Source: Kangiellaceae bacterium
GTDB lineage: Bacteria; Pseudomonadota; Gammaproteobacteria; Enterobacterales; Kangiellaceae
Assembly (NCBI GenBank): GCA_013373015.1
Contig: JABXIQ010000002.1
Location: 1-64,000, forward strand
DNA: 64,000 nt
Direction of reading: 5' to 3'
How positions within the stretch are numbered: position 1 is the stretch's first letter; every line of letters begins with the position of its first letter. The notes under the pieces are model-generated. The model searched no databases. It saw only the letters and a program-made list of their open reading frames with translations, and was not told the origin of the DNA. Below, piece after piece: positions 1 through 64,000 of the stretch. Made by a program: the position numbers and the translations under genes.

Positions 1-87
1 GAGCTACATAGCCATAAATTCAGTGGCGCGTATTTTGGTGATTTTAGTGCTTTTTGTCAACCCCAAATCACCATTTCTAGCGATAAA

Positions 88-1179
88 TTAAACGTTAAAT
101 CTAAAGTGCATCACGTCGCCGTCTTGCACGATATAGTCTTTGCCTTCTAAACGCCATTTACCAGCTTCTTTAGCGCCGGCTTCACCATTACCAGCGATAT
201 AGTCGTCGTAGGCGGTAACTTCCGCGCGGATAAAGCCTTTTTCAAAGTCGGTGTGGATGACGCCAGCAGCTTGCGGGGCAGTGGCTCCGACGCGAACTTG
301 CCATGCACGTACTTCTTTTTTGCCTGCTGTGAAGTAGGTCTGTAGGTCTAATAATGTGTAGCCTGCTCGAATTACGCGGTTTAAGCCTGGCTCTTCTTGA
401 CCAATATCGGCTAAGAAGTCCGCTTTGTCTTCGTCATCAAGAGCAGCAATTTCTGACTCAATTGAGGCGCAGATTGGCACAACTTCGGCACCTTCTTTGG
501 CGGCAAAGTCACGAACCTGCTCAAGCAAAGGGTTATTTTCAAAACCATCTTCGCTAACATTAGCGATATACATGGTTGGCTTGGTGGTGATCAATTGGAA
601 GCGCGAAAGAATTTTCTTTTCGTCTTTGTCCCAGTCTAAGCTACGTAATGCGTTGCCTTCATCTAAGCAAGTTTTGCATTTTTCTAAGACTTCCAAGTCG
701 GCTTTGGCTTCTTTATCGCCACTTTTAGCAATTTTAGTTGCTTTAAGTATGCGTTTTTCAACTGATTCTAAGTCAGCAAGTGCTAACTCGGTATTAATGG
801 TTTCAATATCAGCAATAGGATCCACTTTGCCTGCCACATGTACTACGTCGTCATTGGCAAAACAACGTACAACATGTGCAATGGCGTGAGTTTCACGAAT
901 ATTGGCAAGGAACTTATTACCTAGACCTTCACCTTTTGATGCGCCAGCAACTAAGCCAGCAATGTCCACGAATTCCATAGTGGCTGGCAATATACGCTCT
1001 GGAGTGACGATTTTGGCAAGAGCATCGAGTCGTGGATCTGGAATAGGAACAACACCAGTGTTTGGCTCAATAGTACAGAAAGGGTAGTTAGCTGCATCAA
1101 TTCCCGCATCGGTTAGCGCGTTGAATAAAGTTGATTTGCCAACGTTTGGTAAGCCTACAATTCCGCAGTTCAAAGGCAT
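88..1179 (-). CDS. ychF: Ribosome-binding ATPase YchF (OBG family GTPase)
   Basis: [19 protein letters not shown]-loop, full-length 363 aa YchF architecture with C-terminal TGS ([16 protein letters not shown]). Confidence 0.97.
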
Positions 1180-1209
1180 TGTCTATTCTCTCTTTGCTAG
1201 ATAATCAGT

Positions 1210-1806
1210 TTATGAAGATAAAGGTGATTGCAAGCTGTGTAAGCGTTGCACGGCCTTATCCCAGTCGCCCTGTAATAGGGCTGGTGTTTCGCGTATTGCT
1301 TCATCAATGGCAATATTGATGGCGTTACGTTCGTCTGCGCTCGGTTTATTCAGGACATAACCTGACACTTTGCTTTTATGGCCTGGATGCCCAATACCAA
1401 CGCGGAGACGCATAAATTCTTTGTTGTTGGCCAGTTTGCTAATGGTATCGCGTAAACCATTGTGGCCACCATGACCGCCGCCTTTCTTGAGTTTCAAAGT
1501 TCCAGGCTCAATATCCAGTTCATCATGTGCGATCAGTATTTCTTCTGGTTGGATCTTATAAAAGTTAGCTACAGCTTGAATGGCTTTGCCACTTAAATTC
1601 ATAAAAGTGGTTGGGATCAGCAGTTTAACTTCGTAATTTCCAATCAAACCTTTGCCAAAAAGGCCATGAAACTTTGATTCGACTTTGAGTTGGATATTAT
1701 AAGCTCGAGCCAGCTCTTCGAGATACCAGGCTCCGGCGTTATGACGGGTGTCTTGATATTGTGAGCCTGGATTGGCCAGGCCCACAATTAACTTGATGCT
1801 AGACAT
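1210..1806 (-). CDS. pth: Peptidyl-tRNA hydrolase
   Basis: [29 protein letters not shown] motif. The supplied ORF extends upstream into rplY; the conserved start is [10 protein letters not shown] at 1806. Confidence 0.95.
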
Positions 1807-1852
1807 GTTCGCAGAATCTTCAGATTCAAGTCTAACAGGCGGAGCGGAAGAA

Positions 1853-2497
1853 TTACTCTTCGCCGCCTTCTTCTGATGCAGTTTCTTCTGCTGCTGAGTC
1901 GTCTTCAGAAGAAGCAGGGCCAGCAGGACGAACAACGTTAGCAACAGATAAATCATGGTCTTCGCCTTGAGCTAGTGCGTCTAAAGTTACACCTTCAGGC
2001 AATACTAGATCAGATAAATGTACAACTTCACCCATGCCTAAGTTTGCTAGATCAACTTCGATGAACTCTGGCAAGTGGCGTGGTAAACAGCTGATTTCAA
2101 CTGAAGTTACTTGGTGAGAAACGATACCACCTTCTTTAACGCCAGGTGCTTTATCTTCGTTGATGAAGTGTAAAGGTACTGATGCGTGCATAACTTGGCC
2201 ACGAACAACGCGCTTTAAGTCCATGTGAAGAACTTTCGGCTTGTATGAGTGACGTTGAATGTCTTTTAAGATAACTTCTTCAACTTTGCCGTCGATGTCT
2301 AAGTTGATGATTGAAGAATAAGCTGCTTCGTCTTCTAACATACGGATCACTTGGTTGTGAAGTAAAGTTACAGATACAGCTTCTTCTTTACCGCCGTAAA
2401 CTACGGCTGGGATTTTATCGTCCAAACGACGTAGGCGGCGGCTCGCACCTTTCCCTATATCGCTACGAACTTCAGCGTTTAGAGTAAATTCGCTCAT
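1853..2497 (-). CDS. rplY: 50S ribosomal protein L25/general stress protein Ctc (long form)
   Basis: [17 protein letters not shown]-terminus plus TL5-type C-terminal domain; neighbour of pth. Confidence 0.93.
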
Positions 2498-2669
2498 TGT
2501 ATTTCTCCTCTACACCATAAATGGTGAGGTAATGAGTGTTAATAAAAAAGGTTTATCCCTTGCGACCAAGGATGAACCCGCAAAAATTTGGAGCGCGATT
2601 ATACAATGAAAAAAAGGATTACACTAGCTCTATCTCTAGGTTTTTATGGCTTAGAGCGCCTAAATATGG

Positions 2670-3938
2670 CTATTCTTGGCAGCTTAACTCTGGCGAGACG
2701 GATAATTGTAGTTTGTGGCAAATTTCTTTAGCTGAGGCTTGCTCACCTTTGGATTTCAATAATTCCATGAGACCTAAGTTGGCCTCTACATCAAGCGGAG
2801 AGTAGTTTAAAACTCTTCGATACCATATTTCAGCATCTAGGCTTTTACCTATTTGATTGCTTTTTTTGGCTATTGCAATACCAATTTTTGAGTGCCAAGG
2901 TCTAATTTTAACCGTTTCTGAGTTATATTCACGTTCCATCGCTTCATAAGCATTTGTTAAAAGTTCTAATCCTTCTAGGGTTTGATTGCGTGTATCTAAG
3001 ATCTCAGACTTATTAATCATGGCTCCCCATGCATTGGGATTAAGCTCAATCGCTTTATCATAGTGTTTGAGTGCCAAATCAAATTTGTTTTGGGCTGCAT
3101 AAACTAAACCAAGAGAGCGGTGGACCGACGAATCTGATGGCGCAAGACGAACGGCTCTTTCGCCTAGAGCTTGAGCTCGCTCAAGATATTGTTTTGCTTC
3201 AGGAGTTGCTAGTCTTTGTTCTTTATGCGCTTGCGTAAGGGTTGTATGTTCTATATCAGGAGTACCTAATTCATTAGGCCATCGCAGTACCTTTTGCACT
3301 AAGGCTGTTGCTAACCCTGATTGAGCTGGGCCAAAATTAGGCTCTGCGGCAATAATTCTTTCATACAAGCGAATAGCATTTTCGTTATCAGCTCGAGTGT
3401 ACTGAAAATAATAATCATCTGCCTGTTTTTGTAAATTGCTTAACTCTGGGTTCAATATTGTGCTTGAGGGCTGTTTTTGATTATTGCTAGAGTTGTAGTC
3501 GCGATATATAAAAAAAACAGTGCCGATAGCGATGGCAACAGTTGCAAGCAGCAACACTAATTTGGTATGGCCAACCTTGGTGGTATCTTGCTTTAGTGTG
3601 TTATTTGAGATGATGGGTTGTGGAGCTACTTTAAATCGATAACCTCTTTTGGGTAAGGTTTCGATGAATTCAGGCGTTTTGGGATTATCATTAAGAGCTT
3701 TGCGAAGCTTAGAAATGGTTTTTGCTAATACTTCGTCGCTGACTATAGTATCTTCCCATAAAGAATTTACGATCTGCTCTTTAGGTAAAACTTTTGAGTG
3801 GTTGTTTAAAAAATAGGATAACAACTCTATGGTTTTAGGCTCTAAAGTGTTTTGTGTTTGCCCATTAGAAAGTTCACCAGTGGTGAGATCACAGTGCCAT
3901 TGCCCAAGTTTTACCAATTCGATATTATCCACTTGCAA
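2670..3938 (-). CDS. CadC/ToxR-like winged-helix transmembrane regulator with TPR periplasmic domain
   Basis: N-terminal OmpR-type winged helix (TIELLSYFLNNHSKVLPKEQIVNSLW...ETLPKRGYRFK), one TM segment (LVLLLATVAIAIGTVFFIY), C-terminal TPRs. Confidence 0.85.
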   Translation of the reverse strand: MQVDNIELVKLGQWHCDLTTGELSNGQTQNTLEPKTIELLSYFLNNHSKVLPKEQIVNSLWEDTIVSDEVLAKTISKLRKALNDNPKTPEFIETLPKRGYRFKVAPQPIISNNTLKQDTTKVGHTKLVLLLATVAIAIGTVFFIYRDYNSSNNQKQPSSTILNPELSNLQKQADDYYFQYTRADNENAIRLYERIIAAEPNFGPAQSGLATALVQKVLRWPNELGTPDIEHTTLTQAHKEQRLATPEAKQYLERAQALGERAVRLAPSDSSVHRSLGLVYAAQNKFDLALKHYDKAIELNPNAWGAMINKSEILDTRNQTLEGLELLTNAYEAMEREYNSETVKIRPWHSKIGIAIAKKSNQIGKSLDAEIWYRRVLNYSPLDVEANLGLMELLKSKGEQASAKEICHKLQLSVSPELSCQE

Positions 3939-4088
3939 GTCTAAGTTATTGAATATTAAAGATATTGCTTTAATTCAAAGTAAAGTCAGAAAAAAAAGAT
4001 ACTTACTTCAAGTATCATTAATCAGCCTATAGCACGATCTTAGCCAGATTAATATTACACATCAATTAATTATTCGGAGTAATTAAAA

Positions 4089-5552
4089 ATGCAATATAAA
4101 TGGTTAATCAAAATAGTACTATTAGGTTTGATACTTGTATTGTTTGTAACGAGTACAAAAGCGTCTAATACCGAAGCCAATACTCAATACATTTCCAAAG
4201 AAGAGATTATCAATGACTTTGAAGAGCTGTATCAAAGACTACAAAAAGCACACTATGATTTATACGCTCACCGGTCAAAGGAAGAATTTGATGAACACTT
4301 TATCAAACTAAAGCATTCTATCAATGCGCAAATGACTCTGTCTGAAGTAACGGTTTTGTTTCAGACATTTGCATCATTTGCTAACATTGCGCATACCAAG
4401 ATCGATCTTCCAACCCAAGATTATGTCAATTATCGTCAGTCTGATGGAAAGGCTTTTCCTCTCTTTGTAAAAGTGATTGATGGCAAAGTCTATGTGGTCG
4501 AAAATTATAGTGATGCGAAAGATATCAGTGCTGGAGATCAAATTGTTGCACTGAATAAGCAATGTATGCGCAGTCTGTTAAAAGATTTGAGGAAATATAT
4601 TTCGGCAGATACAGACACTATGTATTTTGGCTTTCTTGAGCTCCAATTCCCAATGTTACTTTGGTTTGAGCATGGTGCTCAAGAGCAATACGAAGTAACT
4701 ATCAAAGGCGAAAACGGACAAAAAGATATCATGCTAGCAACCATTGGATATGATGATTTAATTCATAAAATGGAGCAGAGGAAAGGGTTGCTAGAGTTGG
4801 GTTTTGAGCGAGTTACCACAGTAACTAAGCAAATTGGTTATCTAAGACCTGGTCCATTTTTTAATACGGACCAAAATGCCGAAGATGTATGGGATCACAC
4901 AAGCTTTAAAAGCTTTATTGATGATGCCTTTGAAACATTCTCAGTGCAAAAAGTAAAAGCTTTGCTAATTGATTTGAGAAATAATCCTGGTGGGACCAAT
5001 TCCTTTAGTGATTACATGATTCAAAAGTTTGCGAACAAGGATTTTAAATTTGCTTCTGATTTTAAAGTGAAAGTCAGTTCTGAATTTATAGCTGCCAATG
5101 AAAATCGACTCAAGGAAAGCGTGGTTACAGAAACCTCAGAAAGGTATCAAGCAAGTTATGCGGGATTAGCAGAGGGAGATATTTTTGATTTTAATTTAGC
5201 ATTAAATAAAGCTTCGTCAGAAAGATTTGAAAAACCAGTTTATATTTTAGTGAATCGTCACAGTTATTCAAATGCTGTAACAACCGCTGCATTAGCTCAA
5301 GATTATGATTTTGCGACTATTATGGGTGAAAAAACCAATGATTTAGCGACAACTTATGGCGCAATGGAAGCATTCAAATTAAGTAAAACAAAAATAGCTG
5401 TTAGTTTCCCTAAAGCTCACATTATACGGCCTAATGGTGAGAAAAAAGCGCATGGCGTTACACCAGATATTATTATTGAAACACCGTTAGTGGAATATGT
5501 TGAAGATAGTGTATTACAGAGAGCTTTGTTAGAAATTGAAAAGAGGTTTTAA
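4089..5552 (+). CDS. Secreted S41-family (C-terminal processing-like) peptidase
   Basis: Signal/anchor N-terminus; KALLIDLRNNPGGTNSFSDYMIQKF and VYILVNRHSYSNAVTTAALAQD typical of S41 peptidases. Confidence 0.8.
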   Translation: MQYKWLIKIVLLGLILVLFVTSTKASNTEANTQYISKEEIINDFEELYQRLQKAHYDLYAHRSKEEFDEHFIKLKHSINAQMTLSEVTVLFQTFASFANIAHTKIDLPTQDYVNYRQSDGKAFPLFVKVIDGKVYVVENYSDAKDISAGDQIVALNKQCMRSLLKDLRKYISADTDTMYFGFLELQFPMLLWFEHGAQEQYEVTIKGENGQKDIMLATIGYDDLIHKMEQRKGLLELGFERVTTVTKQIGYLRPGPFFNTDQNAEDVWDHTSFKSFIDDAFETFSVQKVKALLIDLRNNPGGTNSFSDYMIQKFANKDFKFASDFKVKVSSEFIAANENRLKESVVTETSERYQASYAGLAEGDIFDFNLALNKASSERFEKPVYILVNRHSYSNAVTTAALAQDYDFATIMGEKTNDLATTYGAMEAFKLSKTKIAVSFPKAHIIRPNGEKKAHGVTPDIIIETPLVEYVEDSVLQRALLEIEKRF

Positions 5553-5583
5553 AGGTTGATCGAGTAAATGTAGTTAAGACGTA

Positions 5584-5624
5584 AAAAGCTATCCCGCTTT
5601 ATAACGAGATAGCTTTTGACTTTT
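5584..5624. terminator. Stem-loop terminator between the convergent S41 peptidase gene and prs
   Basis: aaaaagctatcccgctttataacgagatagctttt inverted repeat (AAAGCTATC/GATAGCTTT) followed by T-rich tract. Confidence 0.7.
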
Positions 5625-6571
5625 TAGTCTAAAAACATGGTTGAAATCGATTCTTCAGTATTTACACGACGAATTGATTCGCCAAGTAGTGGCGCTAGGC
5701 TTAATACTTGTACTCTATCACAACCTTTTGCCTCGTCGCTTAAAGGAATGGTGTTAGTCACAACTAAACGATCAAGGTTAGAATTATTAAGATTATCAAT
5801 GGCTTTGCCCGATAATACAGGGTGAGTAGCATAAGCTGAAACACTGCGAGCACCATGATCTTTAAGAGCTTGCGCGGCTTGGCATAAAGTGCCTGCGGTA
5901 TCCACCATGTCATCAACGATTACACAGTCACGGTCAGTAACGTCACCAATAATGTTCATTACGCTAACTTCATTAGCGCGAGGACGACGCTTGTCGATAA
6001 TGGCAAGGTCTGCGTCATTCAAGCGCTTTGCTATTGCGCGAGCGCGTACCACACCGCCAACATCTGGCGAAACTACCATGAGATTGTCACCTGCATTGGC
6101 TTGAATATGATCTAGCAATACTGGAGTAGCGTACACATTATCCACTGGAATATTGAAGAAACCTTGAATTTGGTCAGCGTGCAAATCAACCGTCAATACG
6201 CGGTCAAAACCAACTCCACCTATCATATCAGCAACAACTTTTGCGCTGATTGGCACGCGAGCTGAGCGAACGCGACGATCTTGGCGAGCGTAACCATAGT
6301 AAGGAACAACTGCGGTGATACGTTTAGCAGAGGCACGTTTTAGCGCATCGGCCATGATGATTAATTCCATCAAGTTGTCATTAGTGGGTGCACAAGTTGA
6401 TTGGATAATGAAAACGTCTTTACCACGTACATTTTCGAGAATTTCTACACTGCATTCGCCATCGCTAAAGCGATTTGCGTTGACTTTGCCCAGCGGCACA
6501 TTGAGATAAGTAGAGATTGCATTCGCAAGTTCAGGTGTTGCATTACCGCTGAAAAGCATTAAATCAGACAT
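5624..6571 (-). CDS. prs: Ribose-phosphate pyrophosphokinase
   Basis: [16 protein letters not shown]..., [31 protein letters not shown]-binding motif. Confidence 0.97.
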
Positions 6572-6667
6572 GAAAAAGCCCTAAAAAGTTAGCCCCAAAA
6601 TAGCTTAAATATAGCTTAAGTAACGAGTTGTGGCGTAGCAGGCTGTGTCGGATAGACGTAAAGAAAA

Positions 6668-6742
6668 TGGCAGGGGTAGCTGGATTTGAACCAACGAATG
6701 CCGGCATCAAAAGCCGGTGCCTTACCGCTTGGCGATACCCCT
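6668..6742 (-). tRNA. tRNA-Gln(TTG)
   Basis: Reverse complement aggggtatcgccaagcggtaaggcaccggctTTTGAtgccggcattcgttggttcaaatccagctacccctgCCA folds as a cloverleaf with anticodon TTG and an encoded CCA. Confidence 0.93.
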
Positions 6743-6747
6743 ATTTT

Positions 6748-7644
6748 TTAAGCAATCTCTAGTAGAGGAGAGCGATTAATACCCTTGGCTACCAGAGTTA
6801 ACCAGCGCTGCTTGCACAGAGCCGATATTTTACGGACTTCTCGCTCATTGTCAAAGGATAAGAAGACACAACTTCCAGTTCCTGTTAACAGTGCTTGTCC
6901 ATATTGTGAAAGGACGTTTAACGCTTCGTTCACTTCAGGATAAAGCTCTGCGACAAGTGGCTGTATGGCGTTGTAACCAAGCTCTTCGAGCTGCGTTTCA
7001 ACATACTGCCCTTGGCGAGTGGCGCGTAATTTAATAGGTTTATCGTTTCTTGTCAACGCTGAATGTGAAAAAATTTTACCTGTATTGATGTGAACATTTG
7101 GATAAACAATCAGATACCACTTTTCTGGTAATTCGGTTTTGGTTAAAACTTCACCAATCCCTTGCGCCCAGGCGCTGTAGCCGTTGACGAAAACAGGAAC
7201 GTCAGCACCTAATTTGCTACCAATATCACATAAAGTTTGGTTGTCTAAACCTAACTTCCACAAGTGGTTTAGTGCGATCAAGGTGGTTGCGGCATCTGAG
7301 CTACCGCCGCCTAAACCTGCGCCAGAGGGTAATTTTTTATGCAGTTTAATATCTGCGCCAAGGGCTTGAGAATTGTATGGAGCCAGAGCTTTGGCTGCTT
7401 TAATAATCAAATTATCAGCGCTTGGAACCTCATCATATTCTGATTGTAGCGATAATCGACCCGTATCATTGGATTTGATCCAAATATCATCACCATAATC
7501 TAATAATTGGAATAAGGTTTGTAACTCATGATAACCGTCATCGCGCTGACCAAGTACACGCAATTCAAGATTTAACTTAGCTGGTGCGGGCCAATAGCTG
7601 TATCCCTCACTATCTAAACTGGCAGTTGTGATCTGAAAACTCAT
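6748..7644 (-). CDS. ispE: 4-diphosphocytidyl-2-C-methyl-D-erythritol kinase
   Basis: WPAPAKLNLELRVLGQRDDGYHELQTLFQLLD and PSGAGLGGGSSDAATTL GHMP kinase motifs. Confidence 0.96.
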   Translation of the reverse strand: MSFQITTASLDSEGYSYWPAPAKLNLELRVLGQRDDGYHELQTLFQLLDYGDDIWIKSNDTGRLSLQSEYDEVPSADNLIIKAAKALAPYNSQALGADIKLHKKLPSGAGLGGGSSDAATTLIALNHLWKLGLDNQTLCDIGSKLGADVPVFVNGYSAWAQGIGEVLTKTELPEKWYLIVYPNVHINTGKIFSHSALTRNDKPIKLRATRQGQYVETQLEELGYNAIQPLVAELYPEVNEALNVLSQYGQALLTGTGSCVFLSFDNEREVRKISALCKQRWLTLVAKGINRSPLLEIA

Positions 7645-7646
7645 GG

Positions 7647-8348
7647 CTATTGATAGGCCTTGGTATCAGTAGGGATGGTTGTAGAGTTCATGTCCCAACT
7701 GCGATTTGACAGAATGACTTTATTATCACCTTGCAGGATTTTAATTTTTGTGGGTAGTTTTGTGGCAACTGTTTCACCTTCAATTGCGCTTGCTAGTTGA
7801 AATTCAGCATAGCGCTCATAAGTCACTACATAATCCTGATAGGTTAATTGTTGCAAGGTGCCATCGGCATTGATCAATAAATTATTTTGGCTAATGCCCG
7901 TGGGCAAGCCTTTAACCCAATCTTGCAAATAATTTATGGGTAAACTCCAGCCTAGTATGCTGTAAAGCAAATATTCTGGATTGGTTCCTTCAAAATGACG
8001 CTCATCGCCTGTATCTAAAGTGCTGATCATTGGGGTCACTTTCATAATGGCATAGGTTTGACCAAAGGCGCCGTATAAGCGGAAGTCGAAATGATTATGA
8101 GCTTGTTGTTGCCATAGGAAGTTACTAGAAAAGCTGTCTTGGGGATGAGTAATTCCAATACGGCCTTTGAGCTGGAACTGCTCAATGGTTTTTAGCTGCT
8201 GGTATTGACGTTGCCACAAAGGGTCGTCCCAAACGGTTGTTGCTTGTTTGACTGGAGTTGTTTCACAGGCGCTCAATAGGAAGAGCGCAATGATAGTTAA
8301 GATGGTTTTTTGTATTGTTTTTGCTAATGGTAGCTCACGAAAGGTCAT
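7647..8348 (-). CDS. lolB: Outer-membrane lipoprotein LolB
   Basis: Lipobox LLSACETT; IGITHPQDSFSSNFLWQQQ; position next to ispE. Confidence 0.88.
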   Translation of the reverse strand: MTFRELPLAKTIQKTILTIIALFLLSACETTPVKQATTVWDDPLWQRQYQQLKTIEQFQLKGRIGITHPQDSFSSNFLWQQQAHNHFDFRLYGAFGQTYAIMKVTPMISTLDTGDERHFEGTNPEYLLYSILGWSLPINYLQDWVKGLPTGISQNNLLINADGTLQQLTYQDYVVTYERYAEFQLASAIEGETVATKLPTKIKILQGDNKVILSNRSWDMNSTTIPTDTKAYQ

Positions 8349-8382
8349 GTATCGCCTTATGGTTGGGTATTAAATATTAGTG

Positions 8383-10488
8383 TTAAACACCGACCCCTGA
8401 AGCAATATTGGCTTCAGGGAAACGTCTTAAGGTGCGCAAAATATACTGGTTATTAGGTTCTTTCTGCAAGGCTTTTTGCCAAATTTGCCTAGCCTGGTCT
8501 TTTTGATCGAGCATCCACAAAACTTCACCCAGGTGAGCTGCTATTTCAGCGGCAGGAGTTTTGTCATAAGCTGATTGCAGGTAGGTTAAAGCGTTTTGTA
8601 AATTGCCCAAGCGATATTGTATCCAACCCATTGAATCTTGAATGGCACTACTTTCAGGGTCTTTTTGATAAGCGGCTTCGACTAATCGCTGAGCTTCCTC
8701 TAACGAACGGTTCATATCGGCTAGCGTATAACCCAAGGCATTCATTGCATCGATGTGATCTGGCTTGATGGTTAGAATTAAGCGCAAATCGCGCTCAAGT
8801 TGGGCATAATACCCCAAAGGTTCGCCAGCAAGGGCTTTATTATAAAGTAAATCTAAATCTTCAGGATTGCGTTGGCTTTCTTGCTCCAGCAGTTTATAAG
8901 CCAATAAATAGCTGTGACGGTTTTGCAAGAAACCAGCCGCCATTAAGCTTATCTCTTTTCGTAATTCAGCGCTTCTGGCGTTTAGTTGAAAGGTGTTAAC
9001 CGATGTTACAAATTGCTCCACCGATTGGCTTTGGTTGAGTAATTGCAACTGCAAATAATAGAGACTGCTATTGTCAGGTTCGATTTGTAAGGCGCTATTG
9101 ATACGACGTTGGGCAAGCTCGTATTGCTGTAATTGGGTCAAATAGTCGATTTCAAATTGTAATAGCCGTTGTTTATCGGCAAGACCAACGTTTCGTTGCG
9201 CTTGTTGCAGCGATTCTTGCCCGCGCTGCCATTGGCCTTGGTCAGCATATAACTGCGCTAACTGAGTTCTTGCTTTCAGATAATAATTACCGCGCGGAAC
9301 TTGTAGATAGCATTCAATGGCCAGATCATAGTCTTCATCGCGTAGAGCTGAGTCAGCGCAATAATAACTGCTAATATCAGGTTTGTAGTCTTGAGCAGTA
9401 AGCAGCGCAAAAAGTTCAGCGCTTTGCGGATATTGTTCTAGAGCATAATAACTGCCTGCCATTAAATACTTGGCTTGTAATGCGCTTGAGCTATCGACTT
9501 CCGTTTGCGGTGTATTGGCTAAAACGGTTTGAAATGCTTTGATCGCAGTTGAGTAACTTTTTTGGGTGTAAAGCAATTCAGCTAACCGAAAAGTTTGTTT
9601 TTGATTAAGAATATTTTGCGCTAACACTTGCTCAAAGTACTGCTCACGCTTATCTCTTGAATCCAGTAGCCAAGCCTCTCCTTTAAGCTCAATTGCTGAT
9701 AGAAAGGCTGGTTCCTGAGCTAAAGCGCTATCTAATAATTGGTGTATTAATTCGGTTTGTGCATCTGCATTTTCTGATTTGAGTAGAAAATATGCTTTCA
9801 CACAGGCTAACACTGGATTGGCGATCTTTGCTCGACTAGTTGTACTGCTTGAAGCCGAGTTTTTATTGTTTTGTTCATCAAAAAAACTAATAAAATCAAT
9901 ATCTTCTTGATAAGAACCCAGTTGAATAAGTTGATAGAGCTGCTCGTCTTTATTGCTTGGTAATAAGGGTAACAATCGTTCAAAGTCTTGTTCAGCTTGA
10001 GTATATTGTCGTAACGCCAAATGTGCCACTAAGGCCACTTTATGAACGCTGGCATCGTCGGGTGCGGCTTGTTGCCAAATGGTTACAGCCTGCAGCGCAT
10101 CTGCGTATTTCTTTTCCTGCAACGAAATTAAAGCCGCTTGTTTAGCCAGCGCAACACTGCTGGTTTTGTCGGCTGCATCAAGAAAATTACCTTGTGCAAC
10201 TTCAAATAATCCCTGCCTTTGCGCAATATCTGCTAAAAGGATACTGAAATACAATTGGCTTCTTTGATCTGGGTCGAGATGAGTGATATTTGGATGCCCA
10301 GATTTTATCGCCTCAGGTTGCGAATCAATAGCGATGGTTTGATGTTTAGTCGCGGTGCTACATGCGGTTAGCCCGCTTAATAATGTGCAACTCAATAACA
10401 GCAAGCAACCAACATGTCGCAGCGAAGAGGTGCGCTGAGAGTAAGTCTGCTTTATGTAGGTTGTTGGTGTAAGGGCTTTATGAGTCAT
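8383..10488 (-). CDS. TPR-repeat lipoprotein
   Basis: Lipobox LSGLTACST; many TPR units (e.g. ALGYTLADMNRSLEEAQRLVEAAYQKDPESSAIQDSMGWIQYRLG). Confidence 0.85.
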   Translation of the reverse strand: MTHKALTPTTYIKQTYSQRTSSLRHVGCLLLLSCTLLSGLTACSTATKHQTIAIDSQPEAIKSGHPNITHLDPDQRSQLYFSILLADIAQRQGLFEVAQGNFLDAADKTSSVALAKQAALISLQEKKYADALQAVTIWQQAAPDDASVHKVALVAHLALRQYTQAEQDFERLLPLLPSNKDEQLYQLIQLGSYQEDIDFISFFDEQNNKNSASSSTTSRAKIANPVLACVKAYFLLKSENADAQTELIHQLLDSALAQEPAFLSAIELKGEAWLLDSRDKREQYFEQVLAQNILNQKQTFRLAELLYTQKSYSTAIKAFQTVLANTPQTEVDSSSALQAKYLMAGSYYALEQYPQSAELFALLTAQDYKPDISSYYCADSALRDEDYDLAIECYLQVPRGNYYLKARTQLAQLYADQGQWQRGQESLQQAQRNVGLADKQRLLQFEIDYLTQLQQYELAQRRINSALQIEPDNSSLYYLQLQLLNQSQSVEQFVTSVNTFQLNARSAELRKEISLMAAGFLQNRHSYLLAYKLLEQESQRNPEDLDLLYNKALAGEPLGYYAQLERDLRLILTIKPDHIDAMNALGYTLADMNRSLEEAQRLVEAAYQKDPESSAIQDSMGWIQYRLGNLQNALTYLQSAYDKTPAAEIAAHLGEVLWMLDQKDQARQIWQKALQKEPNNQYILRTLRRFPEANIASGVGV

Positions 10489-10812
10489 TTGTGATGAGTG
10501 TTGAAACTTCCTGTCAAATTAGAGCTATTGAATTGGCCAAGGGCATATCGCCCGTTTCAAGGTATTAGCGTTATTGTCCTAAAGTGTTGCATCTATTCGT
10601 TAAGATTAGCAGGAAAACAGCTTTATTACAGAGAAATCGTTATCTTTTAACGAATTTTTAAGATTAGCGGTGAGTAAAAGGCGGTGTTATAATTCGCGCC
10701 TATTTATAAGCCATTGATAGTTTGAAGCCTGTTTGATAACGACAAAGATGTCAGTGTTGTGTCGTTTTGAACAGTTTTTTGCTGGGCGCTCGTAACACAC
10801 ATATCTAATACT

Positions 10813-12120
10813 ATGTCATTGATTGCATTAGGAATTAACCACAAAACAGCCCCTGTTGAGGTGCGTGAAAAAGCAGCGTTTGCGGACCACGAACTGGCAG
10901 AAATGATGGCTGAGCTCAGTCATGCTTTGCACAGCTGTGAAGTGGCGATCTTGTCAACGTGCAATCGGGTTGAGTTTTATTTGGCAAGCACTGAACTGAA
11001 CGATCAACAATTAATAGAACTCACATTACGTTGGATAGAAGGTAAAAAGCAACTTCAGCAGGATCTACAACCTTACGTTTACACCTATCTTGAACAGGAT
11101 GCAGTTTTACACCTAATGCGTGTGGCGAGTGGTCTTGATTCGATGGTGTTGGGCGAGCCGCAAATTTTGGGACAGCTTAAAGCGGTTTATCAAAAGGCGC
11201 GTCGAGCTGGTAGCATCGCTCAAGTGTTAGAGCGTTTGTTTCAAAAAGCATTTTCGGCGGCCAAGCGAGTACGTCATGAAACAGAAATTGGCACAAATCC
11301 AGTCTCAGTGGCGTATGCTGCGGTTAGTTTAGCTAAACATATTTTCGCCGATTTCTCTCAGTTGAGCGTGTTGTTTGTGGGAGCTGGTGAAACTATTGAG
11401 TTAGCGGCAAGACATTTGCAGCAGCAGAATGTGGCTAAGATGATTATGGCCAACCGAACCTTAGCAAATGGACAAAAGCTCGCTAATGAAATTGCCAAAT
11501 CGGAAGCCGATACCAGTTATAAAGCGATTGGACTAGAAGCTATACCGCATTATTTACCGCAGGCTGATATTGTGATTTCTTCAACTGGCAGTATGTTGCC
11601 GATTATTGGGCAAGGTATGGTTGAATCAGCCATTAAGCAACGTCGTCGTAAAAGCATGTTTATGGTCGATTTGGCGGTGCCGCGAGATATTGAAAGTTCA
11701 GTTGCCAAGTTGGATGACGTCTATTTATATACGGTAGATGATTTAGAAGGCGTGATCCAAGAAAATATGCAAGCGCGTCAACAAGCGGCAGAACAGGCAG
11801 AAGTGATATTGCAAGAGTTCGTTGCTGAGTTTAGCCGATGGCAAGCTGGTCGCGAGAAACACGATACGGTGCGTGAATTAAGGCAAAAGTTTGCTACTAT
11901 TGCGCACAATGAGCTAGAGCGTGCCAAGGCGCTGGTTGCGGTCAATAACGGTGATGAAGCTGGACCAAGCCAACAAGAAGCGGAAAAAGCTTTAGAAGAG
12001 TTAACCCATCGTTTGATGAAGAAGTTTTTACATCAGCCTTTAGTATGGTTGCGTCAAGATCACGATGAACTGGATACCCATAAAATAACTCGCGAGTTAT
12101 TTGATTTGGATAATGATTAA
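10813..12120 (+). CDS. hemA: Glutamyl-tRNA reductase
   Basis: MSLIALGINHKTAPVEVREK; ILSTCNRVEFY active site. Confidence 0.97.
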   Translation: MSLIALGINHKTAPVEVREKAAFADHELAEMMAELSHALHSCEVAILSTCNRVEFYLASTELNDQQLIELTLRWIEGKKQLQQDLQPYVYTYLEQDAVLHLMRVASGLDSMVLGEPQILGQLKAVYQKARRAGSIAQVLERLFQKAFSAAKRVRHETEIGTNPVSVAYAAVSLAKHIFADFSQLSVLFVGAGETIELAARHLQQQNVAKMIMANRTLANGQKLANEIAKSEADTSYKAIGLEAIPHYLPQADIVISSTGSMLPIIGQGMVESAIKQRRRKSMFMVDLAVPRDIESSVAKLDDVYLYTVDDLEGVIQENMQARQQAAEQAEVILQEFVAEFSRWQAGREKHDTVRELRQKFATIAHNELERAKALVAVNNGDEAGPSQQEAEKALEELTHRLMKKFLHQPLVWLRQDHDELDTHKITRELFDLDND

Positions 12121-12146
12121 AAACCTAAAAAGTAAGTAAATACAAT

Positions 12147-13241
12147 ATGTTACAAGATACTGTTGCTGGAAAATTAGAAGGGTTGGTTGAGCGTCACGAA
12201 GAGATTAGTGCTTTGCTGGGTGATCCGAGTGTCATTTCCGATCAAAATAAATTTCGTGATTTGTCGAAAGAGTATTCGCAACTTGAAGAAGTAGTAACTA
12301 GCTTCCAAAAATATCAACAAGCGGTTGAAAGCTTAGAAACTGCTGAAGAGATGCTTAAAGATGATGATCCTGATATGCGTGAAATGGCGCAAGAGGAGCT
12401 GAAAGAAGCCAAGGCTTTGATTGAGCAGTTAGAAGTTGAGTTGCAAAAATTATTATTGCCACGTGATCCAAACGATTCTAAGAATACCTTTTTGGAGATC
12501 CGTGCTGGAACAGGTGGTGATGAGGCAGCGATTTTTGCGGGTGATTTGTTCCGTATGTACAGTAAATACGCCGAGAAAAAGCGTTGGCAGGTTGAGATTA
12601 TTAGCGAAAATCAAGGTGAGCATGGCGGTTATAAAGAGATCATTGTGCGTATTATTGGGGATGGGGCTTATTCTCGCTTGAAGTTTGAATCGGGTGCACA
12701 TCGTGTGCAACGAGTTCCAGAAACTGAGTCGCAAGGTCGAATTCATACCTCAGCTTGTACCGTTGTGATCATGCCAGAAGCGGATGAAGTGGATGCAATT
12801 GAGATTAACCCTGCGGATTTGAAGGTTGATACTTTCCGAGCTTCGGGAGCTGGTGGTCAGCACGTGAATAAAACAGACTCAGCCATTCGAATTACCCATT
12901 TGCCTACAGGGGTAGTGGTTGAGTGCCAAGACGAGCGTTCGCAACATAAAAATCGGGCTAAAGCAATGTCGGTACTACAAGCGCGTTTGCAGGCGGCAGA
13001 AGAGGCTAAAGCGCAATCGGAGCAAACCGAAATGCGTCGCAACTTGGTAGGAACGGGTGATCGCTCCGATCGTATTCGTACCTATAATTTCCCGCAAGGT
13101 CGTATGACTGACCATAGAATTAATTTAACTCTCTATAAACTTGATGAAGTGATGGAAGGTGATATTGATCAAATCGTTGAGCCATTGATTCAAGAGCATC
13201 AAGCCGATCAATTGGCTGCATTATCAGAACAAAACGGCTAA
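12147..13241 (+). CDS. prfA: Peptide chain release factor 1
   Basis: [39 protein letters not shown] (GGQ motif). Confidence 0.97.
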
Positions 13242-13303
13242 TTACTGATAGTGAATAGTGATAAAGGCCTGCTGATTAAAAAATTGTACAAGGACAGGGT
13301 TAT

Positions 13304-14155
13304 ATGGAAGGTAGCATAAGTCAGCAACTAACCGAGGCGATCAATCTTTTATCAGGTCATTCAAGCATTGATAATCCTCGTCTAGACAGTGAGTTATTAC
13401 TCGCTCACTGTCTGCAAAAAGATAGAAGCTGGCTCAAGGTTTGGCCTGAGCGTGAACTTAGTCAACAGCAAATTTCTGCTTTTCATGAGTTATTGGCGCG
13501 TCGTAAACAAGGTGAGCCGATAGCTTATATTCTTGGCTACAAAGACTTCTGGACGCTGACCTTAAAAGTCACTGCAGATACCTTGGTTCCAAGGCCTGAA
13601 ACCGAAACATTGGTTGAACAAGCGTTACTGAAAATTAGTACGCAATCCGAAGCCAAAACGCATGTGGTTGATCTGGGAACAGGAAGTGGATCTATTGCTT
13701 TGGCGATAGCCAGTGAAAGACCTTACGCTAAGGTCTTTGCGGTAGAGTTTAGCCTACCAGCTTTACGGATTGCTCAAGAAAATGCTCAGCAAAATCAAAT
13801 AGATAATGTTGAAATGATACATGGCTCATGGCTCGAAAATTGGTCTTATGGTGAGTTAGATGTGATCGTTAGCAATCCTCCTTATGTAGAAGAGGGGGAT
13901 CCTCACTTACACCATTTAACCTATGAGCCCTATCAAGCGCTGGTGGCAGGTGAGCAAGGTTTGGCTGATATTAAAACGATAACCCAGCAAGCGGTTAGTT
14001 GTCTTAAATCAGGTGGTTGGTTGATGTTTGAGCATGGTTACGATCAGGCTCTAAAAGTGCAGGCAATTTTAACAGAGAATGGTTTTTGCCGCGTGCAATC
14101 AGTGAATGATCTAGCGGGACAAAATCGCGTCACTTTTGGGCAATATTTGCCATAA
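13304..14155 (+). CDS. prmC: Release factor glutamine methyltransferase
   Basis: PRPETETLVEQAL; VDLGTGSGSIALA; VSNPPYVEEGD. Confidence 0.95.
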   Translation: MEGSISQQLTEAINLLSGHSSIDNPRLDSELLLAHCLQKDRSWLKVWPERELSQQQISAFHELLARRKQGEPIAYILGYKDFWTLTLKVTADTLVPRPETETLVEQALLKISTQSEAKTHVVDLGTGSGSIALAIASERPYAKVFAVEFSLPALRIAQENAQQNQIDNVEMIHGSWLENWSYGELDVIVSNPPYVEEGDPHLHHLTYEPYQALVAGEQGLADIKTITQQAVSCLKSGGWLMFEHGYDQALKVQAILTENGFCRVQSVNDLAGQNRVTFGQYLP

Positions 14156-14615
14156 TTTGCTATTTCCTCAGTGGTGTGAGCATTTTTTACTCCTGTTAGT
14201 TCATCAATCGTTAAAATTCCTTAAAAAATAATGAATTACATACATTTCTAGGGAATTATCTGATAAAACTAGGGTCTACTAGTGTGTTGCTGGTGGCTGA
14301 TGGTGCTATCTTATTATTTGATTAAATGCGCACATTCAGTGATCAATTCATAATGACCTGGCATGAGGTTTATTGTTGACTGCTTCGTTAGTTTTGTTGT
14401 GGTACTTATCAAAACCATAAAAAAGTGTCATTGATTGAGTTTTAGGCTTGCTCACTATGGCTAGTATTGTTAGAGTAGCGCGATTGTTTTTTTATTTGCC
14501 TAGATATAGCGTTAGCCCCTATAAATAAAGGCTTCTAGCGTGAAATTTCAACCAGCATTTATCAATAGACATAATTTGATTTTTTAGAATTTTTATTATC
14601 AGGATTTTTCCGTAG

Positions 14616-15659
<1,044 letters not shown>

Positions 15660-15756
15660 TTGATATGAGTGGTTTTTGCAAAATCGGGCTGGTTAGGGCC
15701 CGTTTTTGCATTCTAGCTAATAAGAAATAAGAAAATGAAGAAATAGGAGCAAGGTC

Positions 15757-16662
15757 ATCAAGAATATATTCACCCAAGGCCCATCTTTGATCATTCAGCT
15801 GTTCATGGCGCTGGTGGTTTCGAGCGTGTTGATGGTTTTGGATTATCGTTTTGGTTATCTTGATTCTGCGCGCAAGACAGTTTCTACCGTGTTAACGCCT
15901 GTTTATTATTTGGCAAACTTGCCAAATGAAGTAGCTTCGTGGGCGGATGATAATATTGTTAGTCGTAATGATTTGCAGGATGAAAACCGCCGCCTAAAAG
16001 ATGAAGTTTTAATCTTAAAAGCGCAAAATCAAAGGTTGGTAGGATTGGAGTCTGAAAATGGACGATTGCGGGCCTTGCTGGGATCCGCCAGAAACCTGCG
16101 TGGTCAACGGCTCGTAGCTGAAGTTTTGAATGTTGATGCCAGCAAATTTACCAATGGTTTGATTATTAATAAAGGAGCCAATCACGGCGTATTTGTTGGA
16201 CAAGCTGTGGTAGATGCCGATGGGGTAATGGGGCAAATCACGCAGGTTTCTAATATTACCAGCCGCATGGTGTTGCTTAATGACCCCAAACACGCCATCC
16301 CTGTGCGCGATGATCGCAATGGTGTTAGAGCAATAGCGCAGGGTAATGGTCAATCTTTATATTTAAGACACTTACCCAATACAGTTGATATTCAAGAAGG
16401 TGACTTGTTGTTAAGCTCTGGTTTGGGCGAGAAATTTCCCGATGGCTATCCTGTGGCAAAAGTGATCTCAGTAACCAAACAAACCACTCAGCCTTATGCT
16501 GAAATATTAGCAGAGCCTACTGCCAATATTAACACCGCCGATCACGTCTTGCTGTTATGGCCTTATCGTGCAAATGAACCATCTTCTTTTTCAAAAGAGC
16601 CGCAAGCGCCTGAGTTGGAAGACAATTCTGAAACTGTGCAGGGAGTTGTGGATGAAAACTAA
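15757..16662 (+). CDS. mreC: Rod shape-determining protein MreC (start uncertain; ORF track starts at TTG 15787)
   Basis: Conserved KNIFTQGPSL encoded in frame upstream of the TTG; body matches MreC (DLQDENRRLKDEVLILKAQNQRL...LRALLGS). Confidence 0.88.
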   Translation: MKNIFTQGPSLIIQLFMALVVSSVLMVLDYRFGYLDSARKTVSTVLTPVYYLANLPNEVASWADDNIVSRNDLQDENRRLKDEVLILKAQNQRLVGLESENGRLRALLGSARNLRGQRLVAEVLNVDASKFTNGLIINKGANHGVFVGQAVVDADGVMGQITQVSNITSRMVLLNDPKHAIPVRDDRNGVRAIAQGNGQSLYLRHLPNTVDIQEGDLLLSSGLGEKFPDGYPVAKVISVTKQTTQPYAEILAEPTANINTADHVLLLWPYRANEPSSFSKEPQAPELEDNSETVQGVVDEN

Positions 16663-17140
16663 AAGCAAGCACGCAAGTTGGGTGATATATTTATCACTAA
16701 TAATTGCCTTGATTCTAAGTATTTTCCCTTTGCCTGAGGCTTGGCAAGCTTATAGACCCAGTTGGTTGTTATTGGTGGTTAGCTATTGGGCCATCGCATT
16801 ATCATATCGTTTTGGCTTGTTGTGGGCTTTCGTGTGGGGACTTATGCTAGATGCGCTCCTCGGAACCACTTTAGGGCTGCATAGTTTCGCCTTGTGCGTA
16901 GTGGTATTTATTGTACACCTCAATCACAAGCGGATCCGTTTATTTCCACATTGGAAGCAAGCTCTAACTATGGGTTCGTTAAGTGTATTGTATTTAGCGA
17001 TTGTTTTGTGGTTATCACGTTTAACAGGTAAGCCAGCACCAGATTGGGACTATTGGTTTGCAGCGCTGATTAATGCTGTTTTGTGGCCTTGGTTATTTAT
17101 TTTATTGCGTGATCTTAGGCGTTATTTTAAGGTCGTTTAA
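16652..17140 (+). CDS. mreD: Rod shape-determining protein MreD
   Basis: Polytopic ~160 aa protein directly after mreC; start chosen at MKTKSKHASW, overlapping mreC by 11 nt. Confidence 0.88.
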   Translation: MKTKSKHASWVIYLSLIIALILSIFPLPEAWQAYRPSWLLLVVSYWAIALSYRFGLLWAFVWGLMLDALLGTTLGLHSFALCVVVFIVHLNHKRIRLFPHWKQALTMGSLSVLYLAIVLWLSRLTGKPAPDWDYWFAALINAVLWPWLFILLRDLRRYFKVV

Positions 17141-17202
17141 TTGCAGAACAGCAATGCTTTGATATTAACCTCAGGTTTAATACTAAAATTTAGAGAGTGA
17201 TC

Positions 17203-17796
17203 ATGGCGCAATTTGAATCAATATATTTAGCTTCCAGCTCGCCGAGGCGCAAGGAATTACTGAAACAGCTAGGAGTTTCTTTTGAGCTTATCACCAATCA
17301 GTTTGATGAAACTCCTTTCGATAAAGAAAGTCCTGCTGAGTATGTGAAACGCCTTGCAATTGGCAAAGCACGCTCAGCAATGACGCACCCAGACTATTCA
17401 AAATCGATTCCTATTTTGGGCGCAGATACCATTGTTGTGCTAGAGGGAGAGCTACTGGGAAAGCCTAAAGATATCCAAGATGCACGACTCACCTTACGTT
17501 CTTTGGCGGGTAAAAAACATCAGGTGTTTACCAGCGTAGCTTTGTGTCTTGGCGAAGAAGCTATTGAAAAGACCGCCTCTAGTGAAGTTCAGTTTGCTCG
17601 TCTAACGGATCGGCAGATTGATGCCTATTGCGCAACAGGCGAACCGTTTGGTAAAGCAGGTTCATATGCTATTCAGGGTGCTGCTGCTAGCTTTATTAGT
17701 ATGATGAGCGGTAGTTATACTGGAGTAGTGGGTTTACCATTGTACGAAACCAGCTTGCTATTAGAGCAAATGCAGGTTAAATATCTATTATCATAA
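17203..17796 (+). CDS. maf: Maf family nucleotide pyrophosphatase
   Basis: YLASSSPRRKELLKQLG; GADTIVVLEGELLGKP. Confidence 0.93.
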   Translation: MAQFESIYLASSSPRRKELLKQLGVSFELITNQFDETPFDKESPAEYVKRLAIGKARSAMTHPDYSKSIPILGADTIVVLEGELLGKPKDIQDARLTLRSLAGKKHQVFTSVALCLGEEAIEKTASSEVQFARLTDRQIDAYCATGEPFGKAGSYAIQGAAASFISMMSGSYTGVVGLPLYETSLLLEQMQVKYLLS

Positions 17797-17811
17797 TTGA
17801 ATAATGAAACG

Positions 17812-19323
17812 ATGCGCGAAGAAATTTTAATTAATGTTACACCACAAGAAACGCGAGTTGCTATTGTTGAAAATGGCATGTTGCAAGAGGTACATTTAGA
17901 GCGTACTTCCAATCGCGGTATTGTTGGGAATATTTATAAGGGTATTGTGCGTCGAGTTATGCCTGGAATGCAAGCTGCGTTTGTGGATATTGGACATGAT
18001 AGAGCTGCTTTTTTACATGTAGCAGATATTGTGGGTAGCGGCCATAATGAGGAAAAAGAACGAGCAACTGAAGGTGCTGATTTATTACAAGAGAATGCCG
18101 TTCAAGACGCTGATATCTCAAGCCTTTTGCATGAAGGTCAGAAAATAATAGTGCAAGTAATCAAAGATCCTATTAGCAGCAAAGGTGCGCGATTAACTAC
18201 TCATATAACCATACCTTCTCGTTATCTAGTCCTGATGCCTGATAATCAACATGTTGGTGTATCGCAAAGAATTGAAGATGAGTTAGAGAGAGAGAGGCTC
18301 AAACAAATTTTAACAGATGAAGGTTTTGATGATAGTTCGAATGAACATATAGGTTACATAATTCGCACTGCCGCAGAAGGTGCTTCAGATGTTGAATTAC
18401 ATCGAGATGCAAAGTTTTTAACAAAACTTTGGGCGCGCATCAATGAAGATGCCAAAACTACCAAAGCCCCAGGCATGATTCATCAAGATTTAGGCGTAGA
18501 GCTACGAGTTATTCGAGATATCATAGCTGACGATGTTGAGCGAATTCGTTTTGACGAACAAGAAACGAGTAAGAAGGCTCGAAACTTTGTGAGCCAGTTT
18601 TTGCCAGAAGTTGGTGATTCGATTGAAGATTATCATGGAGAGCGCCCGCTATTTGATTTATACAATATAGAAGATGAAATCAAGAAGGCTTTAGAGCGTA
18701 AAGTACACCTTAAATCAGGTGGCTATTTAATTATTGATCAAACAGAAGCGATGACAACCATTGACGTTAACACAGGTGCTTTTGTTGGTTCTAAAAATTT
18801 GGAAGAAACAATTTTTAGAACCAATCTGGAGGCGGCTACGGCGGTAGCGCGTCAGTTACGACTGCGTAATTTAGGTGGAATTATCATTGTTGATTTTATT
18901 GATATGCTTGAGGATGAGCATAAACGTCAAGTTTTGAGAACTTTAGAAAAAGCATTAGAGCGTGACCACGTTAAAACACAGATTTCAGAAGTTTCTTCTT
19001 TGGGGTTAGTTGAAATGACTCGAAAGCGTTCAAGAGAAAGTTTAGAGCGCTTAATGTGTCAGCCGTGTCAACAATGTAATGGACGGGGATTTGTTAAAAC
19101 CCCTGAAACTATTTGCTACGAAATATTTCGCGAAATTAGTCGAGCGGAACGGGCCTATGATGCTCAAAAGTTTTTAGTGTTAGCCAGTCAAGAGGTAATT
19201 GATTGTTTATTAGATGAGGAAGCAAGTAGTTTAGCTGAATTGGAAACTGATATTGGAAAACCAATTCGTTTGCAAGTTGAGTCGCTATATGCTCCTGATC
19301 AGTTCGATGTGGTGCTGATGTGA
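17812..19323 (+). CDS. rng: Ribonuclease G
   Basis: MREEILINVTPQETRVAIVENG; GLVEMTRKRSRESL RNase E/G catalytic region. Confidence 0.95.
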   Translation: MREEILINVTPQETRVAIVENGMLQEVHLERTSNRGIVGNIYKGIVRRVMPGMQAAFVDIGHDRAAFLHVADIVGSGHNEEKERATEGADLLQENAVQDADISSLLHEGQKIIVQVIKDPISSKGARLTTHITIPSRYLVLMPDNQHVGVSQRIEDELERERLKQILTDEGFDDSSNEHIGYIIRTAAEGASDVELHRDAKFLTKLWARINEDAKTTKAPGMIHQDLGVELRVIRDIIADDVERIRFDEQETSKKARNFVSQFLPEVGDSIEDYHGERPLFDLYNIEDEIKKALERKVHLKSGGYLIIDQTEAMTTIDVNTGAFVGSKNLEETIFRTNLEAATAVARQLRLRNLGGIIIVDFIDMLEDEHKRQVLRTLEKALERDHVKTQISEVSSLGLVEMTRKRSRESLERLMCQPCQQCNGRGFVKTPETICYEIFREISRAERAYDAQKFLVLASQEVIDCLLDEEASSLAELETDIGKPIRLQVESLYAPDQFDVVLM

Positions 19324-19353
19324 TGAACTCATCATGGAGCTTTACTGGTATTA

Positions 19354-22300
19354 ATGAGTAGAGTGATAATTAAAAATATTAGAAAATTGTTAACCAAATT
19401 ACTTTGGTTACTTTCAATTTTTATTATCTTATTTGTTCTTATACTGTCACTTTTCAAATTAGCTTTACCTTATTGGCTGAAAGATAAAGAGCGAGTTGAA
19501 GGATATATAGAGCAACAAATAGGTGGTGATTTTAATTATACCAAGCTCTCCGTTGATTGGAGTAAGTTCAAGCCATTAATTTCCCTGGAGGGTGCGAGCT
19601 GGAAATCTAATGACGGATCCTTGCTTATCTCCAGCAATCGTAGTGATGTCAGTTTGCGCTTTTGGCAAACCTTATACTTTGGTTATTTGCGTACTGAAAA
19701 TGTGTCTTTATCAGGCTTGAATATAGATTATCTACATGCCTCAGAACAAGCATCAAAAGGAATTGACGCGGATTTGATAAAGTTGTTCTTTCAGCGACAT
19801 CCAGAAATTTTACAGCAAGAAAATATTTTAATTAGCGATCTTTCATTGAAAGTAAGCAGAAATAAACAGGCTGTATCCTTTACTGTTCCTCGGGTTAAAT
19901 ATCAACGCATTAAGCAAGAAAGGCAACTTGTCATTCAAAGCTATAGTGACTTTTTTAATAAAGCAAACTTAGTGATTGAGTCTCAAGGTTGGCCGCTGAG
20001 TCAAGGAAGTCGAATTAACCTTTTTGCAGATATTACACATATTGATACTGACAACCTCTATCAATTTCTTAATAAATCTGAAGTTCCGACTTTAAGTAAT
20101 ATTAATGTACGCTCTTGGGTAAACTTACAAGGTGATGAGGTTGCAAGTGGTCGTCTTGAAGTTACTGCTGATGGCTCGGACAATAACCCAAAAAATCTTG
20201 ATGCAGTGGTTAATTTTAAGCAAGACCAACAGTTACTTTCTTTCGAAACAGAAAAGTTCATTCTTAATCATTTGCCAATAAATGCGCAAGCAACCGAATC
20301 TAAACCTGTACACAGTTATTTTAGTTTGCAACAAAATAAACTAATTAATCAGTGGGATGTTGCTGCCAAAGATATGCCTATTGAATATCTTGTAGCTTTG
20401 GGTCAGCCTTTTCTATCTGGTGAGCAACGGAGTTTGGCAATGGGTTTGAAGCCCAGTGGTTTAATAAATAAAGTACAAATTGCATTAACTAAATCTGACC
20501 AAGGCATTCAAACAAAAAAGGGGATTATTGAGTTAAATAATTTCTCGATTAATGAGTTTAAGCAATATCCAGGCATTGAGCTTGATAGTGTTGTTATCGA
20601 AAATCAATCGAATTCTTCGCACTGGAATTACAGTATTAATGCGCAAGAAAAAATTCTTCATTGGTCACAGGTTTTCAAAGAAGGGGTTGACGTACAAAAT
20701 CTTAAAGTCGTTGGTGATTTTGATTTATTGCAAAAAAATGAAGATATTACGATAAATGTTAGAGATTTTGTATTTACTAATGCTGATGCAAAGGCTCGGG
20801 CTTATGGAGCTATACGTCTGAAGGATGATAAAGATGTTGAGCTATCGCTTTATGCTGAAGGAAGTGATATTAACATCAAGCGACTAGAGTATTATTGGCC
20901 AAGAAATGTGATGCAACAAGAAGTGCTGACTTATCTTGAGCAGAGTCTGCAGAATGGAGTGGTGGATTTTGCAAAGATGATATGGCGAGGAACAATAGAA
21001 GGTTTTCCTTACCAGAATTTTCAAGGCCAATTTGATACGCAGGCTTGGATAACAAACGCCAGCTTGAAATTTGATCCTGACTGGCCTCAAGCTGACGGCA
21101 TTAAGGCTCATGCATCTTTTATTAACGATGGAATGTATATAACTGCTAGTGAAGGGCGATTAACCGGCAATATACTGAAAACTGCTACAGCTCAAATCGT
21201 TTCTTTTTCAGATGATGACTCGAGTCTTAATCTTACTGCGACGGCAAATTCAACCCCTTTAAGCTACAGTGCTCTGTATTCACAGTCACCGCTCAAAGAG
21301 TGGCTGGGTAGTGAATTAGAGTCGATCATTTTTGAGCATAGCCTTGAATCTGAAATTGAATTAAATATACCTCTTGGTAGCAGCGATGACTCGAAAGTAA
21401 AATTAAAAGGATTGACAAGATTTTCAGGTAACAGTGTTACGGGATTGCCATATGCTATTCAGCTTAATAATGTGTTCGGCGAACTTCATTTTACTGAAAA
21501 TGGAGCTTATACAAATCAGTTCTCTGTAGAACTTTGGGGTAGTCCTGTCGATCTGGAACTTAAGGCAGCTGACTTTGCAGGATCCGACGATCTAATCAAT
21601 ATTAAGGCAAATTCCAATGTTAACTTTAGTAAAGCACTTAGTTACTTGCAAATTGAATCGCCTTTAAACATCAATGGTAACAGTGATGTTTTTTTCAATT
21701 ATCGTATGGATAACAATGAACATGAATCTATTATTGTTCGATCACAATTGCATGGAACGCAAATCGATGGACCAAGTTGGTTAAGTAAATCCGATGAAGA
21801 AATAAGTCCTGCGCTTGTTACAGTAGCTAAATTAAATAATGATGTAACCATTCGAGCCATTTATCGAGATAGTATTTCTTCGCAAATAAAATTCAATTCA
21901 AATGCTACGGAAGAAACTATTAATGGAGTAGTGGCACTTGGCAATCTAGCTACGACAGATATCACCTCTCCAGATAAAGGTATTGCAATTGAGGGGCATT
22001 TTGATGAGGTTGTGGCTAAAGAGTGGTTAAACAGTATTAACATCACAAAAAATGGTGATTTTTATTGGCCGCAATGGATCGAGCGTATTCGAGTTCAATC
22101 ACCTTTATTTGAAGTGGCTGGTCAGAAAATACATGATGTACAATTTTCTGATGACAAATTATCCGATCAAAGTGTTCGCTTTAATGTAACCTCTCAAGAA
22201 GGAAATGGTCATTTAACATTATTTGCAGATGGTCGAAAACATTTAACAGTTGAGCATTTGAATATTCAGTTAAAACCTTTTAGTGATATTTCGGATAATG

Positions 22301-23199
22301 AAATTCAGCTCAATCAATCATCCTTTTATGACTGGCAATTTGAGTGTCAGTCCTGCGTGATTAACGGAATTGATACGGGTGTGTTGACGCTAGTGTCTTC
22401 AAAAAATGATAAAGGTGTTTTTGTGCAAGGCGATAGCCAAGTAAATGGGCTTTTATCGGCTTATCTTGAAGCAACTTGGTATGGCAGCACTTCAAACTTA
22501 TCTATCGATTTTGAAACTGCTAATGCAGGCAGGTTACTGCAGCATTGGGGGTATGGTGATGGTTTAAAAGATGCTCAGTCTAAGGGTAAGATCGCTTTAG
22601 ATTGGCGGGGTGGTTTTCATGAGTTTGAGTTATCAAGGTTGAATGGCTCTTTGACGCTGGATACCGAAGAAGGGGTAGTTAAGGAGTTAAGCGATAAACA
22701 AGCTCGAATTTTTAGTTTGTTATCTTTGCAAAGTTTGCGTCGTCGATTATCGTTAGATTTTAGTGATTTATTCCAGGATGGTTTTTTCTTTGATGAAATC
22801 GACGGAAATTTTTCGATAAAAAACGGACTGGTATATAGCGATCAAGTGAAAATAAAAGGCGCAGCAGCAGATGTCGTGGTCAGTGGTTATACTAATCTCG
22901 TCACTAAAACGGTTGATCAAAATGTATTGGTTAGTCCAAAAATTAGTTCAAGTTTGCCAATTCTTGCTGGTTGGGCTTTGGAGCCTACGACGGGTTTAAT
23001 TATGTTATTGGTGAATAAAATTTTTGAGCCAGTAATCGATGTTGTAGTGAGTCTTGAATATAAAATAACAGGCTCATTATCAGATCCTAAAGTTATTGAG
23101 CTAGATAAGAAGTCTAAAGAGATTGTAGTACCCGAAGAAGAGCTGATTGAACATCAGCCAAACAAGCAGTCTACAGAGACTGAAACCCCTTCAGAATAA
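19354..23199 (+). CDS. yhdP: YhdP-family AsmA-like envelope protein
   Basis: 1281 aa, N-terminal TM, AsmA-like C-terminus (DGFFFDEIDGNFSIKNGLVYSDQVKIKGAAADV); position after rng. Confidence 0.88.
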   Translation: MSRVIIKNIRKLLTKLLWLLSIFIILFVLILSLFKLALPYWLKDKERVEGYIEQQIGGDFNYTKLSVDWSKFKPLISLEGASWKSNDGSLLISSNRSDVSLRFWQTLYFGYLRTENVSLSGLNIDYLHASEQASKGIDADLIKLFFQRHPEILQQENILISDLSLKVSRNKQAVSFTVPRVKYQRIKQERQLVIQSYSDFFNKANLVIESQGWPLSQGSRINLFADITHIDTDNLYQFLNKSEVPTLSNINVRSWVNLQGDEVASGRLEVTADGSDNNPKNLDAVVNFKQDQQLLSFETEKFILNHLPINAQATESKPVHSYFSLQQNKLINQWDVAAKDMPIEYLVALGQPFLSGEQRSLAMGLKPSGLINKVQIALTKSDQGIQTKKGIIELNNFSINEFKQYPGIELDSVVIENQSNSSHWNYSINAQEKILHWSQVFKEGVDVQNLKVVGDFDLLQKNEDITINVRDFVFTNADAKARAYGAIRLKDDKDVELSLYAEGSDINIKRLEYYWPRNVMQQEVLTYLEQSLQNGVVDFAKMIWRGTIEGFPYQNFQGQFDTQAWITNASLKFDPDWPQADGIKAHASFINDGMYITASEGRLTGNILKTATAQIVSFSDDDSSLNLTATANSTPLSYSALYSQSPLKEWLGSELESIIFEHSLESEIELNIPLGSSDDSKVKLKGLTRFSGNSVTGLPYAIQLNNVFGELHFTENGAYTNQFSVELWGSPVDLELKAADFAGSDDLINIKANSNVNFSKALSYLQIESPLNINGNSDVFFNYRMDNNEHESIIVRSQLHGTQIDGPSWLSKSDEEISPALVTVAKLNNDVTIRAIYRDSISSQIKFNSNATEETINGVVALGNLATTDITSPDKGIAIEGHFDEVVAKEWLNSINITKNGDFYWPQWIERIRVQSPLFEVAGQKIHDVQFSDDKLSDQSVRFNVTSQEGNGHLTLFADGRKHLTVEHLNIQLKPFSDISDNEIQLNQSSFYDWQFECQSCVINGIDTGVLTLVSSKNDKGVFVQGDSQVNGLLSAYLEATWYGSTSNLSIDFETANAGRLLQHWGYGDGLKDAQSKGKIALDWRGGFHEFELSRLNGSLTLDTEEGVVKELSDKQARIFSLLSLQSLRRRLSLDFSDLFQDGFFFDEIDGNFSIKNGLVYSDQVKIKGAAADVVVSGYTNLVTKTVDQNVLVSPKISSSLPILAGWALEPTTGLIMLLVNKIFEPVIDVVVSLEYKITGSLSDPKVIELDKKSKEIVVPEEELIEHQPNKQSTETETPSE

Positions 23200-23224
23200 T
23201 AGCAAAGGTTAGTTTATAAACTCA

Positions 23225-24100
23225 ATGCAATCATCTAACTCTAAAGAAAGCAATTACGAATCTGTGTCTGGCGATCTAATGTCCAGAGCTCTAACCGTTG
23301 GCTTAATTCAAATGTGTTCAACGAGTAATGTTCAGGATAATTTGCGCTTGGCAGAGCAGTTTATTGAGCAGGCTGTAACTCATGGTGCACAAATGGTGAT
23401 TCTGCCTGAGTCTTTTGCCTTAATGGAAAAATATCAAGGGCAAAAACTAGAGTACACCGAAGCACATGGTGAAGGAAATATACAGCGGTGGATGCAAGAT
23501 ATCGCTAAAAAATTTAGTGTTTGTATTGTGGGCGGAACAATAGCTATTAACTCAAACCATTCTAAACGACCTTATGCCCGATGCTATGTATATGCGCCAA
23601 ATGGTACTCTAATTACCTATTACGATAAAATTCACTTATTTGACGTTGCTATTAACGATGCTGAAGCCTATTCAGAATCTTCCAATACTTATCCTGGTCG
23701 GCGAGATAGTGTGTTTGAATTTAATGGAGTCAAGTTTGGCCTTTCAGTATGCTATGATTTGCGCTTTCCTGAACTTTATCGTCGTTATCAGCAGCAAAAC
23801 GTTGAAGTGATATTAGTGCCATCAGCATTTACTTTGAATACAGGAAAGGTTCATTGGCAGCTACTTTTACAGGCTCGTGCGGTAGAAAATTTGGCTTTTA
23901 CACTTGGAGCCAATCAAACAGGCACTCATGATAATCAACGCAAAACTTTCGGACATAGTATGATAGTGAGCCCGTGGGGCAAAGTGATAGCTCAATCGGA
24001 GTTTCAACAAGGCGCTTTAGTTGCTACTATCAGGCTTGATGAGATTGATGCAATAAAAGCAAAATTTCCAGCACACAAACATCGACGATTAATTCCCTAA
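23225..24100 (+). CDS. Carbon-nitrogen hydrolase (nitrilase family)
   Basis: VGLIQMCSTSNVQDNLRLAEQFI; SVCYDLRFPELYR catalytic Cys motif. Confidence 0.92.
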   Translation: MQSSNSKESNYESVSGDLMSRALTVGLIQMCSTSNVQDNLRLAEQFIEQAVTHGAQMVILPESFALMEKYQGQKLEYTEAHGEGNIQRWMQDIAKKFSVCIVGGTIAINSNHSKRPYARCYVYAPNGTLITYYDKIHLFDVAINDAEAYSESSNTYPGRRDSVFEFNGVKFGLSVCYDLRFPELYRRYQQQNVEVILVPSAFTLNTGKVHWQLLLQARAVENLAFTLGANQTGTHDNQRKTFGHSMIVSPWGKVIAQSEFQQGALVATIRLDEIDAIKAKFPAHKHRRLIP

Positions 24101-24121
24101 CAAACTCATTAGTGAGACGAC

Positions 24122-25555
24122 ATGAGCATCATACAGCAAGTAGAGCAATACCTATTCCAAGAATCTGATCTTAATATCGAGACATTACAAGAAGCTATAA
24201 CTGACCTCTATCGTTATCAAATCGATTTTTCAGATATTTTTGTTCAAGAAGTGCAAATGGAATTTTGGCAGTTGGAAGACGGTATTGTCAAAGATGCCAG
24301 CTATAACCTAAACAAAGGTTTAGGTGTTAGAACTATAGAAGGTGAAAAAACTGGATTTGCTTACGCTAACCAATTGCAGCTCACGGCGTTGACCAATGCT
24401 ATTAATGCCGCAACAAGCATCAGTCGAGCTGGACAAAATAGACAAGTGAGCTTTAATGTAGCCCACGCCGCAAATTTATATACTTCAGCTCCAACTATGG
24501 AGCAAGTAGCTCAAACTGAAAAAATTGATTTGTTACGAAAACTCGATAAAGCTGCGCGTAGTATGGATGAGAAAGTTACTCAAGTCATTGTATCTTTGTC
24601 TGCCGCGCATGAGCACATGCTGGTGGTAGCTACTGATGGTACTTTGGCAGCCGATATTAGGCCTATGATTCGTATAAATGTCACTGTAGTTGCCGAATCG
24701 AATGCTAAACGTGAAAGAGGTAGTGCAGGGCTTGGCGGCCGTTATGGTTGGTCACAGTTGTTAACTATGGATCTTGAAACACTCGTTAAAAATGCTGTGT
24801 CTCAGGCGGTGGTTAATTTAGAAGCGATTGAAGCGCCAGCAGGAATGATGCCTGTTGTGTTGGGTAATGGTTGGCCGGGAGTTTTGTTACATGAAGCGGT
24901 TGGTCACGGGCTTGAAGGTGATTTTAATCGTAAAGGATCGTCGGCTTATTCTAATCGTATTGGACAACAAGTTGCTTCAGAACTTTGTACAGTGATAGAT
25001 GACGGTACTTTAAGTCAACAAAGAGGCTCGCTCAATGTTGATGATGAAGGAACTTCAACTCAATCGACGGTTTTGATCGAAAAAGGCATTTTGAAAGGCT
25101 ATATGCAGGATAAGCATAATGCATCGCTTATGGGGGTTGCGCCAACGGGTAATGGGCGAAGAGAGTCTTATGCTCATTTACCGATGCCTCGAATGACCAA
25201 TACTCTGATGTTGTCGGGTCAATCTGATCCTCAAGAGATTATTCAATCAGTTAAAAAAGGAATTTATGCACCTAATTTCGCAGGAGGCCAGGTTGATATA
25301 ACTTCTGGGAATTTTGTATTTAGTGCCAGCGAAGCTTATTTAATTGAGAATGGAAAAATCACTGCTCCAATCAAAGGGGCAACCTTGGTGGGTAATGGCC
25401 CCGAAGTATTGAAAAAAGTCAGTATGGTGGCTAATGATAGCCAACTTGATCCTGGAATTGGTGTGTGTGGCAAAGATGGGCAAAGTGTGCCTGTTTGCGT
25501 GGGCCAACCAACACTGAAGATTGACCAAATGACGGTGGGTGGAACTCAGGGCTAA
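24122..25555 (+). CDS. tldD: Metalloprotease TldD
   Basis: LLHEAVGHGLEGDFNRKGSSAYSNRIG (HExxxH) motif. Confidence 0.96.
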   Translation: MSIIQQVEQYLFQESDLNIETLQEAITDLYRYQIDFSDIFVQEVQMEFWQLEDGIVKDASYNLNKGLGVRTIEGEKTGFAYANQLQLTALTNAINAATSISRAGQNRQVSFNVAHAANLYTSAPTMEQVAQTEKIDLLRKLDKAARSMDEKVTQVIVSLSAAHEHMLVVATDGTLAADIRPMIRINVTVVAESNAKRERGSAGLGGRYGWSQLLTMDLETLVKNAVSQAVVNLEAIEAPAGMMPVVLGNGWPGVLLHEAVGHGLEGDFNRKGSSAYSNRIGQQVASELCTVIDDGTLSQQRGSLNVDDEGTSTQSTVLIEKGILKGYMQDKHNASLMGVAPTGNGRRESYAHLPMPRMTNTLMLSGQSDPQEIIQSVKKGIYAPNFAGGQVDITSGNFVFSASEAYLIENGKITAPIKGATLVGNGPEVLKKVSMVANDSQLDPGIGVCGKDGQSVPVCVGQPTLKIDQMTVGGTQG

Positions 25556-25562
25556 GACTTAT

Positions 25563-26081
25563 TTATAACTCCGTAAAGTCAACATTTTCTTTAATATAGC
25601 GATACAATTCACGTTGGTATTTTGCTGGATTTTGCAGGCTCATTTCTTTTTGCGCGCTGCGTACTAGTTGGCGTAGTTTTTGTCTATCAAGTGTTGGAGA
25701 AATCTGAAGTAATTCGAAAATTGCGCTATCACCTTGGGCAAGCAGTCGCTCTCGCCACTGTTCTGCAAGGTGTAATTCTTTAACTTGCGCTAAATGACGT
25801 TGATCATAAGTGTTCAGGAACTGCTTAATGGCTTCAACATTTTCATCGCGCAATATTTTTCCAACATACTTTAAGTGGCGCTTGAGCCCCGTATGGTGCT
25901 TAATTTTTTGCCCTTCAATAATTGCTTTGTATGCAACTTCTGAAAGAGGAACCTTGTCTAGAGTGGTGCTATTTAAATCAACTAATCGCTGCCCTAGCTT
26001 GGTAATCTCAAGCATTTCTTTCTTGATTTCCGTCTTGGATTTTTCTTGATCTTGTAAATATTCTTGGTTCATTGCTGTCAA
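25563..26081 (-). CDS. darP: Ribosome biogenesis factor DarP (YjgA)
   Basis: KSKTEIKKEMLEITKLGQRLVDLN; RHLKYVGKILRDENVEAIKQ. Confidence 0.93.
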   Translation of the reverse strand: MTAMNQEYLQDQEKSKTEIKKEMLEITKLGQRLVDLNSTTLDKVPLSEVAYKAIIEGQKIKHHTGLKRHLKYVGKILRDENVEAIKQFLNTYDQRHLAQVKELHLAEQWRERLLAQGDSAIFELLQISPTLDRQKLRQLVRSAQKEMSLQNPAKYQRELYRYIKENVDFTEL

Positions 26082-26092
26082 TCACTGCTAAG

Positions 26093-28207
26093 TTAAAAGT
26101 TTAGACGAGCACGCATGTAAGCGGTAGTTTTGTCGTCATAAGCACTTTTCTTGTCGAAAAAATACTGGTCATTGATGTTGTATTGTATCACTAATTCTAA
26201 ATGTAACTCAGAACTTTGCAGTGGAATCGAATGGCTAAAACGTGCATCGACACGTTTGAAGTCAGGTTTGTTTCTAATGTCTTGCCAATAATAAGCCGTA
26301 CTGAATTGAGTGCGGTCATTTATCTGGTGGGCATAAAGTAGTGATAAAGTATTTTGCGCAGCTTGATGTTGTAAATTTCGACCGCGTTCAGGATCTATAT
26401 CAAGATAACTGTAGCTAAACCAAAAGCGGTTTGTTTCGTTCCAGTGATAATTTAATTGTAGATCAACGCCATTTTGCGTGTAGTCAATGGCATTTTGTGG
26501 GTCAAATTCATCTAATCCGAAAAGTCCATCAATAACGTTTTCTAGTTGTTCCGAATAAAGTTTAATATCTATATCTAAATTGTTGCTTGGACGATAGAAC
26601 CAGCCGATTTCTCGAGACTTAATTGTTTCGGAAATTAAATCGCCTCTGGATTGAGGGGTTTGGTAAAATGTTGCGAACGTATCAGTTCCATTAATTGGGA
26701 AGGCTAACTCTCTAACTCGATATTGACGATGTCCCACTTGTTCATAAAAGTCAGGCGTGCGTTTACCTTCTGAAATGATAACCCGCCAAGCCGAACGATT
26801 ATTGGCTAAATAGTTAAGGGCAAAGCGGGGCGATAGTTCGCCACCTACATAATCATCATTTTCGTACATAGCTCCCAAATTTACCAACCACTGAGGCTGC
26901 ACGCGCCATTCAAGGTTGGCAAAAACTCTATGGCTGTTATTAGTTGTACGTTGTTCAAAGAATGATTCACCGCTAATAGCATCACGACGAAGACTAAAGC
27001 CACTAACTAATCTGAGTGATTCGTTGAAGCTGTAAGTATCCTGTATTTCAAGTTCCCACTTGCTTTCATCAAAGTTTTGATTCGCTATACCGCAATTAGT
27101 TTGGCTACCCAGTTGTAAAAAACGAACAAGCACTTGTTGAGTTAATGAAGCGGCTTCTGTGGAGGGTGGGGTTGGCGGATTTTGACCACTAGATAATGCG
27201 TTTATTAAAGCTTCTGTATAGTTAGCATCTAAATCGTATAAGCTACCCAGCTCGGCACTCATGAAGATTGCTGGTGGGCAGGTTTGCCAGTTTTCACGAA
27301 TTTTATCAAAGCTATAGTAGGCGTTGACTTGCAAATCATGGTTTGTACTAAAATTATGATCCCAGATAATTTGCCCGAAACTATCTTGTGTTCGTTTGTT
27401 ATGAGAAGGGGCTAGTTGATAAATATCCAGTAAATCTTGATCTTCGTTGGACTCGCTAGCGCCGAAAATAAACCGTAATTGATCATCATTATCGAATTGA
27501 TAAGAAATATCAGCGCGTAAATAATTGGTGTCATGGTTATCAAAACGTTTTATACCGGTAGTATCAATATCAAAACCATCATCTTGGTGATGACCTGCTG
27601 TTAAGCGATAGCTCAAGGTATCTGATTGTCCAGTCATACGCACAGAACCATCGGCTATTCCACGATTCCCCACTGTCACACTCAGCTGCTGGCTTTCCAC
27701 ATCAGACGGATGTCGAGTAATAATATTGATAACACCCAAAAAAGAATTGGCACCATAGCTTGTAGTATTCGGACCTCGCACGACTTCAATGCGTTCAATA
27801 TCAGAAACACTGATCGGCAAGCTACCCCATAATACTCGTGAAAGTCCTGGTTTGAAGACTGAGCGGCCATCGACGAGAACTTGTAAATGCCGCGAGAAAT
27901 CGGTGTGTAAGCCGTGAATACTGACTTCAGGAGTATTGCCGCGGCTATATCCGACATTCATGCCGGGAACTAAACGTAACACTTCGACGATGCTTCTAGC
28001 GCCAGAGGCGCTGATCAATTCACGATCAATTATTGTTATTGCGGCAGGTGTTTCGAGTTGTGATTGGCGCAGGCGTGTAGCTGAAAGAACCATTGGAAGT
28101 TCTTCAGAAAATAGATCATCATTAACTTGTGTTGCTTCACTCCCTTGACTAAACTGGCTTATCGCCATCAATGGCAAAGCCCAAAAGACGCCTGGTTTTT
28201 TTAACAT
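26093..28207 (-). CDS. TonB-dependent outer-membrane receptor
   Basis: Plug domain TPAAITIIDRELISASGARSIVEVLRLVPGMNV...DIERIEVVRGPNTTSYGANSFLGVINIITR; C-terminal beta-barrel ending AYMRARLNF. Confidence 0.93.
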   Translation of the reverse strand: MLKKPGVFWALPLMAISQFSQGSEATQVNDDLFSEELPMVLSATRLRQSQLETPAAITIIDRELISASGARSIVEVLRLVPGMNVGYSRGNTPEVSIHGLHTDFSRHLQVLVDGRSVFKPGLSRVLWGSLPISVSDIERIEVVRGPNTTSYGANSFLGVINIITRHPSDVESQQLSVTVGNRGIADGSVRMTGQSDTLSYRLTAGHHQDDGFDIDTTGIKRFDNHDTNYLRADISYQFDNDDQLRFIFGASESNEDQDLLDIYQLAPSHNKRTQDSFGQIIWDHNFSTNHDLQVNAYYSFDKIRENWQTCPPAIFMSAELGSLYDLDANYTEALINALSSGQNPPTPPSTEAASLTQQVLVRFLQLGSQTNCGIANQNFDESKWELEIQDTYSFNESLRLVSGFSLRRDAISGESFFEQRTTNNSHRVFANLEWRVQPQWLVNLGAMYENDDYVGGELSPRFALNYLANNRSAWRVIISEGKRTPDFYEQVGHRQYRVRELAFPINGTDTFATFYQTPQSRGDLISETIKSREIGWFYRPSNNLDIDIKLYSEQLENVIDGLFGLDEFDPQNAIDYTQNGVDLQLNYHWNETNRFWFSYSYLDIDPERGRNLQHQAAQNTLSLLYAHQINDRTQFSTAYYWQDIRNKPDFKRVDARFSHSIPLQSSELHLELVIQYNINDQYFFDKKSAYDDKTTAYMRARLNF

Positions 28208-28357
28208 AGCAAAGAGGCCAATTTACAAAGAGGATTGCTTGAAAGATATGTTAACCATTCTTGTCAATAATCCACGTTAAGTCAAGTTTTGGGAATGCAT
28301 CGTTTATTGATAAAATAGATTGAAAACGCAATAAAATCAGACTGTTAGGAGAAAATC

Positions 28358-29722
28358 TTGGGCGTCGCTAGTCATCTAACTTTACAGCAAATTGCTGAAC
28401 AACAAAATCAAACCGAACAGCAACTCAAGGACTTAGCAGCACTTGCTTTAAGATTAGCACAGCAAAAAGGTGCAGAACAAAGCGAAGTCTGGTGTTATAA
28501 CACCATAGGCAATAGCCTTGAAGTGCGTCAAGGGGAGTTGGAAACGTTAGAGTTTAATCAAGATAGTCATCTTGGAATTAATCTGTATTTTGAGCAAAGA
28601 AAAGGTACAGTTTCGATCAATGACTTGACGGAAGCCGCAATAGAAAAAGGAGTGCAAGCTGCCGCTGATATTGCCCGTTTCACTGAGCTTGATCCTTATT
28701 CGGGTTTGGCTGAAAAGGGATTAATGGCTACTCAGTTTCGAGATTTATCACTTGATCATCCAGCTTCTATTGATATTCCGCAATCTATCGAATTGGCTCA
28801 ATCCTGCGAAGCTGCAGCTCTTGATAATCCGTTGACCAAACAATCTGAAGGTGCCAGTTTTTACGGCCATCGTTCAGTATCGGTATATGCTAACAGCCAT
28901 GATTTTGTGGGTGTGAATCGAACTACTCGCTATTCATTATCTAACACTGTTATTGCGCAAAATGATAAAGGAATGATTCGTGACGGTTATTATTCGCTTG
29001 CTAGAAATATTGATGATCTGATTCCTGCGCAACTTATTGGTCAAACAGCCGCTAAGCGAGTTACTGATAAACTCCAACAAGGAAAAGTGGCGTCTGGAAA
29101 ACATCCGATTATTTTTAGTCCAGAAGTAGCAAGAACGCTGTGGGGACACTTGTTTTCAGCTATAAAAGGTGGCGCTTTATATCAGAAATCTTCTTTCTTA
29201 TTGGATATGAAAGGACAGCAAATTGTTCCCGACTTTATCAATATCCATGAAGATCCTTTTATCTTAAAGGGACTTGGAAGCAGTAATTTTGATAGTGACG
29301 GTGTGGCAACTTATAAACGCGATATTGTGCGCGATGGTATCTTAAAAGACTATTTTTTAAGCAGTTATTCTGCGCGCAAACTAGGATTGTCGACCACCGC
29401 CAATGCTGGCGGTATTCACAATATCATTGTTGATTCGACTTGCGGTAGCCTAGAACAATTGATGCGGCAAATCGGCACAGGATTGCTGGTCACTGAAGTG
29501 ATGGGACAGGGTGTTAATATTGTGACTGGTAATTATTCGCGCGGCGCAAGCGGATTTTGGTTTGAGAATGGTCAAATAAAGCATTTTGTGCAAGAAATTA
29601 CCATTGCTGGTAATCTAGCCGATATGCTTAATAATATTGTAGACGTAGCAAGTGACGTGGATAAACGATCGAGTATTCTGACGGGATCGGTTGCTATTGA
29701 AGGAATGATTGTGGCTAGTTAG
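28358..29722 (+). CDS. pmbA: Metalloprotease PmbA/TldE
   Basis: EVWCYNTIGNSLEVRQGELETLEFNQDSHLGI; GASGFWFENGQIKHFVQEITIAGNL. Confidence 0.95.
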   Translation: MGVASHLTLQQIAEQQNQTEQQLKDLAALALRLAQQKGAEQSEVWCYNTIGNSLEVRQGELETLEFNQDSHLGINLYFEQRKGTVSINDLTEAAIEKGVQAAADIARFTELDPYSGLAEKGLMATQFRDLSLDHPASIDIPQSIELAQSCEAAALDNPLTKQSEGASFYGHRSVSVYANSHDFVGVNRTTRYSLSNTVIAQNDKGMIRDGYYSLARNIDDLIPAQLIGQTAAKRVTDKLQQGKVASGKHPIIFSPEVARTLWGHLFSAIKGGALYQKSSFLLDMKGQQIVPDFINIHEDPFILKGLGSSNFDSDGVATYKRDIVRDGILKDYFLSSYSARKLGLSTTANAGGIHNIIVDSTCGSLEQLMRQIGTGLLVTEVMGQGVNIVTGNYSRGASGFWFENGQIKHFVQEITIAGNLADMLNNIVDVASDVDKRSSILTGSVAIEGMIVAS

Positions 29723-29737
29723 CAACGTCTGTTGCTA

Positions 29738-31117
29738 TTAGCCAAAAAAGTAAGTCGCCAAGCCTAATAAAGCGAAAAAGCCAGCTACATCAGTAATGGT
29801 GGTTAGAACCACGCCGCCAGCGATAGCGGGATCAATGTTCAATTTTTTTAACAGCATCGGTAAACTCGCACCGCTTACTACGCCAGTGACTAAGTTGAAT
29901 AGCATGGCGCCTCCGATAGTGATGGCTAGGTGCAGATGGTTAAAGTCGCTATTTTTCCACAACGAGTAAGCGTAAACCAAACTGGAAATTACCAGTGCCC
30001 ATAAGATGCCGTTGATAACGCTCACAGCCAATTCTTTTTTCAGTAAATAGCCTTGGTTTCCTTCCCCAATATGACCCAATGACATGCCTCGAATGACAAG
30101 GGTTAAGGTTTGAGTGCCTGCGATACCGCCCATGCTGGGTACAATGGGTAGCAAAACGGCGAGCATAGTTACCTTGCCAATGGTGCCTTCGAACAAGCCG
30201 ATTACCAATGCTGCGAGTATTACGGTTAATAAGTTGATACCTAACCAGATAGCGCGTTTTTTGGCGGTTTGAAAAACTGGGCCAAAGGTATCTTCAAGCT
30301 CATCAAGGCCTGCCATCGACATTAATGAGTGATCAGCTTCTTCACGAATGACGTCAACCACGTCATCAATAGTGATACGGCCAATTAAGCGACCTTCCTC
30401 ATCAATCACTGGTGCAGATACGAGGTCGTGACGTTCGAATAATTGAGCCACTTCCGTTTCAGGCATATCGGCGGGAATGGTGAAGGTTTCTTGATCGACG
30501 ATTTTAGTAATCGGAGTTTCAGGATCGCATGTTAACACTGAGCTGATTGGCACAGAACCCACTAACACATCGCGCGAATCGACTACATATAAATGGTCGG
30601 TATTGTGCGGCATACTGCCGCGAATTCGCAAGTAACGCAAAACTACTTCCACTGATACGCGTGGACGGATCATGATAGTATCGATGTTCATCAAGCCGCC
30701 AGCGGTATCTTCTGGATAAGTTAAGGCGTGTTCGATTTGAGCACGATTTTGTTCATCTAAAAGTCTTAATACTTGGTTACTGACGTTTTTTGATAGATCC
30801 CCAAGAATATCTACAACATCATCGGTATCTAAGTCGGTTAACGCATCGGCCAGTTCTTGCGGATGCATTTGCTCGATAAAACTTTGACGGATTTCTTCAT
30901 TCAGATGCTGTAGGACATCACCTTCGCGCTCTTTATCCAGCAATTGCCAAATAAGATTTCTAACCCGCGGAGGCGTGGACTCGAGAAGGTGGGCAATATC
31001 AGCCCCACGCAGTTCTTCAAGCAGATCTTTGACAGGAATAAGGTGGCCGCTGTCGAGTGCTGTATTAAGCAGCTGCAACTGTTCTTGGCGGTTTTGTACG
31101 CTCTGAATTTCAGGCAT
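29738..31117 (-). CDS. mgtE: Magnesium transporter MgtE
   Basis: MgtE N-domain, CBS pair, TM domain with PSMGGIAGTQTLTLVIRG. Confidence 0.95.
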   Translation of the reverse strand: MPEIQSVQNRQEQLQLLNTALDSGHLIPVKDLLEELRGADIAHLLESTPPRVRNLIWQLLDKEREGDVLQHLNEEIRQSFIEQMHPQELADALTDLDTDDVVDILGDLSKNVSNQVLRLLDEQNRAQIEHALTYPEDTAGGLMNIDTIMIRPRVSVEVVLRYLRIRGSMPHNTDHLYVVDSRDVLVGSVPISSVLTCDPETPITKIVDQETFTIPADMPETEVAQLFERHDLVSAPVIDEEGRLIGRITIDDVVDVIREEADHSLMSMAGLDELEDTFGPVFQTAKKRAIWLGINLLTVILAALVIGLFEGTIGKVTMLAVLLPIVPSMGGIAGTQTLTLVIRGMSLGHIGEGNQGYLLKKELAVSVINGILWALVISSLVYAYSLWKNSDFNHLHLAITIGGAMLFNLVTGVVSGASLPMLLKKLNIDPAIAGGVVLTTITDVAGFFALLGLATYFFG

Positions 31118-31216
31118 AGATCACACTTATTCGTTGATTACTAATTGATTTTGCTAGTTATTCTAACGTAATTACTGGCGTAATTGATAGTGTATTCACG
31201 CAAGCGGGATAAATAA

Positions 31217-32065
31217 TTAGGCTTTGTCTAACCTGCGGTGTTGAATTGAAACATTAGGATACAGCTTGCTCAAGTGTTTATATAAGGTTTCGACCATATA
31301 CACAGAGCGGTGGCGACCACCGGTACAACCAATAGCGCAGGTGAAATAACTTCGATCTTGTTTACTAAATTCTGGGATCCAAGTGGTTAGAAACACTTTT
31401 AGTTGCCAAATGTATTCCATGACCATTGAGCTTTGCTCTAAATATTGCGCGATGGGTTCGTCGCGTCCAGTAAAGTCTCGCAATTCTGGTACCCAGTAAG
31501 GGTTAGGCAAGCAGCGAACGTCGAAGACAAAATCTGCGTCTTTAGGAGCTCCGTGCTTAAAGCCAAAAGAAACCAATTGAATATCCATGTTTGGGGCTTT
31601 ATTGGCACTAACTCGCTCTCGAATGCGTTCACGCAACTCATGCGGTGTTAATTCGCTGGTGTTTATGACTAAATCAGCTGATTCTCGAACGGACTCGAGT
31701 AAATTTCGTTCTTGTTTTATGGCATCGCGTAGCGATAGGCCTCGGTTGGTCAGCGGGTGGCGACGGCGAGTTTCGCTGAAACGTTTGAGCAGTACATTTT
31801 CATCCGCATCGATAAATAAAGTTTTTGCTTGTGGAACTGAACCGCGAATTTTTTCCATTTCAGCAGAAAAATTTTCAAGATCGTGAGGACTACGCGCATC
31901 AACACTGATTGCAATGTCTTCATTTTTAAGTAGATGATTATTGATTACATTGAGAGTTAAACTCAGCGGCAAATTATCAATACAGTAATAACCTGCATCT
32001 TCTAATGCTTTGAGGGCAACTGATTTTCCTGAGCCTGAGCGGCCGCTGACGATTAGTAACTTCAT
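31217..32065 (-). CDS. rapZ: RNase adapter protein RapZ
   Basis: SGRSGSGKSVALKALEDAGYYCIDNLP; CAIGCTGGRHRSVYMVE. Confidence 0.96.
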   Translation of the reverse strand: MKLLIVSGRSGSGKSVALKALEDAGYYCIDNLPLSLTLNVINNHLLKNEDIAISVDARSPHDLENFSAEMEKIRGSVPQAKTLFIDADENVLLKRFSETRRRHPLTNRGLSLRDAIKQERNLLESVRESADLVINTSELTPHELRERIRERVSANKAPNMDIQLVSFGFKHGAPKDADFVFDVRCLPNPYWVPELRDFTGRDEPIAQYLEQSSMVMEYIWQLKVFLTTWIPEFSKQDRSYFTCAIGCTGGRHRSVYMVETLYKHLSKLYPNVSIQHRRLDKA

Positions 32066-32079
32066 GTTGTAGGGCTTAA

Positions 32080-32619
32080 TTATTCGGTTGATTGTTGCTC
32101 GGTTTCTGACTGCGATGTAATCGCTTCTTTCTTATCTTCAACAGACTCTTTGTTTTTTGAACGTTGCTCTAAGGCGTGGGTCAAAATTTCAAATAAAGCC
32201 TCGTTGTTATGTGCATTACGACATTGAGCGCAAACTGTTTTATCCTTAAAAATAGTTATTACATCATTCAGATCGCGTATTTCTGCATAATCAAAGTCTT
32301 CAGGAACGATTAATGCAAATACAATATCTACATCTTCCTGATCTGGCGCATGAAAGTCAACGCCATCTTGCAAGGTGAGGAATACTGCTTGAGGAATTTC
32401 ACAATTAGCAATGCGCGCATGGGGTAAGGCAATGCCATTACCTATGGCTGTGCTGCCAAGTTGTTCTCGGGCAACCATGGCTTTGAGTATGATAAAAGCA
32501 TCCAGTTGCGTACTTTGTTGTGCAAATACAGAGGCCGCGAGTTGTAATGCTTTTTTTCGGCTGGAAACTTGACCGCCGAGCAGGCAACGCTCGGCGGTGA
32601 TACATTGTTTTATGTGCAT
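32080..32619 (-). CDS. ptsN: PTS IIA-like nitrogen regulatory protein PtsN
   Basis: EIIA-Ntr domain GSTAIGNGIALPHARI. Confidence 0.93.
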   Translation of the reverse strand: MHIKQCITAERCLLGGQVSSRKKALQLAASVFAQQSTQLDAFIILKAMVAREQLGSTAIGNGIALPHARIANCEIPQAVFLTLQDGVDFHAPDQEDVDIVFALIVPEDFDYAEIRDLNDVITIFKDKTVCAQCRNAHNNEALFEILTHALEQRSKNKESVEDKKEAITSQSETEQQSTE

Positions 32620-32623
32620 TGAG

Positions 32624-32917
32624 TTAATGACGGATCATCTTTTCCTTATGTTTTATCACTTGTCGGTCTAGTTTATCAATCAATAAATCAATCGCCGCGT
32701 ACATATCTTCAGATTCACTGCTGGCAACTATTTCGCCACCATTGACGTGTAAGGTCGCTTCAGCAATCTGTCTGAGCTTTTCGACACTCAAGGTTACATA
32801 GACATTGTTGATGTGATCAAAATGACGCTCTAATTTGGCAAATTTCTCGTGTACGAAGGTTTTTAATGGGTCTGTAACTTCTAAATGACGGCCCGTTAGA
32901 TTGATTTGCATAGACAT
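32624..32917 (-). CDS. hpf: Ribosome hibernation promoting factor (short form)
   Basis: MQINLTGRHLEVTDPLKTFVHEKFAKLERHFDHI. Confidence 0.94.
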   Translation of the reverse strand: MSMQINLTGRHLEVTDPLKTFVHEKFAKLERHFDHINNVYVTLSVEKLRQIAEATLHVNGGEIVASSESEDMYAAIDLLIDKLDRQVIKHKEKMIRH

Positions 32918-32936
32918 ATTCCTTCTATTCGAATTA

Positions 32937-34361
32937 TTAAAAATTGTTCAATAACTTACGTTGACTGGAGCAGGGAATATTCAAAGCTTCGCGATACTTT
33001 GCAATAGTTCGACGGGCTATTTGAATACCTTCTTGCTGAAGCATATCAACGATGGTGTTATCACTTAAAGGTTTGCGGGAAGGTTCCGCTTGGATCATAG
33101 TTTTGATTTTGCTTTTGATTGCTGTAGATGATAATTCACCTCCTCGATCGTTTGGAATAGCATTAGAAAAAAAGTATTTCATTTCAAAAACACCTTGCGA
33201 TGATTGCAGGTATTTGTTTTTGGTGGCGCGTGAAATGGTCGACTCGTGCATCTCTAATTTTTCCGCGATATCTTGCAAGCGCAAAGGTTTGAGAGATTCT
33301 TCGCCGTGTTCAAAAAAGTCTTGTTGATGCTCAACAATCAACTCAGCAACTTTGTGAATTGTCTGCTGGCGAGACTGCAAGCCATTGATAAACCAGCGCG
33401 CTTTTTGCAGGTTTTCTTGTAGATATTGTTTATCACTAGCCTTTGCGGACTGGCGTAAAATAGTGGCGTATTGTTGATTAACTGCTAACGTTGGAAAATG
33501 TTGATCAAACATTTGAACATGCCATTGTCGTCCCTGTTGTATGACTTCAATATCGGGCTTTATATAGTCAGCTGTATCGTTGATACATTCGGTGTTAGGC
33601 TGTTTTTTTAAGCTTTGAATGAGCTCAACGCACTGATGGATTTCGGAGTCATTAAGTCTTAAATGCTTTGCAATATCGCGGTAGTGATGCTTGGATAAGG
33701 CGTCAAAATGATGGCTGACGATTTCACAAGCAGATTGAGCAAAGGGTGCTTTGTTTTGCTTTAATTGTAAAATTAAGAACTCTTGTAGATCGCGGCTTGC
33801 GCAACCAAAGGGTTCAAATTGTTGAATTAGATGAATGAGAGGGAAGATGTCATTCGGCTCAACCTCAATGTCAAGATCGTGCGATAGGAGTTGAGCAATT
33901 TCTTCAGCACTAAGGGTTAGAAAACCTTTGTCGTTGAGATTTTCAATCACATAGTAGCCAATTTCCAAATCTAAATCTGATAAGTGTGATAGCTCAAGTT
34001 GCCATTCGAGCTTGCCAGTTAAGGTGACGGGCTCGGATGCAGTGTTTTCAATATTGAAATCGGAGGTGGATATTGAGTTATGGGTAATGGGATCCGATAC
34101 AGATACTTGAGTCCAATCATCATTATTATTTGTTAAAGATGCTTCAACCGCTTGGGAATTTTCTTTGGCTGAAGGTGTTTGAATATTTTGGTCAACTGCT
34201 TTTATTGCTTCATCGACGCATAACAAAGGATTGTTATCAAGTTGATATTGAATTTCTTGTTGTAAGTCAGTCTGCGAGAGTTGCAATAACTTAATCGACT
34301 GCTGTAACTGAGGGTTCAGCTTGAGTTGTTGGCGTAAATTTAGTTGCAGTGTTTGATTCAT
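32937..34361 (-). CDS. rpoN: RNA polymerase sigma-54 factor
   Basis: LNLRQQLKLNPQLQQSIKLLQLSQTDLQQEI; ARRTIAKYREALNIPCSSQRK RpoN box. Confidence 0.97.
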   Translation of the reverse strand: MNQTLQLNLRQQLKLNPQLQQSIKLLQLSQTDLQQEIQYQLDNNPLLCVDEAIKAVDQNIQTPSAKENSQAVEASLTNNNDDWTQVSVSDPITHNSISTSDFNIENTASEPVTLTGKLEWQLELSHLSDLDLEIGYYVIENLNDKGFLTLSAEEIAQLLSHDLDIEVEPNDIFPLIHLIQQFEPFGCASRDLQEFLILQLKQNKAPFAQSACEIVSHHFDALSKHHYRDIAKHLRLNDSEIHQCVELIQSLKKQPNTECINDTADYIKPDIEVIQQGRQWHVQMFDQHFPTLAVNQQYATILRQSAKASDKQYLQENLQKARWFINGLQSRQQTIHKVAELIVEHQQDFFEHGEESLKPLRLQDIAEKLEMHESTISRATKNKYLQSSQGVFEMKYFFSNAIPNDRGGELSSTAIKSKIKTMIQAEPSRKPLSDNTIVDMLQQEGIQIARRTIAKYREALNIPCSSQRKLLNNF

Positions 34362-34557
34362 TAAAACCTTTTATTCTGTGCCACTATTGCCTTTGTTAAC
34401 TCCCTTACTTACAAATTACTCCTTGTGAAGAGACAGTGCAAGGGCTTATTGTTAAACTTTGGTCAGAATATGTAAATTTCAATAGTTTGAAGAAAGTTAT
34501 TTAGCAAAAATTTTGCTTTATGGCTTAGTATTAAAGGTCTGTTGTAAAAAAACTCGA

Positions 34558-35283
34558 CTACATCTTGAAGTGTTCGCCAAGGTAGCGTTCACGAACCAGT
34601 GGATCGGATAAAATTTGATCAGGTGTACCTTCAGAGATAATTTTGCCTGAATCAACAATGTAGGCATGCTCACATACATCTAAAGTTTCACGCACATTAT
34701 GGTCAGTAATCAACACTCCCAAACCACGTTCTTTCAGTTGCATAATAATACTCTTAATTTCAATGACAGAAATCGGATCAACGCCGGCAAAGGGTTCATC
34801 AAGCAGAATGAATTTAGGGTCATTGGCAAGTGCGCGGGCGATTTCAACCCGGCGACGTTCACCGCCTGATAAGCTCATGCCTTGACTCAAGCGGATATGT
34901 TCAATGTGAAACTCTGATAACAGTTCATCGAGTTTTTCTTCACGTTCTTGCTCTGTTAGTTCTTCGCGGAGCTGAAGAATTGCCATGATATTATCTTGAA
35001 CTGATAGCTTGCGAAAAATCGAGGCTTCTTGCGGTAAATAGCCAATACCTTTTTGCGCTCGAGTGTGCATAGGTGCTTTAGTTAAGTTTTCTTCACCTAA
35101 TAAAATCTGTCCATTGTCAGAGGGAACTAATCCGACAATCATATAAAATGATGTGGTTTTACCCGCGCCGTTTGGCCCCAATAAACCCACTACAGCACCT
35201 TGCTCAACTTGTAAGGATACGTCCTCAACGACACGTCGTGTTTTGTAGCTTTTAGCTAAATTTTGTGCTTTTAGAACATTCAT
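34558..35283 (-). CDS. lptB: LPS export ABC transporter ATP-binding protein LptB
   Basis: [37 protein letters not shown]. Confidence 0.97.
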
Positions 35284-35301
35284 TAGAGAGCTCTCGACTA
35301 C

Positions 35302-36129
35302 TTATTGGTCTGATTTTGGTGGGGTTTCATTCAAAAAGGCGTCTTCTTGTTCAGTATTGTGTTCAGAATCCTGCGTTTGGTCACTGGAATCATTTTGTTG
35401 CGAACTGTCTTGTTGCCAAAAAAACTCAGTTTCAACTCTTTGCGAACCATCGCTAGAACTTCCTGCAGAGAAAACCTTGGTAGTGCCATCGTATAATAGA
35501 TTTTGCGCCGCCATGTTAGAGCTGCCTTGTAAGAAGGTAACGTTGCCCAGCAATTCTGTTTGTTTGTAGCGGCCTTTGGAGCGAAGTTGCGCGGCAGTGG
35601 CTACAATAGGCTGTTGTTGCGGCTGACGTAAAGTAAAACGGGTGGGCTGGCCCGAGAGTACAAAATTAAATTCTTGGGTCGTATTTTTATTGGCACGCAA
35701 TTTATTACCTTCAAGGGTAAGAGTATCACGGTTGGAGCTTTGAACAATTTCGATAGTTCCATCAGCTGCTAAATCGCCAGATTGCTGTTGGTAACTAATT
35801 TCTGGGGCTTTGATGTCGGTTGTTTCTCCGCGCGGATCAACGTAATGAATGGTCACAGGATTGCCCGTTGCGGTTAGGGTTCCTGCTTGCTCGCCTACTT
35901 TCATCAATTCGTCGGCTTTAATGGTCATGCTGCCGTGTTGATAAATTACATTCCCGCGATAAATGATGGTGCCATTAGTCGCATCTAAAAAAGATTTGCT
36001 GGCTTTAATATTGGATTTTTCCAACTCAGCTGCTTGTGTAGTAAACGATAAACTGAAACCTAAGGTTAGGCTCAGTAAGCTGAAAAAGGAATATAAAGGC
36101 ATATTTTTCATCATCAATAATAGTTTCAA
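35302..36129 (-). CDS. lptA: LPS transport periplasmic protein LptA
   Basis: OstA-like repeats (GTIIYRGNVIYQHGSMTIKADELMKV) between lptB and lptC. Confidence 0.9.
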   Translation of the reverse strand: MKLLLMMKNMPLYSFFSLLSLTLGFSLSFTTQAAELEKSNIKASKSFLDATNGTIIYRGNVIYQHGSMTIKADELMKVGEQAGTLTATGNPVTIHYVDPRGETTDIKAPEISYQQQSGDLAADGTIEIVQSSNRDTLTLEGNKLRANKNTTQEFNFVLSGQPTRFTLRQPQQQPIVATAAQLRSKGRYKQTELLGNVTFLQGSSNMAAQNLLYDGTTKVFSAGSSSDGSQRVETEFFWQQDSSQQNDSSDQTQDSEHNTEQEDAFLNETPPKSDQ

Positions 36130-36684
36130 TTATTTTTCTTGCGATATAACTTCAGACTTAAATTCAATGGTATTTTTTTGCAAGTCTGCGTCCATACCCG
36201 TTGCGGTGAGCAAATATAAGTCAGTTTCAAGCCGCAATGGCTCTGCTGTACTAGCTGTTTGGCTAGCAAAATCAATTAATAGCTTTGGCATACTTAACAC
36301 GGCATTACTTTGGCGCTGACTTTCAAATGTTATTTCAACCATGCCATCCAAGGTCAGCTGCTCACTCAATTCATTAGATATAGCACTGTTCGCGCTAACA
36401 TGCCATTGTTGATTTTGCTCAGTGCTCATGCTTAGTTTGGGTGATTGTAAGTGAGTTTGAGCAATATCAATATAATGCAATGTTTTGTCACTGCTAAAAC
36501 GTCTGGCGACCTGACCTTGGCTATTAAACTCGATAGTTTGAGTGTTGGTTAGGTAATAATCAGGATTGCTCGATTCTTCGAGGAAAACAGGTTTTGGTTT
36601 TTCACTCCAGTCCCATAAAAAAGGCACCACAAAAGCGGCTGGGATTAGCAACCATAATATTGAGCGGCCTTTTAAGAAAGTCAT
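36130..36684 (-). CDS. lptC: LPS export protein LptC
   Basis: N-terminal TM plus PDYYLTNTQTIEFNSQGQVARRFSSDKTLHY. Confidence 0.9.
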   Translation of the reverse strand: MTFLKGRSILWLLIPAAFVVPFLWDWSEKPKPVFLEESSNPDYYLTNTQTIEFNSQGQVARRFSSDKTLHYIDIAQTHLQSPKLSMSTEQNQQWHVSANSAISNELSEQLTLDGMVEITFESQRQSNAVLSMPKLLIDFASQTASTAEPLRLETDLYLLTATGMDADLQKNTIEFKSEVISQEK

Positions 36685-36723
36685 CGAAATACCTAAAATC
36701 CTAGTTTTGTGTTAGCACAAGAT

Positions 36724-37263
36724 TCAAGCCCAGTATTTATTATGCAATTCAGAAAGTTTACCTTGGCTGAACAAAATCATATCAGTAATCTCTCGAACCG
36801 CACCAAAACCACCTTTGTTGGTGGTGATCCAGTGGGCATTTTGCTGTACAAACCAATGGCCATCAGCCACGCTGATACCCAAGCCTGATAATTGAAATAA
36901 TGGCAAATCGGGCAAATCATCACCTACATGGCAGACCTGATCAGGGTTAACGGAGAGCTTTTGGCATAGTTCGTGGTATGAACTTACTTTATCACTTTTA
37001 CCTTGATAGAGATGTTTGATACCCAGTTCAGCGCAACGTTTTTCAACAATATGTGATTGACGACCAGTAATAATGGCCACTTCAATACCATTATTCATTA
37101 AACTTTTCAGTCCAAGACCATCTTTGATATTAAAGGTCTTTAATTCTTCGCCATGGTTACCAAAGATTACTTGCCCATTGCTTAATACACCGTCCACATC
37201 ACAAATGACAAGCTTGATTGCTTTAGCTTTTGCAACGAGCTCGGTTGGGTATTGAGGATTCAT
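36724..37263 (-). CDS. kdsC: KDO-8-phosphate phosphatase
   Basis: LVICDVDGVLSNGQVIFGNHGEELKTFNIKDGLG HAD motif. Confidence 0.95.
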   Translation of the reverse strand: MNPQYPTELVAKAKAIKLVICDVDGVLSNGQVIFGNHGEELKTFNIKDGLGLKSLMNNGIEVAIITGRQSHIVEKRCAELGIKHLYQGKSDKVSSYHELCQKLSVNPDQVCHVGDDLPDLPLFQLSGLGISVADGHWFVQQNAHWITTNKGGFGAVREITDMILFSQGKLSELHNKYWA

Positions 37264-38267
37264 TATACAACCCCTGCTTTGAGTAGATCGTGCATATGTA
37301 AAATCCCCACGGGTTTTTGCTCGTGGTCAATTACCACCAGCGCAGTAATACTGCTTTTTTCCATAAGCTGTACTGCATCAACGGCTAAAGTGCCCAGTGC
37401 AACGGTTTTACTGTTGCGAGTCATGACCTGCTCAATGGGGCTATTAATATCCGCACCTTTTTCAAAGGTTCGGCGTAAATCTCCATCAGTAAAAACCCCC
37501 AACAGGCTGCCTTGAGAGTCAGTAATGGCGGTCATTCCCAAGCGTTTATCCGTCATCTCCAGCAGAGCATCCCTAATACTGATGTGTGGAGCAACTTGCG
37601 GAAACGCATCGCCAGCGTGCATCAAATCATCGACTAATAATAATAAGCGTTTACCTAAACTGCCGCCAGGGTGCGATAAGGCAAAGTCATCAGCGGTAAA
37701 GCCTCTGGCTTCTAATAGGGATACAGCAATGGCATCACCGAGCACTAATACTGCGGTGGTCGAAGCTGTGGGTGCCAAGTTATGCGGGCAGGCTTCTTGC
37801 GCAACATTAACGGTTAAATGTATTGAGCTTGCCTTCGCTAAACTCGAATTTGGGTTACTGGTGATTGAAATTAAATCGATACCACGACGTTTGATCACAG
37901 GTAACAAAGCTGTCACTTCGTGTGTTTCGCCAGAATTAGATAAAGCGATAATAATGTCTTGTTCGCCAATCATCCCTAAATCGCCATGACTGGCTTCGGC
38001 GGGATGGACGAAAAAGGCTGGAGTGCCTGTGCTGGCAAGAGTTGCGGCCAATTTACCGCCAATATGCCCTGACTTACCCATACCAATGACAACTACTTTG
38101 CCGCTGCAAGCGATTAGCTTGTGACAAGCACCGATAAACTCTTGATTCAGGTTATGTTGTAAGTTAGCGACTGCTTCTTGCTCAATCTTGATTACCCTTT
38201 GACCTGAGGTGAGAAATTGCTCGTCGAGTTGTCCAGTTGTCCACTGACTTGGTTTTGAAGCCATCAA
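37263..38267 (-). CDS. kdsD: Arabinose-5-phosphate isomerase KdsD
   Basis: SIS domain GMGKSGHIGGKLAATLASTGTPAFFVHPAEASHGDLGM plus two CBS domains. Confidence 0.95.
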   Translation of the reverse strand: MMASKPSQWTTGQLDEQFLTSGQRVIKIEQEAVANLQHNLNQEFIGACHKLIACSGKVVVIGMGKSGHIGGKLAATLASTGTPAFFVHPAEASHGDLGMIGEQDIIIALSNSGETHEVTALLPVIKRRGIDLISITSNPNSSLAKASSIHLTVNVAQEACPHNLAPTASTTAVLVLGDAIAVSLLEARGFTADDFALSHPGGSLGKRLLLLVDDLMHAGDAFPQVAPHISIRDALLEMTDKRLGMTAITDSQGSLLGVFTDGDLRRTFEKGADINSPIEQVMTRNSKTVALGTLAVDAVQLMEKSSITALVVIDHEQKPVGILHMHDLLKAGVV

Positions 38268-38361
38268 AATTCCTATTAATGTATTATTTTCAATAAGTTA
38301 TCAAGCGATCACCACGATATTACTCTAGTGTAACCGACTTATTGATTTAGGCAAATTTTGT

Positions 38362-39345
38362 TTAGAATACGCGAACTATATAATACCCAATGAACACCGC
38401 AAGTAAAACACCGCCTTCAAGACGATTAATTTTACCAGGACCGCGTAAACCATAAGCCATCAAGGCCAAAGAAACCGTCAAACCAATCATCAATGGGTAG
38501 TCTATGGTGATGATCTCTTTATCCACCGAAGGGGCGGCGATTAGTGCTGGAATGCCAAGCACTGCTAAAAGATTGAAAATATTGGAACCGATTACGTTAC
38601 CAATGGCTATTTCATGCTCATCTTTCAATACGCCTGCCACAGAAGCCGCCAGTTCCGGTAAACTGGTGCCTAACGCGACAATAGTCAATCCGATGATGGT
38701 TTCTGATACTTGCATCGCTTCAGCGACACCCACCGCTCCTTCGATCAGAAGTTTAGAGCTGGCGACTAACAGAATAAGACCAACAATGACCCAAAAAATA
38801 GCTTTACCGTTGCTCATTTGATCGGGTAATTCTTCGACAATTTCTTCAATCATAGGGTCGTGCTGTTGGCGTGACTTTATGCCCAATCGCACCAGCCAGA
38901 TGAAATAGAAGATCAAAGACGTCAACAGAATAAGCCCTTCAAAATGGCTTAGTTGTCTGTCAAACAAAAAGTAGTAAGCCATAAAACAGACTGCGAACAA
39001 GATGGGGATTTCTCGTTTTAGCATTGAGGAGTTGACTAGCAAAGGTTTGACAAGCGCGGTGATCCCCAATACGAGTGCTACGTTAGTAATATTAGAGCCA
39101 ATGGCGTTACCAATGGCTACACTGGGCCCGCAGTTGATAGCGTCAGGGGCGCAGCTTTTTAATGAGTCGGTGATCGAGACAAAAATTTCAGGTGAAGAAG
39201 AGCCAATGGCGACAATAGTTAAACCCACGATTAAGCGAGAAACACCAAAGTTACGAGCTATGGCTGCGGCACCGTCAGTGAAGCGATCTGCACTCCACAC
39301 CAGTAAACTGATACCAACGATGATATAAGCTAGAAATTCTAACAT
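38362..39345 (-). CDS. yrbG: Calcium/sodium antiporter (YrbG family)
   Basis: Duplicated alpha repeats GSSSPEIFVS and GTSLPELAASVAG. Confidence 0.93.
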   Translation of the reverse strand: MLEFLAYIIVGISLLVWSADRFTDGAAAIARNFGVSRLIVGLTIVAIGSSSPEIFVSITDSLKSCAPDAINCGPSVAIGNAIGSNITNVALVLGITALVKPLLVNSSMLKREIPILFAVCFMAYYFLFDRQLSHFEGLILLTSLIFYFIWLVRLGIKSRQQHDPMIEEIVEELPDQMSNGKAIFWVIVGLILLVASSKLLIEGAVGVAEAMQVSETIIGLTIVALGTSLPELAASVAGVLKDEHEIAIGNVIGSNIFNLLAVLGIPALIAAPSVDKEIITIDYPLMIGLTVSLALMAYGLRGPGKINRLEGGVLLAVFIGYYIVRVF

Positions 39346-39770
39346 TGAAACCTTAATAATTTATCTAATGACCATTATAGAATAGAGCATCTCGGTCATA
39401 GCAAGGGTAAAATTGTTTCAAACCTTTGCTTTGACTCATAAGATGAACATAGGCGCCACCAATACTTGTTACTGAGGTGTGCCGAGCACAAACGCGCCAT
39501 TGTACTGGTTCTTAGGCCTAAAGTCATTATGACTGATGAAAGCTAAAATGATCTAATGCTCAATGCCAATGAGGTCTGCCTTTGAGTATGATGAGTAACT
39601 CATATATATGCCTTGATAGGTGTTTATTGCCGCAATTTAGGGTAAAATCTCGCCACTTTTATGCCATACTTGATAGCTATTGGCTTGAATTGTGAGGCTT
39701 TAGCGCCACTTTAGGTGCTGATAATAAGCGCTAGTTTTTTTGCCGCTAGCTGTAAACACTCCGCAAAGCA

Positions 39771-40040
39771 ATGAGTATACTGGATAAAACACTGATGATT
39801 GAAAAGATAAAACAACTGATCGAGCAACACATTGATACCCAAGAAGTTCGCGTAGATGGCGATGGAAGCCATTTTCAAGCGATAGTAGTTAGTAGCGCAT
39901 TTGAAGGTGTTCGAGCAGTGAAAAAACAGCAAATGGTCTATGCCGCAGTAAATGATTATATTGCCAGTGGTGAGATCCACGCTTTAACAATCAAGGCTTA
40001 TACGCCGAGCGAGTGGGAAAAAGCAAAACTATTCGTCTAG
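39771..40040 (+). CDS. ibaG: BolA family protein IbaG
   Basis: VRVDGDGSHFQAIVVSSAFEGVRAVKKQQMVYAAVNDYIASGEIHALTIKAYTPSEW directly upstream of murA. Confidence 0.92.
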   Translation: MSILDKTLMIEKIKQLIEQHIDTQEVRVDGDGSHFQAIVVSSAFEGVRAVKKQQMVYAAVNDYIASGEIHALTIKAYTPSEWEKAKLFV

Positions 40041-40085
40041 AAAGACTGTTTATTATAGATAGCACTAATAACACATTAAACATAG

Positions 40086-41375
<1,290 letters not shown>

Positions 41376-41442
41376 ATTGTTAGCGGATAAAAAAAGCAAG
41401 GGGTTCACCAAATCTGGACTTCTTGGCTTTAGTAACTAATGA

Positions 41443-41470
41443 AAAGCTCTTTATTTAAAGAGTTTTTTTA
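41443..41470 (+). terminator. Rho-independent terminator downstream of murA
   Basis: CTCTTTATTTAAAGAG stem followed by TTTTTTT. Confidence 0.7.
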
Positions 41471-41505
41471 ATTTTAGCTTTTGAATTCTTCAAAAAGATA
41501 TTTGC

Positions 41506-41584
41506 GTCATTCCCGCGAAAGCGGGAATCCATTCAAAGGCTTCTATTGTAGTATAATATAGATTCCCGCTTTCGCGGGAATGAC
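41506..41584. repeat. Pair of dRS3-like repeats as a perfect 24-bp inverted repeat
   Basis: GTCATTCCCGCGAAAGCGGGAATC (41506-41529) and its exact reverse complement GATTCCCGCTTTCGCGGGAATGAC (41561-41584), 31-bp spacer. Each arm contains ATTCCC-N8-GGGAAT. Confidence 0.92.
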
Positions 41585-41629
41585 AGAAAAGCCCAGAAAG
41601 GGTTCAGGCCTTGGCCTTTTGGCGCTTTT

Positions 41630-42796
41630 TTATTGTGTCCGTGTTCGAGAACCGAGAATGACTTGCGTGGTACCTTTTTGGCTATTTCGAAGGTACTCAA
41701 CGGTTACCGAGCTGTTGGGAGACAGGTTCCAAATAGCGGCCATTAAATCACCCGTGTTATAGATGGTTTTACCGTCAACTGCTGTGATAATGTCTAATGT
41801 TTGCAATCCTGCTTTATCCGCAGGGCCATTACCATTAATGGCGGTGATGACGATACCTTGTCCATAAGATAAAAGATTGATTTGTTCAAGTAAGGCGTTT
41901 TGCTGTTGTGTGTTCAGCTGAATTTCTTGGGCAATGGAACGATAATTAATGGTCATATCACCATCTAGACCAAGCCAACCTCTATTGACTTGACCGTGAG
42001 TCAATAATTGCTCCACCACATGTCGAACATCGCTACCGCTTAAGGCAAAGTTTTGATAGATTTTTTCATCTGAATCATCACGCGAGCTTAGCGAGGTAAT
42101 GCCAACTAGATTGCCCTTGGCATCAATCAAAGCACCGCCTGAATTGCCGGGGCGCAAGGCTGCGTCGGTTTGAATATAGTGCGCAACTCTAGAAAAGAAC
42201 TTAGCGCTCACAATACCCTGAGTTACAGTTTGCTCAAATGCCATATAAGGAGTACCTATGGCAAAGACTTTATCTCCAATTCGAGTATTATCAGCCTTTG
42301 GTAAAGGTAAGAAATATTGCGGCTGGTGGTCGACTTTCAATATTGCAATATCCGAATCAGCGTCGGCACCAACTATTTGAGCGGTCAGTTTTTGGCCATT
42401 GATTAATTCGACAATAATGACTTTGGCTTTATCGAGAACGTGCGCATTGGTAACTATATGTCCTTGACCATCAATGAAAACGCCAGAACCACTATTCAAA
42501 AAAGCACAAGCGTTGGTGGTGGTTGGAATACCGCGTAAATTACTGCGACACTCAGTACTGTTTAGAGGGTACAGATCAGAGCGAGCCTGAATAGTCACTA
42601 CTGCGGGTTTTGCTTGCGCTAACATATCGGCAAAACTAACAATGGGTTGCGGTAACTGTTGAACAGATTGTGTTGGCTCATTGCTGGGTTTATAAAAACC
42701 AAAGCGCTCAGGCATAAATACAATCAAAAGAGCCGCTATACCAAGACCTATAAGTAAATAACGTAATATATAACCAAGAGTTTGTATAAGTTTCAT
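41630..42796 (-). CDS. degS: DegS-like periplasmic serine protease (trypsin + PDZ, N-terminal anchor)
   Basis: GSGVFIDGQGHIVTNAHVL; IQTDAALRPGNSGGALIDAKGNLVGI; single PDZ; TM anchor. Confidence 0.88.
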   Translation of the reverse strand: MKLIQTLGYILRYLLIGLGIAALLIVFMPERFGFYKPSNEPTQSVQQLPQPIVSFADMLAQAKPAVVTIQARSDLYPLNSTECRSNLRGIPTTTNACAFLNSGSGVFIDGQGHIVTNAHVLDKAKVIIVELINGQKLTAQIVGADADSDIAILKVDHQPQYFLPLPKADNTRIGDKVFAIGTPYMAFEQTVTQGIVSAKFFSRVAHYIQTDAALRPGNSGGALIDAKGNLVGITSLSSRDDSDEKIYQNFALSGSDVRHVVEQLLTHGQVNRGWLGLDGDMTINYRSIAQEIQLNTQQQNALLEQINLLSYGQGIVITAINGNGPADKAGLQTLDIITAVDGKTIYNTGDLMAAIWNLSPNSSVTVEYLRNSQKGTTQVILGSRTRTQ

Positions 42797-42802
42797 AATA
42801 AT

Positions 42803-43330
42803 TTATTCTTGTTGTTTATTGGAATTTTCCGACAAGTTATGTTCAGAACTATTCTCTAACTTGTCAATTTCCGAATTTTCTGGGGCATAATCAAGAGGCT
42901 GTTTTACATCATCGTCATTATGATCTACTTGTTGCTCTTCGTGATTTTCGTTAGTTGCTTCGGGTTGCTCTTCAATCACCTCAGTTTCTACGGTTTGCCC
43001 CTTAGTCTCTTCAATTTGTTGCTCAATTAATTCAGAGTTATTGGCCGTTGAGGTGATTGAAAGTTGAAAACTTTTTTTGCTGAGTTTACTAGCTCCAGCG
43101 GCCAAGTGCTTATAAAGTGCTTTGTATTCCTCAGTCAGATTGGAAAATAACTCTGCTGTATGCTCAAAATGTTCATCAACATTAGACTTCAACTGATCTA
43201 ACTCTTGTTCTTTGTGCTCTAATTGTTCAGCGATTTCTTTGCTACGGTGAGACATGCCATGCCAGCGACCAAAAAAGAATCCACCAACAGCGGCTCCAAT
43301 CAAGCCAAGAATAAATAAAAAAGTTGTCAT
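42803..43330 (-). CDS. zapG: ZapG/YhcB family inner-membrane cell-division protein
   Basis: N-terminal TM, GAAVGGFFFGRW, then coiled coil LEHKEQELDQLKSNVDEHFEHTAELFSNLTEEYKALYKHLA (DUF1043). Confidence 0.88.
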   Translation of the reverse strand: MTTFLFILGLIGAAVGGFFFGRWHGMSHRSKEIAEQLEHKEQELDQLKSNVDEHFEHTAELFSNLTEEYKALYKHLAAGASKLSKKSFQLSITSTANNSELIEQQIEETKGQTVETEVIEEQPEATNENHEEQQVDHNDDDVKQPLDYAPENSEIDKLENSSEHNLSENSNKQQE

Positions 43331-43512
43331 TGAGCTTAGCCCTAATTTAGTTCCTTAAAAATAGATCAATTATAAAATATAACCAAGACTTACACAGAGT
43401 CTGTTGCTCAGCTTTAGTTCAAAATTTTACAAATGGCAATAACGACAAATTGTAGTTTTGAGCTATTTAGCATTATGATACACATAATCAATGGGGAAAT
43501 ACGAGAACAATA

Positions 43513-44217
43513 ATGACACACAATACACGTTTTGCATTAATACTTGGGGTAATATTTGCGGTTGTTTTTATATTGAGTGGTATTAATCCGCACCATTTTG
43601 CTGACTGGGCGCTGGAAAACGCCCTAACGGTATTGGCGATTATAGCCTTAGTAGCCACTCATAAAAAGTTTCCACTATCCAAAATTTCCTATGGCTGTAT
43701 CTTTGCTTTTTTATGTTTACACGCAATCGGCTCTCACTACACCTACTCAGAAGTGCCTTACAATCAATGGACTAAAGCACTTTTTGGATCAGAATTAAAC
43801 TCATGGTTTGGCTGGGAGCGTAACCATTTTGACCGCTTGGTTCATTTTTTATATGGCCTATTGTTTGCATATCCTATTCGAGAAGTCTTTATTCGCGTCG
43901 CTAATGTAAAAGGTTTTTGGAGTTATTTTTTGCCTCTCGATCTGACTATGTCTACTTCAATGATTTATGAACAAATTGAGTGGGGCGCAGCAGAGTTTTT
44001 TGGTGGAGAGTTAGGCGCTGCATACCTAGGAACTCAAGGTGATATTTGGGATGCTCATAAAGATATGCTATTAGCAAGTATTGGTGCTTTAATTACCATG
44101 TTGATCATTGCTTTAGTCAACGCTAAATGGCAACGTGATTTTGCTCAGGAGTGGAACCATAGTTTAAGCGTTAAGCATGACAAGCCTCTTGGCGAAGGTG
44201 ATAGCCAAAAATTGTAA
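43513..44217 (+). CDS. DUF2238/YjdF-like polytopic membrane protein (paralogue 1)
   Basis: IGSHYTYSEVP...FGWERNHFDRLVHFLYGLLFAYPIREVFIR...AAYLGTQGDIWDAHKDM. Confidence 0.82.
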   Translation: MTHNTRFALILGVIFAVVFILSGINPHHFADWALENALTVLAIIALVATHKKFPLSKISYGCIFAFLCLHAIGSHYTYSEVPYNQWTKALFGSELNSWFGWERNHFDRLVHFLYGLLFAYPIREVFIRVANVKGFWSYFLPLDLTMSTSMIYEQIEWGAAEFFGGELGAAYLGTQGDIWDAHKDMLLASIGALITMLIIALVNAKWQRDFAQEWNHSLSVKHDKPLGEGDSQKL

Positions 44218-44383
44218 AATAAATGTGAAATCTCTTCTTTGTTTGATCGATTCAAAGGAAGTTTTGAATCCGTTCAGTCAAAATTCACTCAGATCTTATC
44301 AAAATCGATGCAAGTTTAATGTTTGGCTAGCAATCTTCTAGCCAAGCAAACTTATTATGAAAGCTCAATACAAATAGGAGAGG

Positions 44384-45049
44384 GTGTTTTCCATGAAAAA
44401 ATTAATAACTTTAGCAGTGATTGCTGCACTAGGTACTACTGCTCACGCAGCGCAAAATGATAAACAAGACAACAAAGGTCAGCAGATTAAAGCTGAGCGT
44501 CAAGAAATCAATGAATTGCGTAAAGAAGAACATAAGCTCGAAGTAGAGCAAATGAAAATGGAAAAGGAAATCGAGCAATATCGCGATAAGGAAGAGTCAA
44601 TAGAAGAGCGTAAAGAACGCCTTGAAAAAGAAGAACAAATGCTTAAGAAAGAGCAGAAAATGCTAGAGAAAGAACAGAAAATGCTTGAAAAGGAAAAGCG
44701 CAAAATGGAAAAAGAGCGTGAAGACATGGAAGATGATTTGGGCGATTTAGAAAAGAAGGAAAAGAAGCTTGAAAAAGTAAAGGAAAAGAAAGAAAAGGAA
44801 TTATTAGCAAAGGAAATTGACGTTGCTGAAGAGCGTGCGCGTAATGAAGAAGCAATGGAGCGTTCAGCAGAAATGCGTGAAGAAGCACGTGAGCGCGCCG
44901 AAGAAGCAAGAAAGGAAGCAGAAATAAAGCGTCGTGAATTAGCCGAGCGTAAAGCTGAGCAAGAGCGTAAAGAATTAGATAAAGGCTCTGAAAAAGGCCA
45001 AGAAAAACGTGAAGAAGAAAGTAAAAAGTGGTGGCAGTTCTGGAAGTGA
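44384..45049 (+). CDS. Secreted, extremely Lys/Glu-rich coiled-coil protein of unknown function
   Basis: Signal peptide MKKLITLAVIAALGTTAHAA; then long E/K heptad-like region ending KKWWQFWK. Confidence 0.75.
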   Translation: MFSMKKLITLAVIAALGTTAHAAQNDKQDNKGQQIKAERQEINELRKEEHKLEVEQMKMEKEIEQYRDKEESIEERKERLEKEEQMLKKEQKMLEKEQKMLEKEKRKMEKEREDMEDDLGDLEKKEKKLEKVKEKKEKELLAKEIDVAEERARNEEAMERSAEMREEARERAEEARKEAEIKRRELAERKAEQERKELDKGSEKGQEKREEESKKWWQFWK

Positions 45050-45070
45050 TCAGTACTATCATCAATGACT

Positions 45071-45096
45071 AAAAGGAGCTTCGGCTCCTTTTTTTC
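45071..45096 (+). terminator. Rho-independent terminator
   Basis: AAAAGGAGCTTCGGCTCCTTTTTTT (UUCG tetraloop). Confidence 0.9.
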
Positions 45097-45317
45097 TTGC
45101 CACTATTCTATGAGCTTTGAGCTAGTTCACATCAATAATGCCAAGTCGAATAAACGAGGTTCACAATGTAATTTCAATGGCTTTAATTGTGCTACAGAAT
45201 TTTACAATTAGAACGTTAATTTGCTCACAGTTTCATCTTGAGCTCTCTAGCTTTTTTTAACAAAGAGAGTAATTTTCGAGTTGCTTATGTAAGCACACTA
45301 CACTTAAAGGTGAAATT

Positions 45318-45641
45318 ATGAAAATAAAACTATTAGTATCTCTTATTGCATCTATGTTTTTAACTACAGGAGCTATTGCCTCATACAATCCTACTAATCA
45401 ATCGGCAAAACCTGCTGATACTAAAGGACAAGAAAAAGCTGAAGAGGTGCGCTCGGATCAAGCTAATCAGAATCAGGAAGAAGAAGAGCCGATGATGGAA
45501 GAGGAGCAAAATGAAGAGCTGTATGATGACAGTGAACCTGAAGTTGATGAACAGGACATGGATGAAGAACAAGAGCCAGAAGATGAGCAGGACGAAGAAC
45601 AAGAAGATGAACAAGAGCCAGAAGACGATCAAGATAAGTAG
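45318..45641 (+). CDS. Secreted, extremely Asp/Glu-rich small protein of unknown function
   Basis: Signal peptide MKIKLLVSLIASMFLTTGAIAS; tail EEEEPMMEEEQNEELYDDSEPEVDEQDMDEEQEPEDEQDEEQEDEQEPEDDQDK. Followed by a UUCG terminator. Confidence 0.7.
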   Translation: MKIKLLVSLIASMFLTTGAIASYNPTNQSAKPADTKGQEKAEEVRSDQANQNQEEEEPMMEEEQNEELYDDSEPEVDEQDMDEEQEPEDEQDEEQEDEQEPEDDQDK

Positions 45642-45668
45642 TCTTTATAAATGGTATTCTAAATTTTT

Positions 45669-45692
45669 AGGGGCTTCGGCCCCATTTTTTTG
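45669..45692 (+). terminator. Rho-independent terminator
   Basis: AGGGGCTTCGGCCCCATTTTTTT. Confidence 0.88.
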
Positions 45693-45794
45693 TCTATGAT
45701 ATTGTATTGATCAATACTGAACTGGTAGCCATAACTTAATCTACAGCTGTTTGATCTAGCGTTAAAACATGCGAAAATAGCATCAAACTTTACA

Positions 45795-46445
45795 ATGTTA
45801 TTTGTTTTGAATAAAAATCACTTTCTTATAGAGGGGAGCGTTGGTGTCATTGAAGCCACGCTTGATGAGCCTCAGGAACCTATGCGCAAAGCGGTGGCGG
45901 TGTGTTGTCATCCCCATCCGCTGCATGGCGGTGCTATGACCAATAAAGTCATATATACGGTTTCTCGAGCACTTGCTGGTCTAGGTATCCCATCTGTACG
46001 CTTTAATTTTCGAGGTGTGGGCGAAACTCAGGGTGAGCATGATTATGGGATTGGGGAAGGTCAGGATTTAATTACAGTGATTGAATGGGCTAAGTCACAA
46101 TACCCCGAGCATGAGTTATGGCTTGCTGGCTTCAGCTTTGGCTCATGGGTTGCTGCTCTACAAGCTCACACACAACAACCCGCTCAATTGATCAGCATTG
46201 CGCCGCCAGTGAATCGCTTTAGTTTTGATGATTTTGTGATCCCTGAATGTCCTTGGTTGGTTGTTCAAGGTGATGCTGATGAAGTGGTGGATCCTAATGC
46301 TGTGTTTGATTGGCTTGATTCACTGTATCCGCAACCTACCGTAGTTAATATGCAGGGAGCTGGACATTTCTTTCATAGTCGATTGGTCGATTTGCGCGAA
46401 CAGTTAGAACAGCAATTAATTCCTAACCTGCCAGAACTGGCATAA
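45795..46445 (+). CDS. Alpha/beta hydrolase
   Basis: VCCHPHPLHGGAMTNKV; VRFNFRGVGETQG; LAGFSFGSWVA nucleophile elbow. Confidence 0.85.
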   Translation: MLFVLNKNHFLIEGSVGVIEATLDEPQEPMRKAVAVCCHPHPLHGGAMTNKVIYTVSRALAGLGIPSVRFNFRGVGETQGEHDYGIGEGQDLITVIEWAKSQYPEHELWLAGFSFGSWVAALQAHTQQPAQLISIAPPVNRFSFDDFVIPECPWLVVQGDADEVVDPNAVFDWLDSLYPQPTVVNMQGAGHFFHSRLVDLREQLEQQLIPNLPELA

Positions 46446-46451
46446 AACATT

Positions 46452-47567
46452 ATGCAAAATATCGATCTCACACCCTTAAAAAAATACCAGCAAGATTTAG
46501 CTAATGGTTTTTCGCAAGACTCTGCTCAGGCTGAAGCTATCGAAGCTTTACAAAGAGTTTATGATGATATTTTGACCCAAAGACCATCGGGTGGTTTTAT
46601 GCAGCGTTTTTCGCGTTGGCTTAGAAGTGATGGCGAAGATGCTGGTGATGATATTCAAGGGCTTTATATGTGGGGTGGCGTAGGGCGAGGCAAAACCTAC
46701 TTGATGGATACCTTTTTTAATTGCCTGCCGATCCAAGGTAAAGTTCGCTTGCACTTCCATCGCTTTATGCATGAAGTTCATGCTGAGTTAAAAAAATTAT
46801 CAGGTGAAAAGAATCCTTTAACTAAAATTGCCCAGCAATTAGCCGAACGAGCTAAAGTCATTTGTTTTGATGAGTTTTTCGTTACTGATATAACCGATGC
46901 CATGATTTTGGGCACTTTGTTTGAAGAGTTGTTCAAGCGCAAAGTGGTTTTGGTCGCAACATCCAACACTCCCCCTGAAAAGCTGTATTGGAATGGTTTG
47001 CAACGTGAACGTTTCTTGCCAGCTATTGAGCTGATTGAGCAACACTGTCAAGTGTTGAATGTTGATGGTGGTACAGATTATCGTTTGCGCACTTTGGAAA
47101 AAGCGCAGATTTATCATTATCCATTAGATCCAACCGCTGATAGCAATATGCAGACATATTTTGAGCTGCTTTCGGGCGAGAAAGGTCAAGCCAACTGTAA
47201 ACTCAAAGTAGAAGGACGTTTGATTGATGTGGTGCGCTTGTCGGAAAGCGTGGTTTGGTTTGAATTCCAATCAATTTGTATGACTGAACGCTCGTCTGCT
47301 GATTATATTGAACTGTCTCGTGGCTATCATACGGTATTTGTCAGCCATATACCGCAAATGGATAATGCCATTAATGATGCTGCGCGGCGCTTTATTGCGC
47401 TTGTTGATGAATTCTATGAGCGTCACGTTAAATTGATTATTTCAGCCGCAGTGCCACTTGAAGAGTTATATGTAGGCAGTGGTCTTGCCTTTGAGTTTAA
47501 GCGCACCATTAGCCGTTTGCAGGAAATGCAGTCGAAAGATTATCTGGCTCTAGAGCACTTGGCTTAG
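46452..47567 (+). CDS. zapE: Cell division ATPase ZapE (AFG1 family)
   Basis: GLYMWGGVGRGKTYLMDTFFNCLP; CFDEFFVTDITDAMILGTLFEELF. Confidence 0.93.
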   Translation: MQNIDLTPLKKYQQDLANGFSQDSAQAEAIEALQRVYDDILTQRPSGGFMQRFSRWLRSDGEDAGDDIQGLYMWGGVGRGKTYLMDTFFNCLPIQGKVRLHFHRFMHEVHAELKKLSGEKNPLTKIAQQLAERAKVICFDEFFVTDITDAMILGTLFEELFKRKVVLVATSNTPPEKLYWNGLQRERFLPAIELIEQHCQVLNVDGGTDYRLRTLEKAQIYHYPLDPTADSNMQTYFELLSGEKGQANCKLKVEGRLIDVVRLSESVVWFEFQSICMTERSSADYIELSRGYHTVFVSHIPQMDNAINDAARRFIALVDEFYERHVKLIISAAVPLEELYVGSGLAFEFKRTISRLQEMQSKDYLALEHLA

Positions 47568-47723
47568 TAGCTAAAATTTGCAACTTTTGGGAGCCTACTA
47601 TAAATACAAAGTCAATCAAATTTGGAAATTAACTACGGTCTTTGGAGTAAATTTTTTCTGTTATTTAATGATTTAATAAATATACTATATTATCTGCACA
47701 AAACAATAATTAAGGCTAGATAA

Positions 47724-48971
47724 ATGTCGGAATATCGGTTGACTCTTAAAATATCATCGGATGATGAAAAAATAATAAGTCACATTAAAAGTGGTTTAAA
47801 TTTACTGAATGAAGATATTGATGCTGCAAATGCCTATTTTGAAAATAATCTTGATTTCAGTTTTCTCGAAGAACCCAAAATTGAGCTATTCCAAATAGAA
47901 ATAACTCAGTTAGCCATTCAGCTTACTTACTATAATGTTGGTGGTTTGGAGTCTTATAATACTTTCACTCAGAGTTTATCCGAATTATCGGGCTCGACCA
48001 TAAGTGGGGATTGTTATTCTTTTGATTACGGTCCATGCGAATATATGGATTATAAAAATGGTAAGCGCTACGACCCTTTGTTAGAAGGCTCTAATGACAG
48101 AATAAAAGGTATTTATAAGCTAATTGACGACACTAAGCTGGAAGCTTTGTTTGACGATCTAAACAAAGCTCCTTTGAGTGATTCTGAGCAATTAGAAGTG
48201 GCTAGGTTTATTTGCGTTAATGAATCCAGCCACTACTTAAAATCCTTTTTAGACCACTCCAGTATTAATAAAGAAGCAGTGCTAAAATATAAATTTGAGT
48301 TGTTTGATCTGGCGAATTATGAGTCTGAACATCCAGAAAGCGCTTATAAATTTTTAGCGGCTCTTGGCGCTGATATGCAAAAAATTCGAATTGATTGTAA
48401 ATGGTTCATCAAGGATCAAGAGTTAATCCGTCTTACTGATGAATTGGTCGCTAACTGGGAGTGTGATACGCCCCATGAGTGCCTTGAAGAAGATGAATAT
48501 TATGCTGATCATGTTGAAAAGTGGAAGCAGCTTGGTGCAAAAACAGACATTTTATTTAATAAAGGCACAAAGTGGCGTGGGTCGAGTGACTGGGGAAAAA
48601 CTGACGAACAGGAGTGGTTTAGAGTTTCGGCAAGACTAGAATACAAGCCTGTCGATGATGAGTGGGTTAGCGCTTTTGTGCAAGCCTGTCAAACGTTGAC
48701 TGATAACCTAGCAAGCTTTGAAGCACGGATTATAGTTCAGCCAAGAGAAAGAGTTTACTTGTTGACCAATGCAAAGAACATGACTTGGAGTGATCCTCAA
48801 GACCCGCCCAAAGAAATATGCATTGATTACAGCTCATGGCCTATGCCCTATGAGCCGTTATCACAAACTAAGCAAGCTGCATTGGAAATTCAAGAAACAG
48901 AGGTGTTAGACCAGGTTAGTGGCAAACAAAAGTTTTTAAGTAGGCTTTGGAGGCGTTTAAAAGGCAGGTAA
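47724..48971 (+). CDS. Hypothetical protein, no recognised family
   Basis: 415-aa open frame with ordinary composition; no motif recognised. Confidence 0.6.
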   Translation: MSEYRLTLKISSDDEKIISHIKSGLNLLNEDIDAANAYFENNLDFSFLEEPKIELFQIEITQLAIQLTYYNVGGLESYNTFTQSLSELSGSTISGDCYSFDYGPCEYMDYKNGKRYDPLLEGSNDRIKGIYKLIDDTKLEALFDDLNKAPLSDSEQLEVARFICVNESSHYLKSFLDHSSINKEAVLKYKFELFDLANYESEHPESAYKFLAALGADMQKIRIDCKWFIKDQELIRLTDELVANWECDTPHECLEEDEYYADHVEKWKQLGAKTDILFNKGTKWRGSSDWGKTDEQEWFRVSARLEYKPVDDEWVSAFVQACQTLTDNLASFEARIIVQPRERVYLLTNAKNMTWSDPQDPPKEICIDYSSWPMPYEPLSQTKQAALEIQETEVLDQVSGKQKFLSRLWRRLKGR

Positions 48972-49026
48972 CAAGCGCAAACATAAAACTTATGATTCAA
49001 TGACTTCATTAGATACTAATATTAAA

Positions 49027-49047
49027 AAAGCCGGCAATGCCGGCTCT
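49027..49047 (-). terminator. Rho-independent terminator for the HU-like gene
   Basis: aaaaaagccggcaatgccggctc; on the minus strand GAGCCGGCATTGCCGGCTTTTTT. Confidence 0.8.
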
Positions 49048-49072
49048 TGAATTTGTTAATAAGCAGTTGAGC

Positions 49073-49414
49073 TTATTTTACCATATCTTTTAGCTTTTTC
49101 AGTGGGCGTACTTTTACTGCAACGCTTGCTGGTTTAGCTTTGAACATAGTTTCTTCGCCAGTGAAAGGGTTGATACCTTTACGTGCTTTAACTGCTGGCT
49201 TCTTAACAGTACTGATTTTTAACAAGCCTGGTAAAGTGAACTCCCCAACTGAACGTTTCTTAACGTGACGCTCAATTACTACCCCTAGTTCATCCAATAC
49301 GGCTGCAACGTCTTTCTTTGTAAGACCAGTTTGGGCTGAGATTTCATTTAAGATTTGTGTTTTTGTGAACTTCTCTTTGACGGCTGAGATCTTACGAGCT
49401 TTATTATCTGCCAT
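49073..49414 (-). CDS. HU/IHF-family DNA-binding protein (Lys-rich)
   Basis: FTKTQILNEISAQTGLTKKDVAAVLDELG...GEFTLPGLLKISTVKKPAVKARKGINPFTGEETMFKAKPAS. Confidence 0.85.
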   Translation of the reverse strand: MADNKARKISAVKEKFTKTQILNEISAQTGLTKKDVAAVLDELGVVIERHVKKRSVGEFTLPGLLKISTVKKPAVKARKGINPFTGEETMFKAKPASVAVKVRPLKKLKDMVK

Positions 49415-49728
49415 TTTTCCTTTGCCTCTTTTGTTAATTAGTTGTTAAAATAGTCATTGTCTTGGCGAGTAATGCAAAATTGACTCTCCCAGCGCTTTTT
49501 ATAGCGCTAAAAGCCCCGTAAATAAAGTCTTTTGTGATGAATTAAGGCTAAAATTCATAATTTTTACCAAGACAGACAAATATTTTAGATTAATCGAGCA
49601 CTGCCTCTTGTGTTAGGGAGGTGGTTTCTGTACAATTCGCGCTCTATTTTTCAGGGGCTGCTGTTTCGTGCGTGGCACAAAAGCGGCTTCTTTTGCGGGT
49701 GCAAACGGCTTTTTGGAGCTTAAAGAAT

Positions 49729-50157
49729 ATGAAAACATTTAGTGCAAAGCCTGAATCTGTAAAACGCGACTGGTTTGTCGTTGATGCAGAAGGCAAAACT
49801 TTAGGTCGTTTAGCGACTGAAGTTGCTCGCCGTTTAAAAGGCAAGCATAAAGCAGAATACACGCCTCACGTTGATACTGGTGACTACATCATCATCATCA
49901 ACGCTGAGAAAGTTACTGTGACTGGCAACAAAGCAGAAGACAAAATGTACTACCGTCACTCTGGTTACCCAGGCGGTATTAAAGAGATTAATTTCAATGA
50001 CTTACAAGCTCGTAAGCCTGAAATGATCATCGAGAAAGCGGTTAAAGGCATGCTTCCTAAAAATCCATTAGGTCGCGCTATGTTCCGTAAATTGAAAGTA
50101 TATGCGGGTCCTGAGCATGATCATTCAGCTCAGCAACCAATCGCTTTAGAAATATAA
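49729..50157 (+). CDS. rplM: 50S ribosomal protein L13
   Basis: [53 protein letters not shown]. The supplied ORF extends 36 codons too far upstream. Confidence 0.97.
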
Positions 50158-50168
50158 GGTAGAAGACA

Positions 50169-50558
50169 ATGGCTGAACAATATTACGGTACAGGTCGTCG
50201 TAAGAGCTCAACAGCTCGCGTATTCTTGCGTCCAGGTAATGGTGGTATCACTATTAACCAGAAGAGCATTGAAGACTACTTCGGTCGCGAAACTTCTCGT
50301 ATGGTCGTTCGTCAACCACTAGAGTTGACTGAAACGTTAGAAAAATTCGATGTGTACGTTACTGTAGCTGGTGGCGGCGGTACTGGCCAAGCTGGTGCAA
50401 TTCGTCACGGTATTACTCGTGCATTGATGGAATACGACGAAGAATTACGTCCAGCATTACGCAAAGCTGGTTATGTGACTCGTGATGCTCGTGCTGTTGA
50501 GCGTAAGAAAGTGGGTCTTCATAAAGCACGTAAGAAACCTCAATTCTCTAAGCGTTAA
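50169..50558 (+). CDS. rpsI: 30S ribosomal protein S9
   Basis: [36 protein letters not shown]...KKPQFSKR. Confidence 0.98.
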
Positions 50559-50598
50559 TCGCGATTGCTCTTTTCAAGAGCGAGAATTCAGAAGTTCA

Positions 50599-50628
50599 AA
50601 ATGCCTGCACTATGCAGGCATTTTTTTA
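50599..50628 (+). terminator. Rho-independent terminator downstream of rpsI
   Basis: AATGCCTGCACTATGCAGGCATTTTTTT. Confidence 0.9.
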
Positions 50629-50876
50629 TCCCCAGAAATAAATCATAAACTATTTATTGCTATGATTTTCTTTTAGTATTTTCAATAGTTTATTAACACT
50701 CAATCTGGTCAGACCACATTGTAATTGTAGCCAATATGCTTTATGATCCCCGCCCAGTATCTTAGCAAAGCCCCTACATTTTTTAGGGTTTTGCTGGTGC
50801 AGGTTTTTTTAATCAAATTTGATTTTTTATGACCATGGGTATGTTACCGATGGTTTCTTGTGGGGAGATTAACCAA

Positions 50877-51476
50877 ATGAGCAAAGAGAGCGTCAACAAA
50901 GGACGCAGAAATCTGCTAATTGGAGCTACCAGTGCGGTAGGCGCCGTTGGTGTGATTGGTGCGGCTGTACCTTTTGTTCGCTCCTGGGCACCAAGCGAGA
51001 AAGCGCAATCTGCGGGTGCACCAGTAGAGTATGATTACAGCAAATTAGAAATGGGCCAGCAGGTAACTGTTGAGTGGCGTGGTAAGCCAGTATGGGTTAT
51101 GCGTCGCAATGCAAAAATGCTTGATTCTGTGACTCAAAGTAATGATCTGGTAGCGGATCCAAATTCGGATAATACCGATCAACAGCCTGAGAACTGTAAA
51201 AACGAATATCGCTCGGTTGATCCTGAGATTTTCGTGGCGGTTGGTTTATGTACTCACTTGGGTTGCTCGCCAAAACTTTATGCCGACGCCGGCTCTCTGG
51301 GTGGTGACTGGATTGGTGGTTTCTACTGTCCTTGTCACGGTTCTAAGTTCGACTTAGCGGGGCGTGTATATTCTGGCGTTCCAGCGAATGCAAATTTAGA
51401 AGTGCCACCTTACGTCCTCGATACTTCTGCTAAAACAGTTATGATCGGTGTCTCAGGCGAAGAGGGGGATGCATAA
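50877..51476 (+). CDS. petA: Ubiquinol-cytochrome c reductase Rieske iron-sulfur subunit
   Basis: Tat-type GRRNLLIGATSAVGAVGVIG; CTHLGCSPK and CPCHGSKFD Rieske motifs. Confidence 0.95.
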   Translation: MSKESVNKGRRNLLIGATSAVGAVGVIGAAVPFVRSWAPSEKAQSAGAPVEYDYSKLEMGQQVTVEWRGKPVWVMRRNAKMLDSVTQSNDLVADPNSDNTDQQPENCKNEYRSVDPEIFVAVGLCTHLGCSPKLYADAGSLGGDWIGGFYCPCHGSKFDLAGRVYSGVPANANLEVPPYVLDTSAKTVMIGVSGEEGDA

Positions 51477-52690
51477 TGTTTAAGAATTTAATGGCTTGGA
51501 TCGACAAGCGTTTCCCAATGACCAAAGTGTGGAATGAGCACTTGGCAGAATACTATGCACCAAAGAACTTTAACTTCTGGTATTTCTTTGGTTCTTTAGC
51601 ATTACTAGTATTAGTGAACCAATTATTAACAGGTATCTGGCTAACCATGTTCTACAGCCCAAGCGAGCCATTCGCTTCGGTTGAATACATCATGCGCGAT
51701 GTGGATATGGGCTGGGTTATCCGTTACTTGCACTCAACCGGTGCTTCAGCGTTCTTCGTAGTGGTTTATTTGCACATGTTCCGCGGCATTATGTACGGTT
51801 CATACAAAAGCCCACGCGAATTGATCTGGATCTTCGGCATGATCATTTTCGTATTATTGATGGCTGAAGCTTTCATGGGTTACTTATTACCATGGGGGCA
51901 AATGTCATTCTGGGGTGCGCAAGTAATTATTAACCTGTTCGGCACTATCCCAGTGGTGGGTGGTGATTTGGTTGAGTGGATCCGTGGTGACTTCACTTTA
52001 TCATTAGCGACTTTGAACCGCTTCTTCGCATTGCACGTAGTAGCAGTACCATTAGCATTAGTGGCTATGGTGTTCTTACACATTGTTGCATTGCATAAAG
52101 TGGGTTCTAACAACCCTGATGGTGTTGAAATCAAAGACCACAAAGATGAAAACGGTATTCCATTAGACGGTATTCCTTTCCACCCATACTACACAGTGAA
52201 AGACATTGTTGGCGTTGTGGTGTTTATGATGATCTTCTTAGGTATCGTATTCTTTGCTCCAGATTTTGGCGGCTATTTCTTAGAGCGTCCAAACTTTGAG
52301 CCAGCGAATCCGCTGAAAACTCCAGCGCACATTGCGCCAGTCTGGTACTTCACGCCGTTCTACACTATCTTGCGTGCAGTTCCACACCCATTCTGGGGCT
52401 TCATGGCAATGGCGGCAGCGATTATCGTTCTATTCTTGTTGCCTTGGCTGGATCGCCAAAAAGTGAAATCAATCCGCTACCGTGGTGCATCATACAAAAT
52501 CGCCTTGGCTATCTTTGTAGTGTGCTTCTGTGTATTGGGTTACTTAGGTGTAGTTGCGGTAACGCCAACGACTAAGCTTTTAGGCCAGTTGTGTACTGTT
52601 TACTACTTTGCGTTCTTCTTGATTATTCTTCCGCTATTGCCGAAGTTTGAGAAGACTAAACCAGTACCAGAAAGGATAACAGACAAATGA
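51476..52690 (+). CDS. petB: Cytochrome b
   Basis: NFWYFFGSLALLVLVNQLLTGIWLTMFYSPS; YLHMFRGIMYGSYKSPRELIW. Confidence 0.97.
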   Translation: MFKNLMAWIDKRFPMTKVWNEHLAEYYAPKNFNFWYFFGSLALLVLVNQLLTGIWLTMFYSPSEPFASVEYIMRDVDMGWVIRYLHSTGASAFFVVVYLHMFRGIMYGSYKSPRELIWIFGMIIFVLLMAEAFMGYLLPWGQMSFWGAQVIINLFGTIPVVGGDLVEWIRGDFTLSLATLNRFFALHVVAVPLALVAMVFLHIVALHKVGSNNPDGVEIKDHKDENGIPLDGIPFHPYYTVKDIVGVVVFMMIFLGIVFFAPDFGGYFLERPNFEPANPLKTPAHIAPVWYFTPFYTILRAVPHPFWGFMAMAAAIIVLFLLPWLDRQKVKSIRYRGASYKIALAIFVVCFCVLGYLGVVAVTPTTKLLGQLCTVYYFAFFLIILPLLPKFEKTKPVPERITDK

Positions 52691-53529
52691 AAAAGTTAAT
52701 TAAAGCTATTTTATTATTGGTTCCTGTTGCCGCTTTCGCAGCTGGTGGCGGTGCAACCTACCCAAATGAACACGCAAACATTGATTACAGCGATAAAGGT
52801 TCTTTACAAAACGGCGCCAAGTTGTACATCAACTATTGTGCGGGCTGTCACTCAATGGAATATGTGCGTTATTCGCGTATTGCTAAAGACTTGGGTTTAA
52901 CCGAAGAGCAAACCATGAACAACTTGGTCATGGGTGATGCTAAATTCGGTGATACCTTAAAGAAAAGCATGAACGGCACTTTAGCTAAGAAATGGTTTGG
53001 TGTTGACCCATTAGACCTAACTTTGGTTGCTCGTGTGCGTGGTAACGACTGGGTATTTAACTACCTTAACGCTTTCTATGCTGATCCTGCGCGTCCTTTT
53101 GGCGTGAATAACACGGTTTTTCCAGATGTGGGTATGCCTCATATTTTGGCTGACCTACAGGGTTTACAAGCAAAAAGCGATGAGTTGATTTCTATCGAAG
53201 AGCAAATTTCTTCAGCAAAAGACGTATTGTCTGACAAAAATTCATCAGCAGAAGCTCGTGCTAAAGCTAATGATGCAATTCATGATGCTGAAGTTGCGAT
53301 GAAAGAATTAGCTGCTAATGGCGGTATGTTCGTACAGGTTCAAGAAGGTTTAATGAAACCTGATGAGTACAAAGAGAACATGCGTGATTTAACAGCGTTT
53401 CTTGCTTACACCTCTAATCCGGTAAAAATGGAAAGTAAAAGCATTGGTATTTGGGCCATCATTTTCTTGTTGATCCTTTTAGTTTTTGCTTATTTCTTAA
53501 AGAAAGAGTTCTGGAAAGACATCCATTAA
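52687..53529 (+). CDS. petC: Cytochrome c1
   Basis: YCAGCHSMEYVRYSRIAKDLG haem motif; C-terminal TM anchor. Confidence 0.95.
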   Translation: MKKLIKAILLLVPVAAFAAGGGATYPNEHANIDYSDKGSLQNGAKLYINYCAGCHSMEYVRYSRIAKDLGLTEEQTMNNLVMGDAKFGDTLKKSMNGTLAKKWFGVDPLDLTLVARVRGNDWVFNYLNAFYADPARPFGVNNTVFPDVGMPHILADLQGLQAKSDELISIEEQISSAKDVLSDKNSSAEARAKANDAIHDAEVAMKELAANGGMFVQVQEGLMKPDEYKENMRDLTAFLAYTSNPVKMESKSIGIWAIIFLLILLVFAYFLKKEFWKDIH

Positions 53530-53596
53530 TCGGTATTTCTAGCCTCGGTATGTTATTAACTTAACGACCGAGGCTTATTAGTTTTTATTCAGGAGA

Positions 53597-54235
53597 ATGA
53601 GTATGGCAGTAGTTGCCAAGCGTTCAGTTATGACATTATTTTCAGGTAATGATGTATACAGCCATCAGGCACGTATCGTTTTAGCTGAAAAAGGTGTTAA
53701 TTATGAAGTGATTGAAGTCACGCCAGAGCGTGTACCAGAAGATTTAATCGACTTAAATCCTTATGGTTCGGTTCCGACGTTAATCGATCGCGATTTAGTC
53801 TTATATGAAGCGAACATCGTAATGGAATATCTTGATGAACGTTTCCCACACCCGCCTTTAATGCCAGTTTATCCAGTAACTCGTGGTCGTAGCCGTTTGA
53901 TGATGCATCGCATTGCAAAAGAATGGTACAGCCAATATGAGCTTATTGTTAATGGCGCTGAAACCAAAGCTAAAAAAGCGCGTAAAGAGTTGCAAGAAAG
54001 TATCATGGCATTAGCGCCAGTGTTTGCCGCAAGCGACTATTTCATGAGTGAAGAGTTTTCTTTGGTTGATTGCGTGATCGCACCATTACTATGGCGTGCC
54101 GAGCATTTAGGTTTGGAAATCTCAGGTCGCGGTAGCAAAGCTATTCATGACTACATGGAGCGTATTTTTGAGCGCGAATCTTTCAAGGTTAGTTTAACCG
54201 AAGAAGAGCGTGAACTTAAATTAGGTCTAATGTAA
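53597..54235 (+). CDS. sspA: Stringent starvation protein A (GST-like)
   Basis: MTLFSGNDVYSHQARIVLAEKGVNYEVIEV; position after petC. Confidence 0.95.
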   Translation: MSMAVVAKRSVMTLFSGNDVYSHQARIVLAEKGVNYEVIEVTPERVPEDLIDLNPYGSVPTLIDRDLVLYEANIVMEYLDERFPHPPLMPVYPVTRGRSRLMMHRIAKEWYSQYELIVNGAETKAKKARKELQESIMALAPVFAASDYFMSEEFSLVDCVIAPLLWRAEHLGLEISGRGSKAIHDYMERIFERESFKVSLTEEERELKLGLM

Positions 54236-54651
54236 TGGCGGGTTCTGCGCCATTACAACCCTATCTTCTAATCGCTTATTATGAGTGGATTGTCGATAAT
54301 GAATGGACTCCGCAAATTCTAGTCGATGTATCTTTGCCCAATGTTGATGTTCCGCAGCAATTTGCTAATGATGGCAAGATCGTTCTTAATATTTCGCCAT
54401 CTGCAGTTGCTCACTTTGAAATGGATCATGAGCATATTAGTTTTAGCGCTCGCTTTTCAGGCTCTTCGTTAAGTATTTATGTGCCGACAAATGCTATTTT
54501 AGCTATTTATGCACGAGAAAATGAGCAAGGGATTATGTTCTCTCCTAACATGTATGGCGAGCATAGTGAGGGTAACGGTGATGATGAACCACCAACACCT
54601 GAACCATCTAAAACAGCAAAAGATCGCTCTTTTCTAAAAGTGGTCAAGTAG
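54235..54651 (+). CDS. sspB: ClpXP protease specificity-enhancing factor SspB
   Basis: PYLLIAYYEWIVDNEWTPQILVDVSLPNVDVPQQFANDGKIVLNISPSAV. Confidence 0.94.
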   Translation: MAGSAPLQPYLLIAYYEWIVDNEWTPQILVDVSLPNVDVPQQFANDGKIVLNISPSAVAHFEMDHEHISFSARFSGSSLSIYVPTNAILAIYARENEQGIMFSPNMYGEHSEGNGDDEPPTPEPSKTAKDRSFLKVVK

Positions 54652-54674
54652 CAGATCAAGTAGCAATAGAAATA

Positions 54675-54703
54675 GAAAAAAGCCTGCAGATGCAGGCTTT
54701 TTT
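54675..54703. terminator. Bidirectional terminator
   Basis: AAAAAAGCCTGCAGATGCAGGCTTTTTTA between convergent genes. Confidence 0.88.
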
Positions 54704-54720
54704 ACGTTCAATAATTGCAG

Positions 54721-54993
54721 TTACATTACAGAAGATAACTTCACTGTTTTACCGCAATGTTTAGATTCCACCTTAAAGATAACATCTTTCTTCTTACCAC
54801 TATCTGCTTTGCTGACTGCTTTACCAGGCTTACAGCTAAAAGAAGTGCTGCCACCTTTGTTTAAGGTTACAAAGCCCGTGCCTGTATGAATACTGACTTT
54901 GTTACCCGTATCATTGATAAGTTTTACGTTAGCCGCAAAAGCTGACAAAGGCGTTAAAGCGATGATAGCTGCAAGAGTTGTTAGTTTTTTCAT
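54721..54993 (-). CDS. Small secreted protein of unknown function
   Basis: Start taken at MKKLTTLAAIIALTPLSAFAA (signal peptide), ~90 aa with two Cys. Confidence 0.65.
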   Translation of the reverse strand: MKKLTTLAAIIALTPLSAFAANVKLINDTGNKVSIHTGTGFVTLNKGGSTSFSCKPGKAVSKADSGKKKDVIFKVESKHCGKTVKLSSVM

Positions 54994-55081
54994 TGTAATC
55001 CCCATAATGTTTTTATTAGATGTCTATTAAGCCAAATATTGTGGAGCATTTCAACAAAGTATAGCCGATGCGCAGCAATTC

Positions 55082-55615
55082 TTAATTGATATACTCAAAA
55101 ATCTTAACAACTCGCGTCACACCTGAAATATTACGTGCTACTAGTGCAGCTTTATCGCCTTCCTCACGAGTCACCAAGCCCATAAGGAAAACTTCACCAG
55201 CTTCGGTGATGACTTTAATACGTTTTGAATCTAGGCCTTTTTCGGCAGCTAAACTGGATTTGACTTTTGTGGTGATCCACGAATCGCTAATGGTACTGAC
55301 TTCCTCTGGGTTAGCCACTCGTAATTCATTAAAAACTTTACGGATAACAGGGATGCCATTTATTGATTGCGAGGCTTGGGCTTTAACATCTTCACTAGGG
55401 ACTTGGCCGTAGATTAGAACGTATAAGTTGTGGCTTTCAACGCCAATAAATGCAGGTTGGTTATTTAATTCAATAGGTTCAAGGATATCTTCTACTTGAC
55501 CTTCTATACTTTGATCTTCGGCAAATGTTCCGAAAGTTGTACAACCAGAAGTAAGTAGCGCAAAAGCAGCGCTAGCAATCAATAGTTTTAATGAGCGAGT
55601 TGTTTTCATATCAGT
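55082..55615 (-). CDS. dolP: BON-domain lipoprotein (DolP/YraP-like)
   Basis: Lipobox LLTSGCTTFG; two BON domains (SWITTKVKSSLAAEKGLDSKRIKVITEAGEVFLMGLVTREEGDKA); next to diaA. Confidence 0.9.
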   Translation of the reverse strand, partial: TDMKTTRSLKLLIASAAFALLTSGCTTFGTFAEDQSIEGQVEDILEPIELNNQPAFIGVESHNLYVLIYGQVPSEDVKAQASQSINGIPVIRKVFNELRVANPEEVSTISDSWITTKVKSSLAAEKGLDSKRIKVITEAGEVFLMGLVTREEGDKAALVARNISGVTRVVKIFEYIN

Positions 55616-55668
55616 TTCTCTACATTTCTTTTGTTGTAGTCCGAAGCATTGATTATTAATCAATAACT

Positions 55669-56274
<606 letters not shown>

Positions 56275-56290
56275 TCATGTTGCAGCAAAG

Positions 56291-56686
56291 TTACCAAGCT
56301 GATACTTGAAAGGCATCTTTAAGCCAGTTGGCTTGTAAATTGTTATTGTCTAATGTTACGGAAACAACATCGAAACGACAATTAAGTTGTTGATATTTTT
56401 TCATATTTTGCAGGAAAACCTGCGCAGTTTTAATGATTTTTTGCTGTTTATTGTAATCAACTGTTTCAGCGCCCGAGCCGAAGCGTAAATCCTTACGGTA
56501 GCGAACTTCAATAAAAACCAAGCAATCTTGATGTAACATGATCAAGTCTATTTCACCATAACGAGAATGATAATTAGACTCGATTAATTGTAGCTTGTGA
56601 TTTTTGAGAAAATTTAAGGCAAATCGTTCAATTTTTTTGCCTAGATCCCGAGTGAGTATTGTCTTCAACATGGCTTCCTTGCCCAT
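56291..56686 (-). CDS. yraN: UPF0102 family protein YraN
   Basis: IESNYHSRYGEIDLIMLHQDCLVFIEVRYRKDLRFGSGAETV. Confidence 0.92.
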   Translation of the reverse strand: MGKEAMLKTILTRDLGKKIERFALNFLKNHKLQLIESNYHSRYGEIDLIMLHQDCLVFIEVRYRKDLRFGSGAETVDYNKQQKIIKTAQVFLQNMKKYQQLNCRFDVVSVTLDNNNLQANWLKDAFQVSAW

Positions 56687-56695
56687 TGTTTGTGA

Positions 56696-58534
56696 TTAGT
56701 TTACTGGGATGATATTACCTTGATTATACTGTCCCCATGCTAATTGACGTACGATGTTGCCATCACGATCCATAAACAATATGCCTGACAGCCCATCAAT
56801 TGAGTAATCAGACATTGCTGATAATTGAGATAATTCAGGCATCAGTAAATAGGCATCATGGCCTAAGGCAAAAAAGCGTGCCATAGCATTGGTTGAATTA
56901 GGGATCAGCTTACTGAAGCTCGATTTGGTCGCACGAATGTTGCTAGTGCTACCAATCATCCAGGGCGCATCTGTGAACATGATACCTTCAAGATCATTAT
57001 CACGAGTACGACTACTGCTACCGTTGTAGATAGTTGATGTAGCGTAAACTGGTAAATTGTAAGCGTAATAATAGTTCAAGTAAGGTTTTATGATGCGTGC
57101 TTCTTTAGCTTTGGCGACCATAAAAATAAAATCAGCATTTGAGCTACCTTGACCAGAAGACTCAATCGGCACGTTCAATAAATTCTGTAGCTCTGAGGTG
57201 CGCTTTTCTGAGCGATCAGCTCCTAACATCCCCATGATTGCAGATTTAGGATTTTGCCCATTCGACATATCGGCAATTTTGACTATTGAACCGCCAAGGC
57301 TTTGAAATTCTTCAATAAATGCTTTAGTGGCACGTTCTCCAACACTGTTATCAGCGTTAATTATAAAGGCTCGATTTTGGTTTTTGCGCATAGCATATTG
57401 CGCAATTTGTCGAGCTTCATCTTCAATGGGTAAGCCAAATTGGTAAAAGTTTGAAGGGCCATACGCATTCTCTAAGCGATTTAGCGCTAATGTAGGGATT
57501 GGTAGGTTGCGATAGGTGGCAATATCGTCAATATTGCGTTTGGTCAATGGGCCAACCACAAAATCAACCCCTTCATCCATGGCGCGACGATAAAGAGTAT
57601 CCATTGAGTCGCCAGCAGCGCTGTCGTAAACAACGATATCGGCTGTTTCGGACGAACTATTACCTTTTTCATAATGAGCTGCTAAGAAACCATCGCGAAT
57701 GACAGAGCCAACAGCCGCCAAACGACCTGACAGAGGCACAAATAAAGCAACTTTAGTTGGCGCTATCATATCAATCTCGCCTAATTGCTGGATTTGTTGA
57801 TTGACGTAATTTATCGCTGGATGGCCAACATAGAGTTCTTGCCAGTCTTTCATGGCTCCAGACAAACTGCGCGGGTTGCGTGCGTAGCGATGTTGAATGA
57901 TCGCCATGTCTAACCAACCTAATTCTTTATTGGTACGGGCGCGCTCACGTTTTAATTCAATTGCTCCTGCAGGAGATTGCATGAGTTCTTGCCATGCTTT
58001 TTCATGCTGCTGAGTCACTTGCGCGACACTTTCAAATAAATCATCTGCATTGATACGCTGTACTGCAGCATCAGCAAGACGGTTGTTGGCGGCAAGTGCA
58101 TCGGCCATTAATACTTGGTAATGAGCATTCCAACGCATACTGTGTGAATCTGGGTTAGAGACAGCTTGTAACGAACGAATAGCTTCAAAAGCTTTTTTCT
58201 GCTTGAGTGCAGATTCGCCCATTAACATATAGTAAGCATCGCGATCAGAAAGAGGCAGTTGAGTTGGCTGGAAACTGCGTAGAACATTGTAGGCTTCAGC
58301 AAAGCGCTGTTGGCTGGCGTAAGCCGCTGCAGCTTGTAGTTTATATGGAGCTTGCGCGCTTCCATCACGTTTGCTGGCTTCTGATAAATAATAGTCAGCA
58401 CTGCGAGCACTGTTGTTTCCATACACTGACTCGCTTTGGCGAGGACTGGTTCGAGGCTGAGTGGTGATACAAGAAGCCAAGAAAAGAACACTAAAACCTA
58501 ATAATAAGTTCTTGTTTATGCGCATTTTTGTCAT
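56696..58534 (-). CDS. lpoA: Penicillin-binding protein activator LpoA
   Basis: Lipobox FLASCITTQ; TPR N-domain plus periplasmic-binding-protein-like C-domain (KVALFVPLSGRLAAVGSVIRDGFLAAHYEKG). Confidence 0.9.
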   Translation of the reverse strand: MTKMRINKNLLLGFSVLFLASCITTQPRTSPRQSESVYGNNSARSADYYLSEASKRDGSAQAPYKLQAAAAYASQQRFAEAYNVLRSFQPTQLPLSDRDAYYMLMGESALKQKKAFEAIRSLQAVSNPDSHSMRWNAHYQVLMADALAANNRLADAAVQRINADDLFESVAQVTQQHEKAWQELMQSPAGAIELKRERARTNKELGWLDMAIIQHRYARNPRSLSGAMKDWQELYVGHPAINYVNQQIQQLGEIDMIAPTKVALFVPLSGRLAAVGSVIRDGFLAAHYEKGNSSSETADIVVYDSAAGDSMDTLYRRAMDEGVDFVVGPLTKRNIDDIATYRNLPIPTLALNRLENAYGPSNFYQFGLPIEDEARQIAQYAMRKNQNRAFIINADNSVGERATKAFIEEFQSLGGSIVKIADMSNGQNPKSAIMGMLGADRSEKRTSELQNLLNVPIESSGQGSSNADFIFMVAKAKEARIIKPYLNYYYAYNLPVYATSTIYNGSSSRTRDNDLEGIMFTDAPWMIGSTSNIRATKSSFSKLIPNSTNAMARFFALGHDAYLLMPELSQLSAMSDYSIDGLSGILFMDRDGNIVRQLAWGQYNQGNIIPVN

Positions 58535-58640
58535 AATTCCATTTCTCATAAAATAATTATCAATATTTTAGGCGCTATTGCCGATTTAGGCAAAGCGACT
58601 TGAGCACAAAGCAGGCAAAATAACGCGAGGAAATGCAGAT

Positions 58641-59510
58641 TTGACACAAAATCACAAACCACAAGACGCACATCCATCATCTGGTTGTTTGTTTGTCGTA
58701 GCAACCCCGATTGGTAATTTCGATGATATGTCTGCCAGAGCCATTCAAACTTTACAGCAGGTTGACTTAATCTGCGCTGAAGATACGCGTCATAGCCAGC
58801 GTTTAATGCAATATTTCTCCATCCATACTCCAATGCTATCGCTACATGAGCATAACGAGGAAGCGCGTATTGAACAAATCGCCGATAAGCTAACTGCTGG
58901 ACAGAATATTGCTTTAATTTCTGACGCAGGAACGCCTTTGATCAGTGATCCTGGTTTTAAGTTAGTCAGAGGTTTGCGACAAAAGGGTTTTAAGATTTCT
59001 CCTATACCTGGTGCTAGTGCCATTATCACTGCTCTTTCTGTCGCCGGTTTAGCAACCGATAGTTTTAGCTTTTGGGGCTTTTTGCCTTCCAAAAGTGGTG
59101 CCCGACAGCAAAAGTTTGAGCAATTGGCTGAACATAGTGAAACGTTAGTTTTTTACGAATCATCCCATCGAATTGTGGCTTGTTTGCAGGATTTACAAAG
59201 TGTCATGCCCACTAGAAATATTGTTATCGCCCGCGAGCTGACCAAAACCTTTGAAACCATTTTAAGTGGTCAAGTTGAAGCTGTTTTACAGCAAGTTGAG
59301 CAAGATGGTGATCAACAAAAAGGCGAGTTTGTGTTAATGGTGCAAGGCGCTACTGAGCAGGTTTCAGAAATCAGCAGTGATGCAAAGAAATTACTCAGTG
59401 CGCTGCTGGAGGAATTACCGCCTAATAAAGCTGCTAAGATTGTCGCCAACGTCACAGGCTTGAAGAAAAAAGACCTTTATCAATGGGCTCTAGAACAAAA
59501 AAATACGTAA
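58641..59510 (+). CDS. rsmI: 16S rRNA (cytidine(1402)-2'-O)-methyltransferase
   Basis: GCLFVVATPIGNFDDMSARAIQTLQQVDLICAEDTRHSQRLM. TTG start. Confidence 0.95.
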   Translation: MTQNHKPQDAHPSSGCLFVVATPIGNFDDMSARAIQTLQQVDLICAEDTRHSQRLMQYFSIHTPMLSLHEHNEEARIEQIADKLTAGQNIALISDAGTPLISDPGFKLVRGLRQKGFKISPIPGASAIITALSVAGLATDSFSFWGFLPSKSGARQQKFEQLAEHSETLVFYESSHRIVACLQDLQSVMPTRNIVIARELTKTFETILSGQVEAVLQQVEQDGDQQKGEFVLMVQGATEQVSEISSDAKKLLSALLEELPPNKAAKIVANVTGLKKKDLYQWALEQKNT

Positions 59511-59666
59511 AAGTGTAGCTTTTAGCAAAGTCAGCGCGTCTAAAAGATGTAAGATAAATAAAGTGACTTACTGTAAAGATATAGGAACCAAACTAATCAA
59601 TCTGTATCAAAAGAGTAAGAGCATCCTTAGTAATATAAGGGCTAACTAAAGTCCGATAAGGAGAAA

Positions 59667-60188
59667 ATGATGAAACGAATGATCCCCTACAAAGCATTGA
59701 AGTTATTAAATGTCTCAATATTAAGCACGCTATTGATTCTGCCTTTTACACTAGCTCAAGCAGGCCAAATCAAAGTGGTTTGGAATGATTTTGATGAATA
59801 TACCGATGTTAGACCCTCTAATGAAACCAAAGGTAGTTTCCACAAGCGAGTGAAGAAATATTTAGAAAAATATTTTGCTGAATTAGAGCAACAACTTCCG
59901 GAAAATTATCAACTACAATTGATTATTAAAGATGTCGATCTGGCTGGTGATGTTCGCTACGGTATGCAAGATTTAAGAATTATCAAGCGCATCCACTTTC
60001 CCAAATTTAATTTAGATTACAAACTGTTAGATGCCAATGGTAATATCGTCAGCCAAGATTCCAAGCGGATTAAAGATATGACCTTTTTAGATGGTATTCA
60101 CAGTCGAAGCAAGGATCGAATAAATTTCTATTACGAGAAAAAGCTGCTCGAAGATTGGTTTAATAAGGATTTAGTCGCTAAATTATAG
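59667..60188 (+). CDS. DUF3016-like secreted protein
   Basis: Signal peptide then QIKVVWNDFDEYTDVRPSNETKGSFHKRVKKYLEKYFAELEQQLPENYQLQLIIKDVDLAGDVRYG. Confidence 0.75.
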   Translation: MMKRMIPYKALKLLNVSILSTLLILPFTLAQAGQIKVVWNDFDEYTDVRPSNETKGSFHKRVKKYLEKYFAELEQQLPENYQLQLIIKDVDLAGDVRYGMQDLRIIKRIHFPKFNLDYKLLDANGNIVSQDSKRIKDMTFLDGIHSRSKDRINFYYEKKLLEDWFNKDLVAKL

Positions 60189-60210
60189 AGAGTTTACGAC
60201 TGTCAAAAAT

Positions 60211-60246
60211 TAAAGGTAGGCCATCGATGGCTTGCCTTTTTTTTTG
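60211..60246 (+). terminator. Rho-independent terminator upstream of rnpB
   Basis: AAAGGTAGGCCATCGATGGCTTGCCTTTTTTTTT. Confidence 0.75.
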
Positions 60247-60267
60247 CATTAGCGCAAACTGCGCGCT

Positions 60268-60753
60268 GAAGCTGGCCAGACAGTCGCTGCCTGTCATTTG
60301 ATGGGGGGAGGAAAGTCCGGACTTCACAGAGCAGGGTGCCAGGTAACGCCTGGGCGGCGAAAGCCGACGACAAGTGCAGCAGAAAAAATACCGCCGATGG
60401 CCGGGGAGTTGCCTAAAGTAAAGTTAAGAAACTGACGAGGCAAAACTTAGCGAAAACGCGCAGTTTATAATCATAAATGAGCATTTGAGTTAAGATTTTA
60501 ACGAAGTCAGATCGAAAAATTTGCTTTAGGCAACTTCTCGGCACAGGTAAGGTTGAAATGGTGCGGTAAGAGCGCACCGCATTGCTGGTAACAGTATATG
60601 GCGAGGTAAACTCCACCCGAAGCAAGACCAAATAGGGTTCCGTATGGCGTGGCTCGCGTTGGAACCGGGTAGGTTGCTGGAGCTATCGAGTGATTGATAG
60701 CCTAGACGAATGACTGTCCAAGACAGAATCCGGCTTATCGGCCAGCTTCACTA
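60268..60753 (+). ncRNA. rnpB: RNase P RNA (bacterial class A) with expanded P12
   Basis: gaagctggccagacagtc...ggggggaggaaagtccggacttcacagagcagggtgccaggtaacgcctgggcggcgaaagccgacgacaagtgcagcagaa...ccgccgatggcc...caggtaaggttgaaatggtgcggtaagagcgcaccgc...gtaaactccacccgaagcaagaccaaatagg...cctagacgaatgactgtccaagacagaatccggcttatcggccagcttcac; aligns to E. coli M1 RNA throughout. P1 strands gaagctggcc/ggccagcttc are perfectly complementary. Confidence 0.97.
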
Positions 60754-61003
60754 TAATTTTGTCATTTACCACGGCACTCGCTTTGGTCGCCCGCGAAAGC
60801 GGGAATCTGACTATGTTTGAAGTCGTCGTTCATCGAATGACTGTCCAAGACGCTTTTCATAAAGAGAAGCGGCTTATCGGCCAGTTTCACTATTATTTTG
60901 TTATTTACCACGGCACTCGCCTTGGTCGCCCGCGAAAGCGGGAATCTGACTATGTTTGAGGTCGTCATTCATCGAATGACTGTCCAAGACGCTTTTCATA
61001 AGA
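60707..61003 (+). repeat. Tandem repeat of the rnpB 3' end (period 139 bp; about 2.2 copies)
   Basis: cgaatgactgtccaagac at 60707, 60834 and 60973; ggcttatcggccag(c/t)ttcact at 60732 and 60871; ...cgcccgcgaaagcgggaatctgactatgtttga(a/g)gtcgtc(g/a)ttcat at the end of both full copies. Confidence 0.95.
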
Positions 61004-61199
61004 TATATCGGATTAGATTGTAAAAAATTGCCCGTTTTGATACCAAAACGACCAACGGAAATCCCTTTAGGGGCATCGGAATTCCGAGGGATCATGCACT
61101 TTATGGCCGCCTTTACTATGGTATTAGCCGTAAAATCGACACTTCACTTTTTTTACTTTTAGAATCATATTGTTACAATCGAATTCTGGTATTCTTATG

Positions 61200-61901
61200 T
61201 TAGGCGATTACCCAGTGAGGGAGAAAGATGGTAATTAAAGATCCAGTCAGAAATATCGTAAACCAAACCGCTCTTCCTGAAGGTTTTCCTACGCATGCCC
61301 ATGAATCAGAGTTTTGGGAAAGTTTGGGTAGAACTGTTGCCACATTTGGATTTCTAGAAGAAGTATTGCTGAAAGCCATTTTTGCTTTTACTGCTACCAC
61401 GGAGTACAGCGAAGATGAAATTGAAGAGGCATATTCAAAGTGGGTTCCTAAGCTAGAAAGGTCTCTGTCTGATCAACTTGGCTCGTTAATAGATACCTAT
61501 GGAAAGTCTGTTCGCGATAATTTGTCTGCGACAATAGAAAATCTTGATGTCCTACTAAATGACCTTCGTGCCGCATCAAAAATTCGGAATGTTTTGTGTC
61601 ATGGGTCATGGCGTATGCCAGATAGTAACGGGAAGTCAGTTCCGTTTTTTGTAAATCGTCAGAAAGAGATATTTGAAACCCCAATTGATGTTTCTTTTCT
61701 AAATCAGGTTCAGAAGCATGCGGTAGAGTTAACCTGTGCAGTAATTAATACTGTAACCCACATGGGCTGGCAGTTCCCAAGTTGTAACGGAGTGGGTGAA
61801 CCAGTTTGGAGTTAAATATCCAGCAACGTCGCCTAACAAGTGCGGGCACAATCAGCCACTGGCGTGGCTTGGATTCGCTTCGCTCGCCCGTGCCGCAAGC
61901 G
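61200..61901 (+). mobile_element. Putative solitary integron gene cassette
   Basis: Left junction G^TTAGGC (61199-61205), single ORF with SD, then attC with R''=GCCTAAC (61831-61837) and R'=G^TTAAAT (61901-61907). The left-end TTAGGC is the exact complement of R'', as expected of a circularised cassette. Confidence 0.82.
61228..61815 (+). CDS. Cassette-encoded protein with HEPN-like R-x4-H motif
   Basis: 195 aa, SD gagggag, mostly alpha-helical look, motif KIRNVLCHGSW. Confidence 0.75.
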   Translation: MVIKDPVRNIVNQTALPEGFPTHAHESEFWESLGRTVATFGFLEEVLLKAIFAFTATTEYSEDEIEEAYSKWVPKLERSLSDQLGSLIDTYGKSVRDNLSATIENLDVLLNDLRAASKIRNVLCHGSWRMPDSNGKSVPFFVNRQKEIFETPIDVSFLNQVQKHAVELTCAVINTVTHMGWQFPSCNGVGEPVWS

Positions 61902-61907
61902 TTAAAT
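61831..61907 (+). other. attC integron recombination site
   Basis: GCCTAAC-AA-GTGCGGGCAC...GTGCCGCA-AGC-GTTAAAT; the L''/L' arms pair with one unpaired (extrahelical) base; 77 bp. Confidence 0.83.
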
Positions 61908-62498
61908 AACTTCCAACTGCCTATCATGCCATTTGCTTAATGTTATCAAGGCAATAATGGCTCCTAATAAGGCTAATCCCATATCGGATTGGGTGTCCCA
62001 GACGTATCCTTGTGTACCTAGAAATGCTTCGGCATCTTCGCCTGAAAGTAGGGCTACCCACCATTCTATAAGTTCGTAGAAAGCGCTAAAAGCTAAGCAA
62101 AAACAAATGGTTAGGAAATCCCTCCACCAGTTACCATTAACCACATTGTGTCTGATAAAGACTTCGCGGGCGATGATTGCGGGGATAAAACCTTGGGCAA
62201 AATGGCCAACTTTGTCGTAGTTGTTACGTTCTGAACCCATCCATTCGGCAATGGTGTCGAATAGCGGCACTTCTGCGTAGGTGTAGTGGCCACCGATCAT
62301 CAGAATAACGCAGTGGATCAATATTAGGACGTATGTGAGTTGGGTTAGCCTGAATTTGTGGTAGCTAATTGCCAAAATGATTAAGCCAATAATGGCGGGT
62401 AGAACTTCTAGGAACCAAGTGAACTGATCTTTGGGGTTGATGGCTGACCATAGCAAAACGGCAAAAAATATCGTTAGCCAGATAACTTTTTTGAGCAT
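61902..62498 (-). CDS. DUF2238/YjdF-like polytopic membrane protein (paralogue 2)
   Basis: IGGHYTYAEVPLFDTIAEWMGSERNNYDKVGHFAQGFIPAIIAREVFIR...AEAFLGTQGYVWDTQSDM. Confidence 0.82.
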   Translation of the reverse strand: MLKKVIWLTIFFAVLLWSAINPKDQFTWFLEVLPAIIGLIILAISYHKFRLTQLTYVLILIHCVILMIGGHYTYAEVPLFDTIAEWMGSERNNYDKVGHFAQGFIPAIIAREVFIRHNVVNGNWWRDFLTICFCLAFSAFYELIEWWVALLSGEDAEAFLGTQGYVWDTQSDMGLALLGAIIALITLSKWHDRQLEVI

Positions 62499-62693
62499 GA
62501 TCACCTCTTCAATTGGTCTTTTTACAATTAAAAGTCTCATAAATCATACCTTAACTTAAAGTAAATTCTAACTTTAATCTCTAATTTTATGATAAATAAG
62601 CAGTTTATTTTTTAATGTTTGTTAGTGCTAACTAACATTCGCTAAGTGTTTGTAAAAAAAGGACATTTTTCACATTTCTCATGCAAATTTGCC

Positions 62694-62768
62694 TTGCAAA
62701 AGTCATCTAAAATTCATATAGTGTAGAGAAGTGGAGAAAAGTGTCGCAAAGTGGATCGTAGAGGATCA
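62694..62768 (+). promoter_or_regulatory. mraZ (dcw) promoter with tandem MraZ-type boxes
   Basis: TTGCAA-N17-TATAGT (62694-62722) and decamers TAGTGTAGAG AAGTGGAGAA AAGTGTCGCA AAGTGGATCG TAGAGGATCA (62719-62768). Confidence 0.8.
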
Positions 62769-62809
62769 ATGATGATGAATACGAACACATTGCTTAAAAG
62801 TAAAATTAT

Positions 62810-62911
62810 TGGGTGCCGCTAAGACAAGGCAAACGATAAAGAAAAAGCGCAGTTTAGTTCCCTAAATGAGCATTTTTCTTTTGAGGCTTAACGCAGTATT
62901 AGCAATACCCA
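62810..62911 (+). repeat. Palindromic/MITE-like element in the mraZ 5' leader
   Basis: Ends TGGGTGCCGCTAAGAC / GTATTAGCAATACCCA form an imperfect inverted repeat; core GAAAAAGCGCAGTTTAGTTCCCTAAATGAGCATTTTTC shared with the rnpB P12 insert. Confidence 0.7.
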
Positions 62912-62949
62912 GAAATTGTTAACGAGTTAAATGGGGTTTAAGAACTAAA

Positions 62950-63405
62950 ATGTTCCGTGGCGCAAATGCAATCAATATGGACGCGAAAGGGCGTATCGCT
63001 ATTCCAGCGAAGTACCGTTCGCGTTTTGCTGATGTTTGCGCAAACCAAATCGTAGTAACCATTGACTTGTTTGACCCATGCCTATTACTTTTCCCGCTAC
63101 CCCACTGGGAACAACTCGAAGCAAAACTCGACACTTTCTCTAACACAGACCCTAATCAACGCCGGGTTAAGCGTATGTTGCTTGGTCATGCTTCTGAGCA
63201 TGAGATTGATAGCAACGGACGTATTTTACTTCCTCCTGTGTTGCGTGAATACGCACAACTTGAAAAAGAATTATTGTTAGCTGGTCAAGGCAAGACCTTC
63301 CAAATTTGGAATGAAGCTAACTGGCACAAGAAAATTGAGGATGATGTGGCGGCATTGACTGATGGGCCTTTGGATACTGAAACCTTACCGGATCTCGCTT
63401 TTTAG
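62950..63405 (+). CDS. mraZ: Transcriptional regulator MraZ
   Basis: [42 protein letters not shown]. Confidence 0.97.
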
Positions 63406-63416
63406 GATTATCTAAG

Positions 63417-64000
63417 ATGGAACCACAAACGCAGCACGATGCAGTTCTCCTCGACGAAGCAGTGCAAGCACTGGTGATCGATCCGGATGGTAAATATATC
63501 GATTGTACTTTTGGGCGCGGCGGACACAGTCGCGCCGTTTTGGATCTACTGTCGGAAAAAGGTCGTTTACTGGCGTTTGACAAAGATCCGCAAGCGATTG
63601 AAGTCGCGAATAAATTAAAAGCAGAAGATAGTCGCTTTGATATAGAACACAACAGTTTTTCTCTTTTACAACAAGAGGTTACAGAACGTGGCTGGGCTGG
63701 CGAAATCACTGGTGTGTTGATGGATTTAGGGGTTTCGTCACCTCAGCTCGACCAAGCGGAGCGCGGCTTTAGCTTTATGAATGATGGTCCATTAGATATG
63801 CGTATGGATGTCACGCGCGGCCAAACTGCAGCGCAATGGGTTGCACAAACTGCAGAAGAAGATATGGCGTGGACCTTTAAGGCTTATGGTGAAGAGCGTT
63901 ATGCCAAGCGAATAGCCAGATCGATTGTGGAAAAACGTGCGCAAGCACCGATCAATCGTACCAAAGAGTTGGCGGATATTATTGCAGAAGCACATCCACG
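63417..64000 (+). CDS. rsmH: 16S rRNA (cytosine(1402)-N4)-methyltransferase, truncated by window end
   Basis: ATGGAACCACAAACGCAGCACGATGCAGTT...; [38 protein letters not shown]. Confidence 0.94.

Follow-up and report, generated by a model that had tools for sequence, protein, structure and literature searches.

Repeats inside RNase P RNA are already known, and two described systems come closest to the one analysed here. In heterocystous cyanobacteria, P12 of the RNA contains STRR (Vioque 1997, NAR 25:3471, as cited in passages of PMC2858038), and the same passages describe P12 as sometimes dispensable, as in the cyanobacteria. In Rickettsia, palindromic elements (RPE) sit in the genes of M1 RNA and tmRNA (Ogata et al. 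2002, according to a passage of PMC2229807). The arm that we describe resembles the STRR case in that P12 is enlarged by a genome-wide repeat in a class A RNA that is normal in other respects, and in that the enlargement appears to be recent and independent in related strains. However, STRR (short tandemly repeated repetitive sequences) consist of short units in tandem, whereas the element here, in a gammaproteobacterium, is long, palindromic and interspersed, is present singly and has a conserved core. In the cyanobacteria the STRR make P12 longer, and they are said not to be needed in vitro. With RPE, which measure 105-146 bp, the element shares a palindromic, dispersed and presumably non-autonomous nature and a place in the RNase P RNA gene, although family and host are unrelated and the likeness is one of gene. 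Moreover, RPE are known chiefly from protein genes, whereas the repeat here lies mostly beside stop codons. These precedents overtake the view of an earlier note on this DNA that a ribozyme arm hosting a repeat is in itself unusual. New in the present case are the host group and the repeat family, as well as a probable second entry within the genus and the way in which DNA-type pairing contrasts with RNA-type pairing. For comparative work the locus provides an essential ribozyme, present in one copy, that harbours a selfish-looking repeat.

The window, by which we mean the whole stretch of 64,000 nucleotides analysed, contains a complete rnpB (Table 1), whose match to the Rfam model RF00010 (E 2e-104, against a gathering score of 100 bits) places it in class A. 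In this alignment P12 is the site of the sole large insertion. The gene is the single match to RNase P RNA in this genome (G000), and we therefore take it as the working copy. Counted between ACCGCC (60390-60395) and AGGTAAGG (60545-60552), P12 is slightly longer than the roughly 140 nt claimed in the earlier note, and the greatly expanded arm is borne out; the continuous basal stem proposed there is also present but longer, with 23 bp in place of about 19. When folded, the region forms one closed arm at -65.1 kcal/mol (z -8.1), with none of 200 shuffles as stable, and when the full-length RNA is folded, the arm pairs only with itself. Since the gene is single and intact, the arm is presumably retained in the mature RNA and the holoenzyme would be active with it.

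Table 1. Features of the rnpB and mraZ regions, in window coordinates.
Feature	Position	Strand	Basis
rnpB, class A RNase P RNA, complete	60268..60753	+	RF00010 317.6 bits, model 1-367; only match in genome
Expanded P12 region, 149 nt	60396..60544	+	congeners 15-26 nt, except G004 with 145 nt
Basal stem of P12 arm, 5' strand, 23 bp	60400..60422	+	fold; inverted repeat
Basal stem of P12 arm, 3' strand, 23 bp	60520..60542	+	fold; inverted repeat
Dispersed hairpin repeat copy in P12 (85-position core model R1)	60429..60513	+	80.2 bits, E 1.3e-15
Second repeat copy in window	62818..62903	+	78.5 bits; 47 nt before mraZ start codon

The interior of the arm had been reported to align almost without gaps with an element upstream of mraZ, and indeed the two are 77% alike over 53 nt with no gap (60434-60486 against 62823-62875). 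A nucleotide search of this genome gave about nine more partial copies of the P12 interior repeat. We describe the family by a covariance model, R1, built from 10 aligned copies with a 26-pair structure, nine of them from this genome, including the one in rnpB, and one from the congener G004. With R1 we count 37 copies in this genome, and each of the 20 genomes of the genus searched has 9-42, figures that rest on the first-look filters of the genome search. The likeness to the mraZ element therefore goes far beyond chance, and the core is not confined to these two loci, which upholds the earlier proposal that P12 hosts a dispersed palindromic repeat. By its score the P12 copy belongs to the R1 family, being itself one of the 10 sequences from which the model was built. 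R1 matches also occur in a few other genera of the same order.

The repeat reaches further still. We find its exact core, GCGCAGTTTA-N4-8-TAAATGAGCATTTT, in at least 118 stretches from named genomes, the hosts among the matches listed being Pseudomonas, Stutzerimonas, Halomonas, Marinobacter, Marinobacterium, Nitrosomonas, Thiotrichales, Desulfobacterota and Bacteroidota. The element is imperfectly palindromic, with a conserved core of about 85 nt and a length of about 130-150 nt when the variable outer arms are included. In other taxa the unit measures about 150 nt and has inverted ends of 16-20 nt (for example TAGCAGGCCGTTGAAAAAC...GTTTTTCAACGGCCTGCTA, or GCAGGCCGTTGAAAAAC, with GGGAACCTCTGAAAAAC as a further end sequence), and many copies, including many from Pseudomonas and Nitrosomonas, have TA at both ends. 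Rfam gave no match at E <= 1 in the window besides RNase P, and none on the element in seven loci from other taxa. Among the papers searched by sequence string, none has both core strings, and the other matches listed were unrelated primers. Carriage by phages found no backing, as the repeat was unmatched in 50,697 phage records; matches occurred in 16 plasmid records, unannotated. We regard it as a cross-phylum hairpin repeat family, absent from Rfam and new here alongside its host group in RNase P RNA; a widespread family of hairpin repeats has in this case been missed by curated RNA libraries. Many copies in Pseudomonas and Halomonas (L124, L139, L144, L152, L183, L203, L223) contain extra structured modules, such as GACTGGGCTCGCACGCGAGG and GTAACAGCCGCAGGCTGGCCCGAAGGGCGAGCG, at similar hairpin positions, as if the element were modular.

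How widespread is the long arm itself? A pattern search for the repeat in rnpB of members of the class found it only in this genome out of 369, with a pattern that misses diverged copies such as that of G004. Among 19 congener genomes searched, rnpB was matched in 18, the one without a match being G002, which is 55% complete. In 17 of these 18, P12 is only 15-26 nt long; thus sister species without the insert do exist, as had been anticipated, and there is no smoothly co-evolving long P12. The second carrier is G004, in whose arm we find a family member (75.6 bits) in the same orientation as in G000, with a fold z of -8.9. These two genomes are never joined in trees of mraZ-rsmH DNA, RNase G protein or RNase G DNA; in the last, a split with support of 100/100 separates them, and none of 200 bootstrap trees unites them. 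A tree of rnpB without P12 does not join them either. A 26-nt P12, GATGGTTCTTAGTTCGCTAAGTTCAC, is identical in G016, on the side of G004, and in G005, G007 and G014, on the side of G000, where that of G008 is one base off. Since the identical short P12 stands on both sides of the genus split, it is the likelier ancestor, and two gains, or one gain and a transfer, then fit better than an inherited long P12. Two other long rnpB genes in relatives are without the element: the extra length of G056 lies in P3, and that of G052 is an assembly gap of N.

The dispersed copies in this genome are single, intergenic and spread across the genome. In most cases within the genus, 13-21 nt separate the 3' edge of R1 from the stop codon of a gene encoded on the other strand, and in tandem contexts 51 copies are antisense against 7 sense (p 2e-9, with orthologous sites that are not independent); the corresponding counts in this genome are 20 and 0. 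In other taxa this orientation bias is absent (14 versus 13). The adjoining genes are housekeeping genes: aceF, lpdA, sdhB, ndk, groEL, guaB, peroxiredoxin, ffh, trpS and leuB. Many sites are shared as orthologues by several species of the genus, in which copies lie behind the same genes, so most copies there look old and the family is mainly a long-resident one. The rnpB copy is an exception, since it carries the strand opposite to that transcribed at the usual stop-codon sites. Some genes lie between two oppositely oriented copies, one before the gene and one after its stop codon; across the genus, genes with two flanking copies include ffh (L253 and L114) and yebC (L089 and L109).

We explicitly compared pairing in the dispersed copies with that of both arms in rnpB. 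The alignment comprises 63 copies, 61 of them distinct; both sides have changed in 25 of the 26 pairs, and none of 500 shuffles reaches the covariation score. Altogether 89.9% of cells pair, in an alignment that was fitted to the structure, while slid controls drop to 33-44%. By itself, this covariation would have mislabelled the family as structured RNA. Yet G.U makes up 1.6% of the standard pairs in dispersed copies, against 27% expected from composition, and it is no commoner than A.C (22 versus 29). Selection for RNA of either strand would favour G.U over A.C or the reverse, so that symmetric counts point to pairing kept as DNA, which could arise from selection on the DNA hairpin or from template-switch correction between the arms. 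The two rnpB arms, on the other hand, have 5 and 8 G.U against a single one-base A.C mismatch. With two conserved G.U pairs left out (11 G.U), they differ from the dispersed copies with a Fisher p of 0.003, a contrast between two arms only and slightly different pair sets. Their excess of G.U, in a sample of two, suggests that these arms evolve as RNA and that the rnpB copies are constrained as such. The count of G.U versus A.C is thus a simple test that separates DNA-level from RNA-level palindromes.

Taken together, our analysis makes it quite probable that the long P12 arm arose when a copy of a DNA hairpin repeat, dispersed in the genome, inserted into the loop of what had been a short P12 hairpin. 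The entry step might have been transposition or recombination, and there would have been two or more such events, or a single one combined with lateral transfer. Presumably the ribozyme tolerates the arm for two reasons: P12 is a peripheral helix, which would point away from the catalytic core, and the insert can close on itself as a hairpin and leave the remaining ribozyme to fold unchanged. After entry the arm would drift under an RNA pairing constraint, with G.U pairs allowed on the transcribed strand, and the dispersed copies would meanwhile keep Watson-Crick pairing as DNA. Of the earlier description of a mobile palindromic repeat, the dispersed repeat stands and the mobility is putative: for the rnpB copy we found no transposase and no clean target-site duplication. 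A fuller reading, in which a cross-phylum DNA-hairpin family, fixed in orientation behind housekeeping stop codons in the genus, entered the RNase P loop twice independently and there switched from DNA-type to RNA-type pairing, is possible, and we put it forward tentatively. Given the relatives with empty sites and the probable second event in the same loop, the tolerance of P12 becomes directly testable.

Could the two arms instead go back to a single ancient insertion in the ancestor of the genus, kept in G000 and G004 and lost elsewhere with the short P12 restored? The inserts do share their loop and orientation, and their outer stems are reciprocal best matches among 62 copies (42.6; next 32.0 and 23.6), which one shared insertion would also explain and which counts against two gains. 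However, their cores are each closer to other copies than to one another, at least two losses would be needed, and on either side of the deepest split these would have to restore the identical 26-nt P12. A short P12, of the form GATGG...CAC, is present in outgroup genera of the family as well (G023, G024, G036), and we consider a single insertion unlikely. We find it rather improbable that selection maintains the arm as a functional RNA domain, such as one that binds a protein or another RNA, which the dispersed copies would supply as well in the form of mRNA 3'-end or leader structures. Such a role would account for the very strong covariation and for copies fixed in place and orientation beside housekeeping stop codons, but the mRNAs contain the complementary strand and rnpB carries the other, the balance of G.U and A.C in the dispersed copies argues that neither strand is kept as RNA, and 17 congeners have an rnpB without the arm. 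Even though P12 is variable in length among bacteria, growth by slippage or local duplication, with the likeness to the mraZ element a convergence of AT-rich palindromes, is very hard to reconcile with an 80-bit match to a model that has 37 copies in the genome and with the exact recurrence of the core motif in other phyla, and we give it next to no credence.

If the arm is a copy of a dispersed repeat, to which class of elements does the repeat belong? Like the bacterial MITEs (ERIC/IRU, Correia/NEMIS, YPAL), it measures about 130-150 nt, has terminal inverted arms and exists in many gene-less copies. It is short, dispersed and non-coding in this genome, where its copies are intergenic, and inverted ends are seen both in other taxa and in the basal stem at rnpB. 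As to target-site duplication, the TA...TA ends are a feature of many copies in other taxa, and none is evident at rnpB. In contrast to those MITEs, however, the ends are less conserved across phyla than the interior core, and a partner transposase was not found. A gene-bearing autonomous version was sought, and no split copies flanking a gene were seen in 118 loci. In the genus the repeat resembles REP, BIME and REPIN as an extragenic palindrome near stop codons, but it is about four times longer than REP and has a core that we take to be unlike the REP consensus. Mobilisation as a RAYT-dependent REPIN found no backing in this genome, which has no match to Y1_Tnp (PF01797); among 13 genomes of the genus searched, 5 have such matches (best E 1e-4 to 5e-13), and these are weak or lacking in most congeners. 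Integron attC sites were likewise rejected, as RYYYAAC / GTTRRRY sites were not seen in copies read by eye and the copies are single, without arrays.

The copy before mraZ is, like that in rnpB, an exception among the dispersed copies: it was seen only in this genome and not found in 14 congeners, among which the intergenic region before mraZ is poorly alignable. The 200 nt before the gene (L290-L304) contain unrelated hairpins that differ from congener to congener, for example TTGAAAGAGCC...CTCTTTCAAG in G005 and G007. This suggests that the region is a turnover hot spot for palindromes.

The window contains other repeats. A different, dispersed-looking palindrome, ATTCCCGCGAAAGCGGGAAT, forms an inverted pair at 41501-41589 of the window. 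The 3' end of rnpB (GAATGACTGTCCAAGAC...CGGCTTATCGGCCAG) is tandemly repeated downstream, at 60731-61001, with two 132-nt copies that are 95% alike at a spacing of 139 and a third, partial copy starting at about 60975. Part of the palindrome, CCCGCGAAAGCGGGAATCT, is also found within these repeats (about 60785-60810 and 60925-60950). Tandem repeats follow rnpB in E. coli as well, and those here are reminiscent of them.
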